Source: Halisarca cf. caerulea (lineage: Eukaryota; Porifera; Demospongiae; Chondrillida; Halisarcidae). From it: a stretch of DNA of 64,000 bases. The first letter of the stretch is position 1. The number at the start of each line of letters is the position of its first letter. The notes under the pieces are model-generated. The model ran no database searches. It was given only the letters and a program-made list of their open reading frames with translations, and was not told the origin of the DNA. The translations under genes and the position numbers were made by a program. Location: the NCBI GenBank assembly GCA_963170055.1, contig CAUJGJ010000444.1, forward strand, positions 7,865,618-7,929,617. Direction: 5' to 3'. Shown here in pieces: positions 1-64,000 of this stretch.

Positions 1-126
1 TCGTCTATGGCAATGTACATATGATTGCAGTTGTTCATAATAAGCTGTTCAAAGTGATTCTCAATGTCTTTGAATGTGGGACGGTCACTAGCTTTCATCT
101 TCCAGCAATTCAACATCATTTCGTAT
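1..126 (-). CDS. Orphan tyrosine kinase exon (C-lobe subdomain XI), cut by window edge
   Basis: Read on the minus strand from a splice acceptor (CATGCAG) at 127-134, the frame is open to the window edge. It contains a conserved kinase C-lobe signature, CWKMKASDRPTF, followed by KDIENHFEQL. It is a near copy of the penultimate exon of the kinase gene at 45366-45502, starting with the same codon phase and differing at a few residues (for example MMLNCW against MMLDCW). Exons that should precede it on the minus strand would lie to the right, but none was recognised between 127 and 43500. It is therefore either the exon of a broken neighbouring paralogue or a solo exon duplication. Exon identity is well supported; whether it is expressed is unknown. 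Confidence 0.8.
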
Positions 127-365
127 CTGCATGGCATAGAATGTGGCTATAGTGGCATTCTATCAAAAGCTATGAGTGAATTTCAGCTACAATATATGGA
201 TCAGGTACAGAAAAGATTCTTGTCATGGATGACTGCTTGTCTAGTTATATTTATGTATGTATTGATATGTACCTAGGTATATATATATAAGAATTAATAG
301 AGGAATATATATGTATAGATAGTGTATGCATGCAATATTATTATGTATGTATGGGAGTACTCTAT
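1..365. repeat. Duplicated kinase exon plus intron flank
   Basis: This segment aligns collinearly with 45366-45865: the exon, the 3' part of the preceding intron, and the stretch ending in 'ctatctac/ctatctagg'. The main difference is that the 45-kb copy carries a large (AT)n expansion (45624-45800) where this copy has only a short AT run near 275-330. The duplication may extend left of the window. Confidence 0.8.
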
Positions 366-899
366 CTACACACACGCTCAAAAGAAAGTTACCACTTTAA
401 CAAAATGGCAGCCGCATGATATACCACAAATGAAAATAGCTGAAAAAACTGAGCAATGGGCTAATATAGAACTATTTGGCATAGCCAAAATGAGGAACCA
501 CATAGTGACACAAGTTGTGAGTTAGTATTGCGTACATGTGCCTTTTGTAAGAATCAGCTTTGATTCTGGAAGGTGGTGTGATTTTAGGCTAAATAATGCT
601 GCATCCCTTTCATTTCATGAATAAAATGTGTGGTAATCATTGGTTAAGCTATTCCAAATGTGTCCCAAAGTTAGGTCCTACCATCTTCAACATCAGAATT
701 CTGTCCATTGCATCTTACAATTAATTGCTCAGTGGATTGTAAATTTTACATTCTCTAGCATCGAAACCTATCACTAAACAACAAATTGTGATTGTCGCCA
801 TTCATTTGCTCTGCTGAGGAAAGACGCCATTCACAGGACAATTTATCTATATAATCCAGCATAGTACAAAGTTAAGTAACTGTTGAAACTACAACTACT
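366..899. other. No gene recognised
   Basis: AT-rich sequence with short open frames that lack any family motif. I see no element termini here. Confidence 0.5.
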
Positions 900-1195
900 A
901 TGCTGTCCTGCCCATATGTGCCTAGCCCTATGACTGTCTAGCTCCTTAAATGCCTAGCACAATGCCATCTAGACCTTTGCATGTCCATCCTCATGCCCAT
1001 CTAGCCCAATGTATGCCTAACCCTCTGTATGTCTATACCTATGTCTGTTCAGCCCTATGCAACAAACAACTCTACCTTGTTCCAGTGAATTTGCTCGATT
1101 TACAATTTTTCATCCCTACATCTTTTATCATTTTTAAATGTTTTTGTATGGTTCTTGTCTATGTACTTTTTATTTCTATTTTGAACATATACCTA
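900..1195. repeat. Degenerate copy of the fold-back repeat at 46.5-47.1 kb
   Basis: Contains diverged 14-16 bp units of the form TAGCCCTATGCATGTC. They are followed by the same tail as the 46.8-47.1 kb arm: 'aacaactctaccttgttcc', then 'atccctacatctttt' and 'tatggttcttgtc'. Only one arm is present, so it is a solo or half copy. Confidence 0.7.
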
Positions 1196-1569
1196 TAGAC
1201 CAACATATTATTCTTTACCCTTCCTTCAGCCAGTAATATAGTGGGAGCCTCACTGTGGCAGTCCCTTCCATCTTCGATCCGTGACTCCAGAAACACCAGA
1301 ATGTTCTCCCAAGCTACTCTTCACTATTTGAACTCGCTTGCATGATTCTTACATTAGCATGTCTTGCATGAACTTTGAATTCTTGACTCTCTTTTTCATT
1401 AAATGAATGACATTGCATGCCCTATTGTTTACATTTATTTCATTTCTCATTTTTTCCCCACCCTTTTCTGTTGTGTACTGTGTTCTTACAGGGTGCCCAG
1501 AATAGTAGCCCCTTGGCTAAAGGCTTCCCCTGTCAAAATAAGCTTACCTAACCTAACCTTATCTAACCC
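1196..1569. other. No gene recognised
   Basis: Short open frames without motifs. A few CTAACC units occur at 1543-1570 just before the LINE fragment; too few to call a telomeric tract. Confidence 0.5.
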
Positions 1570-2184
1570 AAGGACAGCAGGATTATAGTGGATCTCCCTA
1601 ACAGCCCTTACACCTTCCCCCAGAACATTGCTGTGACTGATGACCGTGCAGATATTGTTATTTGGAGCAGCTCCTCAATCCACCTGGTGAAGTTGACCAT
1701 CCTCTTTGAGACTGGCATTGAGGATGCAGCATCACGTAAACGTTCCAAGTACACAGAGCTTGTGGGGAGATGCACAAGGAATGCTGCGACTCTCACCACA
1801 GTTGAAGTTGGTTCGAGAGGGTTTGTCCATGCTCCCAGTTTCAACCAACTGTAACAAGATTGCGGATGCCAGCTCAAAGACAAGGAGGGAACTGGAGCGA
1901 GAGGTCATCCGCCAAGTCATCGAGGGATCATTCTGCATTTGGTGCCAGCCGAACTGGACTGAAAACAAATGACAGTTTTACCTAGTATTACTTTACCTTG
2001 CTGTGTCTACATGTCTCATTTTACTTAATATTCAATTTTTTGAGGCCCAACTTTAACTTTGCATGTTCTTCTGAATATATTTTGGCAGTGTTGGGACCAC
2101 CCTACCCACCTGTCACCTTTTAGTGTATCTATTTACATGCATGTACTTACCTGCAGTTCTTTTAAATAATAATAGTGACAAGTT

Positions 2185-2187
<3 letters not shown>
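1570..2187 (+). pseudogene. 5'-truncated LINE, restriction-like endonuclease tail (copy D)
   Basis: The translated sequence from about 1570 contains ADIVIWSSSS...HLVKLTILFETGIEDAA and then TVEVGSRGFV. This matches the C-terminal domain of the other LINE copies in the window, where the motif reads PDLVIW...LVELTIP, a PD-(D/E)XK-type nuclease signature typical of R2/R4/NeSL-class retrotransposons. The Glu of LVELT is Lys here and a frameshift follows near 1850, so the copy is dead. It ends in a 3' UTR leading into (GA)n. Everything upstream of the endonuclease is missing. Confidence 0.75.

Positions 2188-2240
<53 letters not shown>
2188..2240 (+). repeat. (GA)n tract joining LINE copies D and A
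   Basis: About 26 GA units follow the sequence 'aataataatagtgacaagttaaa', which recurs with small changes at the 3' end of the other copies. Copy A coding sequence begins immediately after the tract. Confidence 0.9.
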
Positions 2241-2244
<4 letters not shown>

Positions 2245-3952
2245 CCTACAGGAGTGTGCACCACAACAATAACCAATTTGCCCTTGAACACTATCATGCA
2301 CCTGCCCATTTCACCGACATCATCTCTAACTTACCCAAGTGTGCCAGCCTGGCACTTCAAGGATCTACCAGTAAGGGGTATGACTGACTCTTCATGGAGA
2401 CACCATTCCATTCATTGACAAATCTACCTTCTGTTTCCTTGGAGCACCCATCTCCATCGCTAACACCACAGCAGTGCAGAGAAGTGCTCTTCTTCAAAAG
2501 CTAGAGACCATGCTGAGGAAGGTTGACAACACCCTTCTCACCAGCCAACAGAAGCTGCATCTTTACAGCCATGCAATCTGCCCACGCTTGGTCTGGGACA
2601 TAGCCATCACCCAACTGTCACTATCCTGGGTGACAAAGAATCTTGAAGCCCTGGCAACAAGATTCCTCAAGCGCTGGGCAGGATTTACCCGCAGCGCTGC
2701 CACCCACCACCTGTACCTGCCTAAAAGCAGTGGTAGCCTCCATCTACCTTCCCTGACCACCATCTACAAAAAGACCAAGGCTGGACTGGCTGCTTCTCAG
2801 ATGACCTCACGTGACTCCACTGTGAGGTTTATCGCCACCAAATGCACCACATCAGAGAGGAAGTCAGCCAGTGTCGTCTTCAAGCCTCACCAGGAGGTAG
2901 TTGCGGCCATGCAAGAGGACCCTGGGGCCTCCCAACAACAGCTTGTCAGGTCGGTGAAGAGGATACAATCCACTGACAGCACCAGACACCTGGAGACCTA
3001 CAGACAACTCTCAGTGCAGGGTGACTTCTCCCATCGGTTTGATGACAGGGTATCCACCATCTGGGCTGAGGCACTGTGGGACCTGCCAGAGTGGGTGATG
3101 AAGTTCACCCTCAATGCAGCCCTAGACACCCTTCCCCACAATGCCAACCTTCACCTGTGGAAGAAGCTGCCCACACCAAATTGCCCTCTCTGTGCCAGCC
3201 GCCAGACACTGCTGCATGTGCTCAATCACTGTCCTGTGGCCCTCCACAACAGACGATACAATCGGAGACATGATGCTGTTGTGGAGCAGATATACGAATT
3301 CACCACCAAACATCTAAGCCCCAATCAGCAGATCACAGTGAACCTCGCCACCCATCACTACTGCTTCTCTGTTTCTTTCGCTGCCACCGACACCCAACCA
3401 GACATGGTCATCTGGAGCCAGTCTTGTATCCTCCTTGTTGAGCTGACCATTCCATATGAAACAACCATCGAAGATGCAGTAAGACAGATATGAGAAACTG
3501 CTAGCCGAGTGCTCCATCAAAGCCAAAGCCAACCTCATTACTATTGAAGTAGGCTCTCGGGGCTTCATCAACCTCCAGGGGCTGCAAGACCTGTACAAGG
3601 CACTCAACAACCCTTCCATCCAAGAATGCCGCGAGCTGGAGGTGTTGGTCAAGACTGTGTTGTACCATTCTCACCTCATCTGGTGCAAGCGCTACTGGCA
3701 GGAGCAGACTTGACTTTGTATAGGTTCAATGTAGCTGCAGGATTGCATGACTCTTATATTGCTGCATGATGTTGTATACATGCTAATATTGTCATCCCCT
3801 TCTTTTTATTTATTCCTTTTTTAATTTCTACTTAGGCCAGACTATGAACTGTGAATGTGTTTTTGTAGGACACATTTAGCAGGGTCTGGGGCACCTAAGA
3901 CCTCACATGTACCTTATTTCTTGTAATAATTATGGCTCATGTGCAGTGAAAA
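2241..3952 (+). pseudogene. 5'-truncated LINE with RT thumb, zinc knuckle and endonuclease (copy A)
   Basis: The copy opens inside the reverse transcriptase (AYRSVHH...FALEHYHAP), loses the catalytic YADD region, and is then open from about 2474 to 3493. In order it contains the RT thumb region (FLGAPISI...QKLHLYSHAICPRL), a CCHC knuckle CPLCASRQTLLHVLNHC at about 3180-3235, and the endonuclease motif PDMVIW...LVELTIP at 3400-3455. A frameshift near 3480 separates this from the end of the domain (TIEVGSRGFINL, then WCKRYW) at 3490-3713. The 3' UTR ends at (GA)n. Non-functional. Confidence 0.85.
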
Positions 3953-3980
3953 GACAGAGAGAGAGAGAGAGAGAGAGAGT
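3953..3980 (+). repeat. (GA)n tract joining LINE copies A and B
   Basis: About 13 GA units. The next base begins the 5' UTR of copy B (TTGCTATGGTAACAAAATGG), the same start that follows (GA)n at 13806. Confidence 0.9.
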
Positions 3981-4193
3981 TGCTATGGTAACAAAATGGA
4001 CATTTGGGCCTAAAGTGTAGTCAAAGAATAAACTCCAAAGAGGGCTCTCAGGTCAAGTGTGTGTGTTTTTAACAAGTTACAGCTGCTTTGAACACCCAGC
4101 GCTACTCCTGGTGATATCAATTTGGGTTTTCCTTCATCACTTTGCCCGTTTGAGGTTTACTGTTTACTGTTCTTCATAACCTCAACAACAAAC

Positions 4194-4480
4194 ATGGAAG
4201 TTACAACTCTCCGAGCCTGCCCCTTCTGTAATAAGAGATATAAGAAGCTTGGAAATCATCTGAAAAGCTGTCCATTAAGGAATGGTAGGGAGTATCAGCA
4301 TCTACTTTCCATAACAACTCTTTCTAAGAAAATATCTACCCAGAAGAAGACCTGTCCAAATTGTAATAAACCCTTCAGTCGGTTGGACACTCATCTTAGG
4401 AACAGTACCATTTGTAAGTCATTTTGTAGCAATAGTGTTCCATCATGTGCAACTCATCCAATGACTAATTCATTCCCACT
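4194..4480 (+). pseudogene. N-terminal zinc-finger region of LINE copy B
   Basis: From the ATG at 4194 (MEVTTLRACPFCNKRYKKL) there are two similar fingers. The first is CPFCN...NHLKSC and the second CPNCNKPFSRLDTHL...C, each C-x2-C...H-x(3-5)-C. Such fingers bind target DNA in R2-type elements; that role is inferred here. An ATG at 4122 is in the same frame, but the sequence before 4194 reads as hydrophobic filler and aligns with the 5' UTR of copy H, so 4194 is preferred. Confidence 0.7.
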
Positions 4481-4497
4481 CACCAATCCTCTTGACC

Positions 4498-4910
4498 CTA
4501 AATGTATTGTACTACCCACCACTACCAACCCCCCTCATCTTACTTACAGTAATGTACCCCCCCACTACCACTCATCCACCTCATCTCACCAACCCGCTCC
4601 ATCCCATTTAGTGTAATGTACCACCCACCCCCAACCCATTTCATTAAGTGTTTTGTATCACCCCCCACCCCCAACACACCTCATCTCACTATATAAGCGT
4701 AATGTACCTACCACAACCAACTCACCTCCAACCCACCTCACCCCACTAACAGTACTGTACCACCCCCCACCCCCAACCCATCTCATCCTATTATGCATAT
4801 TGTACCACTCACAATCATCCCACCACATCCCATTGTGCGTAATGTACCACCCACTACCTCCAACCCACCACATCCCATTAAGCGTTTTGTACCACCCACT
4901 CATTCACTAT
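4498..4910 (+). repeat. Degenerate C-rich minisatellite inside LINE copy B
   Basis: About nine units of roughly 37-60 bp, each built on 'taatgtaccacccacccccaa' followed by 'cccatctcat...'. The array lies exactly where the finger domain of the reverse transcriptase should be and is flanked by recognisable LINE sequence on both sides. Confidence 0.8.
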
Positions 4911-6212
4911 TCCTTTAGACACTGTCATGCCCCAGACCAGATGATTGCTGCAGTGTCCAACTTGTATCAAGGTCTTGTTGGAATTGTCCAAACCAAGGAG
5001 TGGACCACAGAGCCTTTCCCCCTGCAGATTGGTGTCTACCAAGGTGACCCATTATCTGTCATAATTTTCAACACTGTCATAAACACCTTGGTGGACAGCA
5101 TATCTAAGTCTCTACACCATCTTGGCTACTCATTGTCTGGATCCAATCATCATTGCAACCTGTTCCAGTATGCTGACGACACATTGCTTCTTGCCCATGG
5201 ACCAGCTGCCTGTCAAGCTTTGTTGGAGTGCACAGAAAGATGGTTGAAATGGTCTGGGATTAGGCCAAAAAAATCCCAAATGTTGCACTTTAGCTGTGGA
5301 AGCGTCTACTGGTAGAGTCTATGATCCCAAATTGACCCTTTGTGGTCAAGATATCCCATTCATTGGTAACACCACCTTTCGGTTTTTAGGTGCACCCGTG
5401 TCTGTCCAGAACATACAGGAGAAGGTCAGATCAGAAGATATAGTTACTAAACTGGAAAGCATGTTGTCCCAGGTTGATGCAACATTGGTAACTTGCCAAC
5501 AGAAACTCCGACTGTATAGAGATGCTATTTGTCCAAGACTAACATGGGACCTATCCATCATTGATTATCCTGTCTCTTGGATCGAGAAGAATTTAGATTC
5601 TCTGATCACTAGGTATCTTAAGCAGTGGACAGGTCTTGCTAGGCCAGCTAATACCAGTCGCTTGTTCCTCCCCAAGTCTTTGGGCGGTTTTGAGCTCCCT
5701 CTCATATCAACCATGTACAAGAAGCTACAGTGTGCAATTGCAGCTACCTTGATGTTCTCCAGGGACCCACTTGTTGCACACCTTGCCACAAAGAGAACAC
5801 TCAGAGAAGCCTCAGCCACAAGGCAAGTCTTCAAACCCTTCCACCAGGTGGTAGAGGCCATGCAAGAGAATCCTGGAGCCAACCAAAGGGTCATTGCTGC
5901 TGCAGCCAAGGAGACGGTGATACAAAGAGTTATCCAAAGTCATCCGGAGCACTGTCAAAGTCTCTCCATACAGGGTCAAACAGTACGGCAATTCCAGGAC
6001 AGGGCTGCTGAGCTGTGGGCCCAGATAGTGATGAATCTACCAGATGAAGTGATGAGGTTTGCCCTGAACTCAGTCACCAATACCCTCCCTCACAATGCCA
6101 ACCTTTATTTGTAGGGTAAGAAGCCATCTCCAGTCTGCCAGCTTTGCCCAGAGCAACAAACACTACAACATGTGCTGAATCACTGCAGTGTGGCACTTAG
6201 AATGAGACGTTA
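4911..6212 (+). pseudogene. Reverse transcriptase palm/thumb and zinc knuckle of LINE copy B
   Basis: Contains the RT motifs VYQGDPLSVIIFNTV (5035-5075) and FQYADDTLLLAHG (5163-5200), with catalytic Asp pair. A frameshift near 5285 is followed by thumb sequence FRFLGAP...QKLRLYRDAICPRL. A TAG stop at 6112-6114 replaces the Trp of the motif read as LHLWKK in copy A. After it come the knuckle CQLCPEQQTLQHVLNHC and RMRRY, where the MITE at 6213 cuts in. The broken frame makes it non-functional. Confidence 0.85.
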
Positions 6213-7265
6213 CACAGGGCCATTATAGTCGGGCTCAGAGATCGGGGATTTTAGGTGACAAAGTACTGGAATTTAAGGAATGTATCACCTACGTCACGAT
6301 GCGCGGATCAGCTGAAGTGAATCGTATTTATACGTCATCAAAAGCCGCACGAAAGTCACACTGAACAGGCAAAACAAGATATTAAGACCCCAATCCAACT
6401 ACTACTAGACTAGAGTCAACTTAAATTGAAACATTGCCAGAATCACGATTACCAATATGCTGTGGCAAGCCAACGGTTACTCTTTCGTTATTACACTTAG
6501 AGGACAACCAGTACACGCCATGAAAAAACATAAAAGTATCGAGAACTTACCGATAAGCTCGAAGATCGATTGATGAAACCTTCCGCTGAAGACTCGGCGA
6601 AAAGAAGTGTCGACAAAAGACTAAAGTATCCGCGAGTATCCATGGCATTAATCGTGTACGCGCTTGGTGACGACATTCTACGCATGCGCAACGTCACAGT
6701 TAAATGGTCGCTTGCAACCAAGTTTATAAAAATCGTGGGATCCGGACGTGTAGATGGCCATCATACCCTTCAAAGAAGCTATTGTTGTTTTCATAATAGT
6801 TGTGTAGACGTATATTTGGTGAGCAGAGAAGATATAACCAGGTACGCTAAAGTTGCAACCATTTTAAAGTCTAATTTTCACATTTTTTTTAGCCACAAAA
6901 GTACATTTTTTCTTATAAGTGTTTCAGGAAGGATTATATTTTTCCCGCTCACGAATAGCTTATAGAGTAAATTTTTCTCTTTCATCTCGTACCAATCTTG
7001 TAGCTGTTTGTAAGCGTCTACACGTCCGGACATCCACGTTTATTGCAAAACATACCACTTTTTCCGAGCTTGTTTTATATTTTCTGAAAAGAGATACATT
7101 TATATCTTGTACACTAACATTTCGATATATAGTCAATGAACATATAACAGATTCGAATAGCTACAAAAATGTTGTTCTAAACTAAAAAATCCGGTATATT
7201 TATAGCCGCTTCCAAGCGGCAGCCATTTTTTCTGGTTTTGCCAGCCCGACTATAACGAGCCCGTG
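6213..7265. mobile_element. CACAGG-terminus MITE inserted in LINE copy B
   Basis: The left end is CACAGGGCCATTATAGTCGG and the right end, read inward on the other strand, is CACGGGCTCGTTATAGTCGG. The TA at 6211-6212 is repeated at 7266-7267. Deleting the insert and one TA rejoins the LINE reading CGT TAC AAC ATC AGG CAC GAC (R-Y-N-I-R-H-D), matching RRYNRRHD in copy A. No transposase is encoded. Internal sequence ('ggacgtgtagatggcc') is shared with the MITE at 53139-54460, so both are one family. CACTA-like and other TIR superfamilies are possible; a 2-bp duplication is shown by both copies. Confidence 0.88.
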
Positions 7266-7745
7266 TACAACATCAGGCACGACAACATCTTGTTGTCCCT
7301 CTATATAATTGTTTGCAGGCAGCCATCTTCATCGTGAGGACTGTATAACAGTGGATTTACCAGAGAAGAATTACTGCTTTCCTCAAAATGTGACAACCAC
7401 CGACAGCAGACCGGATTTGGTCATTTGGAACAAAAAGTCCATCTATCTGGTCGAATTGACAATCCCTTTTGAGACTGGGTTTGAAGCTGCTGTTCACAGG
7501 AAGCAAGGAAGGTATGGGGACCTGCTTGCCCTGTGTGCCACTAGTCGCACAGCTTACATGACCACATTAGAAATTGGGTCACGAGGGTTCATCAACACTA
7601 AGGGTTTTGATGACTTGTACAATCACCTCACCCCATCTACAAGGAAAGAGCAGATAGAGCTGGAGAAAGAGATAGTGGGGAAGTGTCTTGTTCACTCTCA
7701 TGACATCTGATGTAAGCAAGATTGGCAAAATGAAACATCCATTTA
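7266..7745 (+). pseudogene. Restriction-like endonuclease domain of LINE copy B
   Basis: This continues copy B after the MITE. It contains RPDLVIWNKKSIYLVELTIP (7412-7470), where Asp and the Glu of VELT fit a PD-(D/E)XK core, then RKQGRYGDLLALC and TLEIGSRGFI. The end of the domain has TGA at 7708-7710 where other copies read IWCKR (Trp), so the Trp codon became a stop. Confidence 0.8.
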
Positions 7746-8022
7746 ACTTGTTTGCTTAACCACCACTCTTTCTTTGAGTTGAATAAGTAGTCTACTTTTA
7801 TTTAGGCCTAAGTTTAGTTAATAATACTGTTTGTATAGACAGAATTTTATTGCATTTCTTGTGCTAACACTAGACTTATACTGTGTAGTGCTTTTGTAGA
7901 GTATCTTTGGCAGGGTCTGGATCATGTTAGCTCTCATTGTTCAACCTTATGTTATTGTATTTGGATTCTGTGTTTGATAATAATAATGAATGGTGCAGGT
8001 GAAAAAAGAGAGAGAGAGAGAG

Positions 8023-8536
8023 CATTGAGGATGCGGCATCACATAAACGTTCCAAGTACACTGAACTTGTGGGGATGCACAAGGAATGGTTTTGTTGCAA
8101 CTCTCACAGCAGTTGAAGTTAGTTCGAGAGAGTTCATCCATGCGCTCAGTTTCAACCAACTGTAACAAGATTGTGGATGCCAGCTCAAAGGCAAGGAGGA
8201 AACTGGAGCGACAGGTCATCCGCCAAGTCATCGAGGGATCATTCTGCATTTGGTGCAAGTGGAACTGGGCTGAACACTAATGACAGTTTTATCTAGTATT
8301 ACTTTACCTTGCTGTGTCTAAATGTCTCATTTTATTAATTAAAATTAATATTCAATTTTTTTTCTTTTTTTTGAGGCCCAACTTTAACTGTGCATGTTCT
8401 TCTTCTGAACATTTTTTTTGGCAGTGTTGGGACCACTTCCACCCACCTGTCACCTTTTAGTGTATCTATTTACATGTATGTACTTACCTGCAGTTTTTAA
8501 TAATAATGGTGACAAGTTAAAAAAAGAGAGAGAGTG
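8023..8536 (+). pseudogene. LINE endonuclease tail (copy E) between two (GA)n tracts
   Basis: Starts directly after (GA)n inside the endonuclease (IEDAASHKRSKYTELVG-like) and is highly similar to copy D. It contains the same downstream 'gaggtcatccgccaagtcatcgag'-type sequence and 3' UTR, ending in a short (GA)n at 8525-8536. Truncated and frameshifted. Confidence 0.75.
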
Positions 8537-9099
8537 AGATGCTCCAAGGTGTCTACCAGGGTGACCCTATCTCTCTGGTCATCTTTAACACCATGATGAG
8601 CACACTGGTGGACACCATCATCAAGAACCACCCTGACCTGGGGTTCTCCTTGGTCTGTGCCCCTACACAAGACCAACCTGCTCCAGTACACAGACGATAC
8701 CTCCCTTATTGCGGACAGACCATCGTCTTGCCGGACCCTGTTGGATGCCACTGATTCATGGCTGGAATGGTCAGGCATGAAGGCCAATGTGCCCAAATGC
8801 ATCACCATGGCCATCAAGTCCTTCACAGGGAGGGCATATGATCCTAAACTCCCTCTCTCTGGTCTGCCCATCCCTTTCACTGGAGCATCTACATTCCGCT
8901 TCCTGGGTACACCCATCTCCATCCACTCAAGTGTGGCTAAAGCCAAAGAAGCTCTGCTCTGCAAGCTACAGTCTCTGCTGGACAGGGTCGACCGCTCTTT
9001 TGTCAGCAGACAGCAAAAGCTGCTGTTTTTCAAGGTTGGCATCTGTCCCCGTCTGACCTGGGATCTGACCACAGCTCAGCTCCCTACCACCTGGCTGAC
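8537..9099 (+). pseudogene. LINE reverse transcriptase fragment (copy C)
   Basis: Begins just after (GA)n with QGVYQGDPISLVIFNTM. A frameshift near 8655 is followed by LLQYTDDTSLIAD (a YADD variant), FRFLGTPISI and QQKLLFFKVGICPRLTWDL. It stops abruptly at 9099 where the inverted arm starting GCATGTGGGACATG begins. The expected continuation of the LINE is not found on the other side of that arm structure. Confidence 0.8.
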
Positions 9100-9600
9100 G
9101 CATGTGGGACATGTCTATGAGCTTTGTAATTGAGCGGAGGTGTCTAACAGAAGGAATTTCACAACCTTGGTTGGCTTCGTGATACAATGTCATGTGACCA
9201 GGACGTGACTTGGGCAAAAAATATTATTGTAAAGATTTAAAAACTGTTCAGAACAGCCTTACATGAAGCCTTCAAATTGAAGGTTGAACACATCAGTAAA
9301 ATCTTGGGCGAACGTTGCTGGCTTACCAGGTTTGAGCTTCTTCGGCACTCTCTTTTTTAAAAACATCGTCCTTTATCTTCAACAACGAATTAGATCACAT
9401 ACAAAAGTGCAGCAAATGCCAAAATTTGAGTTTTCTCTCTTTCACGGTGAAGTAAGAGTACATATCAGCGAAATAAAGGCACGGAATGAAAGTGACTTTT
9501 TAGCCTCTATTCCACTTTACTAGTGACTCTCTTAGGGAACGTCACTCCTATAATCATGCGACAGTCATGTGACAAAATGGCTATCAGCTATTTCTAGGCT
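9100..9600 (+). repeat. Left arm of a long inverted repeat (pairs with 14200-14850)
   Basis: Begins GCATGTGGGACATGTC. Read in the opposite orientation it recurs at 14850-14200, including 'gagcggaggtgtctaacagaaggaattt', the stretch around 'accttcaatttgaagg', and 'tgtgacaaaatggct.tcagct'. The right arm has about 130 extra bases (14550-14695). The terminus is shared with elements at 17416, 25762 and 62084. Confidence 0.8.
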
Positions 9601-9614
9601 AGTCTAAACTTTAA

Positions 9615-10417
9615 CCCTTAAACGTTCACGCGCCACTTGAGTGGCGCAAGCCATAAAACCGTAAAAGTTCCATTTTATTATTTCCGATTTTATTAGATTT
9701 GTTCGATATGGCGATTGGAAACTACTATTACAGTTTCATAGCAATACATTCAGGTATAAAGATCACAACACAGACTGGCAGATTTCTGTTATACAAAGGA
9801 GTACGGTACAATTATGCGAGAATATAACAAATTTACTATGTTATACGGAGTCAACTTAAAGATTACGGCTGCACAAAACACGGAGAAGAACAAAAATGCG
9901 CAGAAATGGATCGGTTCGTCCTTGTTGCAGTCCGCACAGCAGCGGAAGGTCCTCATTTGGTGGTCCCGTGGAAGGCAGACACTGCAGCCTTGATTTTTAA
10001 ATCCTTTGCAGGGAGTTTCGATCACAAAATCGTGCAGGAGGCTGCATCGACTGATCGACGGCCTTTCCTCTTTCTGGAGTTGTGGTGAGACATCAACTCC
10101 TTGGACAGCTCCAGGCCATATTACTTCAATGTTATCTTGAAGCAGGCAGGAGATTCCCGGGTCAGAACGTTGGGATTGATGATGGCGAGGCCCACGAGAA
10201 GTTAACAAGCGATTCGAGTTTAAAAAACTCGTGGGCCGCCTACGGCCCTGGAAACTCAAATCGCTTGGAAATCGTTGTTATTGACTAAAATAATACTTCG
10301 AAGAACTCTTCTGGTCGAAAAGACTCTTTGCTGATAAAAGCAGGAGCAGACGAATGAATTTCACCAAAATATAGCCAAAAGATTACGTACCGACTTCGCG
10401 TCCGCCATGTTGTTGAC

Positions 10418-10454
<37 letters not shown>

Positions 10455-10923
10455 ACATCGTTACGGACGTTACGGACACTTCCGGTGAAAGTAAAAACAA
10501 TATAGGGCCGCCTTCTGGTGGCCCAACAAGGCGCATTCGCTATCTTTTTGATTTACGGCTACTGGATGGACTCCAGAGGGACTTTTCTTGTATTGTTCCA
10601 TGTCTAACTGTGTCTTTGATATGTGAATGTGTATTTCAGTAAATTTTGTTACCGCATTTGAAAGTTTACTGTGCATACGTACAGTAACTAAGTACGCCTA
10701 CCGTTTTCGAGGCCATTGCGCACAAAAGCAGGAGAAGAGAACGAAGTTGTAGCTAAGCGAAGAACAGTAGAGTAGTTCTGTAAACGTTGGAGAAGACAAA
10801 AGCTTTCCCAGTCAAATGAATCGGCTGGAAACCGCTGTCAAGTATGGTGCTGACATTGTGCCACTCAAGTGGCGCGTGAACGTTTACGCAAATTTTCGGA
10901 ATGGGAATCTGAACAATTAAGGG
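9615..10923. mobile_element. TTAA-flanked piggyBac-like non-autonomous element
   Basis: Flanked by TTAA on both sides (9611-9614 and 10924-10927) with termini CCCTTAA and TTAAGGG. Just inside each end lies the palindrome CGCCACTTGAGTGGCG next to ACGTTCACG. The related sequence at about 26430 reads 'ctttaatggccgggagcc', an empty version of this site ('cttTTAA[element]TTAAcggctgggagcc'), which supports insertion at a single TTAA. No transposase is encoded. TTAA specificity and CCC/GGG ends are hallmarks of piggyBac-type transposition. It is itself interrupted by a hairpin element at 10206-10524. Confidence 0.85.
10206..10524 (-). mobile_element. Hairpin-ended MITE, family 2 (copy 1)
   Basis: The left end (10206-10266) folds as CAAGCGATTCGAG...CTCAAATCGCTTG enclosing a GGGCCGCC...GGCCC stem. 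The right end (10504-10524) is the stem GGGCCGCC...GGTGGCCC followed inward by 'tattgtttttactttcac'. A (TA)n tract (10421-10451) lies between. AA follows the outer base on both sides. Same layout as 17065-17406, in inverse orientation, and as the family 1 and 3 elements. Confidence 0.85.
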
Positions 10924-10927
10924 TTAA

Positions 10928-12330
10928 CGGCTGGGAGCCAATGGCAAACAGCCCATTGGCATAGTTTTCTGCATTTATCGGCTTTATTATAGGATAATAC
11001 ACAATTTCCATGTGGGGGATTTTGATCCATTGCCTGATTCACAAGTTATAGGCGAAAAGGTGAGTTTACATTATTTGAAATTGTGGTTTTTAGTAAAAAC
11101 CCTAGGGTTAGGGTTAGGGTTAACCTTAAAACTATTAGAGATCTTATAATCCTCCACATGAAAGTTTTAGGTACTTAGATAAGAAACCTACATGCCAACA
11201 TTTGTGCCCCCAGCTTAGAAACTGCGTTGACTCCCGGCCGCTTTTCATGTTTTTGTATGTTTAGGGAAAATGCGCATAATTTTGTAAGAACTAACAAATG
11301 TTTTTCAAGTTTGGCATCAAATGAAAGGTAATATAGCTGTCTACACGATGATACCAGTTGTTAGACGATAGCGCATTTTTGTAGAAAGAGATAAAACAAC
11401 AAGTAATTTGAGTTAAAAACTACACAAGAAACACACCTGTACGGCCACAAAACGCTGGACATAAAATGAAAGGTATGAGGATTTATTATTTGATTCTGAG
11501 GGTTTGGTCCTTTAAGAACAATCTATGAAAGTTTCAATACTAAAACCCAAAATTTTTCCAACCGGAATTTTGATTGAAATATTCTTGTGGAGTCATCTTC
11601 TTTCTTCGGCGAATATCACATGCAGTCACCTGGTTTGATTACGTCATACCAAACCAGCCTTTGCATGTCTACCAGCAGAAAAGCCACCGAGTTAGTTTTT
11701 TCAACAAGCCAAATTGTCTCTGAGGTAGATCAACGAAATTGGTAATGGAAGAGGCCTTTGGAAATGTTTTTGTTTGATTTAACTTTTGTTCAAGTCATTT
11801 AGTCGCCGATTTCATGTGACCCTTGCATGAAATTCCTTCTAGTGTAAGCAAAGTAAGTGTTATGTAAACAATCGTGCTGTATACAAACAATCCTCCCTGT
11901 TTTCGGACATAACATACCTGCATTGGAAGGATCAGGATGACATTTCAAGCTTATTACGGAAGTAATGACAATAATCGAGGAGCGGATGAAGGCAAACGAC
12001 GAAACGCTGCGATCTTCTGAGCTGTTAATCCATTGAACTTTTGAAGACAGTTCGTATGTTTTCCATCATATTGTGAGGAGTTATTGCCTTCATATCTGCT
12101 GATAGTTCTTTTGTCCATTGCAAAATACCAAGTAATAACCGAGAAATCTCTGCAAAACTTTGCCGCAAAACAAAACTTTCAACTGAAAACCGTTGACACT
12201 TAAACCGGAAACTGTCAAATGTAATTATGCGAAAACTGGAAACTATAAAACTTCTATTGAAAAACTGCTAACGGATAATCGCTAAAAGCAAAGGGAAAAG
12301 TGATAATATCGTCAATTTTTTATGCACTGT
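10928..12330. other. Interior of the long inverted-repeat region, no gene; includes TTAGGG tract
   Basis: No coding signal. 10928-11230 is similar to 26415-26720 (shared 'ccatgtgggggattttgat' and 'cacatg.aagttttag'), so this is interior sequence of the GACATG-terminus family. At 11100-11123 there are three to four TTAGGG units, an interstitial copy of the common metazoan telomere repeat. 11430-11590 recurs inverted at about 15040-15190. Confidence 0.6.
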
Positions 12331-13113
12331 ACTGTACACTTGTGGAAGAAGCTCCCATCAGCCTCCTGCAACCTGTGTGGTCAGAGGCAAACACTGCTTC
12401 ATGTGCCGAATGCCCACCCCTAGGCACTGAAGCATCGGAGATACAATGATTGCCATGACTCCATCCTGGAGTGCCTCTACACCTATCTCAAGAAGCTGCT
12501 TCCACCAACACAGGCCATTACTGCAGACTTGCCTCTCCCAGCATATTGCTTGCACTGACTGTTGCCCCAACATTGTTGTGTGGGGCCAGTCTTCAATCAC
12601 CATTGTTGAGCTGACAGTACCATACAAACTTTGTATTGATGCAGCCGTGAACAGGAAGACCAGCAATTACTCCCCACTGATGAGATTATGCAGACAAGCG
12701 GGATACAGTGCCACTCTCCTCACAGTTGAGGTCGGATCAAGAGGCTTTATCAACAGCTCAAGCTTCTACACATTCTACTCTAAATTCCCTGCCAAACGTA
12801 CAGTGCACGAATCGTTGGAGAAGGATGTGGTGCGCAAGTGTCTGCTGGAATCCTACCGCATTTGGTGCAAGAGGAACTGGAAGGAACCAGCCCCCAGCTG
12901 ACTCTATGCCTCTCTATTTTTGCTGTTTATTAGTTGTGCATGTGCATGTGCATGATGTGTGTATTTAGGTATACTTGGACCACATCCTATAATGTGCAGT
13001 ATTTTATTCTAATACTTAGGCATTGGATGTTGCTTCCGAACTTATGATTATCATTAAATTTTACTTATTGTACTCTATGTGCTCTTGTTGGAGTTTAATG
13101 ATGATGATGGAAA
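12331..13113 (+). pseudogene. LINE endonuclease fragment (copy F)
   Basis: Opens at the zinc knuckle (CNLCGRQTLLHV, second half degraded), then NIVVWGQSSITIVELTVPY, RKTSNYSPLMRLC, VEVGSRGFINSSSF and IWCKRNW, ending with a stop at 12899-12901. The endonuclease core is open from about 12446 to 12901, the best-preserved copy of this domain in the window, though without an RT it cannot move by itself. The 3' UTR reaches a GA/GAA-rich run at 13108-13127. Confidence 0.8.
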
Positions 13114-13127
13114 AGAGAGAAGAAGAA

Positions 13128-13442
13128 GAAGTTGGTTCCAGAGGTTTTATCAATTGTAAAAGCTTTGACAGTCTATTTTTATGCAAATGCCAACAAAAAC
13201 ACAATCAGAAACAGAAACTCTTGAAGTTGATATGTTTAAGAATGTATTAGGCAGTCTTATGCAATATGGTGTAAACAGAATTGTGAGAAAACAGATTCCA
13301 CAAGTGTTCTATAATATTGGCAGTTTCTTTTACCCTTTTTGTTGAACTTTATTACCATACATCCCAGAATGTTTTCTGCTTGTTTGTAATGTTAATGTTT
13401 ACCTGTTACATTATATTACGGTTAACACCTACAATATATGCT

Positions 13443-13517
<75 letters not shown>

Positions 13518-13805
13518 CATTCCAACCACTGTATCACTGTCAACCTGTAAATTGCCATTTGCTTTCATTCCAACCACTGTATCACAGTCAATCTGTATAA
13601 CGCTATTTGCTTTCATTTTAACCGCTGTATCAGCATTAATTTCCAGGAGACCCAACTACAACTGTGCATGTTTGTTTTGAGAACATTTAGACAGTGTTGG
13701 TTCCACCTCCACTTACTTGTCCCATTTTTAATTTGTTTATGTGTATATGTTACTTATCTATTTAATAATAATGGTGAAAATTTGAGAGAGATAGAGAGAG
13801 AGAGT
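13128..13805 (+). pseudogene. LINE 3' fragment (copy G) ending in (GA)n
   Basis: Starts with GSRGFINCKSFDSLF directly after a GA/GAA run, so the whole domain upstream is lost. An (AT)n block (13447-13515) interrupts the 3' UTR, which then continues ('caactacaactgtgcatgtt', 'aataataatggtgaaaattt') to a degenerate (GA)n at 13783-13805. Confidence 0.7.
13447..13515. repeat. (AT)n microsatellite
   Basis: Two (AT)n runs separated by 'ttatgta'. Near 13516 the 31-bp block starting 'cattccaaccactgtatca' repeats about three times. Confidence 0.9.
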
Positions 13806-14199
13806 TGCTATGGAAACAAATGGGGACTCGGGTCTAAAGTGGTGTGAAAGATATACTCCAAAAGAAGGCTTTATAGGAATTGCTATGTCTAAGCCAAAAA
13901 CAACACAGCTGCAGCTGACAACCAGTACTGCTTTTGGAGAAATTGGAGTTGACCTTTTTGCCACTTCGTCTGTTTAAGTTTTCACTGTTTATTGTTATCT
14001 GTACCCCAACAAGATCCATGTGAGCCAGAGCATAGCTATGGCCAGAGAGAGCGGTTATGGTTTATATTGTGTACAATTAACAATTCTTTGGCAGTATTTG
14101 AAACCAAGGACCTATATACGTATAATTATACATGCTCTCACTCCTGTGTTTCCTTATTGTATACCATATTATTGTATTTACTCCCACACTTGTTTATTG
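13806..14199 (+). mobile_element. LINE 5' end (copy H), joined to copy G at (GA)n
   Basis: Begins TTGCTATGGAAACAAATGGG and aligns with the 5' UTR of copy B ('ctaaagtg...actccaaa.ga.ggct', 'ttgcc.cttcgtctg', 'tttactgttta.tgtt'). The first ATG region differs and no zinc finger follows before the inverted arm at 14200. It is the second example of a full 5' end placed immediately after a (GA)n tail. Confidence 0.7.
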
Positions 14200-14850
14200 C
14201 CTAGAACTAGCTGGTAGCCATTTTGTCACATGACTGTCGCATGATATTAGAAGTGACGTCACCTAAGAGAGTCACTAGTAAAGTCGAGTAGAGGCTCAAT
14301 TCCTGTGTTCTTAGATAAAGTTACTTCATTTCGTACCTTTATTTCGCTGATATGTACTCTTACTTCGCCAAGAAAGACGGAAAACTCAAATTTTTGGCTT
14401 TTGCTGCACTTTCGTATGCGATCTACGTTATGGAAGATGAAGGACGATGTTTTTAAAGGAGAGAGCGCCGAAGCTCAGACCTGGTAAGCCAGCGGCGTTA
14501 GCCCAAAATTTTACTGACGTGTTCGACCTTCAATTTGAAGGCTTTTGATCACTTAGTTTCGCATCGCTAGCCCTTACTCTTGCAAATGACGGTATCACCG
14601 GAAAGGGGCTGGCGACACGCAACTAAGATTCATCGTACACGAAGGTTATTTCACTTGAGCGAGTCGATCTTTGGCAGTTTGAACGTCATGTAAGGCTGTT
14701 TTGAACGGTTTTGAAATCTTTACAATAATTTTTTCTCCAAGTCACGGCCTGGTCACATGACATCATATCACGAAGCCAGCTAAAGTTGTGAAATTCCTTC
14801 TGTTAGACACCTCCGCTCAATTTCGAAGCTCATGGACATGTTCCACATGC
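14200..14850 (-). repeat. Right arm of the long inverted repeat
   Basis: Inverse of 9100-9600 with an extra block at about 14550-14695. It ends with the terminus GGACATGTTCCACATGC at 14834-14850. Whether both arms bound one 5.75-kb element or are two oppositely placed copies is unresolved. LINE pieces directly inside the right arm favour two copies. Confidence 0.75.
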
Positions 14851-15344
14851 GTTATCAAAGCACTGGAAGAATCTGTTTTGTTTTCAGTCGGAATAAATTG
14901 TACAGTTCTAAGTTACACTTGGACTAATGCTTGATGATGTCTATTTTGTATCTGATATAGACCCAAACCATTTCTATATTGTCATTTGACAGTATCTGCT
15001 ACCCAACAAAGATGGAAAATGACAGCACAAGGAAATTTCAACCAAAATTCCGGTCGAAAAAATGTTTGTTTTGAATTTGAAACTTTCATAGATTGTTCCT
15101 AAAGAATTAAACCCTCAGAATCGAAAAAAGAATCTTTGTATGTTGCTCCATTCATTTTATGTCCAGTGTTTTGTGGCCGCATGGGTGTTTTTTCAGTTTT
15201 TCTTGTGGATAACCTCAAATATTGAAGCCGTGGAATAAAGTAGCGGAATTCATTTTTCAGTTTAGTAAGTTTACACTTTATTGCACATTTAGAGCCTACT
15301 CTGTTTGTACCAAATGCCCGATTCCTCCGACTACTAGCAAAACA
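14851..15344. other. No gene; contains an inverted copy of 11430-11590
   Basis: 15040-15190 matches 11575-11430 on the other strand ('aaccctcagaatc', 'cttttcttgtggat', 'cattttatgtccagtgttttgtggcc'). No open frame of interest. Confidence 0.5.
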
Positions 15345-16075
15345 AACATATTGATGTGATGTTGGTGCTCTCTTTAAGACAAACTGCAAGTCAAACGTCC
15401 CACTACAAAAATATCTTCTACTGTCAAAAAGACAAAACAGCATGCAAAATCGTGTTATTATAAATGTCAGCTTCTGAACATGCCAATTGGTTCAAACGAC
15501 TCCTTAGATACATAAGTGTCCTGAAAGATTCCAGGAGCCCAGTAGCTCAAAGCATGGATGTAATGTCCAGGTTGTTTCATCATTTTCATAGGTCTCCAAC
15601 CACAATACATGGGACATAACTCGAACGGTAGAAGGTACAAAGCTCTAGGAATCTTTCACCGCAATTTGAACTATTGGGAACCTGATGGTACTTGCTGTTG
15701 CTCCGAGATTTTACCACCGCAATTTTGAGATATAATTTCCACTTAAATATGTCTCTTCTTCACACTGCAGTCACATGCTGTCACATGTTCTACAAAAGAG
15801 TCCGAACATCTTTCTTGTATTCTCATGTATACATCCAGTTTGCACATGATGTCATCACGAAATCTAGCTATCTGCGTGTGACAAACCCATGCAGTTAGCG
15901 CTAAAATTCATTGAGTGAAACTGTATAATGTCTCACATATGGCTGGCCTTTTTCTGTATAAGAATATTTTAGCATGGTAGATTTTGTTCTGCCAAAATTC
16001 AAGGGGAGTTGTTTTAGTGCTTCGACAATGTCCGTTATATTGCTTTTATGTTTCAATTGGCATAACACACCTGCG
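15345..16075 (-). mobile_element. CGCAGG-terminus element, inverse homologue of 59802-60569
   Basis: Aligns in reverse to 59802-60569 over most of its length, including 'cctttagatacataagtgtcctgaaagattcc'-like sequence. It ends with CATAACACACCTGCG at 16061-16075, the inverse of CGCAGGTGTGTTATG. The other terminus is degraded. No protein is encoded. Confidence 0.7.
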
Positions 16076-16216
16076 CTACATCAGAATATTTTACTTTTTA
16101 TGGGAAAGGGCCCATTCAGTGCAGGCTCAAATTCTGAGTAGCTCCATTGAAATGGTCTGAAAGTCACACCAAAGCTTAATTTGCTTAGGAATTATCATAA
16201 TTTGTCAGGTAAACAT

Positions 16217-17064
16217 TTAACCTCTTAAGGCCCGTTAGCCTATTTAGTGGCTCTAAACTCTGAATACCATTAAGTCCCGCGGGTTGCCTATATCGCGCAA
16301 TCACAAAGAAATTTATATGGCTAGATAGAGTGAAGGAAGCTTAATAAAACTGCCAATTTTTAACGTCATACACTTAGGTATGAACAGTACAGAAAGCTCT
16401 AAAAATTGTACTAAAAATGCAAGTGATCATAAAGTCACGCAATTATACAAACAGTTTACAGAGATATACAAACAAATAAAATGGCTGCTTGAAGATCCGC
16501 AATATTCATTGGTCTGTTTTTTTGGCTGAATAGGAGCTACCTGCAGTAAATCCTTAAACAGTCCACTGGACTAAGAGCAATACGCCGTTCTGAACAGCAA
16601 GATTCACAATAAAGTTAGTCCGACGTGTCTCCGTGTAGATTTTGCACTGTTATTGTTTTTAGTGTAACAATTTGCATTGTAACGATTTTCTAGGCATATA
16701 ATAGTATGCAGTAGAACATATAAAGACAATTGTGACCATTTTCTATGCAAAGCAGGCCGAAAAAAGGTGTCACGTAGCTATAATGCTACTATTCCAACTG
16801 ACGAGTAAGTGTGTGAGTAAAATGCGTACGAATTTTACCTAATTGGTTAGCGAAGGGAAGGCATGGGCAGTTAACAATACACTATTATATTATTAATATG
16901 GACCATATATAGACTCTCACTTAGAACAACAGCACTGTTCAGCATTAATTAAACACAGACAACTGTGCACCTTATGCACCCAAATTGCATCATCATTCTG
17001 GTCACCCTGAGCCCTATGCACCCATACCAAGTAGATGTGTCGAAATGGATTTTTCCCCGTTTTT
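16217..17064. other. One possible TTAA element end, otherwise no gene
   Basis: 16218-16255 reads TTAACCTCTTAAGGCCCG then CCTATTTAGTGG, similar to the ends of the TTAA-flanked elements. I did not find a matching right end. The rest has only short, motif-free open frames. Confidence 0.4.
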
Positions 17065-17131
17065 GGGCTGCCGGAAGGCGGCCCTATATTGTTTTTACTT
17101 TCACTGGAAGTGTCTGGAACGTCCGGAACGA

Positions 17132-17197
<66 letters not shown>

Positions 17198-17406
17198 AAC
17201 AACATGGCGGACGCGAAGTCGGTACGTAATCTTTCGGCTATATTTTGGTAATATTCATTCGTCTGCTCCTGCTTTTATCAGCAAAGAGTCTTTTCGACCA
17301 GAAGAGTTCTTCGAAGTATTATTTTAGTCAATAACAATGATTTCCAAGCGATTCGAGTTTCCAGGGCCGTAGGCAGCCTACGAGTTTTTTAAATTCGAAT
17401 CGCTTG
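17065..17406 (+). mobile_element. Hairpin-ended MITE, family 2 (copy 2)
   Basis: End A is the stem GGGCTGCCGGAAGGCGGCCC, followed by 'tatattgtttttactttcac' and 'ggaagtgtctggaacgtcc'. The middle is (AT)n at 17137-17191, then 'caacatggcggacgcgaagtcgg'. End B folds as CAAGCGATTCGAG...TTCGAATCGCTTG around a GGGCCGTAGGCAGCC stem. It is flanked by T-rich sequence (TTTTT before, TTT after). The sequence is the inverse of copy 1 at 10206-10524. Open frames across the (AT)n are artefacts. Confidence 0.88.
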
Positions 17407-17544
17407 TTTCTATATGCATGTGGGACATGTCCAAAATCTCACTGCGTGCTAATTGGCTGGAAGTTTTGACTTTGATGTCTACAAATTATGTGAGATTCGT
17501 GTGACATTCTGTGACGTTTTAGCTTAGGAACAAGTCAAGTCAAT

Positions 17545-17826
17545 AGACCATATGCAATTCCACGCCCACCGCCCACGATAATGAGGTCACTGGAGGTTAA
17601 TGGTGAAGGCGCGCCAGACTCGCCTATTCTAATGTATGGGGAATTGTTGTTTGAAGATCAAAATCGTTCTGTTACGAGACGCTCGACGACGGTATCGCTC
17701 TCAAAGCTGGTCATATTGTGATTTAGGTAGTCTCAAAGGATTTGGTGTGTATAAAATGTATAGATGCGGTCAATTCGCAGCGACAAGGCTGATTTTTCGT
17801 GTGTGAGAACCCCCTAAACACGTTTA
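17545..17826 (+). repeat. Left terminal inverted repeat of the ISL2EU element
   Basis: Begins AGACCATATGCAATTCC and ends CCCCTAAACACGTTTA. Inverse of 20562-20843 with only a handful of differences. Confidence 0.9.
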
Positions 17827-17909
17827 GTTGTAAATTAGGCTAACTGTATGTCTATATCTTCTAAGATTGAACTCGTATAGTCAGTAAATTTTGTTCATTG
17901 AGAGTAGAA

Positions 17910-18866
17910 ATGTCGGTAAACACTAAATTCTGCCCATCTTCGGCTAATGTCGGAGAGTTGAAGGTTTTTCTCAAGCAACACGGTCTTAGCAACGCTGGGA
18001 ACAAGCAAGAACTCGTTCAAAGGTGCTGCGATTATCTCAAAACGGAGGAATTGGAAGAAGAGATCGATGCTAGAGCATTTGTTGACTTTCTCGTTGAAAG
18101 AGCACCTGGTTTTGATGTTCTTCCTATGCAGTGGACTTCAGAGGGACTTCCAGTTATGCATGAACATACTGTATGCTCATTCCTCAAGGCAAAGGGTGCA
18201 TACACGAAAAACTACAGAACTGGTTTGCGACTGTGCCGATGTGGCCACCTCTCACACATACAGAAAAGTGCCAGTCAGGTACCGTTGTTTATCCGGGCTC
18301 GTTGCAGGCCAACAATGAAGAGGCAACCACCACATTATGAATGCTTCATACAACTTGCAGAGGTGATGGCATGCAATGAGGATGAATCTACGAAATTAGA
18401 GATCGAAGGTGCCAATTGCCACTGTCCTGCTGGAGAGACACAGAGCTGCCTGCATGTGGAACCATGCGGTATTTACATAAGTGAGCAATATCTGTTCCTT
18501 GGGGCATCACCTGATGGAATTGTCCATGGTGAGGATAGTGGTGCAAAGCTGGTGGAAGTGAAGTGCCCTTTTAAGCACCGCGACAAGACCATTGAAGAAG
18601 CATGCCATGACCCAACGTTCTGCATTGAGTTAAAGGATGGCGTATTCCAGCTAAAGAGACACCACCACTACTATTACCAAGTTACTGGTCAGTTGGGTAT
18701 TACTGGTGTATCTACTGGATACTTTGTGGTATGGACTCAGGCAGATATTTTCATTGAGGAAATAGTACTGGACAAAGATGTTTGGAGCACCATGCAGGAT
18801 ACACTCAAACATTTTTATTATGATTGTTTTGGTTCCAAAATTTTAGATAGACTATGTACTATGTAA
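17910..18866 (+). CDS. SAP-domain YqaJ-type exonuclease of the ISL2EU element
   Basis: 318-residue protein from the ATG at 17910; the frame is open 12 bases further upstream without an ATG. An N-terminal SAP DNA-binding motif (VGELKVFLKQHGL...NKQELVQRC, residues ~10-45) is followed by a YqaJ-like nuclease. Its core reads FLGASPDGIV (~residues 198-207) and LVEVKCPFKH (~216-225), giving the Asp and Glu-x-Lys of a PD-(D/E)XK site. A Cys-rich stretch (CHCPAGETQSC) lies just before. The role in transposition, probably DNA end processing, is inferred from its fixed pairing with the transposase in this superfamily. No frameshift seen. Confidence 0.85.
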   Translation: MSVNTKFCPSSANVGELKVFLKQHGLSNAGNKQELVQRCCDYLKTEELEEEIDARAFVDFLVERAPGFDVLPMQWTSEGLPVMHEHTVCSFLKAKGAYTKNYRTGLRLCRCGHLSHIQKSASQVPLFIRARCRPTMKRQPPHYECFIQLAEVMACNEDESTKLEIEGANCHCPAGETQSCLHVEPCGIYISEQYLFLGASPDGIVHGEDSGAKLVEVKCPFKHRDKTIEEACHDPTFCIELKDGVFQLKRHHHYYYQVTGQLGITGVSTGYFVVWTQADIFIEEIVLDKDVWSTMQDTLKHFYYDCFGSKILDRLCTM

Positions 18867-18957
18867 CTTTTGATCCTGCATGTACAGTATTCCAGTTATT
18901 ATTATTCAAAGTTACGTTAACTTTACCTGTTTATACGCATAGAATATATGTGCAATG

Positions 18958-20445
18958 TTATGACTTAATCAATGGTGCCTGTAAATTACACAGAGAACAT
19001 GCAATAATCACCATATCATCTAAAACTAGTTTGTTTGTGCGATTTGGCTGTGTTTGCTGAAAAATTTTGAAATCTTTTAACCTTTTTATTGCATTTTCTA
19101 CTTTGATGCGAACAGTAGCTATTGCTCGTGTTTGTGATCCATCCTGTCCACTTAATTTGGCTGAAGACCGTAGGAAAGATGGTATAGTAAGGAAAGCTCT
19201 TTGTTTTGCTAACAAATCACATATTGTGAATCCCCTGTCTGCCAGTATGCGTTGGCCTGGCAGTAGATTGTCCAAAAAAGTACTATTTTCAACAATAAAT
19301 CTGTCACTTGCGTTTCCTGAAAATCCTGCTGATATGTATGTAAATACACCGGTGAATGGATCAATGCTAACCAGGTACTTCACTGTGCTATGACTTTTGT
19401 AGTCAGACCAGGATGATTTCTGTGTTGAGAGGTTGCTGGGCCTCTCAATGAATATCTCTGTCCTGTCAATTATGCCTACTGTGTTAGGCATCATTGAATA
19501 AGGATACTCTGTAGGCCCTATTGTTGTTTTTGGCCATTGAATGAGTGCTTCCAGCTGACGAGCAAGTAGGGGGATCCATTGACTAAGTGTGCGCGAAACC
19601 GTAGATTGGTCCACAAGAAAGCGGATGCCTAGATCCTCTTGTAAAAAGCCACAGCGGATTCTCATTAGCGTAAGGAGCAGCCTCTGAGAGTTAGAGAGGT
19701 GGCAATAACGAGTCAAGCCAATAGGCTCCTTGGATGTACCAGCAGTTTCGGGTAGAACAGGGACAAGCCACTCTAATAGAGTTGAGAACTGTGCATGGCT
19801 CAGTCCTGTATAAAAATGCATGGCATTACCATCCAGTAGGGTCACATTCAATCTTTGCCGTGTTGAGCGCAGACTATGGATGTCTTGGGTAAGCTGTGCT
19901 ACAGTCCTTTGTAAGGCCTCAATCTGTTTCTGCATATCTTCTGTTTTTTTATCAGACTCTGGAATCTGCAGCGTGGCTTGGAAGGTGTCTTCAGAAACAT
20001 TCCAATCTTCTTCCGTTTCAATCGGCTGTAATACTTTCTCCTGCATGGTAACCTTCTGCAATACTCTCCTGACCTTAGGAGGTGGGGTTGTCACATCTAA
20101 GTCATGACTTGTTGGTCGCTTAAATAGCACTGGTATGCGGTTTGGATCAGCCCTTGATGGTCCTACAAAATCTTTGTAATGGATGTTGCAAATAACAGAT
20201 CCTGCTGTTGGTGTCCAAGTTTTCCCCCTTTCTCCACTTCTAGTGAGATTGATCTGCTTGACCACAGTCTTCTTCACAGCATCTGGCATAACTTCAATGG
20301 TATGTAGACTGAGTAAATCTTTCGATTTGGGACAATCTGTCGCCGTTAATGCACTACACTCGCACAGTCTTTTCCCACTAACATCTTCTGGACACCGTCC
20401 TTTGCGATTTGAACAACCCCAAACACAGCACTGTCGCCGAGACAT
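18958..20445 (-). CDS. THAP-domain DDE transposase of the ISL2EU element
   Basis: 495-residue protein from the ATG at 20445 (MSRRQCCVWGCSNRKGRC). The N-terminal C2CH THAP finger uses CVWGC and ICNIHY with the downstream Phe and Pro-rich region. It is followed by a helical segment and a DDE_Tnp_4-type catalytic domain: first Asp in GIIDRTEIFIERP, second Asp in ILADRGFTI, Glu in KVENAIKRLKDF. Sequence between the first and second Asp (HSTVKYLVSIDPFTGVFTYIS) is typical of this transposase family. The frame is intact. It would bind the terminal repeats and cut them. It converges on the YqaJ gene with a 91-base gap. Confidence 0.88.
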   Translation of the reverse strand: MSRRQCCVWGCSNRKGRCPEDVSGKRLCECSALTATDCPKSKDLLSLHTIEVMPDAVKKTVVKQINLTRSGERGKTWTPTAGSVICNIHYKDFVGPSRADPNRIPVLFKRPTSHDLDVTTPPPKVRRVLQKVTMQEKVLQPIETEEDWNVSEDTFQATLQIPESDKKTEDMQKQIEALQRTVAQLTQDIHSLRSTRQRLNVTLLDGNAMHFYTGLSHAQFSTLLEWLVPVLPETAGTSKEPIGLTRYCHLSNSQRLLLTLMRIRCGFLQEDLGIRFLVDQSTVSRTLSQWIPLLARQLEALIQWPKTTIGPTEYPYSMMPNTVGIIDRTEIFIERPSNLSTQKSSWSDYKSHSTVKYLVSIDPFTGVFTYISAGFSGNASDRFIVENSTFLDNLLPGQRILADRGFTICDLLAKQRAFLTIPSFLRSSAKLSGQDGSQTRAIATVRIKVENAIKRLKDFKIFQQTQPNRTNKLVLDDMVIIACSLCNLQAPLIKS

Positions 20446-20561
20446 TTCAAAATCCACTACAGAATACTCTAAAATGATTGCCTATCCTTCACAGCCAAAT
20501 CTATACGGCAGAATTGGGACAAATACCTCGATGAAATAGTCCAATTTACAACTATTATTAG

Positions 20562-20843
20562 TAAACGTGTTTAGGGGGTTCTCACACACGAAAAATCAGC
20601 CTTGTTGCTGCGAATTGACCGCATCTATACATTTTATACACACCAAATCCTTTGAGACTACCTAAATCACAATATGACCAGCTTTGAGAGCGATACCGTC
20701 GTCGAGCGTCTCGTAACAGAACGATTTTGATCTTCAAACAACAATTCCCCATACATTAGAATAGGCGAGTCTGGCGCGCCTTCACCGTTGACCTCCAGTG
20801 ACCTCATTATCGTGGGCGGTGGGCGTGGAATTGCATATGGTCT
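20562..20843 (-). repeat. Right terminal inverted repeat of the ISL2EU element
   Basis: Inverse of 17545-17826. It contains the probable promoter region for the minus-strand transposase. Confidence 0.9.
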
Positions 20844-21700
20844 ATTGTGCTGTGTGGCCATTCATTGTATGTTTGGTGCTTTGTAAGCCTTTATACGAGG
20901 ATAAATACTGCCTAAGCTTGTTAGACACGATTGCGGACTGCAGTACTTTCAAAATTTGATTGTTTGTCAGGTACAACCAGTGGTACGTTCAAGGTGTTTG
21001 GAAGGCTGCATAAAGCTGATTCATTACACTCTGAGGTATTTAGGCTATAGTGAAATAGCCTTTGCTATGCAGATGTAAGGTTCTTAACTATGATTACGCA
21101 CCTTGTTCTTCGATATTGGCGATCAGCGCTGAATGACTCATTCACTTTAAATTTCCTCGATTGCCGACTTTCTTCGGTAATCTGCCTTCAAATTCTTTGC
21201 CCCTTGCAAAAGAGATCTTTCATGTCGCTGAGTAAATCAGCGGAACAACGTAAGAACCTTCCAAGTGTTTTATTGTTATCGGTATTGAAAGCTTCAACTT
21301 CTCACTGATGGGGGTTTAGATGTACAAATCCTTTATCATCCTGAGTATATTTGCTGAATATCTCAAAACTATATTAATAACCAAAGCCCCAATCGGTAGA
21401 TATTAAATATTTTTATTAGGAACCATTCAGTCGTTGTCCTGTGCCTGTAGGCCCACTTTCTGATTCACTTGCGTCCAAAACTGCTTAACGTACCTACTTG
21501 GTAAATCGCCAAATACAGAACGATCGGGAAGGAAATAAGGAAGAAAATTAGCTTCATGTGTACCTTAGGTATGTTTATACTGCCTCAGAACCATATCTTG
21601 GCCATTCTAAAATATATTGCGAAGAAATAAAGAGATTTGCAAACAGTAGTTTGCCGACTTTGGGAAGCCATTGAAGTGTAAATGGACATGTCCCACATGT

Positions 21701-22614
21701 GTAGAAACCCTTTGCTTGTATGACATTGTTTTTAAGAGTAAAAATATAGTTTTCTGATGAAGTTGATGCACTATATGTTGTACTCCAAAATTGTGAGAAA
21801 GGTTCAATTGATTGGAAGATCAAAAATCACCAAATAAGCAATGCAGAGAAACTATGAATCTTGAAAAAGAAAAAAATGAAAAGAAACTACAAATTCTTAC
21901 AGTGGTATCAATAGACAAAGTATTTAGCTCCTGAACACACAAAATGAAGGCTGATGTATTTTTCAAAAATTATAGTTAACTAAATGTCAAATGTCTTGTT
22001 TTAGATACTGGAAACTTTGGGGTTTGCCTGTCTTGCCAATTTCCCTTGATCCTGTCTGTATTCAACGTAATTTCTGTAATCTATATCATTTGAAATTATG
22101 ATAAACAAAACTTGCTACATAGTGTGTATACATTCCATTGAGATAGAATAAATAACGATCTCAAAAATCACACATGGCGTGCTTGCGTGACTCAGGCTTA
22201 TGGCTTTTAGAACAAGGTGCAAATTTCCACTTCCAGTTCTTACTGTTGTCAATGTGTTAATCTTCTATGTATACACATAAGGTTTACATTGAAATGTACA
22301 CATGATATCATACTAAGTCAAAACCAAGGTTGTATCAACTGGTGTTGAGCCAAAAACTGCACAAAAATACTTAGGTAATATTTTAACAGCTTTGGGTTAC
22401 TTATATATAGTGAAATCTCCAATAGTGAACTTTCTGAAAAAGGGACACCATCTCTACACAGAACACAGCTTGAGGTCCAAAAGTATTACTCTCTATAAAT
22501 CTAATATATTTTGAATCTCCCAAAGAGGACATTCCCCTTACAAGGGACAAAAGAGGCTCCCCAAAGTGTCCTTTATTTGGAGATTCATTATAATCATTAC
22601 ATAATACGTTTGCA
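21701..22614. other. No gene recognised
   Basis: AT-rich. Near 22410-22580 the sequence 'gtgaaatctccaatagtgaac' and 'tttggagattcatta' resembles degenerate pogo/Tigger-type termini, but it is too diverged to call. Confidence 0.4.
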
Positions 22615-23536
22615 GGTGTGTTATGTCTAAATCCAGTCAAAAAATAAGTGTTAACAGCTACAGCTTCACGCAAGAAATGCATGGGCTGTCATGTGCAGGA
22701 ATAACATGTCTCTTTCAGGAAATAGAGGGTGTTATGTGGTTTGCAAAGGTGATTGAACAACATTTTTTTTCCTCCGGATTATGTCATACATCTACGGAGC
22801 CATCAAGGCAGTAAGTAATGATTACCACATGGCTCCCAGGGAGTAAGTAATAACTACTACATGGCTCCTAGGGAGTAACAGGTTTACTGACCGAATGCCC
22901 GAGGGTGAGGGATGAGGTCAGTAAACATGTTGCACCCTAAGGAAGCCATGTGGTAATTATTTTATCTCTTTTTAACACTTGAAAAAAAACCACTGCTCTG
23001 CTATAGTTGCTGTACATTGCACAAGTTGTTTTTTGCAACCTTTTGCACATTAATTGACAACTTTTAATTGTTATGACAAAATGGGCGCTTACAGGATACT
23101 GCCCTGACTCCAGGGATGGTACCAGAAATACTGCTCTAAGAAGAAGGGTTAATGTGCAAAGATCACAAGAACAATCTGTACATTGTATAGCAGAGCAGCT
23201 ATCTTTAAGTGTTAAAAGGAGATAACACATGACTTCCTCGGGGAGAAACATCATCCCTTGAGTGCTGCGCACCCTCAGGCTTTTAGTCAGTAAACACTTT
23301 ACTCCCCAAAGAGTACTTACTGATGTACACGAGTTAGTCATGTGTATGCTATAAAGTCACCTGAATGATATTACATTATAGACCTTCTTGCTCTCAAGCA
23401 GAAGAATATTGTACATATCAAATATTGTATTAATCTACACATAAGGGTGTTTTCAAGATGTTCTTAAGGTTATTCATTTGGTTGTAAGAAGTACTCTGAT
23501 TTCACCAATCATTTTCTTTGGTTGGTGAAGTCATTA
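22615..23536 (+). mobile_element. Left part of a CRCAGG-terminus element split by Harbinger-1
   Basis: Starts GCAGGTGTGTTATGTC and ends in sequence ('ttaaggttattc', 'tttcaccaatc') also found in the related elements at 33593 and 50357. The alignment resumes at 27014 after the Harbinger insertion ('atgacagccttgtgacaaa.ggcaag'). At 22812-22960 an embedded repeat has inverted arms 'attaccacatggct' / 'agccatgtggtaatt' around 'tttactgacc...ggtcagtaaa'. A related sequence is at 57820-57950. Confidence 0.65.
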
Positions 23537-23675
23537 GAGAGCTTTAGCATAGCGTAAAACGTTACACAATTAGCTAATAGCGTTATGCATAAACAAATTT
23601 AGCGGTTTTGATAACGTCTCGAACACTATAGGGGGGCTAATAACGTTGCGTTAGCACGGTAAGGTGAAGATTGCC

Positions 23676-24539
23676 ATGGAGCCGATCTCCTTCACTAATG
23701 AAGCTGTCAGCATAGATTCAAGGCTTGATTTTACCTCATTCATTGTATCTGTAGTCTTCAACGTCGCTTTTCAGCCAAGAAAGTTTTTTTGCTGTCTTAT
23801 TATGGACCCTGTCAGCGTCACTTCTTCCTCTCCTTCGACTAGTCTGAATAATTCAGTGGATCTAACCTCATTGTCAGCCCAAGGGAAGCAATCTCGTGTA
23901 CGATTTCAGGCGAGAGATGACGTGTTGCTGCTGAGAGAGCTTGCAGCAGTGGAGCAGCCTTTTATTCGTGGAGCCACTTGCTGGGAAACCATCGCGTCAA
24001 ACTTGATGGAAGAGTTCCCAGACAAATTCGGTAAAATAACATCCCGTTTTTTGAGAGAGAGAGCCACGAATTTAATGGAAGCATTCTTGAAGGCTGACAC
24101 GAAACAATGCAAGCAGAGTGGCACTGAAGAGGACTTCAAAGAGAAGGAAGAATTGCTGGAGTCCCTAAGAGACAAGTTTGCCAAGAAGGATTCTCAGAAG
24201 CAGGCTTCTTTGAGTGCCAAGCACAGGGAGAAGGAAGACCGTGAGCGGGGGGAGAAGATATGAGGAGATGCACTGCTTGCCCTGAAAGATAAGAGGACCA
24301 GGCAGGAGGATGTGCCCGTGGGCCAGAAGAAAAAGACTAAAATTGACTTAGAACAGATTTTAGAAGAAAGAAGGGAGCACAAATCTTCTGAGCTAAAGCT
24401 GAGGGAGAAAGAATTAGACTTAAGGGAAAAGGAACTTGCCTTGCAAGAGAAGAAGGCCAACCAACAAGAGGTCATTCAGCAGCAAAGCATCGACCAAATG
24501 ATGCGCATGCAGGCAATAGTGCAGCAGCAAATGGAATAG
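23676..24539 (+). pseudogene. Myb/SANT-like accessory protein of Harbinger-1
   Basis: The frame runs from 23676 (or from the more plausible ATG at 23803, MDPVSVTSSS) and is interrupted by a single in-frame TGA at 24261-24263. The same frame continues to 24539. The N-terminal half has a trihelix/Myb-like domain (RDDVLLLRELAAVEQPF...CWETIASNL). The C-terminal half is a long charged coiled coil (EKELDLREKELALQEKKA) ending in a Gln/Met-rich tail. Such proteins partner the Harbinger transposase and help bind the ends. The TGA could be a CGA codon lost by CpG decay, which is speculative. Confidence 0.75.
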
Positions 24540-24637
24540 ATGGGTAGCATTATTTCTTTATTGGCAAAGAAAAATGACTGATTAACGTATGTATGTAAAA
24601 TGGTGTAACAGTTATGTTACAAAAAATTATTAGTGCA

Positions 24638-25734
24638 TTACTGCAAATACTCATTAAGTGAAGGTGGTTGCAAACCGAAGTGTGCAGAAATGTTGTTTCC
24701 ATATACGCATGCATGACAGTTAGTAAGTATGGTTGCTACAATGTAATACTTAGCTACAGGCTGTAGAAGTATCTTCGTATTCTTCTTAAAATCCACAAAA
24801 GCCCAAAGCCGAATGATGTTGCCAAACCCCCGCTCAACACAAACTCGAGCTCCACTCATCAGACAGTTGAATTCGGCTTCAGAAGGAGACAAGCGTGCTC
24901 CCTGAAATGGTCGCACTATTTGTGGACGATTGGGATAAGCTGGATCACCATACAAGATCCAGTAGTTTCCACTACTAGATCCACGTTTCATGTGCTGCTC
25001 CACTTGAGAAAGCAACCCACTCTCTTGTAGCATTGCAGTGTCATGTCTACGACCTTCCAGAGGACCAAATAAATGGGCCATGATGCCATGTGGAGTCATC
25101 ACCATTTGAAATTTTAGAGCATGTACACGCTTGTGTCCACTGTAAAAAAGCCTTTGACCATGTATGGGTTTTGGAATGGGCCTGGCTGTCCCATCAATAA
25201 ATCCCCACACATAGGGCAAAGGACACAACTTGTGCACAGTATCTGCACCCTCACCAAGACGAAAACTGGTCAGCCAAGCAACTGGTAAACTGTCTAGGAG
25301 ATGGTGCCATTTGGTTTACAGTATCTCAAGAACTAGGTTAAAGATGATACTTAGTTCAGCTACACCTCGTCCGAAAATACTTTCCAAATCCTCCAAGCGG
25401 TTGGGATACGCCAACCTTCGCAGAAGGATACAAAATCCCTCTAAGCCACTACAGCGTGTTCTGTTGGGGGCCACAAGGTCCTCAGGTATACCAAGTGCTG
25501 TGCAAAGACCCGGAATATCAGCTTTTTCAAAGCGAAACAAAGACTTGCATTGGTCGTTCGTAAGCCTCTCAAATTTAGTCGTGTCCCGTGCCTTTCCCGT
25601 CTCAGATCCTCTAATTCCTTCTTTTCGGCTTGTCTTTGTAGTGCGGAGATGATGATGAACTCTTCTATGTCTGAATCGTCGTCTGAATCAAGAATTGCTA
25701 AAAGCATTTCTTCGTCTGCGGTCATTGACGCCAT
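24638..25734 (-). pseudogene. Harbinger-1 DDE transposase, frameshifted
   Basis: Starts at the ATG at 25734 (MASMTADEEMLLAILDSDDD). The frame changes near 25530 (then FRFEKADIPGLCTALGIP), stops near 25316, and resumes by 25237. The catalytic pieces are all present: GFIDGTARPI (first Asp), LYGDPAYPNRPQI (second Asp), ARVCVERGFGNI (Glu), ending at 24638. At least two frame breaks or stops (25230-25330 and ~25535) make it non-functional as written. It converges on the Myb-like gene. Confidence 0.8.
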
Positions 25735-25761
25735 TTTCTTCTACAACACTATGCTAAAAAC

Positions 25762-26939
25762 GCATGTGGAACATGTCCGAATCTGCCCTGCGTGCTAATT
25801 AGTTGGAATCCGAGCGAAAATGTTATTCAATGGCTTCAAGTCATGTGACATGTGCATGATAAATCGTTAGGCTATAATGCGTATGCATGGAGTTTATTTT
25901 TGCTGCAGCAATCATTTTGCAATTTCTGTGCACTTGCGAACGTTAAACCCGATATAATTTGTTCAATCGTATTCGTTCTGGGAAGAAGATTGGCTAAAGC
26001 GCGTTAATAATCAGTATTTTAATATCCCTGAAAACAAGACGTACCGAGATGGCATGCTATATTCTCTCAACGGGTTCAATTCCAACCCGTTGAGGAGAAA
26101 AATGAAGATAGGCCATTCTGTTCTAAAGTAAAACATTCGTTATTTAGATTCAAAAGTAACGGCTACCGCCGGATATTACGCACCTTACTTCGACTCTGAT
26201 ATCTGACGTTAAAGTTCTGCACCCTTCGAATTGTCGTCAAAAGTATCCTCCTTCTGTTACAAATGTCCTGACTCCTTTAAAATGTATTTCGTTCGGCGTA
26301 TCATTCACTGCCATGCTCGTTGTGTCTTCTGACCGAATTTATTCCTCACGTCTACTGTAGTACATCACGCGCATGTCATGTGACAAAATGGCCTCAGCGA
26401 GTCTTTTGTTAAGGTGTATCTTTAATGGCCGGGAGCCAAAAAGTTAGGGCCGATTAGCCTAGTCTTTTTAGATTTTTCAATTTATCATAGGCAACTTTAG
26501 ACTATCCATGTGGGGGATTTTGATTGTTGACTTCCTACAAAAGTTACAAGCCCAAATGTGAGTGTCTGTTGTGTAAATTTATGGTTTTCAGTGATTTTCT
26601 CAGCAACTGTTTAAAGTACAAAAATCCCCCACATGGAAGTTTTAGATATTGCTATAAGGAACCTACTTACCCTTTTTGGTGTCCATAGATTTCAATCTCC
26701 AGTGGCTCCCGGCGTTTTTGTGCCTTTAGATATGGCGAAGAAAACTACTTATACCTTCTTCTTCGCACACGCTATTACTTCGATTTTGGGCTTAAAATGG
26801 AGACAATACAACACGCTACACGATGATATACTTTCGAAGAGATACAATAGACCTACTAAAAGAAATGGGACCAAAAGCGAACCTAAATTTTTTCGCAACC
26901 TGAAGACTTACAAGTGCAAATGGACATGTTCCACATGCA
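25762..26939. mobile_element. GACATG-terminus element nested in Harbinger-1
   Basis: Termini GCATGTGGAACATGTCC and GGACATGTTCCACATGC are perfect inverse copies. Internal sequence is shared with 9557-9600 plus 10928-11230 ('tgtgacaaaatggc', 'gggagcca', 'catgtgggggattttgat'). Because it lacks the TTAA element found at 9615-10923, it supplies the empty site for that insertion. A-rich flanks (AAAAA on both sides). No convincing coding sequence. Confidence 0.75.
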
Positions 26940-27013
26940 AAAAATTTCCGTTATTTACGTGAACGTTAACACTAGTCTATAACGTAACGTAAAAACGTTG
27001 TGCCAAAGCTCTC

Positions 27014-27330
27014 AATTATGTGCATGACAGCCTTGTGACAAAAGGCAAGAGGGAGATTTCTTCAATTGACTGAGATTTTTTGAAAACCCATTCATCTAAA
27101 TGATTGTGTAGAGCTGCTATTTTGCAGAAGTGTGGTTTACTTTGTGTCAAAAACAACATTTCAATGGACATCTCAGGAACGAAGGAGATTGGTAAGTTCT
27201 CCAACAGTGAAAATGTAGATATTGATGTTTCAAGGTTCTTAGTGTATATAGCTGCTCTAAATGATGGTTTACATAACTGGGCTTTGCACTAAACCTATTT
27301 TAACCCTACATTTACAGTAAAAAAGCACCC
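27014..27330 (+). mobile_element. Right part of the CRCAGG element split by Harbinger-1
   Basis: Aligns with 33820-34190 and, inverse, with 51860-51500 ('gccttgtgacaaa.ggcaag', 'tcaatggacatctcaggaacgaa', 'tttacat.actgggctttgcactaaa'). The right terminus is not found; the copy fades near 27330. Confidence 0.6.
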
Positions 27331-28932
27331 CTCTGACCTTGTACTACAGAGCAACTTGGCAGAAAATCTGCCATGTAGAAACTCACGAAGAACTTCTTCC
27401 TCGATTGATTTTGTGCATTATGAGTTTTAGTTATTTGGTCACTAAGGCCTTCTAAAGCCTTATACATGCCGATACGGTCAATCCTCAGACATATTGTCAA
27501 GGAAGAACAATTTAAAGGTAAAGAAGAAGAAACAGCATCAAATGAAAAACAAGACATCTGTAACTCTGCTTGACCCTCCTAGCCCCACACTTTTCTACTG
27601 ACAATTTTTTGCATTACCCTATTAAAGTGCTTGGTAGCCAAGGAAGAAGACAACTATAGTGGCATGCTAGGCATCATTTTGATCTCAAAAGATTGTGTAG
27701 ATTTTGAATCCAACTAACAAGTGCCCAGGGCTCTTAAGTTTCCAATATAGCCGCTTTTTAGCCCCATAATTGCTAATTTTTTACCTTCCTTTGGCTTTCA
27801 GAATATTTTTCAGAGGTTTTGCACAGCGCATAGCTTTATGCTCCTATCAAATGAAAGAACACCTTCTTTTTCATTTGATAGGAAGACTATTACCTACAAG
27901 GATATCTGAGCAGAGATACAACTAAGTTTTGACGATTGCGTACACTTGCGCTTAGGGCAAGATTCAAAACAGCTATCTTGGATTCGATATCTTCGCAAAA
28001 CTTATCCTTGGCTTTATGTGGTTAGCTTGTCACTCGTATTGTAAGAATTTTATCTCAGATAACTTCTGAATGCTAGTTTCAGGACATCCTCTGAAGATTA
28101 GAATTTTCGATGAACCACCATTTTCTTACTAATAACCGGACAAATGTACCATTTTCCGAAAAAGTACAGAGTAAATGCGGAAATAAATGGATATTTGCAT
28201 TGCATTCAAGGGAGGTGTTGTTTGAGGGGGCCTTACCACAGAAAAAGGCACTGATTGTGGGTTTTACTCTCTATGCCTCAATAGAGCTTGAGAAGAGTTT
28301 TCAAACGATGTAAAGAATGCCCTTGTTGGTCTTTTGTAGACCTTGGAAAATATTCTTGGAAGGGACAATTTTGAATAGGCTGGGGCTAGGAGGGTTAATG
28401 TACAATTACTGTTCCAGGCTACTGTCTATCTGTGCAAATCTGTCAGTAGATGAGCCTGGAAACAGTTGAGCCAGTAGTTTACACTGCACGTACTGCACCT
28501 TAATGTCATATCTGTGACTCCTGTGCCTTTCTCTCTTTCGCGAGCCTCCCTCTAATGTTAAACCTATGTCATCCTACTACCTTTAGAAAGAAGGTAGTAG
28601 GATGACCTTAGGCTCTCCAATGATGTAAAAAATATTTAGAATAGAAGCTACATACCTTATAAAACTATTGTTCACATTTCCCTCCCTTCTCATGGGCATT
28701 TTCAGGTGTACTGTAGTTAGGCGCTATGCAAATTTTGGGCACTTTTGAGCTTACCGTAGAGAGGAAAGTGTGAATTACTGTTTGGGAGAAATTCTACTCC
28801 AAAGATGGTAAAACCTTGGTTTGGGTAGCCATATTGACGACGTCACTGGCATGAACTGAATAAGGATTACTATGGTGCAGCATGCAGAACCTTACCTCTT
28901 TGAGCCTTTAATGACCAACAAAGAACTGGAAA

Positions 28933-28933
<1 letters not shown>
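27331..28933. other. No gene; two short hairpins
   Basis: The sequence shows no protein family. At 28567-28605 a hairpin has arms GTCATCCTACTACCTT / AAGGTAGTAGGATGAC. At 28410-28465 weaker arms CTGTTCCAGGCT / AGCCTGGAAACAG occur. Neither has an adjacent gene that would make a transcription role likely. Confidence 0.4.
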
Positions 28934-28998
<65 letters not shown>

Positions 28999-29302
28999 TT
29001 GCAACAGGAAGTAGGCATATAAAAATGGCTGCTGAAAAAAAGAGAAGACTTTAACAAGCAACGGTTTATCTCTGCAACAATGGTATCAGGTTTATGAAGA
29101 AGTTTTATCCTTCAGCTTTGTATTTTTCACCTTCGTTGCAATTTTGAAGAAAATTTGCTACATTTTGGCGAAGTTACAGCCACAGTTTTATCCTTCAGGA
29201 TAACTGAAACTGATACCATTGTTGCAGAGATAAACCGTTATATTCGCAAGTAATTTGGGACGAGGGGTGGCAGTCCCACGGGTTTCTTACCCAAATTACT
29301 TG
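28934..29302 (+). mobile_element. Hairpin-ended element, family 3 (copy 1, truncated)
   Basis: Begins in an (AT)n tract (28934-29000), then 'tttgcaacaggaagtaggcatataaaa', as in copy 2 at 44760. It has an internal inverted repeat 'tttatctctgcaacaatggt' / its complement (29064-29093 and 29209-29238). End B (29247-29302) folds as CAAGTAATTTGGG...CCCAAATTACTTG around a GGGGTGGCAGTCCC stem. End A beyond the (AT)n is missing. TT follows the last base. Confidence 0.75.
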
Positions 29303-29722
29303 TTTGCTGAAAATGGCTTCCAAAACGGAAGTTCAGAGAGCTCTATCTCACAAACAACAATGATTTCACAACGGGGACTTTGCCAGCAAGGGTTTTATGA
29401 TGATTACTTTAATTTAAAGGCCACTTGTATTTTGGTGACAGTGTTCCTTTAAATGAACTGTTGTAACATTAAATAGTCATTAGAATGACTATTTTATGCT
29501 CAGTACTCCTTAAGTACACCAAACAGAAGAAAAATGGGGGTAGTTTCTGTCAACTTTAGGGCCATTTTAAACACTGCTTAGAGGTGGACAAGTCACAACT
29601 GCATGCACCTAGCTATAGAGTGATCTAGTGATAGTGTTATGTGCAAGCATGTGCATGGAATGTGAAACAGCATGTGACTCAAGCTGGAAGGCAGTTCTGT
29701 TCCACCATAGACTTAATTGAAA
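29303..29722. other. No gene recognised
   Basis: Contains 'cgttaaatagtcat...gtacaccaaa', similar to 34240-34330 (tail of the CRCAGG element there), but no ends. Confidence 0.4.
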
Positions 29723-29780
29723 CAAGTAATTCGAGTTAAAAACTCGTGGGGGCTGCCGCCCCACGCACTCGAATCACTTG
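29723..29780 (-). repeat. End B hairpin of the DUF7869 element
   Basis: A compound stem with outer arms CAAGTAATTCGAG / CTCGAATCACTTG and inner stem GGGGCTGCCGCCCC. About 70 bases further in, at 29848-29900, is a second inverted repeat 'attgttttgaaaacaattgcc' / its complement. A minus-strand AATAAA lies at 29827-29833 and could end the transcript. Confidence 0.8.
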
Positions 29781-30284
29781 CAAAGCATTGGAGTGTAAGT
29801 GCACAGCTGAACATTCATTGAACATACTGTTTATTGTAACTGGACGATTGTTTTGAAAACAATTGCCATATTTGGCAATTGTTTTCAAAACAATTCCTGT
29901 AACTCATTCCTGTATAAATTTATACTTCTCTATTACTAGTATATAAATTCTCGATTATAAGACTTTTCTTCAAATCCATATTATATATATATATATATAT
30001 GTGATGGCATAGAATAAAAATGGAAGATTGTGCACACTATCACAATTCTCATATTATGTTTGATTCTGCACATTAAACCATTACTCTACCTGCTTACAAA
30101 ATTTCAGACCATAACTAAACATTTTCATACACAAACCAAGCACATCAATATCGGGTATTTTGCATAGAGTACAAATGGAAGAACTGGCAATGCATGTATG
30201 AAGCAAGACAAAAAATCATACACAGTATATTAAACAGCAGCAAAATAAATAAAAAGCATAGTGATAAAGAAATAACAATGTTAG

Positions 30285-32504
30285 CTACTTCATACAGTCA
30301 GGCCAGCGATCTTGTGGAATAAAGTTTGTGCACATTTGACGCAAATGAGCCAGCTTAGTGGAGGTTAGTGTCCGTATTCTACCCAAGTGGGTATATGTCT
30401 CGTTCGAAGTGGGAAAAGTATCAAAATCAGCATCCATTCCTTTATTAAGTTTCAGAGTTGTAGGTCGAGCAACTCCTTCATAGCAGTGGTCTCGTATTGA
30501 CATCATAGCATTTCCTGTAGTTGGATTCCTGATAACAAAAAAATCATGGAGATCACGAATACCTGAGAGCTTTGAATACTTTTCACTGACTTTATCCCTC
30601 CAGTTATGGATTAGAGTACCATTGTCTATGATAGCTGTTATACTATCAGATTGTGACATTACTTCTGTCAATTCCCTTGTGTTGAAGACATCAGAGGAGT
30701 TATAAGCCTTAGAGGTTACTGAAAACAGACGATCAACATCAAATTTGGTGTGGCCTGCGATAAGAAAGGAGAAGCGCAAGTAATCAACAACTTTGTGCTG
30801 CACCAACTCCATCCCCCATGCCATTAAGAATGCATTTTTGTTGGTGCTCCCTGTGTTGTCAAGAAAAATGTGAATTCTGCGTGTCCATGGAGGCAATGTT
30901 CCACTATCATTGATAAAGTGTGTCATTAGGGACATTGTGTGGTCGGTATTTTTCGGGCCAACAGTTTCATCGAAGATGTAAATGGTCGAGTGCCCTTCAC
31001 GGTGGTCAACGACTCCAAAGATGTCATGCGATAATTTTTGGAGATAGTAGGTACTGCCAGGTTGTGGAGACTGTCCCCAGTAAGGGACAAGCTTTTGCAT
31101 CTGATAGTCAATGCTAAGTGTTGCAGTAAAGTTGTGCTGTAATTGGAGAAGTGCTTCATTCTCCTGCTGATTGCGATTCTCTTTCGACTCCAGTGCTTGA
31201 ATTTCTACCCATTCCTTCTTGCATCGAGTGGTAGTTTCAATGTAGTATTTGTGCGATTTTCGAGCATGTTCCCTATGAGTTTTCAAATCATCATTAAGCA
31301 TTGAAATTTCAGCTTCAAGATCCAACTGCTGTCTTTCACCAGCAGAACCCGTTTGACGGATTCTGTTCAATGTTGTCTGCTTGGCTTGAATCAGTTCTTT
31401 CTTTTTAGCACAAAAGTCACAGTAGTCAAGTTTGTGAGGATATATGGAATATTTTGGTCTCTCTGCTTTAAGCCAAGTCGATGCTGAATAATTTGATATA
31501 GTGTCTCTTTGCCTCTCACCTTGCACTTGATTGAACACCCCAACTATTGATTGCTGAAATCGTTGTTCATAATTTGTCACTCCTGCCTTTGGAGTCTGAA
31601 TGGTACGAAATTTAGGCAAGAGAAAATGTGTAGCTGAAGAGCTATCTGCACTTCTTCCGTTGGGTTGAGAATTGGCATCAATGAAGTCAAGGAAGTCTCG
31701 TTTCGCATCAACTTTAGCCGCATGAGAAGCCCGTCCAGCCAGTCCATGACGGTCATGCGGGTAACGCACTTCAACCATGTCTGACTGACTTTGTGTCTTC
31801 CACCAAGCCACAAATGACATGCTGCATCCCTCTGGCATAACGACGTATTCACCAAGACGTTCAACTTCTACTTGAGATTTGGTCATTGATCGAAGAGGTT
31901 CACTGTGTAGTCGTCTCTTTATAGCTCTTTGCCGTGCAAGTCGTTGGAATGAGATTCCCAGTGCATGATGTACACAACCACAGCAAAATATGTAGTTACC
32001 AAGAGTATCAAAGATATTACTACGTAACCAATCGTTTTGCTTAACCAAATCTCTGTACTGCTGTGTTTCTGGTTGCTTTGGGTGTGGGTTGATCCATTTT
32101 CTCCGCTTCAGCTCACTGCCTTGCCTTTTAAGTCCTTTAAATGTCACAGCATACTTTTGCAAAACGGGTGCACAGCTTTGGCATACATTGTTATTCCACG
32201 AACTAGACTGAAAGTGGCTGGACATAGCAGGGTTGTTGGATAACTCACTGTCTTCAAATGAATGTTGGAGATCAGAAGAAAAGCGGTAGACTTTCCGTCC
32301 TTTTCCTTTCAGAAAAGACTGTTTCCTTTTAGATCTTCTTTCTTGTCTGGTAGAAGGAGCCGTTACATTTTCAGACGTTTCAGCTTGTTCAAAACTTGCT
32401 TCACTTGACTCATCGACTGAATAATCACTGTAACTGCTACTAGAGCCATCTGAGAGGCTTCCCTCACTCTGGGAATCGCTACAAAGTCGCTTGTGTGCGT
32501 CCAT
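30285..32504 (-). CDS. DUF7869-like protein, candidate transposase of the hairpin-ended element
   Basis: 739 residues from the ATG at 32504 (MDAHKRLCSDSQSEG), intact. A Ser/Asp/Glu-rich disordered N-terminus and basic stretch (to ~residue 75) precede Cys pairs that look zinc-binding (CQSC ~108, CCGC ~174, CDFC ~361). A charged helical/coiled stretch lies at ~365-455. The conserved C-terminal half carries SIDYQMQKL (~465), IFLDNTGSTNKNAF (~550) and GHTKFDVDRLFS (~590). The spacing of these acidic/His motifs resembles an RNase H-like nuclease core, but that is my reading. I associate the motifs with the Pfam family of unknown function DUF7869, seen in many copies in cnidarian and sponge genomes. 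No other gene shares the element. Confidence 0.7.
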   Translation of the reverse strand: MDAHKRLCSDSQSEGSLSDGSSSSYSDYSVDESSEASFEQAETSENVTAPSTRQERRSKRKQSFLKGKGRKVYRFSSDLQHSFEDSELSNNPAMSSHFQSSSWNNNVCQSCAPVLQKYAVTFKGLKRQGSELKRRKWINPHPKQPETQQYRDLVKQNDWLRSNIFDTLGNYIFCCGCVHHALGISFQRLARQRAIKRRLHSEPLRSMTKSQVEVERLGEYVVMPEGCSMSFVAWWKTQSQSDMVEVRYPHDRHGLAGRASHAAKVDAKRDFLDFIDANSQPNGRSADSSSATHFLLPKFRTIQTPKAGVTNYEQRFQQSIVGVFNQVQGERQRDTISNYSASTWLKAERPKYSIYPHKLDYCDFCAKKKELIQAKQTTLNRIRQTGSAGERQQLDLEAEISMLNDDLKTHREHARKSHKYYIETTTRCKKEWVEIQALESKENRNQQENEALLQLQHNFTATLSIDYQMQKLVPYWGQSPQPGSTYYLQKLSHDIFGVVDHREGHSTIYIFDETVGPKNTDHTMSLMTHFINDSGTLPPWTRRIHIFLDNTGSTNKNAFLMAWGMELVQHKVVDYLRFSFLIAGHTKFDVDRLFSVTSKAYNSSDVFNTRELTEVMSQSDSITAIIDNGTLIHNWRDKVSEKYSKLSGIRDLHDFFVIRNPTTGNAMMSIRDHCYEGVARPTTLKLNKGMDADFDTFPTSNETYTHLGRIRTLTSTKLAHLRQMCTNFIPQDRWPDCMK

Positions 32505-32793
32505 TTTCAGAATAAGTTGCCCGCCTTGTGTACTGCCATTGTATGGGCTCTGCTAACCATATTTGGTATGAAGCCAGCCAAGGCTGTGCTAAATATAGCC
32601 ACCAAATCCTAGAGCTCCCTGTCGTTCTGTTCATAAGATATGACGTTACAATTCACACTCATTTTATGCTATTTTTAGAGCTCCCTCTCGCGAAATAACA
32701 AAACGTGCATAAATTTCCATTTTTACTATATGCGCTCACATATATATATATCGGACGAGCGTTACACACCGGAAGTCCAAATGAAAACAATAT

Positions 32794-32816
32794 AGGGGCT
32801 GCCACAGGCAGCCCCT
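32794..32816 (-). repeat. End A hairpin of the DUF7869 element
   Basis: AGGGGCTGCC - ACA - GGCAGCCCCT, a perfect 10-bp stem. It is followed inward by the conserved 'atattgttttcatttggact' and 'ccggtgtgtaacgctcgtccg'. Confidence 0.8.
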
Positions 32817-33592
32817 AAAAATGGAGGTAGAAATCTCTGCTTTTGACTTTGAATCATGGTGCTTATCAGAATTAAACCCTCAGAATTGAATCTTGGAGCA
32901 CTGTGCATCGGTCCTTTTGGTTTATGTGCCATGAAGTCTTGTAACTGGGAACCTTGTTTTTGGGCAGAAATTACACATCTTGTAAAGATTTGATATGTGT
33001 GGCCTTCCTATGTTGATTGGAGATTGAGCAGTACCTGTACACTGGCAATGTGTGGGGAGGTAGAGAGAGGCTCTTTGATGAAGATAAAGGCCGCAATGGA
33101 TCCATTTATTTTGGAACAATATGCAGCATCATCACTGCCTTTTAATTTTGGATATCATGACGCAAAGAAACTAGAAGACATTGGAGATCTACAATGGACT
33201 ATGTAATGGAAGACTAATAGTGGGAAATTTGAAATCTGGAGCAATAAAAAGCAAAGTCATGCCCATTTTTGACCCACAATTTCTCTCCAGCACATGTTGC
33301 AGGGTATGTAATCATGTTACTTCCTATTAAAATACCTTATATAAGCACAACATGAAAAGTTTATAATATGCACATACATGCATGCAATGTTTTGCATGTA
33401 TACTATGTACTGTATGTCATATTTACAAAAGGGTAATGCCTGGTGGTCAATTTATCATAACTGTAATCAATTTTCCTACGACTATAGGTACAGGTACAGG
33501 ACTATGTTGCTTCCGTTCCCTGGGCCAGCAATAGGACCACAGTCAATCGAGGAGATAGTAATTTTCCAACAACTAACAGAACTAAGAAGGAA
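32817..33592. other. No gene recognised
   Basis: Short motif-free open frames only. Confidence 0.4.
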
Positions 33593-34393
33593 CGCAGGTA
33601 TAACATGTGCCTTTTCTGTAAACAGAGGGGCATTGTGTGGTTTACAAAGGAATTTGATTTAATATTACAACGTTTTATTGATATACACTTGTTTGTCATG
33701 TGAATGTTTATGAAGTCACTTGAAAATATTGGGTTTCTTGCTCACAAACAGAACAGAATATATTAAATGTTGCATTAGTCTGCACATAGAGTGTTTCTAT
33801 ACGTTTTTAAGGTTATTCGTCATCATATTGCGTGACAGCCTTGTGACAAACGGCAAGGGAGAGCCACTTTCAATAACTGAGATTCTTCAAAACCCAGTCG
33901 TCTAAACAGCTGTGTAGAGGAGCCATGTCGCGGGAGTTAGGTAAAACTAAATTTTCACGGCTGTCAATTTTGATAGCATGCCCCATTCCCGACATGTGTA
34001 CAAGTCTGTGGTTTTACTCTGTGCCATAAACAACCTTTCGATGGACATCTGAGGAATGAAAAAGAATGGTAAGATCTTCCACAGTGAAAATTTAGATATT
34101 GATGTTAAAATGTTCTTGACAAAGTATGGCTGCTCTTAACAATGGTTTACATGACCGGGTTTTGCACTAAAGGTATTTTTAAGGTCCGAATCTGTGGTCG
34201 TTTTTTCGGCTTTGCAAAGTATCGACAGCAAAGTTAAGTGAACTGTTGTAGCATTAAATAGTCATATCAATGTTTTGTATGCCTTTTGTATTCCAAAAAT
34301 ACACTAAATGCAAGAAAAGCAGGGGGTAATTTCAGCCAACTTTGGGGCGGCCATTTTGCTAACACCACACATGTTGCACATGTCACACCTGCG
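33593..34393 (+). mobile_element. CRCAGG-terminus non-autonomous element
   Basis: Left end CGCAGGTATAACATGTG, right end CACATGTCACACCTGCG. AA flanks both sides (33591-33592 and 34394-34395), a 2-bp duplication. Internal sequence is shared with 50357-52151 (inverse) and with the split copy at 22615/27014. No coding capacity. Confidence 0.8.
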
Positions 34394-34395
34394 AA

Positions 34396-35232
34396 GCTAA
34401 GTAGCACAGTGGGATGGATAATTAGTGCCAATAATACAAGTATGTTTGCATTGAGTCAGGCAGGAGACTGACCACCAACTAGTAGAATTGATCAAACTAG
34501 CCCCAAAAATGGATCCATGTTTCCATTCATGTTTTAGGGATCTCCTGTTTTTACAGAAATGGTGAATAGTTGAATATATATGGTATCATGCTGATTGAAA
34601 AGTGTATATCCATTTGGTTTGCTTGAAATAATTCATATAGTTGATAAATGAAATTGGCCACGACATGATCACAATGGATGATGTGAAATTGTACATACGG
34701 GATGAAGTGTCACCCCTCTATCAGGGAAACGATAGCGTTCCCCCAGCAGCTGGCTTACAAGGTTCACAGGTTGTATTCTAAACGATCAAGGGCGTTGCAC
34801 AATGGGCCTCATCACTGAAGTGCTCTGGACAGCATGTAAAGGTTATATTAATGCATATGTCACACAAGATGAAGGCAGTTATGGTGATTTCTGTTTACTA
34901 TTTTGAATCTTCATGCAAAAATGCTTCTTAATTCATTATTGTAGCATTGACCAAAAAACAACATGGATTCATGACCATTTCTATACTTGTTGTGGACAGG
35001 TCTAAAGTGGAATGGTTTCGAAGTATTGGCCAAAGTACTTGAGGACATTGGAATGTACTTGAGAAACAGTGTTTCAAGTATAAAACTTGCCATAAATCAG
35101 AGGAATTCAGTAAAACAAATATAGTGAAAGATTTCAGGAATTTTCATAGTGACTCCTCTAGCTATTCTAAGAAAGCACAAAAATGCACAGTCATAACATT
35201 TTAACGGCCGCGTTTCTGTCATTGCTAGAACG
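34396..35232. other. No gene recognised
   Basis: AT-rich sequence with no recognisable coding or element ends. Confidence 0.4.
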
Positions 35233-35236
35233 TTAA

Positions 35237-35992
35237 TGACCGTTAACCACTACAGTGGCTCAAATATTTAGAAGATTTGTTTGATCAGGAAAATCACTGA
35301 AATTGTTTTGTTCCTGCCGTATTACTCACTGCTGTCCTCAAGATATTCTCTTTCATCTATTCGAGTACGGATGTTACTATAGTTTGTGATTCCGAGGTTC
35401 TTTTGTAAGAGTATGTATGTGTGATATTTTCGAGTTGTCTAGTCCTGGTTGCTTGAAACATTTCAAGTGGTGATTGTACGATACAAAACTTAGGTTGACT
35501 TTTAAGATTTGAAGTATGCACCCGTCTTCAAGGGAGATACTTCTGTCAATTGAACGAGAAGAATTTTCAGTTCTGCGTGTGACGGAAACAGAAAAGAACG
35601 ACATATTCCTACAAGAAAAGTTACGAGAGTTTTGTTCCACTCTTCACTGCACTTTGCTTGGGTACTGATCAAACAAAGGCAAAATATGATACTATACCCT
35701 AGAAATAATGCATTGTTTCAGCGAGCAACTTCCGGCGGAAGCCATTTTTGTTTGTATAATTTAGTAAACTGTATGTATAACTGCGTGGTAGTGTGTGCAA
35801 GTGCGTTTCTCATAGAATTTCTGTGACTTTATATACAGTCATACAGCTATGTATGACTATAAAATTTGGCCTGACAACTACATAGGCAATGCCCTTTCTG
35901 GCACATTAACTTTTGTGGCAAGTGCGCAACTTTCGCAGCCTGCGGTCGTTAAGTATACTTGTTGTTATAGCCACTACAGTGGCTAACGGTCG
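35237..35992. mobile_element. TTAA-flanked non-autonomous element
   Basis: TTAA at 35233-35236 and 35993-35996. The termini TGACCGTTAACCACTACAGTGG and, inverse, CGACCGTTAGCCACTGTAGTGG form a ~23-bp inverted repeat that itself contains the palindrome CCACTACAGTGG. This is the same layout as the 9615 element. No transposase. Confidence 0.75.
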
Positions 35993-36274
35993 TTAAAAGG
36001 TACGGACTGACCTTCTTCCTGTGGATATCTTATTTACATTGACAGAAGGTGAGATGTTCGCATTTAATACATTTTAACACAGTGTGAAGATGATAAGTAG
36101 TAGCATGCATACGCATCTGAGTGCATCAAATTAGTGTACATGTAAGCACTGTTTCATATGCAGGTGAGGCGATAATGGTAATGCATGTCTTTATGTGCAC
36201 CCATTGTAGTTACATCGATTGATAATGTCATTGATTGTACACCTAAGAGACAATGTCCTTTAGTTGGAGGATGA

Positions 36275-36530
36275 AGAAACAAAAGGACGTGGAAGAGAAG
36301 AAATGCAAGGAAGCAGAAGAGAAGAAACGAAAGGAAGTGGAAGAGCAGAAATGAAATGAAGCTGAAGAGAAGAAATGAAAGGAAGTAGAAGAGAAGAAAC
36401 GAAAGGAAGCCGAAGAGAAGAAACAAAAGGATTAGGAAGAGAAGAAATGAAGAAAGCAGAAGAGAAGAAACGTAAGGAAGAGGAAGAGAAGAAATGAAAG
36501 GGAGTAGTAGAGAAGAAACGACAGGAAATG
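36275..36530 (+). repeat. Purine-rich ~30-bp tandem repeat (former coiled-coil coding?)
   Basis: About eight units of 'gaagagaagaaacgaaaggaa' type. Read on the plus strand they encode a decapeptide-periodic charged helix (EEKKRKEAEEKKRKEV) broken by several TGA/TAG codons. It may be a degraded coiled-coil exon or simply a minisatellite. Confidence 0.6.
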
Positions 36531-36561
36531 GATGGACTGAGTAGGGAATGAAAAAGACACA

Positions 36562-36761
36562 CTAGGAGCAATTTTGAGTTTTTCGAATTAGGAGCAATTT
36601 CGAATTGCGATAATATTAGAGATTTCTCCTGCAGACTCCGCTTTGGGTCGTTTACAGCGTCACTTGATTGATTGGTCCTTATGTCAACATAGAAGGTGAC
36701 AAATTCCATTATGTTCACGCCCCAAATCCCCAAAACTCAAAAGTGTTATAATGCTCCTGTG
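36562..36761. mobile_element. Solo end of a CACAGG-terminus MITE
   Basis: Read on the minus strand from 36761: CACAGGAGCATTATAACACT, then 'ggggatttggggcgtgaa' and 'ggaatttgtcaccttctat'. This matches the right end of the MITE at 53139-54460 over about 100 bp. The opposite terminus was not found. Confidence 0.65.
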
Positions 36762-36930
36762 CACTGACTTGTTTCAGTGCCACCACCCCTATGTTCCCAG
36801 TCGTCTGCAGTGCCATCACCCCAGTCTGTCCAACTGCCATCATTGTCTCCACTCCAGTTTTCCTAGCTGCTTTCAGTGCCTTAGCCCCAGCCACCTTCAG
36901 TACCATTTCAGTCCACCAATAGATATGTTC
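36762..36930 (-). repeat. ~33-bp tandem repeat with an open minus-strand frame
   Basis: Units of 'cagtgccatcaccccagtctg' type. On the minus strand they stay open and encode an ~11-residue repeat (TGVMALQTTGNIGVVALKQ). I do not recognise the protein. It could be an exon of an unidentified repeat protein or a minisatellite. Confidence 0.45.
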
Positions 36931-39028
36931 GTAGGTCATTGTCACTGAATATGATCTAGGATACATTGGTGTGTGGACGTATGTGGAACAATTGCATTTC
37001 AGCAGGTATAGTGTAAAATTATGGTATAAATTTATAGACTTAGTGAGCGGTTCTGCAAAAGTGGTCAGTGATGCAATTTTGAAATAATTTTGTAGGATTA
37101 TTGTATATTTAGTGCACAGTGACCCCTTTTTCTTGGATCCTATTACATGATTTAAATTATATTGTATCATGGGACTATGACTGCCTATTATTAATGTTCT
37201 TATTTCATCACATTCATTTCATGAAGGATGTAGTAGCATGTAAGTGGAGACAGGTAGTTCTTTTTGTGCACATAGGGCAAGGAGAAAATGAGGCATGCAG
37301 CCTTGATACACAATAAGTTTTGTTCACCCTTCGTACAAAGTCTGACACTTCAACCAGTTAAAAGCTTAAGCTTCGGAAACCAATTTGAAGTTAACCCTCA
37401 TGAGCTAGATCAAGCATTACAACAGTAATTTTCTTGGCAGTATAAAATTAGATCAGATGATGAGAGGGTTTTACTACCCTTCATCCGTGCCGTTCTGATG
37501 TGCACAGTAATTCAGAACAAGTACTAGTTGATTATATCCTTATGGTTGTTAGCGAACCATAAGTTGTGCCAGCTGTAGACAACTGCCTTTTTGATGCAGT
37601 GATTTTGGAGACTATTATATACCACACACACAGAAGAAAATCACAATGAGCTACATATGTTGCTCAAGATGAAGGATTCAAAGTGTTACCCATATGCATA
37701 TGGACATAATAGACCACTTATAAGGATCAACAAGTGGCACTAGCTTATGAAAGTGATTTGTGGAATTGGAGGATCTTATGTTGTGTGGTTACCACTTGCG
37801 AGTGGAATCTCTTCAAGGTAGTCGCTATTGAGTCAGTACCTTGAGTATATGTGCAAAAGGAAGTTATTAGTTCCTGTATCTTATAATTTCAACCCTGAAT
37901 TACTGCTTGAAGACCAGTACCCAGATAATGCCATGAAGATTGAATTAGAAAGCTTATATTTCATATTTCTTATGCATCGTATGTATCTACAACTCAAAGG
38001 GCAATCCTCTGGCAGCAGTCAAGTGTCAGCTGCCATTATTTACCCTGTCCACTGTACAGCAGCCATCATTTTACCCCACCCACTGTACAGCAGCCATCAT
38101 TTATCCCATCAACTGTTTATCCATCAATTTAGCAAGTGGATGGTAATAGAGTGGGAATTGCAGATCTGCAAGTATTCGAGCTTTGAAATCTCTAACTTAG
38201 CGTATAAATTAGCCTCCGCAACACTGAGAACATGTGGTGTCCACGTGACCAAGGGTGAAAAAGGCACTCTTGTGCATAGGAAAGTTATGGCAAAAAAGGT
38301 GGAGAACTAAACTAAACCTCTTCCTGTATGCTTGAAACTTTGTCAGGTTATTTGTAATGGGCTGAACTTACAATTTTGGATATAGGAAATCTTCTGACAT
38401 AACAACCGTGGAATGGAGCATCGCCTTCCCATATCCAAAAATGCAAGTTTGGGGTATGTTCTATCTTGTGAATTGACTTGTGTATCAAAACTCAGAGGTC
38501 TTCCTTTCCGCCTTTTTGCGTATTTGCTAATTTTGATATGGTTGAAAAATAGCAACCATGCAACAGGTAAAACATGTTTCGGTGCTTTAAATGACACACG
38601 AGTAAAATATGAATGTTTAGTTTGCTATCTGTATGGTTTCTTGGGGTTTGAAACCTTCAGGAAGCTAAAACAAAGCGTTTAATGCAAAGCGTTTGGAAAC
38701 AGCAGTCATTTTGTTCAATGGCAAAATGTGCCATAACATACCTGCGTAGTAGTGGTTGTCTAAATGTCTAAAATATGATACTCTGATATCAAGATGATGG
38801 TAGTGATTGATAATAAAGACAAATATTATACACACTGGCAGCACAAAATGAAGAGGATATTAATATTATTATAGGTAAACAGTTGAGTCTTTCCTGTGTA
38901 ACAGAAGAGGCCCAATATTGCACAATGGCCGTGTGATAGATGAATTGATAATTTTATGATAATATATAAAAACTGTGGCAAGTCCAAAGATATGTACCAT
39001 TTGAGCCAACAAGACCATAACATACATA
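36931..39028. other. No recognised gene; one unassigned open frame at 37846-38310
   Basis: The plus-strand frame from the ATG at 37846 (MCKRKLLVPVSYNFNPELL) stays open for about 155 codons but includes a short DNA tandem repeat ('ccactgtacagcagccatca' twice) and has no motif I know. The rest is motif-free. 38732-38746 (CATAACATACCTGCG) resembles a CRCAGG right terminus with no partner found. Confidence 0.35.
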
Positions 39029-39169
39029 CCCTTTTCACATGCACGCGAGGAACCGGTTCCATAACCGATTAAGGAACCGATTCTCGAGTTCTGACCCCTG
39101 GCGCGTTCACACGCGCTTGATTGTGTTGTGAATTATGATGCAATTGTTGCCCATGGTCAATGAGAAAAA

Positions 39170-40044
39170 ATGGCGTTCTCGGCGGCGACTGCATTGACAA
39201 CAGTGATTTATTTTGCATTGGTTTGGTTGAGGATGCAAAGAAAACAACGTACTGCAAGGATGAAAGCATTGAAAATGGCCAGAAGAAGACGTTGGGCTGC
39301 TCTCTGTGCAGAGCAAGAAGATTTACACCAGATTTTGACAGGTTTTTATACTCGGCGACTTTTTCTCAGTACACTGCAGCGTAGATCAATGTGGATGATG
39401 CCCAGAAGTACAGATTTTAGCAATAACATTATTCTATCGTGGGATGATGTACAATGGAAGGCCAATTTTCGCGTGAACAAAGCAACTTATCGCTATTTGT
39501 GTGACGCACTGCGAGGGTGTTTACAGAAGAGGAACTCCATCAGAGCTGCAATAACTGTGGAAAAGTGGGTAGCCATCACCTTGTGGAGGCTAGGGACCAA
39601 CCAGGAGTACAGGTCACTAGCACATCTATTCGGGGTGGGAACATCATCCGTGTGTGTCATTGTCCATGAAGTGTATGCTGCTATAGTTCAATGTCTCATG
39701 GACAAATACATTAGAATACCAAAGGGTGAACAGGCTGTTGAAGTGATTAAGGGATTTAAAGAGGTTTGGGGTTTCCCCCAATGTTTTGGAGCTGTCGATG
39801 GCTCACATATTCCTGTTATGGCACCTCATGGCCGTGCAACGGAATACTACAACCGCAAGGGTTTTTATTCTATTGTGTTGCAAGCACTGGTAAACCATGA
39901 ATATCTATTCATGAACACATATGTTGGATGGCCAGGCAGTGTACATGATGCTCGTATTCTCAGCAATTCTGACGTTTTTAGGGGCTGCCGCAGGCAGCCC
40001 CTATATTGTTTTCATTTGGACTTCCGGTGTGTAACGCTCGTCCG

Positions 40045-40076
<32 letters not shown>

Positions 40077-40778
40077 TTTAAAGAAAAGTCTTATAATAGA
40101 GAATTTATATAATAGTAATAGAGAAGTATGAATTTATACAGAAATGAGTTATAGGAATTGTTTTGAAAACAATTGCCATATTTTCAAAACAATCGTCCAG
40201 TTACAATAAACAGTATGTTCAATGAATGTTCAGCTGTGCACTAACCCTTCAATGTTTTGCAAGTAATTCGAGTGTGTGGGGCGGCAGCCCCCACGAGTTT
40301 TTAACTCGAATTACTTGTTGCCATGGGAGAATCAGGAACACTGTCACCCAGTGCAGTGAAAGTGATTTCTGGGTAACATGTCCCTGTGGTTATTCTTGGG
40401 GACCCTGCCTACCCTTTACTTCCCTGGCTGATGAAGCCCTTTACTGGATCCGGCTTAAGTGACAGACAGAGGAGGTTTAATTATCGACTGAGCAGAGCAC
40501 GTGTTGTCGTTGAATGTGCTATTGGTCGACTGAAAGGCAGATGGAGGTCGCTATTGAAACGCAGTGATGTCCGCATAGAATTTATGTCCACCGTAGTCAC
40601 AAGTTGTTGCATTCTGCACAATTTGTGTGAGATTCACAAGGACGGCTTTGATGAGCAGTGGCTGGATGAGGAGGTGAGAACCTTGACAATCAGCAACAAT
40701 AGTTCTAATCCAGCTCAACATTCCTCAAGTGCAGGAGCCATTAGAAATGCTCTAACATCTTACTTTTGTACTCACTAA
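39170..40778 (+). pseudogene. Harbinger-2 DDE transposase, interrupted by a hairpin-ended MITE
   Basis: The first part (ATG 39170 to 39979) contains GAVDGSHIPVMAP (first Asp) and ends ILSNSDVF. The MITE 39980-40317 follows. The second part contains VVILGDPAYPLLPWL (second Asp) and VVECAIGRLKGRW (Glu), ending at 40778. Deleting the MITE and one TT restores the frame (VF-AMGESGTL). One in-frame TAA (40374-40376) still lies between, so the gene carries a second, independent lesion. In working relatives the protein cuts the element ends with the Myb-like partner. Confidence 0.88.
39980..40317 (+). mobile_element. Hairpin-ended MITE, family 1, inside the Harbinger-2 transposase
   Basis: 338 bp. 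End A hairpin AGGGGCTGCC...GGCAGCCCCT and end B CAAGTAATTCGAG...CTCGAATTACTTG (inverse orientation relative to the DUF7869 element). An (AT)n tract joins the parts that flank the gene in the 3.1-kb element. The target is TTTTT; TT follows the other end. It encodes nothing. Confidence 0.92.
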
Positions 40779-41023
40779 TTATAACGCTAACATACGTACA
40801 TGCATACATTCATGGGCATTTTGTCTTTGCATTGCTTTGATATTATAAATTAATATATAATGATAATATTATTAATATTAGATCAATGTATAGACTGTGA
40901 GTAGATAAACTGAACTACATATTATGCCAAAATTTGCATAAGTACAATGGTTCAGAAAAAGCATGGGATTGCATAACTGTAAAGTATAACTGTTACACTT
41001 GCTACTATACTATTATACATACA

Positions 41024-42157
41024 TCAATAGTCCAGGCTATCATCTGACAGGCTAGGCCCAGGCAGACTAGAGTCGGTGGGCATGCCATCAGTAGGGTTGG
41101 GTGTAGATGTGCCCACCGGAGTGCTTGACCCAGGAAAAAAGTTAGGTCCTGGCACATTCCCTATGTATCCTTGGCTATGGTATCCAGGCCCTAGCTGATT
41201 GGCTTGTGGGTATCCTGGCCCTGGTTGATTGCCAAGGTATGGTGGAGGATGGGTGTGTGGCAGGGCTGCAACAGACTGAACCACCATAGCCATCATTTGC
41301 TGCATTTGCAACATAAACTGCCTGTCTCTCTCTGATTCGCGTTCCGCCTGCTTCAGTGCAAACTCCATTTCCTGTCTTTCCATTTCAGCCCACTCTGCCC
41401 GCCTTTTGTCTTGGTCAGACAGAACCTTTGACATAAAGGCATCTGCCGATTCTTCAGCTTTCTGCAGTTTGGACTTCTTCCTCTTTTTAGAATCAGAAGA
41501 GATCTTTCTGTTGGAATCCACAGTTCTCTTATTTGATGGACCAGGGGTGTCTGTTGCTGCCTTGTCCTGGGGGGATGTGGGTGCATCAAGTACCTGAACA
41601 GGGTCCGGCTGCAAGGTATTGTCAAGGCCCGAATCAATTGTGCTAGGTGAAGACCTAATGGGGGTGTCTGTGAAGTGGGATACTACCCCTGCAGGTGTAT
41701 CAGGCCTACTACTCGATGATGTGCTAGCAGAGAGAGGGGCATCAGGAACCTCTGGGAAGTCGACAGTATCATCATCTGCATCCAACAGTGGCTGGGTGTC
41801 AGCTGAATCCAGCAGGTGAACAGGCGAAACTGTATCTCTTCCTCCCATCACAGCATCTATGTCGTCGAAGAAGGGAAAATCGGCTGGTACTCGTTCTTCG
41901 TCTGATTCTCTGCCCTCGCCGCTCTTTCTCAGTCTGTCCACGATCTCTTTATATTTCCTTTTTAAGGCCTTTATCTTCGTACGACATTGCTGGACGGTTC
42001 GGTGGTAGTTATGCTTTGCCAAGGCCTCAACTATCTTCCCATACACAGCATCGTTTCTTTTAGCATCACGTAGCAACTTCTGAATGCTGTCCTGTCTCCA
42101 CACATCGATTAAAACTCTAGTCTCTGTCGTCGTCCAAAACTTCCTGCGTTCCGCCAT
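41024..42157 (-). CDS. Myb/SANT-like DNA-binding protein of Harbinger-2
   Basis: 377 residues from the ATG at 42157 (MAERRKFWTTTETRVLIDVW). The N-terminus is a trihelix/Myb_DNA-bind_4-type domain (WTTTETRVLIDVW...RTVQQCRTKIKALKRKYKE, residues ~5-80). It is followed by a Ser/Thr/Pro/Asp-rich linker, a basic patch (SSDSKKRKKSKLQKAEE), a Glu/Arg coiled coil (EFALKQAERESERDRQFMLQ) and a Gly/Pro/Tyr-rich tail. This is the usual second protein of PIF/Harbinger elements, thought to help nuclear import of the transposase and to bind the ends. Intact frame; convergent with the broken transposase. Confidence 0.82.
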   Translation of the reverse strand: MAERRKFWTTTETRVLIDVWRQDSIQKLLRDAKRNDAVYGKIVEALAKHNYHRTVQQCRTKIKALKRKYKEIVDRLRKSGEGRESDEERVPADFPFFDDIDAVMGGRDTVSPVHLLDSADTQPLLDADDDTVDFPEVPDAPLSASTSSSSRPDTPAGVVSHFTDTPIRSSPSTIDSGLDNTLQPDPVQVLDAPTSPQDKAATDTPGPSNKRTVDSNRKISSDSKKRKKSKLQKAEESADAFMSKVLSDQDKRRAEWAEMERQEMEFALKQAERESERDRQFMLQMQQMMAMVVQSVAALPHTHPPPYLGNQPGPGYPQANQLGPGYHSQGYIGNVPGPNFFPGSSTPVGTSTPNPTDGMPTDSSLPGPSLSDDSLDY

Positions 42158-42333
42158 TTTATTCACACTTCAGATACGGTTCGGAACCTGCTAATCGGAT
42201 CAAGATCCTACTGGTCACGAGGTTTTCAAAGCGGTTCCAGAACCTGGTTGAAACCATGATAACCAGCTTCAGAACCACATAAATCGACCATGTGAACGCG
42301 CTAAACCGGTTCTAGCTATCCATGTGAAAAGGG

Positions 42334-43511
42334 TAACGGTGTAGTCAACACATTTCAAATCCACTTAATTCAAATACAACTATAGTTCCCTATATACCTA
42401 CAATACATAGAATTTGTGGGAATTTCCTCTTAATTGAAATTGATACGAATGAACATACTGAAAAATCCAAAGCAGGAGACCTTACTAAGCATGGAGCTGT
42501 CAGTTCAATCTATCTAAATGATCCCTTTTCTGCTACTCTATGTTACTGATCTCTTTGAGGTACAGTATATTAAAATCTTTTCATATAGTAACACCTTTAG
42601 ATAGTTTCTTTGCATTTGAAACCTCCATCTAGGCATTATCAAGCCAACATTTGCCATTCATTTTGTTATGAAGACATTTAGTATGTAGGAATTCAACATC
42701 AGCCATACAACATATGGATACTCATAATTCAAAAGTCCTGTTAATTCAAACTTATTGTTGCTCTCCCAGAGATTTGATTTATGTGGACTATATAATATAC
42801 CGTAGAAGATAAAACTTACGCGTGGTTAAAGTTTCAAAAGTGGAGAAATTGCAAGATTTCGCATTTTTAGTTTCGCGTCTACCTCACTGGCATTTAACTT
42901 CTGAGTGGGCAACTATTGGACATGACGCATGTTCACAAGGTTGTTGCCATTGCAAAACTCTTCCTTTTACTTTAAGTTTAGACATGGCAGCCGTTTCAAA
43001 GGACTCTTCGTATAATGAATAGCCTAATCTATTGAAGAATGGGGCATTGTTGGCTGAACAATGAACAACAAAGGGCCTTCGTTTACTCTGAATCAGGTTC
43101 CTAGCGAACTTTCACTAATTAACCTATTGCAAACGCCTCTTCGATCATTTGTGAAATTCGCTAAACTATATCTGCACATAAGTTTCAACTTCTATGGTAT
43201 ATATTATGTATACATGTTGATAATTATTGGATTCAAAGCTTATTGGCCAGTGCATGCACATTGTAATAATAGACCATGTGTATACTGCAAAGTATCAGTC
43301 TTAAACATGAGAAAATGACATGGTGTTATTGGCTGACAGAGATACAAACTGTGTGATATGATATCAATATAAATTATAGTATGCATTCTATATACTGGGT
43401 TTAGAGATTATTTGCTTATAATGATATAATAATACCTTATGTATTGTAAAGTGTCAGTATTAAACATGACATTGTGTTAATAGCTGATATAGAAGTACAA
43501 ACTGTGTCAGA
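42334..43511. other. No gene recognised
   Basis: AT-rich intergenic sequence downstream of the kinase stop codon. 43365-43511 contains a doubled ~110-bp block ('gtattaaacatga...cattgtgtta' twice). No clear minus-strand AATAAA within 200 bases of the stop. Confidence 0.4.
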
Positions 43512-43597
43512 TTAGTGCACACCCTGTCCTGAAAGTTTATCAAGTATTGCATCCTCTGTCTGGCAAACAGGCTCATTTGGAGTTGTCTCATTGAGGG
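43512..43597 (-). CDS. Tyrosine kinase gene, exon 8 (last, with stop)
   Basis: The acceptor TTTTTTTTCAG lies at 43598-43608. The exon encodes the C-terminal tail after the kinase domain (ALNETTPNEPVC...KLSGQGVH) and the stop TAA (minus strand, 43512-43514). It takes the last G of exon 7 to complete its first codon. The tail has no motif I know. Confidence 0.75.
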
Positions 43598-44389
43598 CTG
43601 AAAAAAAAGTTTGCGAAGAAAAAAAGCATAATATGTATGTTATGCTCTCATGTATGCACACAAATGGATGCAAACATGCACCTCCACATATACTCAGATA
43701 CACACATGCACATACATTATTATGGAGTACGGTAGTACTCCATATGTAGGATTGACATGGAAAACATGACTGCCATACATTAGTGCAAATTCGTTTTAGC
43801 CCCAAAACTAGCAATATGGAGTGTAAATAGCTTTGAAAAGCAGATTTTTGTGCATTTTGACAAACTGGCTACTAGACAAAGTAGTTTAACCCTTTACTGG
43901 TCACAAGCCACTGAAGTGGCTTGAATAGCTCACTGTCACTTGCGATAAATTTTTGGTATATTATATAATATACATGATTCGGATCTATATCGTGTATGAA
44001 TGCCTTTAGTATAGTTTGAAGCCAATACAATCTGTATAGCTAAAGTTATAGCAGTTTAAATTTGTTGATATACAAAAGTATGTGGAACAAATATACCAAA
44101 AATGGTCAAAAACTGGCTACCACTTGTTGTGCCTGTATCTTGTTGTTGCCATTCCTATATCGTTTGGCCTTATGAGATGTAGGTCTTACAATGCAGAGCA
44201 TTATGAAGGTGCTTCAGCTCCTTGGAACAAGAGATGCAGCATAACCACATTGTCAGATTTCAAAACATGGCGCATTGTCAGTCATCTTGTACCTGCGAAG
44301 AAAGTACCCATTTTCGATAGTGAAGGCAGAAGATGCAGATCCAGATGGATTTAAAGGACTTGTTTAGGTAGGAATTTTAGTGTGCAATC

Positions 44390-44515
44390 AGTCGAACAGA
44401 ACTCTGTCTAGCCCTATACCCGTCTAGCCTCATGTATGTGTAGCCCTATGCTTATCCAGCCCTTGCCCGTCTTGCCCCTTGCCCACCTAGCCCTGTACCT
44501 GTTTTGCAACTTTCC
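44390..44515 (+). repeat. Short array of the TAGCCCTATG repeat in kinase intron 7
   Basis: Six or so 14-16 bp units ('ctagccctatacccgtctag'), related to 900-1195 and 46505-47090. Confidence 0.6.
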
Positions 44516-44548
44516 CTTTCAGAGGATCCTTCTTTGATAAAACTTTTT

Positions 44549-45322
44549 AGCAGCTGCCACAGACAGCCCCTTTATTTTTTTAATTACAAATTCCGGAAGT
44601 GTAACACACTATTCACATAAAATAATATATATATACAGTGAAACCTCTGTAATCTGACACCTCTTTAATCCGACATTCTCTCTAATCCGACTGTCTAATG
44701 AGGTACACTTGCCATATTGAAGTATGGTAAGAGGCACTCTGTAATCCAACAACACTATATATATAGATATATGCAACAGGAAGTAGGTGAATATAAAAGG
44801 TTGCTGGAAGAAAGGAAGACTTTAAACAAGCAACAGTTTATCTCTTCAATAATGGTATCAGTTAGGATAAGTTTTATCTTTGGACAGATAACACATGTCA
44901 CAATTTTCCTCAACAATCATTCAATTGTACAACGTTTTGCCCACTTGGGCTTCTTCCGGTACACACAACTAAAAGAACCAAACTGATTGTACAATGTAAG
45001 TGAGTAAGTAGTAACCAAAGGTATCAGGTTTACGAGGGGGTTTTATCCTTCAGCTTTGTATTTTTCACCTTCGTTACAATTTTGAGGTAAGTTCGCTGCA
45101 TTTGGCAGAATTTCATCCTGAAGGATAAAACCATGGCTGAAACTGCCGAAATGCAGTGAATTTTCTTCAAAATTGCAACAAAGGTAATAAATGCAAAGTT
45201 GAAGGATAAAACCTCCTCGTAAACCTGATACCATTGTTGTAGAGATAAACTGTTATAACATATTCGCAAGTATTTCGGGATGAGGGGCGGCAGCCCCATG
45301 GGTTTTTTACCCGAATTACTCG
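44549..45322 (+). mobile_element. Hairpin-ended element, family 3 (copy 2)
   Basis: End A AGCAGCTGCC...GACAGCCCCT, then 'ttccggaagtgtaacac'. End B folds as AAGTATTTCGGG...CCCGAATTACT around GGGGCGGCAGCCCC, ending at 45322. TT flanks both sides. The (AT)n middle is interrupted by a segment starting CAGTGAAACCTCTGTAATC (44637-44760, pogo/Tigger-like terminus), and a further ~150 bp at 44860-45010 is absent from copy 1. It lies in kinase intron 7. Confidence 0.8.
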
Positions 45323-45365
45323 TTACATGTATTGCACACACATGTGAACATAAACACTCACATAC

Positions 45366-45502
45366 CTACTAGAATGTCCTCAATGGTAATGTACATATGA
45401 TTGCATTTGTTCATAATAAGCTGTTTAAAGTGATTCTCAATGTCTTTGAATGTGGGACGGTCACTAGCTTTCATCTTCCAGCAATCCAACATCATTTTGT
45501 AT
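45366..45502 (-). CDS. Tyrosine kinase gene, exon 7 (subdomains X-XI)
   Basis: The acceptor CATGCAG ends at 45503 and the donor GTATGT starts at 45365. It encodes (I)YKMMLDCWKMKASDRPTF with the invariant C-lobe Arg, then KDIENHFEQLIMNKC and ITIEDILV. Phases (1 base in, 1 base out) fit exons 6 and 8. Duplicated at 1-126. Confidence 0.9.
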
Positions 45503-45621
45503 CTGCATGGCATAGAATGTGGCTATAGTAGCAATCTTGTAGAAGCTATGAGTGAATTTCAGCTATAATGTATGGATCAGGTACAGAAAAGATTCTTGTC
45601 ATGGATGACTGCTTGTCTAGT

Positions 45622-45623
<2 letters not shown>

Positions 45624-45689
<66 letters not shown>

Positions 45690-45700
45690 CATATATATAC

Positions 45701-45731
<31 letters not shown>

Positions 45732-45754
45732 CATACATGTAATGGTACGTACCT

Positions 45755-45800
<46 letters not shown>
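45624..45800. repeat. (AT)n microsatellite in kinase intron 6
   Basis: Interrupted (TA)n with 'tacata' variants over ~175 bp. Long open frames across it encode only Ile-Tyr repeats and are artefacts. Confidence 0.9.
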
Positions 45801-45808
<8 letters not shown>

Positions 45809-45869
45809 ATGTATTTGTAGTATATCATGCAATACTATTATGTATGTATGGGGTACTCTATCTAGGTAT

Positions 45870-46504
45870 TAATTTACATCTATAATTAAATTCAGCAGAG
45901 CTGAATTTGTCCATTCACAAACTCCTCTCACAGCTTATGTATGATTGACTTGAAAAAAAAGAATATTTATGAGGTACCTCGGGGGGAGCATCATGGTGGG
46001 ATAGATGGAGGGGATTCTCCACATCTGAGAACAGCTCTGCATGAATTCACTCCATGCAGAAAGGATGCCTGGTTTCCATTACATTTACGGAATACATATG
46101 CGGCATCCTGGAAACTAGAAACACTACAATGAATGATTTTCTTGGCGATGTATTACAGACGCAAACATGTCATTTACATTCATGAAATGGCTATTATGCT
46201 CAACTTTGCAATACGAGTTTAATTTAGGGTAGGTGGGCAAAGGGTAGACATATTTATTACTAGTAATCTGTAGTGATGCCTCACCAGGCAAATTTATTAA
46301 AGTGTTGTTCTACAAAGAAGTTTTATTTTAATCATTTTGTATAATATTTTCCATATTACAGATACTATATCAGAATTTTTGGAACATTTATCCCTTCTGT
46401 AACATTTTGTTTACAGTAAGTGCTCAACTCAACGATGCACACGATACACCAATGTATGTGATGTGACATAGTAGGTGAGCCCACCAAAGGTCCTACCTAT
46501 AATA
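45870..46504. other. Intron 6 sequence, no further exon seen
   Basis: No kinase-like or other coding motif on either strand. Confidence 0.4.
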
Positions 46505-47090
46505 TAACCATATAAAAACCATTTAAAAATGGAAAAAAAGATGTAGGGATAAAAATTGTCAAATGTCAAAAAACATTGGAACAAGGTAGGGTTGTTTGCT
46601 ACACAGGGCTGGAAGGGCATAGGGATAGACGTGCATAGGGCTAGACATGCATAGGACTAGACAAACATAGGGCTAGACATGCATAGGGCTAGGCAGGCAT
46701 AGGGATAGGCATACATGGGGCTAGATGGGCATAGAGCTAGACAGAGGTTGGTTGGACTGGGTACAGTGTGCATATTCCTAAATCCCGCAGCTAAAGTATT
46801 AACGCAGGATGTAGGAATTTGCACACTGTATCCAGTCCAACCCACCTCTGTCTAGCTCTATGCCCGTCTAGCCCCATGTATGCCTATCCCTATGCCTGCC
46901 TAGCCCTATGTATGTCTAGCTTTATGTTCGTCTAGTCCTATGCATGTCTAGCCCTATGCATGTCTATCCCTATGCCCATCCAGCCCTGTGTAGCAAACAA
47001 CCCTACCTTGTTCCAATGTTTTTTGACCTTTGACAATTTTTATCCCTACATCTTTTTTCCATTTTTAAATGGTTTTTATATGGTTCTTGT
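46505..47090. repeat. Large fold-back element with internal 14-16 bp repeats
   Basis: Two arms of ~285 bp (46505-46797 and 46808-47090) are inverse copies around a ~20-base loop ('cgcagctaaagtattaacg'). Each arm carries about ten tandem units of CATAGGGCTAGACATG and an outer block 'ccatttaaaaatgg'. Single arms occur at 900-1195 and partly at 44390-44515. Confidence 0.88.
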
Positions 47091-48403
47091 CCATATACTT
47101 TTTGCTTGTAAATAATAGGTTATAGGTAGTGGCTGTCATGCAACGATGTATAGCCACAAACAGAGTTTATCCAAGTCATCCACTAAAGTGTCATACTCAA
47201 GCATAATAATATTGATAGCAAGTAAACATCAATGTAGCCAACGTATGCATAGAGCTATACAGTATGACAAACCTTGGTACATTGTTTTAGTATTTTTGTG
47301 GAATTGACAGTCATGCCTGCACCCCATTTCCATTTTCACAATGTATTATATAGGTCTTGTACATGTAATTTTGGTTCAGATATAATATTGGGTTACTTCC
47401 AGTGACAACCTACTTAGAAGTGAATGTATGCCTATTGATCTATGTATTCTTTACGTTTTCACTGAAAACTAGCACAAAAGAGGTGCGAGATACGAGTACG
47501 AGCCAGCCCAATACGACTCGGCCATTTTTAAAATGGCGGATTAGAACCAATTTTGTGGCAAAATCGGAATTGTTTAGCTTTTCCATTGAACGAATTTCTT
47601 CTAAAGGTAAAAAAGGCACCACTGTGAGTATGGTTAGTTAAAATGGTGGTAAAATCAATCTTGAATACCTCTTCTAACGAGCCCTAGCCTGTTCTATGAG
47701 AAGAATCAGAAGAAGAAGAAGAAGAAGCCAAAATGGTGACCCGTCACGCTATGTAAACTTTGCAAAATATAGCTTCTTGTATACTTAGATGTATCAAAAA
47801 ACGGTCGTAGAAGTTGAATATGCTGTTTTTGGAGCTCGAAAATGTACCGGAAGAGAGTTTTCAGCGAAAATACGGTCGGCTTTAATGTATGGGCAGCCAT
47901 GTTTTTTCTGCGTCATCCCTACATATGAACCACTACCGTGGTTCATGATATATATATATATATATGTATATAAGTATAGGGTTACCAAAACTAGACTAGC
48001 CTAACCAGTCTATGTACTGAGAAAAGCAGCTACAAGAAAAGTGGACTTCCCTGGGGATGAAACTGGTGACCTTTGGCTTAGTTAGTAATTTACAGTATTT
48101 AAAAGTACAGTAAAACCTCTCTAATTCACCCCGTCCCCTTTACAGTCCACCAGTCCTGCTAATCCACCCTGGTTTCTGAAAAAGAATTATACTACATGTA
48201 CTGAGTGCACACCTTGTTAATCCACCAACCCTGCTATCCACTATGAACTTTAACCTTCCCAATCGTTGATATAATCAATTGATACTCCCAATTGTGGTGG
48301 AAAAGAGAAGTCTCACTGTGTAAAGTACATAATAGATAACAACCTATCACTAAGTTATCATTAATATAATACATCATCGTTGCAATTGGAAAAATGGACT
48401 CAC
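47091..48403. other. Intron 6 sequence, no exon seen; possible pogo-like end
   Basis: 48107-48130 reads ACAGTAAAACCTCTCTAATTC, similar to pogo/Tigger termini, followed by repeated 'ctaatccacc' blocks. A short (GAA)n at 47710-47728 and (AT)n at 47948-47965. No coding motifs. Confidence 0.45.
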
Positions 48404-48500
48404 ATTTCATCATGACATGTGCGTGGTCTCTCAAGAAGAACTGATTTTGTGACTGACTTGACCACTTCAGCATTAGTTTTGTCTTCATAAGGGATTTTCC
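48404..48500 (-). CDS. Tyrosine kinase gene, exon 6 (subdomain IX-X)
   Basis: The acceptor TTTTTACTTTAG lies at 48501-48512 and the donor GTGAGT at 48403. It encodes GKIPYEDKTNAEVV and LLERPRTCHDE, the usual C-lobe G-x-x-P-Y and R-P-x-x-C sequence. Phases fit both neighbours. Confidence 0.88.
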
Positions 48501-48512
48501 CTAAAGTAAAAA

Positions 48513-48838
48513 CAAGCCATTTGAGTTCAGTAATAACTTGTGCAGGGCGACTGCCACTCCATGCACTCAAATTTCTCACATATCATTGAAGTCTAGCTCC
48601 TACATTTATGGGCATTCATTGACACCATGCATGTTAATAGACTTTGGTGACTGTTTTAAAAACAACCAGACTACAATTCCTGTATAAATTCATACTTCTG
48701 TATTGACTCCCTAATAAAGAATAGCCTTGAATCTGTATTATATCTATATTATATCTAATAGATCTACATATCTATTGGACGAATGTTACACACCCATTCA
48801 AAAATGAAACTAATATGAAGGCTGCCTACACCCTCTAA
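48513..48838 (+). mobile_element. Degenerate hairpin-ended MITE (family 1) abutting a kinase splice acceptor
   Basis: Starts CAAGCCATTTGAG, with 'cagggcgactgcc' and 'actcaaatttctcac' as remains of end B. It then carries diverged family 1 sequence ('ttcctgtataaattcatacttct', 'ggacgaatgttacacaccc', 'aatgaaactaatat') and a damaged end A ('aaggctgcctacaccctct'). AA flanks both sides. It makes up most of the 497-bp intron 5 and leaves only 12 bases (TTTTTACTTTAG) before exon 6. Confidence 0.75.
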
Positions 48839-48997
48839 TAACGTACAGAGACAAGAAGTCATTTCAATGATCATGAAATTACTATCATACAGTTTAGTTT
48901 GGTGGTAGAGGACAACGACACTAAACACTTTTTACTTCATGCACACCAAGAGTGTAGATCTCTCTCTCACACTACACACTCTTCACTTAATACTCAC

Positions 48998-49038
48998 CAA
49001 GAGTGCAGATCTCCCACAGACAAACTCCGTAAGACCAG
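48998..49038 (-). CDS. Tyrosine kinase gene, exon 5 (41-bp micro-exon, subdomain IX)
   Basis: Acceptor TATCTTCTAG before 49038, donor GTGAGT at 48997. Completing a codon begun in exon 4 it reads (I)WSYGVCLWEICTLG, the near-invariant D-[IV]-W-S-[YF]-G-V block. One base in phase on each side fits exons 4 and 6 exactly. Confidence 0.92.
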
Positions 49039-49166
49039 CTAGAAGATAAAAAAGGAATTATTAGAGAGACATTCTATTGCTAACAGCTTTAAAATTGTCT
49101 TTAAAAGTGTATAGGACAGTACAGTAGAACCTCAGAATATCAATCTCAATACAAATTTCTGCTTAA

Positions 49167-49760
49167 GGTGGCGGGTCAGCCGCCATTTGCAGTAGCTATG
49201 AATATAATTATCAGGCCATGAATATAATTATAGAGCGCTTACAAGTATACTTGATCATCATTGTACCATTTTTGACACTTTATTCCTGCACAAAGCCCAG
49301 TGTTATCGTCAAAATTTGACTGAGCATTCATCTACGTATGGTGAATGATCGTATGTATGGATTTCCGAAAATTCAGTTCTTCCACTGCGCCACGACTCCT
49401 AAACTATGCACAAAATGGCGATTTGCACCCGCAGCAACGCAAATAGTTGATTTTCGGTTAAGCCGAGGAGATTCCCAAATTCCATACATACGATCTGAAA
49501 TACGAGTGTAAGCTACAAGTTTATATCCAAATGCACTAGTTACGTTGCAATTTGACTCGATAAAGTGTCAAAGTACGCCGAACGGAAGGAGCTTCGTTTC
49601 TGCTGCAGTGAAAGACTTTTTTCATTTATTCTTTGGCCTGGACTGGTGTAATAATTAACTCGGTAAGATGAATAAGAGTAGTGGCACTAATATCGTTCAG
49701 CAACATCGATATAACAACTCATTTTTTGCGAAAATTGCGTGGGCGGACCGACCCGCCACC
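49167..49760. mobile_element. TTAA-flanked element in kinase intron 4
   Basis: TTAA at 49163-49166 and 49761-49764. Terminal repeats GGTGGCGGGTCAGCCGCC and, inverse, GGTGGCGGGTCGGTCCGCC. A further internal inverted pair 'cgtatgtatgga' / 'tccatacatacg' lies at 49350-49490. No coding capacity. Confidence 0.8.
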
Positions 49761-49929
49761 TTAACACAAAATAGTTTCCAAAACCTGTTTGGTTCGCTAT
49801 GGTACTGTACATGTATTACTATATCCTGATAAGAAAAACCTACATGTGATAATAAGAACTAATTATGTGGGTCCCTTTAAGGTCATCTCAACAGGGTTTG
49901 ACTGCTTTACATAAACAAATTGAACTTAC

Positions 49930-50138
49930 ATATCAGACTTCTCAGAGAACAGGCGATGTGTGATAGCTTCTGGAGACATCCATCTTAGTGGAAGTTTGGT
50001 ATTTGATTTTGATGCATAGACCCCATCGATTTCCTTGGACAGGCCAAAATCGGAAACTTTTAAAATCTTGTTCTCACCAACCAACACATTTCGGCAAGCC
50101 AAATCTCGGTGAATTAAATTCATTGATGCTAAATAACT
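49930..50138 (-). CDS. Tyrosine kinase gene, exon 4 (catalytic and activation loops)
   Basis: The acceptor CACCTGTAG ends at 50139 and the donor GTAAGT begins at 49929. It encodes [19 protein letters not shown] (catalytic loop with Asp), [11 protein letters not shown] (DFG), an activation loop with a Tyr (DGVYASKS), [12 protein letters not shown] (SPE) and FSEKSD. The PLRWM motif marks a tyrosine rather than serine/threonine kinase. Catalytic residues are all present. Confidence 0.95.
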
Positions 50139-50356
50139 CTACAGGTGCATATAACATTGCAGAGCATACAATATCTATCTAGCTATCCTTTCTATCTATA
50201 TATCTACACACATCAACAAACATCAAAGTACTGCCATAATGATCATATAAGTACACACACATGCTTATTATGTTGACTTGCATAGCAGAATTAGAAGGCG
50301 AATGAGTTGTGTCCATGTTATTGCATACACGCATGCAACACAACACAAACCGTATA

Positions 50357-52151
50357 CGCAGGTGTGACATGTCCCACATGTGAGTTTTCAACAAAATGGC
50401 CGCCCTAAAGTCGGCTGAAATCACACCCCACTTTTCTTACGTTTAGTACGCTTAACCTTTCACCGTCCATAGCGCAATTTATTGCGCCTAATCACTTCCA
50501 TCCGTGACCCGTAAAAATCGGCGGATCAAACTCAAATTTTATATGATGATAGTCTTGTATGTATTAAACAAAAATACAAACTTTTATAAGGATACATAGC
50601 TGTATTGCTAAGTAATAATAAGAACAAATTTATACGAAAACGCAAGCTAACGTTAAAATACAAAAATTTACGGTGATTATCCAACAATATACAATAAAAA
50701 ATGGCTACCGCGAGTGGTTACAGTTATAGTTTTGAAGCGTTTGCTCAAACAATAGGCTTTCTAGGTGTATTTTACAGTCTGAAAGGTTTTGTGTGATATG
50801 TCCTAAAGCAGGGTATGGGACACAGAGGGATGGGACGATTGGAACAGCAGTCCGAATAGCAATACTTCGTCGTACCCTCTTGGGGCAGACTTGACAGGTT
50901 AGAGACTTGTTCTGCATGGTGGGCCGTGCAGAAGGAGTCTCTGCCTCTTGCGCGATGTCTGCTGTGACATTAGTGTGCTGGTGACGATGAAGTCCTAGAT
51001 ACTCTAATAAATTGACCCTTCTGTCTGTTATACCGTTTCTTGTTTAGCTCGAATTTTGTTTTGAACTAGTAAGAACGACAAACAATCACAAAATGTGTGT
51101 TTAATATAATAAGCAAGTGAATCGTCGACGACCACGGATGGAATTCACGAGGGTTAAGAGTTCATCGACTTTTACCGTAGATCCGTACCTTTGGGAAACT
51201 TCGCTGTAATAGTAAGGGTGGAAAGTCTTCTGGACAACAAGCATGGTAAGCTCTAAAGAGAATTTAAAGCTTAAAAGAATGAAATCAAGCAACGAATAGG
51301 GTTAAGAATCCTTCAGTTTCGTTCCTGTGCAATTTATTGCTCTATGGACGGTAACGGAACTACATAAATCTCTAACGCGGACGGCAAAAGGTTAAAGAGT
51401 ACAACAAACCTATAAAACTTTAATTCAACTGTTGAACAATACAACAGTTCACGTAACGTTGTTGTCACAGCTTCGCAAAGCCGAAAAAACGACAGATTCG
51501 GACCTTCAAAATAGGTGAAGTGCAAAACCCGGTCATGTAAACGATCGTTTAGAGCAGCCATACTTTGTTAAAAAGTTTCCAACAACAATATCTAAATTTT
51601 CACCGTGTAAGAACTTACTATTCCTCTTCGTTCCTGAGATGTCCATCAAAATGTTGTTTTTCACACAATAAAACCACAAACTTGGGGACATGTCAGGAAT
51701 GGGACATATTATCAAAATCTTACACGGTGAAAACTTAGTTTTACTTGTTTTGATCTAATTCCCGCGACATGACTCCTCTACACAACCGTCTAGATGACTG
51801 GGTTTTCGAAAGAATCTCATTCATTGAAAAAGTCTCTCTCTTGCCGTTTGTCACAAGGCTGTCACGTGATATAATGACGTCATTAATCAAAGGTAACGAT
51901 TGGTGAAATCGATACTTCTTCCATCACAAACAAATAACTTCAAGAACAAAACACTCAATGCGCATACTAAGACGAAATTCGATACAATTCTCTTCTGTTT
52001 GTGAGCAAAAAGGCTTATCGTTCAGGCGACTTCGAAAACTTACACGTGACTGATGCGTGTGCATCAGTGAAATGTGTTATTATTCAATCGAAATCCTTTA
52101 CAAACCACACAATGTCCCTTTACTTCTAGAAAGGGACATGTTATACCTGTG
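50357..52151. mobile_element. CRCAGG-terminus element in kinase intron 3, with nested TTAA element
   Basis: Left end CGCAGGTGTGACATGTCC, right end GGGACATGTTATACCTGTG. TA flanks both sides (50355-50356 and 52152-52153). Internal sequence ('aaaatggccgccctaaagtcgg', 'ggctgtcac', 'gtccctt') is shared with 33593-34393 (inverse), 59521-61115 and 63559. A TTAA element sits at 50456-51391. Confidence 0.85.
50456..51391. mobile_element. TTAA-flanked element nested in the CRCAGG element
   Basis: TTAA at 50452-50455 and 51392-51395. Ends CCTTTCACCGTCC and, inverse, CCTTTTGCCGTCC. A subterminal palindrome GCGCAATTTATTGCGC sits at 50472, with its partner 'gcaatttattgc' at ~51330. No transposase. The palindrome-next-to-terminus layout matches 9615 and 35237. 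Confidence 0.82.
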
Positions 52152-52436
52152 TAGCACACTGTATAGTACGAGGAAAGCCTTGTAATCCGACACCTCTATA
52201 ATCTGAATTTCTGTTGAGTCTGACCATCTTATGAGGTACAGTTACAGTGACTATGTAGGCTAAGAGTCTTGAGAATATTTATATTTTCACACATGTACAA
52301 TAGGGTGGCATTATTTGTATGTCTACTCTTGATAGAAATGATCACACATGTATAAGTGAACTAGCTTCCCGCAAAATTTTGCATGTTCATTGCTAACCAT
52401 GCATGCAGTGATAGATAACAGCATTCATTGCCTTAC

Positions 52437-52586
52437 CATTCCTACAGCAATTTGATGAGCAAATGAAAACAAATCTCCTTCTTCTAGTGCTTCTTGCACA
52501 TACTGTTGGTCATTGTCAAAGAAAACAGTGGCTAAGTCAGGACTAGATTCAGAATTTGGCTTTACGTAGATAGATTGTGCACCAAT
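52437..52586 (-). CDS. Tyrosine kinase gene, exon 3 (kinase insert and helix E)
   Basis: The acceptor CATTTTTTGTAG ends at 52587 and the donor GTAAGG begins at 52436. Exactly 50 codons: an insert-like stretch (IGAQSIYVKPNSES...FFDNDQQYVQE) followed by GDLFSFAHQIAVGM, the helix leading to the catalytic loop. The long insert between subdomains V and VI is typical of split-kinase receptor tyrosine kinases. Confidence 0.85.
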
Positions 52587-52639
52587 CTACAAAAAATGAA
52601 AGAAGACTAAGAATACACAAGCTAATTTCCAAGTCCCAA

Positions 52640-54804
52640 ATGTGCTGCGACCTTTAAACAATATCATTGCTTCATCGACGGCAACAGGCTGGTGTGGGTA
52701 GTAGTGTGCTTGACTGTTTGCCTTGATTTTATCAAGCAATGGTCGAACCTTGAATAACTTGTCGAACTGTGGGGATTCTCTTGATGGCATTTGCTGGTTA
52801 TCATTCAAATGTAGGCTACTCAATATATCAAGAAACCTATTGCGTGGCATTCCTCTAGATATCCCCGGCACTCCTAAAAAGGCATGCTGACTCCAATAAT
52901 CTCTTATTGAGGGCAATTTGTGTATACCAGTGGCCAGCAGAATTCCCACAAACGACATCATTTCTCTTTCGTTCGTGTCAATCCATCCCCTTTTGTCTTT
53001 CTGCAGTGCGTAGAGATTTGTTTGCTTGGCAAGGTAATCAAAGGAATCTTCTCCCCATATAAGCTCAAAGAACTCACATGGTGAAGATGTGGAATCCAGT
53101 GAAACCTGAGGTCCAGGTTGTCCACGGAATGCTTGATTCACAGGCTCATTATAGCGCTTTTCAACTGGGGAAGAAAATGGCCGCCGCTCGAAATGGTAAT
53201 ATATACATCGAATTTTACAGCTCAAACACAAATGTACGTCGAATTTTACAACTGTTTAGTGTTTTAATGTTATTTATCGAAACAATAAACTACAAAACAG
53301 GCCCATGTGTCATACGCAGAAGTATAAAAATGATTTTGAAAAAGGTACACTTTTTCTCTAAACGTCGATTTGGGGACGTGTAGATGGCCTCCCAAAGAGA
53401 TGAAACTGGCATGAGATGAAAGAGTAAAGTTCATTTAAGATATGGATGCTGAGCGGAGAACATATAACTCCAACTGAAATAGTTATAACGAAAAATGTAC
53501 TTTTAGCGGGTAAAAATGGCTAAAAATGACAATTAAAATGGTAATATCTTAGGCTAACCTGCTTATATAATCCCCGCTCAGCGAAAACAAGTAGACAAAA
53601 GTATTTTAAATCGTTGGATTCTTATGTTGTTGAGAAAACGTCCCGGGTACACGTCCCCAAAACACGATATATTTGCAGGACGGTTCCAATCCGCCATTTT
53701 AGGATGACGTAAGGTGCGCGTCATCAGTATTGGGCATTTAAATTCGTATGGTACATTGGAAATAAGCGCCCTGCAATGTTATCGACTATGTGAACAATCG
53801 ACCTGGTCGACAATTTGTTGTGCGGAAAGTTCTATTTTTCATTAAATGGTTCCAACAAGTATCGGTGAGTTCTTATGCATATATTCTTGTCATTGATAGT
53901 CATATCTGCGGCGAAAGTGGCATACTTGACGACTAAGACTCAGAGACATGGGAATGGCTTGCATGCGAAATCAATCGATTAGTACAAAGTCAAAAAGTAG
54001 ACTGAGCCTGCTAACATTTCACCGATTTTAGCTAGTGTTTCATTTGTGATCTAGGATATCCTGGATAGTATAGTGCAGTTACCTGTCACAGCACTTTCTT
54101 ACATTGATTCGGCATTCTGCAATGATCATTCGAGGTGGGAAGGTCGATATCGGCGGTACCTGGCCCTTTTTGACGGTACTAGTGTAGCTTCAACATTGCG
54201 ACTAAACATTGATGTGCTTTTATAAATACCTAAACAAAACTTATTAAGGCACAAAATGGCTTTTTGCCTTTTCAAAGTCGATAGGATTCAAAAGATTCTG
54301 CTATCGCTAAACCACTGTAAGCGCCCACTACTGATGACGTATTACAACGTTTACCTTCTGTTGGTAATGACGTATAGGTAAAATGTGACAAATTCCACAA
54401 ATTCCGTAACTTTGTCGCCTGCAATCCCCAACTTCCAAAAAGCATTATAATGCCCCTGTGTTGGCCATGAATGATGGCTCATCTGCCTGTACCACCGGAG
54501 TTGGTGTATGCTGGTCATCATTCTGTGACAAAGATGGGAAGGTGTATTCCAGCTGACTTTCACCCTGTACTCTCTCATGATCAGCCTCAGTGTCTGGCTC
54601 TGTCCTTCCATCCACAATTGCAGTGTCTTCCATAGTTTCCAGCTGTGCTATCTCGAGTGGATCCTCTCTTGGCCAAGCAAAGCTGTCCATCTCACCTTCA
54701 TTGTCACTGCCAACCAAGTCATCATCAGACTCCAACCACTCTCCATCAGATTCACTCCCATTTATTTGTTGTGTAGCTTCATTTACTGTTAGCTTTTTGG
54801 GCAT
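52640..54804 (-). pseudogene. piggyBac-type transposase, truncated and split by a MITE
   Basis: The N-terminal acidic segment starts at the ATG at 54804 (MPKKLTVNEATQQ...) and runs to EPSFMAN at ~54461. It continues after the MITE 53139-54460 with QAFRGQPGPQVSL. Then come FFELIWGEDSFDYLAKQTN, REMMSFVGILLATGI and VAVDEAMILFKGRS (first catalytic Asp of the DDE_Tnp_1_7 domain). Similarity ends at ~52640, 50 bases before the kinase exon 3 acceptor, so the catalytic C-terminus is missing. Deleting the MITE plus one dinucleotide rejoins the frame perfectly. Confidence 0.85.
53139..54460. mobile_element. CACAGG-terminus MITE inserted in the piggyBac transposase
   Basis: Left end CACAGGCTCATTATAGCGC, right end (inverse) CACAGGGGCATTATAATGC. 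TT flanks both sides (53137-53138 and 54461-54462). Internal 'ggggacgtgtagatggcc' and 'aaaaatgtacttttagc' match the MITE at 6213-7265. No transposase. Confidence 0.88.
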
Positions 54805-55117
54805 TTTGCATGTGCAAGTGAACTTGAGCGAAAACTAGCATAGAATATAGGTAGGGATCGATTAAACGGACGAATATTCAGAATAACTACGAACAAGAAT
54901 TGTACCTGCATAGGTACAACTACGTACGCATACACGATAGTGGTATATAACGGGTTCAAACACCCTTAAAACATTACCTTTCGGGAAAATTCGACAAAAC
55001 GACGGTTACTAAAGAAAAGCAAAGACACTAGGTACTTCAAATGCAAGAAATCGATCGCAAACCTGATCAAGTTAAGCGTCTAACGATCACAGAAAAACGC
55101 GGGCGTTAAAAGGTTAA
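54805..55117 (-). mobile_element. 5' terminal part of the piggyBac element
   Basis: Non-coding leader from the transposase ATG to the terminus CCTTTTAACGCCCGCG (minus strand, ending 55113), followed by TTAA (55114-55117). The other end of the element is lost next to kinase exon 3. Confidence 0.65.
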
Positions 55118-55161
55118 CACACGAACACACACATACACACACGGAAACATATACACACACG

Positions 55162-55222
<61 letters not shown>

Positions 55223-55769
55223 GTCCACTAACAGTAGTGTGTAGTTCAGATTACAATAAAAGTAATAGTATTGGACAGGATATTTATGCTGGATTACAGC
55301 TCAACGATATTCATGCTAATCTATTTTTGTTACTATTAATAGTAACACACCAGCACATACTGCGGACGGTCAATTTCATCTCAAAACGGCTATTGATTCC
55401 ACTTGTTCAAGGGGAAAAAGGTCTGATCTTTTTGTTGAAATTCAAATGCAAAAGGAAACCTAAACAGCTTGCTTTACCTTTAATCTGTTATTTTTCTTAT
55501 TCCATATTTCGTGTTCTGTATTCTGTGTGAACCCAAAAGTGATAACAATTTCTTCAAGCTGTATGTTGATAAGATCGATCCTTCTAACCATATCTACAGG
55601 TTTCGTGATCTCAGTGTTTCGTTGCTTACAGCTTTGTATTGCAACAGTATAGAGAAATGTTGATTTAGGAAAGGATTGGGTGCTTGATGACTCTAACGTA
55701 GCACAACTGTATTTCTAAAATCGCTAATCACAGATTTGGTACAAAGTTGCTCTATTATAGTTAATACCC
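55118..55769. other. (CA)n microsatellite (55125-55219) and motif-free intron sequence
   Basis: Long (AC)n tract. The remainder to the LINE fragment shows short open frames only. Confidence 0.7.
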
Positions 55770-55783
55770 ACTAAATTGGTCAC

Positions 55784-57115
55784 CACCCCCTACGTCAGTG
55801 AGCATTTGTCACCCATTGAAGATCTCATTAGGCACAAGTTTATTCCAGCCCTGACGGGAAGAAACGCAGTATCTGACATTGAGCGTCAACTCCTTGCCCT
55901 TCCTCCAAAACTTGGAGGATTAGGGATAACAGACTTCACACAAGTTGCGCCTGAGTACTACCTCGCTTCATCCGAGATCTGTAACCCAATTGTCAACTGT
56001 ATCGTGAACCAACAACGGAACATTGACGAAGCTACCAGTGCTGAACAATGGAAAATCAAGCTCAAAATCAGGTCAGAGAGAAGGAAAAGGGAGGCAGAAT
56101 CTGGCTCAGCCCTGAGTTTACCAGACCATCTCTCCAAAGCCGCAGAGCTCGCCCAGGACAAGGGCTCATCTTCCTGGCTGGCAACCCTCCCACTGGAGAA
56201 ATATGGGTTCCACCTCTCTAAAAGCGACTTCAGGGATGCTTTATCCTTGAGACATGGCTGGTTGCCTGAAAGGATGCCTTCCAAGTGCGTGTGCAACGAG
56301 ACCTTCACTATTGACCACACACTCAGCTGTCCAAGAGGAGCCTTTCCTAGTATCCGGCATAACGAGATCAGGGACTTCACCGGCATGTTGCTAACAGAAG
56401 TCTGCCACGATGTTTCGCTTGAACCAGTGTTACATCCTCTGTCAGGTGAGGAATTACAACATGCCACTGCTAGGGCAGAGGACGAAGCGAGGGTGGACAT
56501 TGCGGCCAGGAACTTTTGGGGAAATCGACAAGTGGCATATTTTGACGTGAAGGTCTTCAACCCCTACACCAAGTCGAACTGAAAGTTTTCTTTGGCCTCA
56601 TGCTTCACCCATCATGAAAAATCCAAGAAGAGATCGTATGAGCAAAGGATAATCGAGGTGGAATACGGGTCCTTCACCCCACTTGTCTTCAGTGCTTCTG
56701 GGAGTATGGGCTGTTCAGCTGCCATATTCTACCGCAGATTGGGTGCACAGCTTGCTGAGAAGAGGAATGAGCCATATCTAGTGACCATGGGTTGGCTTCA
56801 CTGCCACATTTCCTTCTCTTTGGTACGATCTGCAATTCTGTACATTAGAGGTACCCGATCTAGGGCAAATTTCATCCCTAGAGTGCCAGACTCCACTAAT
56901 TTGGCTGTAGCTGAGCTACACACACCTATTTGAACTCTATATCAATAGCTTGACTATATCTTGTATTTATATTGTAATCACCCATTGATTTGATTATATT
57001 TATCGAGAGCCTCACATAGCACACACTTTAATTTTCGTACGATTATTGAACATCTTCACCTATTCCTTAATGTTAATTAAAACTGTGTGTACTTGAATTA
57101 AATAATATTACTGCA
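55784..57115 (+). pseudogene. Second endonuclease-type LINE, 5'-truncated, with 14-bp target duplication
   Basis: Flanked by ACTAAATTGGTCAC at 55770-55783 and 57116-57129. Open from the 5' junction to 56580: IEDLIRHKFIPALTGR, PPKLGGLGITDF, a CCHC-type motif (CVCNETFTIDHTLSC), then DEARVDIAARNFW...AYFDVKVFNPY, where Asp and Asp-x-Lys fit a PD-(D/E)XK core. A TGA (56580-56582) interrupts the same frame, which continues KKRSYEQRIIEVEYGSFTPLVFSASG to 56935. The family, abundant in cnidarians and other marine animals, is unrelated in sequence to the (GA)n LINE. Confidence 0.78.
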
Positions 57116-57129
57116 ACTAAATTGGTCAC

Positions 57130-58000
57130 TGTAAAACACTAGAATTAGTACCCTATAAAATTTGTAGCTTTAAGGTATACTGAAGCATTCCATTGTTCAG
57201 GGATCCTTTGTGATGTAACCAATAGCCACTATGTAACTGGTTTTGCATTGCATTTTCAATTATTACAATCATACCAAAAAGTTGTAGTTGGCAATTATCT
57301 CAATCTTGTATTAATACCCATCCTATGGTATGTATTTTTAGATTATCTCCCAATTACATCATACATTAAAGAAATCACCAGGGCAGTATTTCTGGTATCA
57401 TCCCTGTGGTCAGGGCAGTATCTTGTTCATGCCCATGCAGTTTGTAATTTACTACGTACTATCTCATTATACAACGAATCAGCCTAGGATACACAAATTT
57501 GAAAACCCAAAGAGATTCGTCCAATTTGTACAGTGGATGTGCAGGTGGTACAGCAGCTAGCTGTACCACCTGCACATCCACTATACAAATTGTTAACTAG
57601 AACATAGTTATCTGTTTTGAATATGGAAACATAAAACAATATGTTTGATCTTTCCTTTGATCTGCCTGATTTCACAAATTTGTGGATCCTAGGCTTATTC
57701 GTTTTTTTAATGGAAATGTGTACTACTAAGTAGATGGTGTTAGTTGTCAATTAATGCATATAAGGTCACAACAAATTGCACATAGAGCAGCTATAGCAGA
57801 GCAGCTGTTTAGGAGATAAAATATATAATTACTACATGACTTTTCTTAGGGAGCAGCATGTTTACTGACCTCATCTCTCAGGGCTGTCTGCCTGCAGCTC
57901 TTGGTCAATTTACATGCTACTCACTAACAAGTTCTGTGGTAACTATTACTCATGATACTATTATAGATCATTAGTAACAGCATGCACCATATTCACTCGC
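57130..58000. other. Intron 2 sequence with a nested palindrome and a MITE remnant
   Basis: 57528-57593 is an almost perfect palindrome (arms ~29 bp, 'gtggatgtgcaggtggtaca'). Outside it lie 'agcctaggatacacaaatttg' (57481) and its near inverse (57673-57697). 57370-57430 and 57820-57950 resemble the repeat in 22812-23340 ('ggatactgccctgactccaggga' inverse). Confidence 0.65.
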
Positions 58001-58191
58001 CTCTTCCCTCCATTGGATGAGGTTGCTGCGGAGGTCACCAAAGGGACAAAATTCCATTACCATTGCCATTGGCATCTTTAATGTAATACAGCCTAAAAGC
58101 TGCACAACGTGATTGTTACCTATTTCAGACACTTTCTTCATCAGAGCAATCTCTTCAAGAAAAAGGATTCTCTTCTCATTAGTTGTGGTAT
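58001..58191 (-). CDS. Tyrosine kinase gene, exon 2 (helix C to hinge)
   Basis: The acceptor TTTTACATAG ends at 58192. It encodes NEKRILFLEEIALMKKV (helix C with the Glu), VVQLLGCIT, MAMVMEFCPFGDLRSNL (hinge) and QWREE. To keep frame with exon 3 the exon must end at GAG, giving a GC donor (GAG|GCGAGT); the GT two bases further on would shift the frame. Confidence 0.88.
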
Positions 58192-58434
58192 CTATGTAAA
58201 AGAATGTTATGTGTGTTATTGCATGTGCATATGCAGGAAAATTTAGAAACCCGGCTTCTTTCTTAGATGACACCCATATTCCATTTGAACTGGATCTCTG
58301 TTTAAGCCCTGCTTCTATTTGAACAAACACTGTGTGTTATTGCACATGCAGTAAATTTTATTTCGTGTTCTCCATTTGTGCCACTGCATCCTTCACTTTA
58401 GTAACACCAATAAATGTGGCTTTTGTTGGATTAT

Positions 58435-58683
58435 TGGGTGAGCCTATACTGTCCGGAACATCTGGAGCTATATGTGTATGTATATACATATATTTATATA
58501 TATAAACAATTTGTCAACAACATGGCAGATGTTAAAGCTGTACCCAATCTGGCAATTATATTTCAATTTGTATCTTTGCTCCTTTTCTTGTCAACAAAGA
58601 GTCAATTAGAACTAAAATGTTGTTTTAAGGGTGAGTTGCAAAGATTAAACTATTATTAACAATTTCCAAGTGAAATGTTATTT
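58435..58683 (+). mobile_element. Degenerate hairpin-ended MITE, family 2 (copy 3)
   Basis: Shares 'actgtccggaac', an (AT)n remnant, 'gtcaacaacatggc.gatg', 'tgtac..aatct' and 'aacaatttccaag' with the family 2 copies. End A is almost gone and end B is cut off after CCAAG by the adjoining family 1 copy. Confidence 0.65.
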
Positions 58684-58968
58684 AGGACAGGCAGCCCCTA
58701 TATTGTTTTCATTTGGACTTCTGGTGTGTAACATTTGTCCGATATATATATATATATAATATGGATTTGAAGAAAAGTCTTACAATAGAGAATTTATATA
58801 AAAGTAATAGAGAAGTGTAATTTATACAGGAATGAGTTATACAAATTGTTTTGAAAACAATTGCCATGTTCAATGAATGTTCAGCTGTGCACCTACACTC
58901 CAATGCTTTGCAAGTGATTTGAGTGCGTGGGGCGGCAGCCCCCACAAGTTTTTAACTTAAATTACTTG
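58684..58968 (+). mobile_element. Hairpin-ended MITE, family 1
   Basis: End A with a deleted arm (AGGACAGGCAGCCCCT), then 'tatattgttttcatttggac', an (AT)n tract, and end B CAAGTGATTTGAG...TTAAATTACTTG around GGGGCGGCAGCCCC. TT flanks both sides. Confidence 0.85.
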
Positions 58969-59467
58969 TTTTTCATCCAAAGTTAAACCACAAACTTTGG
59001 GGACATGTCGGGAATGGAGCATGCTATAAAAATCTACCATGGTGAAACTTATCTTTACCTATTGTGATCTAAATGCCGCGACATGGCTCCTCTACACACG
59101 CATTTAGATAACTAGGTTTTGGAAAAAATCTCAGTCACTTAAGAAGTCTCTTTCTCACTGTTTGTCACAAGGCTGTCACGCGGTATGATGACGTCACACA
59201 ACGAACGTGGTAAAATCGATGCTCCTTCCAACACAAACGAATATTCTTAAAAGCATTTTGAAAACACTTAATGCGCATATGAAGACGATATTCGATACAA
59301 TTCTCTTCTGTTTGAGAACAACAAGGCCTATCATTCAGGCGACTTCGTATTCTTAAACGTGACTAAGGCATGTACATCAGTAAAACATGTTAGTATTAAA
59401 TCAAATTCCTTTGCAAACCACACAACACCCCTCGATTTCCTGAAAGGGACATGTTATACCTGTTAAT
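58969..59467 (-). mobile_element. Right half of a CRCAGG element
   Basis: Aligns to 51655-52151 ('aaaccacaaactttggggacatgtc', 'aaggctgtcacg', 'gaaagggacatgttatacctg'). It has been cut on the left by the hairpin-ended MITE. Confidence 0.65.
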
Positions 59468-59520
59468 TCCATTTTCTCAAGATGTCTTAACTAATACTTT
59501 AAAATTGTCTATTTAGACTA

Positions 59521-61115
59521 CACAGGTGTAACATGTACACATGTGAGGTATAAACAAAACAGCGCCCTAAAAGTTGGCTGAAATCACCCCCTTTTTTTCT
59601 TCCGTTCTATTCCGTTACAAGTCTTGAGAAGGATACCAGACATCATTACAACTATTAAATGTTACATTTCTTGGTATAATTGTACATCGTGTCTTCGTAA
59701 AGCTAGAAAAACAATAGATAATTCAGACCTATAAAAAGTTTCAATAGAGAAGGCGGTTATGTAAATGCCAGTTTAAAGGAATCATAGAGTCTGAAGACTT
59801 CCGCAGGTGTGTTATGTCCGAATCCAGACATAAGTGTAACATTATACGGTTTCACTCAATGAATTTCATTATAGCGCTAACCGCATGGGCTTGTCACGCG
59901 CAGATAGCGAGATTTTTGTGATGACATCTTTCGCAAACTGAACGTATACGCGAGAATACGAGAAACATGGTCGGACTCTTTCGTAGAACATGTGACAGCG
60001 TGTGACTGCAGTCGAAAGAAGAGAGATGCTCGAGTGGAAATTTTCTTTCAAAATCGCGGTGGTAAAAATCTCGACTCGGAGCAACGGCAATAGTGCCATC
60101 GGGTTCCCAATAGTCCAAACCGCGGTGAAAGATTCCTGGAACTTTGTACATTCTACCGTTCGAGTTATGTCCCGTGTTTTGTGGTTGGAGACCTCCAAAA
60201 ACGACGGAAACCCCTGGACATAACAGCCGTGCTTTGAGCTACCGGGCTCCAGGAATCTTTCAGGGCACTTATGTATCTAAGGAGTCATTTGAACCTAATG
60301 GCGTGTTCAGAACCTGAGATTTTTACCACCGCGATTTTGCTTTTTTGTCTTTTCGACAGTAGCCGAAGAAATTGCGTGTAGTGGGACGATCGACTTGCGG
60401 ATTGTCTTAAAGAGAACACCAACATCACGTCAATATGTTTGTAATGTAGAATAGCAGGTTCATGTCATTATTACCCATTACAGAAAGCAAAAACTGTGGG
60501 TTAATTTTGGTGCCTACGAAGCGTCGGCCATTTTATGTTATGTTCAGAATTGGACATAACTCACCTGCGTCTAATATGAATAGCTAAATTTTCATCATTG
60601 GAGAATTTTCCTAATCCTTTTCGTTTGCGAGATGTGCACCAAAATGTTGTTTTCGTCCAAAATTTAATAACAAAACTGTGCACACGTCGGGAATGGAGGA
60701 CTTGATCAAAATTCTCCAACAGTGAGAATTTACCATTCCATAACAATGCTTCGCTACACACTCATTCACATGACCGCCTTTCCAAAAGAAATTAAACCTT
60801 TGGTGAACACTGTCTCCTCAGCCATTGTCACAAGGTTTTCATGTGACAGACATGACGTCAGCATAACGGGAGCCTTGAAGAAGATTTAGCCGAGTGTAGT
60901 AGATCACATTTTGTCTCCTTTGTAGCTGTTTTCAGTTTCTAACAATCAGTAAACGTCTCTTATCTGCCTATTATGTTGAAACTGCCACAAATTCATTCAG
61001 AGGAACACATGACTTGCGTGCGCTATCTCTGTATTTGGTGTAAAAATTGTATTAAATTCCTTGTAAACCACAAAATGCTCCTAAAATTCTGCAAAGTGCA
61101 CATGTCATACCTGTG
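59521..61115. mobile_element. CRCAGG element in kinase intron 1 with a second one nested
   Basis: Left end CACAGGTGTAACATGTAC, right end GTGCACATGTCATACCTGTG. TA flanks both sides (59519-59520 and 61116-61117). The body matches 50357-52151 and is split by the element 59802-60569. Confidence 0.78.
59802..60569. mobile_element. Nested CGCAGG-terminus element
   Basis: Left end CGCAGGTGTGTTATGTCCG, right end (inverse) CGCAGGTGAGTTATGTCCA. TC flanks both sides (59800-59801 and 60570-60571). An inverse homologue is at 15345-16075. No coding capacity. Confidence 0.82.
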
Positions 61116-61117
61116 TA

Positions 61118-61731
61118 CATTTACACAAAGATGTTTTCAGTCAAATTCGTTTCCAATTTGTCGAGTTTCGGCCTTTCATTTACATGAAAATACTGAAAAC
61201 GCCATTGTTTTTAACTGAAAAAATACACCTTATGCATTGTTCAGGTCTGAAAACACTTTTGATTTGTCATCGTGTGAATAATGGGAAACACTGTATCCAG
61301 CAAATTTCTAAATGGGTGATGACGGCAAATGTTTTGAAAGTTCACTCTACCTTGTCTTGCAACCTACTTACATATTGATTTATTTTATTAGACCATTTGA
61401 TACTTGTATACGCTTGTCATGGAGAATAATACCCGCCTTGTAAATTCACAATGCCATTCAGGCCATTTAATTCAGCGAGCAGCAGTTGTTATAGTTGTAA
61501 GTCACTTGCAAAAACAGTTTAGCCTCGTCATTACTCCATTTAATGAATTATTCTCTTTACCAGTCGTTTGCATGCGTCTTGTGGCCACCTTCAAATCTAC
61601 TAAAATCGTTTTCGTGTGAACAGGTGAAAACATTGGGAGCATGAGCAAACTACACCTAATGAATATAATTACAAAATGATTTTGACTGAAAACTTCGCCG
61701 TGTAAATGCAGACTTAGCTGCAGCTATGTAC
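61118..61731. other. Intron 1 sequence, no gene
   Basis: Only short, motif-free frames. A minus-strand TACCTC just before 61732 is the exon 1 donor (GTACAT). Confidence 0.4.
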
Positions 61732-61945
61732 CTCTCAAGTACTTCACTGCCACAGCACTGCTTGTGGACAAGGACTCTCCAGCTGCAACTCTCCTGTCCA
61801 TGTAGTTTCTCAGTTTACTTGTACATGACATGTTCTCTATGAGTGCAATTTTGACATCTCCAAACTGACCCTTTCCTAGATTTCCTTGTAATTTGAAGTC
61901 ATCAGGTGAAATCTCCCAATCGTCTGTTGCTAAACCACAGATCTC
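61732..61945 (-). CDS. Tyrosine kinase gene, first recognised exon (glycine loop and catalytic Lys)
   Basis: The acceptor CCACTGCAG ends at 61946; the donor is GTACAT. It encodes DDWEISPDDFKLQGNLGKGQFGDV, a nucleotide-binding loop in which a W-E-[IF]-x-x-x-D lead is typical of receptor tyrosine kinases, then an unusually long insert (SCTSKLRNYMDRRVAAGESL) and SAVAVKYLRG with the catalytic Lys. Together with exons 2-8 the kinase domain is complete. Because the exon starts in phase 0 after an acceptor, more exons (juxtamembrane, membrane and extracellular parts if it is a receptor) should lie to the right. I could not find them up to 64000. Confidence 0.88.
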
Positions 61946-62083
61946 CTGCAGTGGAAGTAATATACCATTCAATTGTGCATTTATGTGCATTTTATCCTCA
62001 AGTGCAAACTTTTTTTCTTAAATTTACAGATAATGCAAAATTCATGCAACATTGATTGTCTTGTACATGCATTTCTTCCACAA

Positions 62084-62798
62084 GTGGGACATGTCCAGAT
62101 TTGTTATGAAAGAGCTCCCCAGTTTGTATAGGGATAAAATATTATGTTTTGGTGCCTATCAATATTAATTACGCAGGTATCTTGTGATTTGGGCTGATAT
62201 TTGGGTGCATACATAAGCCAAATCCATGTTTAGTGACGTTAACTGTTGTTACTGCTGGTTTGTCACACACTCGTGTGTGATCCAGTTCTATGTTCTTCAG
62301 AATTTTAGCTATCTTCTGGGTGCAATGTACAGAATCACCGAGGAAAGGTTTCTCCACTTTGTATTTGGAGTTCACTGCGCAACTCAACTTTTCCATGCAT
62401 GGGAAATTGTGTTTCTCCTCATGTCCGAAGTTATGGGCGTTGGAAATTTTGCTGGTAAGCCAAGTTTGCCATTACTCAGGTTTGTAAGGAGCTGTTAGAT
62501 CCCGTGCCTGGAGATTATAGTAAATCTTCTGGTATAGTGTTATACCAGCTTACTTATCCTGGGGTGTTCCTGTGCTTTGCACCCAACCAATTTCGGTCTC
62601 AAGTAAGGGTCAGGAAACAGGTTGTATTTCACCAATAAAGGGCAGAGACCCTTCAAAACAGTTATTATCAAAACATTCGAGTTTTGTTATCTTAGAAAAG
62701 TATTTAGTGATCCTTCTTACAGCCACACAGGTTGAGAACAAACCTTTGAGAAATTGACGCAAAGTTCACACCTATCAATTAGTGAGGACATGTCCCAC
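62084..62798. mobile_element. GACATG-terminus element
   Basis: GTGGGACATGTCC at the left and GGACATGTCCCAC at the right are exact inverses. The interior has open frames on both strands (62169-62396 minus, 62226-62498 plus), but neither has a known motif. The minus frame ends in ACCTGCGTAA, which looks like a CRCAGG terminus rather than protein. Confidence 0.55.
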
Positions 62799-62870
62799 AT
62801 GCATCAGGAACAAGAACCACCATGTTTCACTCTCTCTCTCTCTCTTTCTCTACACATATATATATATATA

Positions 62871-63540
62871 CACTGCCCTCCAAAAGAAAGTTAACAGTGA
62901 TGTATGATAGTAAATGGTGGCTACCACAAGCGCAATAAAAAGGACTGATATATCATCGTCATATAAAATCTTAGTCAATAATAATTACCAACTGTGCCTG
63001 AAATGCTAAGGAATATCGTGAAATTGTCAAAAAGGAGTTTTCTCTTCCTTAACAGTTATTATATTTGAATACGGTTTAAGCATGCTGTTGATAAGATCAT
63101 TGCAAATTGCGTATTTCGAGCCTCACAAAGAAACAAACCGCTGCCACAGGTCATTGAAGGTTGTAGGACGATCATCTTGACTCATGTGTGCCAAGACATC
63201 CCAATATACTTTATAGGATGAAGATCTGCAATTTTTGGCCTCCTCTTACAACAGATTTGATTTGTCGTTATCGCTGACCTTATGTTCGAATGTGTTAAAG
63301 TTTTACATAGTGGAGTGAAAAAAGGTAGGTAACATTATTTCGGCATTGGATCTGACCATTTGCGTAAGTAAAGGTAATTAATTGGTTCTCTAAAAGACTC
63401 AGATAAGCAATGTGGTTCATTGTCATCTGCACCCCACATTTGTCCTCCTAATCTCTTAAGAGCTATAAACCTGTCCCAGAACCGAACAGAGCACCCTATG
63501 CACCCTTGCATTCACAAAACCCCTATTAAAATGGGGTTTT
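62871..63540 (-). mobile_element. Tc1/mariner-like relic
   Basis: The left end CACTGCCCTCCAAAAGAAAG follows a (TA)n and resembles Tc1-type termini. On the minus strand around 63136-63232 the frames read DLHPIKY, then after a shift WDVLAHMSQDDRPTTFNDLW. This resembles the Tc1 transposase C-terminus, where the sequence is normally DLNPIE...LWD. The catalytic Glu is Lys here. Heavily decayed. Confidence 0.55.
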
Positions 63541-63558
63541 GGGAATGCAAGAAGGCCG

Positions 63559-64000
63559 CAGGTGTGACATGTGCACATGTGCACTGTTATCAAAATGGCC
63601 ACCCTAAAGTCGGCTGAAATCAGCCCCCACTTTTCTTGCGTTTAGTGTATTGATGGTATACAAAAAGAATGCAAAACATCGATATGACTATTAATTTTAA
63701 TGCTGCAACAGTTCACTTAACTTTGTTGTTAATACTTCGCAAAGCCGAAAAAACAACCACAGATTCAGACCTTAACAAGTAATTCGAGTTAAAAACTCGT
63801 GGGGGCTGCTGCCCCCACGCACTCGAATCACTTGCAAAGCATTGGAGTGTAAATGCACAGCTGAACATTCATTGAACATACTGTTTATTGTAACTGGACG
63901 ATTGTTTTGAAAACAATTGCCATATTTGGCAATTGTTTTCAAAACAATTCCTATAACTCATCCTGTATAAATTCATACTTCTCTATTACTATTATATAAA
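63559..64000 (+). mobile_element. CRCAGG element start, with a hairpin-ended MITE nested at 63776
   Basis: Starts GCAGGTGTGACATGTGC, then 'caaaatggccaccctaaagtcggctgaaatca' as in 50357. At 63775 the sequence 'agattcagacctt' is interrupted by the family 1 end B. The element runs off the window. Confidence 0.7.
63776..64000 (-). mobile_element. Hairpin-ended element, family 1, cut by window edge
   Basis: End B CAAGTAATTCGAG...CTCGAATCACTTG around GGGGGCTGCTGCCCCC, then sequence almost identical to 29781-29946. It cannot be told whether this is a short MITE or another 3-kb copy with the gene. Confidence 0.88.

Follow-up and report, generated by a model that had tools for sequence, protein, structure and literature searches.

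Helitrons are known to capture genes, PF07592 is presumably the family of Zator and ISAzo13, and the Sola enzymes are reportedly DDD transposases, as described by Bao et al. in 2009. The part of PMC3627910 that treats Helitron2 defines this group by hairpins at both ends and by a pair of asymmetric repeats, of which the 5' one lies in the 5' hairpin and the other 20-30 bp from the 3' end, and section 11 of that source gives AT-rich 4-bp duplications (AWWT, ATAT, AAAT and ATTT) for elements of the Sola2 type. Duplications of 3 bp are given for Zator and ISAzo13 in an excerpt of PMC10045372, and 9-bp duplications and a mudrA-type enzyme are described for MuTAnT, Mutator-like elements in TA microsatellites (PMC4486113). 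The locus described here lies in a window of 64,000 nucleotides, the whole stretch of DNA analysed, and is interpreted with a probability of about 0.93 as two unrelated mobile elements, one nested in the other, with a Helitron2-type outer element and an autonomous DUF7869 cut-and-paste inner element.

Layout of the locus at 29723-32816

The interrupted hairpin-ended element extends from a CAAG start at 29723 to an AGCCCCT end at 32816 and holds one ORF, of 739 aa. The end B part (29721..30000, minus strand; 91% identity to a short copy at 39975-40319) belongs to a non-autonomous element of the Helitron2 type, of which it forms the 3' part with some of the (TA)n tract, and contains the subterminal GGCAGCCCC repeat and the 3' hairpin. 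The end A part (32740..32821, minus strand; 96% identity to the short copy) is the 5' part of the same element and comprises the hairpin AGGGGCTGCC/GGCAGCCCCT beside TTTTT, followed by the remaining (TA)n tract. Enclosed by these parts is an inserted cut-and-paste element of 2739 bp (30001..32739, minus strand) with exact ends, 4-bp flanks, GTG...CAC terminal inverted repeats (TIRs) and one gene. The TIR at its 3' end, GTGATGGCATAGAATAAAAATGGAAG when read inwards, occupies 30001..30035 and that at its 5' end, GTGAGCGCATATAGTAAAAATGGAA, occupies 32705..32739 (both minus strand); each is adjoined by an unstranded target site duplication (TSD) of ATAT, at 29997..30000 and 32740..32743 respectively. 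The gene (30285..32504, minus strand) encodes the 739-aa DUF7869 protein, a putative DDD transposase with candidate catalytic residues D466, D549 and D591. The coordinates, the hairpin-forming ends and the intact gene are as described in the first-pass annotation, which had also likened the outer parts to the two halves of a 338-bp element at 39980-40317, a resemblance borne out by the identities given above.

The short copy (39975..40319, plus strand) is uninterrupted and represents the pre-insertion state. The long and short copies differ mainly in the sequence between two (AT)n tracts, which the long copy has gained by insertion and the short copy has not lost by deletion. Excision of 30001-32739 together with one ATAT yielded a complete short element (345/345 positions, 91.6%). 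The exact GTG...CAC ends, the presence of ATAT on both sides and the completeness of the outer element after removal indicate a transposition event. Since what lies within the short Helitron2-type element is a second, cut-and-paste element, the DUF7869 protein would not move the hairpin-ended one and is very probably the enzyme that mobilises the insert; the (TA)n tract of the outer element would have been a suitable landing site for the inner transposon. The nesting, the ends and the duplications are directly demonstrated, as are the independent copies and the Rep-helicase relative with the same ends described below.

The short copy itself lies within a DDE_Tnp_4 gene (39164-40778 of the window), which it splits, the profile stopping at 69 and restarting at 77.

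The outer repeat and a Rep-helicase relative

Folding of the short copy gave a hairpin at end A, with the stem AGGGGCTGCC/GGCAGCCCCT, and a long hairpin with an inner stem at end B, so that the ends are hairpins as first proposed. A pattern search of the genome returned 625 matches to the A end (up to 2 mismatches) and 701 to the B end (up to 1 mismatch), and reversed control patterns of the two ends gave 0 matches. The hairpin-ended structure is beyond chance, and the outer element is a non-autonomous, rolling-circle element of about 338 bp present in several hundred copies.

Compared with Helitron2 and helentron-type non-autonomous elements, as far as the relevant part of PMC3627910 describes them, the hairpin-ended element fits the published group. 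The likeness extends to hairpins at both ends, the 5' hairpin being formed from the asymmetric repeat AGGGGCTGCC; to a subterminal GGCAGCCCC, which stops about 26 nt short of the 3'-terminal CTTG and lies just upstream of the 3' hairpin; to T beside the 5' end; and to a longer same-ended copy encoding Rep and PIF1 helicase domains. No essential difference from that part of the source was seen. A tract of 5 T was present at the 5' end in 28 of 30 short-element copies, the number of T at the exact terminus being ambiguous, and inspection of the flanks of 30 short copies by eye revealed no obvious duplication, the junction being left ambiguous by the T tract. With ends that fit Helitron2, the new hairpin-ended transposon group that had been claimed is removed.

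On contig C191 (5533-15147) both hairpin-type ends flank 9.6 kb, end A being 98.9% alike over 87 bp and end B 88.5% over 253 columns; the short element aligns to the initial 87 bp and the final 233 bp of this 9.6-kb element. It contains a 1556-residue open frame with matches to Helitron_like_N (PF14214, 2.2e-28) and PIF1 helicase (PF05970, 1.1e-30), the Rep-helicase expected of an autonomous Helitron2, in the one such copy examined. The Rep domain has 119 matches in the genome. Five stretches were read for longer copies, of which L079 led to the Rep-helicase element, L080 diverges from the short copy after (TA)n and L081-L083 are ordinary short copies. Because a Rep-helicase lies between the same ends, the autonomous/non-autonomous relation proposed in the first-pass annotation probably exists, with the Rep-helicase element as the probable autonomous partner of the short copies; the part of the proposal that gave this role to the DUF7869 copy, and derived the short copy from it by deletion, does not stand. 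The Rep-helicase of the longer relatives would mobilise the short copies.

A second open frame of 408 residues on C191 (L084 7487-8713) has no Pfam match and by eye is like single-strand-binding (RPA-like) proteins, which occur in some Helitrons. Two more Helitron2-type copies are present in the window at 58688-58970 and 63774-64000, the latter running past the window end. A transposon at 17541-20847 has 293-bp inverted repeats (98%) around two proteins, one of the DDE_Tnp_4 and one of the SAP/YqaJ type, a layout reminiscent of ISL2EU elements, and a tandem array at 36259-36556 consists of about ten copies, in register, of a 24-bp purine-rich unit.

Copies, ends and landing sites of the inner element

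A protein search of the source genome (194 Mb in 454 contigs, and eukaryotic to judge from its size and content) yielded at least 70 matches at 30 loci, with 61 of 153 candidates scored. These loci reduce to 27 distinct ones, L018, L027 and L029 being duplicates of L003, L012 and L009. Both ends were resolved in 18 DUF7869 elements, in the case of L003 by an inferred pairing with the same-strand L064, which lies 6.2 kb upstream; L024 and L025 have a common left flank and may be one event, and the 3' end of L028 adjoins N letters. The window copy (L001) and L002, which have unrelated flanks, are alike solely over 2748 bp between two (AT)n tracts. Copies L004-L007 match one another at 99.6-99.9% for about 2.74 kb, the match breaking off sharply where the flanks, which are unrelated, begin. 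Near-identical copies of this type with open frames suggest recent movement, and provide material for an activity test.

The TIRs of the window family read GTGAGCGCATATAGTAAAAATGG, those of distant lineages GTGGCAGTCGAG or GTGGCAGGCGCAT. The window-family pattern has 18 matches in the genome, 17 of them at DUF7869 copies (one through the L064-L003 pairing) and one, L061, standing alone; its reversed control gave no match in the genome. The 4-bp flanks were identical in all 18 resolved elements, as ATAT in 15 and as AATT (L003 with L064), ATGT (L008) and AGTT (L015) in the others. ATGT and AGTT are not palindromic, and the duplication length is therefore 4. At L004, which lies within a tandem repeat, the exact empty site is visible in four adjacent units. 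A duplication of TA as in Tc1/mariner, initially allowed by the ATAT flanks, is excluded by AGTT, ATGT and AATT. In the mechanism proposed, the DUF7869 protein would bind the GTG...CAC inverted repeats of the inner transposon, excise the 2739-bp element and join it to 4-bp staggered ANNT targets, mostly ATAT.

Flanks were tested for 17 elements (L003 excluded) over 500 bp per side, except at L010, L015, L016, L019, L024 and L025, where the locus is shorter on one or both sides; in each of these six, one side still offers 330 bp or more in which neither end occurs. One element, the window copy, lies between window-family hairpin ends, three (L010, L012 and L013) sit in the (TA)n tract of a sister Helitron2-like repeat, and 13 are in neither. 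The left end of the sister repeat is a hairpin of the GGGCCGC/GCGGCCC type, 74% like end A, and uninterrupted copies lie in the window at 17060-17408 and at about 10204-10529. A further insertion in the sister repeat is probably represented by L020, with its right end unresolved. In all five cases (the window copy, L010, L012, L013 and L020) the A-type end lies 5' of the gene, an arrangement with a chance of about 1 in 16. Between L010, L012 and L013 the flanks agree at 90-97%, yet the DUF7869 elements inside agree at 65% or fail to align; these are therefore separate insertions into one repeat family and not replicates of one composite. Landing in hairpin-ended repeats (4/17) is within the expectation from ATAT sites, of which 75 to 92 among the 615 in the window fall in repeats of this kind (P about 0.14-0.24). 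Nesting also occurs in reverse, with a window-type short element (85%) at 4050-4435 of L010, on the gene strand, inside the DUF7869 element of that locus (691-4496).

Special targeting of TA microsatellites was considered and rejected, 6 of 17 rebuilt empty sites falling in alternating AT runs of at least 12 as compared with 32% (200/629) of window ATAT sites.

These locations bear on two other accounts of the locus. In the first-pass annotation, the DUF7869 gene was taken to mobilise the hairpin-ended element, and the short copy to have arisen from the long one by internal deletion. It is true that the long and short copies have common ends and differ between the (AT)n tracts, and that three more resolved DUF7869 elements, and probably L020, occur in sister-repeat (TA)n in the same orientation. 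However, 16 of 17 elements lie outside window-family ends and 13 of 17 outside both hairpin-ended repeats, the gene is framed by inverted repeats and target duplications of its own, the insertions in the sister repeat are of different lineages despite such similar flanks, and a longer copy with window-family ends, the 9.6-kb C191 element, carries a Rep-helicase. Gene copies outside such ends and a same-ended copy with another transposase were the two observations named beforehand as counting against the claim, and because both were made, the claim falls. As we read it, the rejoined flanks, the duplications, the copy locations and the Rep-helicase element together refute this account, which is left with scarcely any probability. 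The gene might instead have been captured by a Helitron during rolling-circle replication and now travel with it as a passenger; gene capture by Helitrons is established and the gene does lie between Helitron ends. Such an origin is highly improbable given the exact GTG...CAC ends, the ATAT on both sides and the complete outer element left by removal, and window-family ends were found on both sides in only 1 of 17 elements tested. Nested insertion is thus preferred to either account, and later co-mobilisation of the nested composite may occur.

The DUF7869 protein and its place among known transposons

The DUF7869 domain occupies residues 488-674 of the 739-aa protein (E 4.4e-25). The core of the protein is RNase H-like in the structure model, which places D466, D549 and D591 at RNase H positions; these residues are conserved in 60/60, 59/60 and 60/60 sequences respectively. 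Matches to the DDE family PF07592 were found in 9 of 60 DUF7869 sequences (E up to 0.1, best 3.4e-7), the window protein not being among them; in 4 of the 5 relatives shown, PF07592 positions of about 136-267 match the DUF7869 stretch, and 1 of the 5 is above the curated cut-off. The nuclease core that had been suggested for the protein is supported by this model, the conserved residues and the PF07592 matches of some relatives. Sequence and model together make it very probable that the protein mobilises DNA by means of an RNase H-like nuclease core, the DUF7869 domain most likely being the catalytic part of a DDD transposase in which D466, D549 and D591 would be the catalytic residues.

Foldseek returned one weak match, to IstA. 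No Sola enzyme was among the fold matches listed, which is uninformative either way. A search of the PDB by sequence gave no useful match and the viral fold library none at E < 0.001. None of the 10 pattern matches to DUF7869 relatives in viral contigs, or of the 32 in bacterial and archaeal genome contigs, was confirmed. A C2HC zinc finger (PF01530) is present at the end of some DUF7869 proteins (14/60; e.g. P0091, P0099, P0101 and P0108) and was not found in the window protein.

A likely role thereby emerges for DUF7869, a Pfam family of unknown function, as the catalytic domain in a cut-and-paste transposase whose ends and target site are defined. Where a genome annotation lists many DUF7869 'host genes', such transposons may well be present.

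The nearest named group by target site is Sola2. The inner element would then be an established Sola2 transposon of the Sola superfamily, with DUF7869 the Sola2 transposase under its Pfam name, and we consider this the likelier home, and a reasonably probable one, when set against an unnamed superfamily. The duplications of the DUF7869 elements (ATAT, AATT, ATGT and AGTT) and the predicted DDD core both speak for it, 16 of 18 duplications being AWWT (15 ATAT, 1 AATT); the other two, AGTT and ATGT, are ANNT and broader than AWWT, and the DDE similarity is to PF07592, not to a Sola model. An unnamed DDD superfamily with an ISAzo13/Zator-related catalytic core and 4-bp ANNT duplications would account for PF07592 similarity in company with 4-bp rather than 3-bp duplications, and the literature searched contained no paper naming DUF7869 or PF25273. 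Transposon papers seldom use Pfam names, however, and absence under such a name therefore carries little weight; the Sola2 target site also fits, and the assignment to an unnamed superfamily can be advanced only tentatively. Its fuller form is about as tentative: a eukaryotic superfamily of DDD cut-and-paste transposons that has its core in common with prokaryotic ISAzo13 and lands repeatedly in Helitron2-type (TA)n, with GTG...CAC ends, 4-bp ANNT duplications, a single protein of about 550-800 residues and a long helix before the catalytic core.

Among the described systems, MuTAnT (PMC4486113) resembles the inner element in its (TA)n tract insertions and differs in its 9-bp duplications and mudrA-type enzyme, whereas the landing of the inner element in (TA)n is as ATAT sites predict. 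Zator and the prokaryotic ISAzo13 share with DUF7869 relatives the PF07592 positions noted above; they differ in the 3-bp duplications given in the excerpt of PMC10045372, as against 4 bp in 18/18 here, and the window protein is without a PF07592 match. Sola2 and the inner element are alike in their 4-bp AT-rich duplications, inverted repeats and, as predicted for the inner element, DDD-type residues, and differ in the AGTT and ATGT targets of the inner element. The element is accordingly filed only as a DDD cut-and-paste transposon, likened to Sola2 by its target site.
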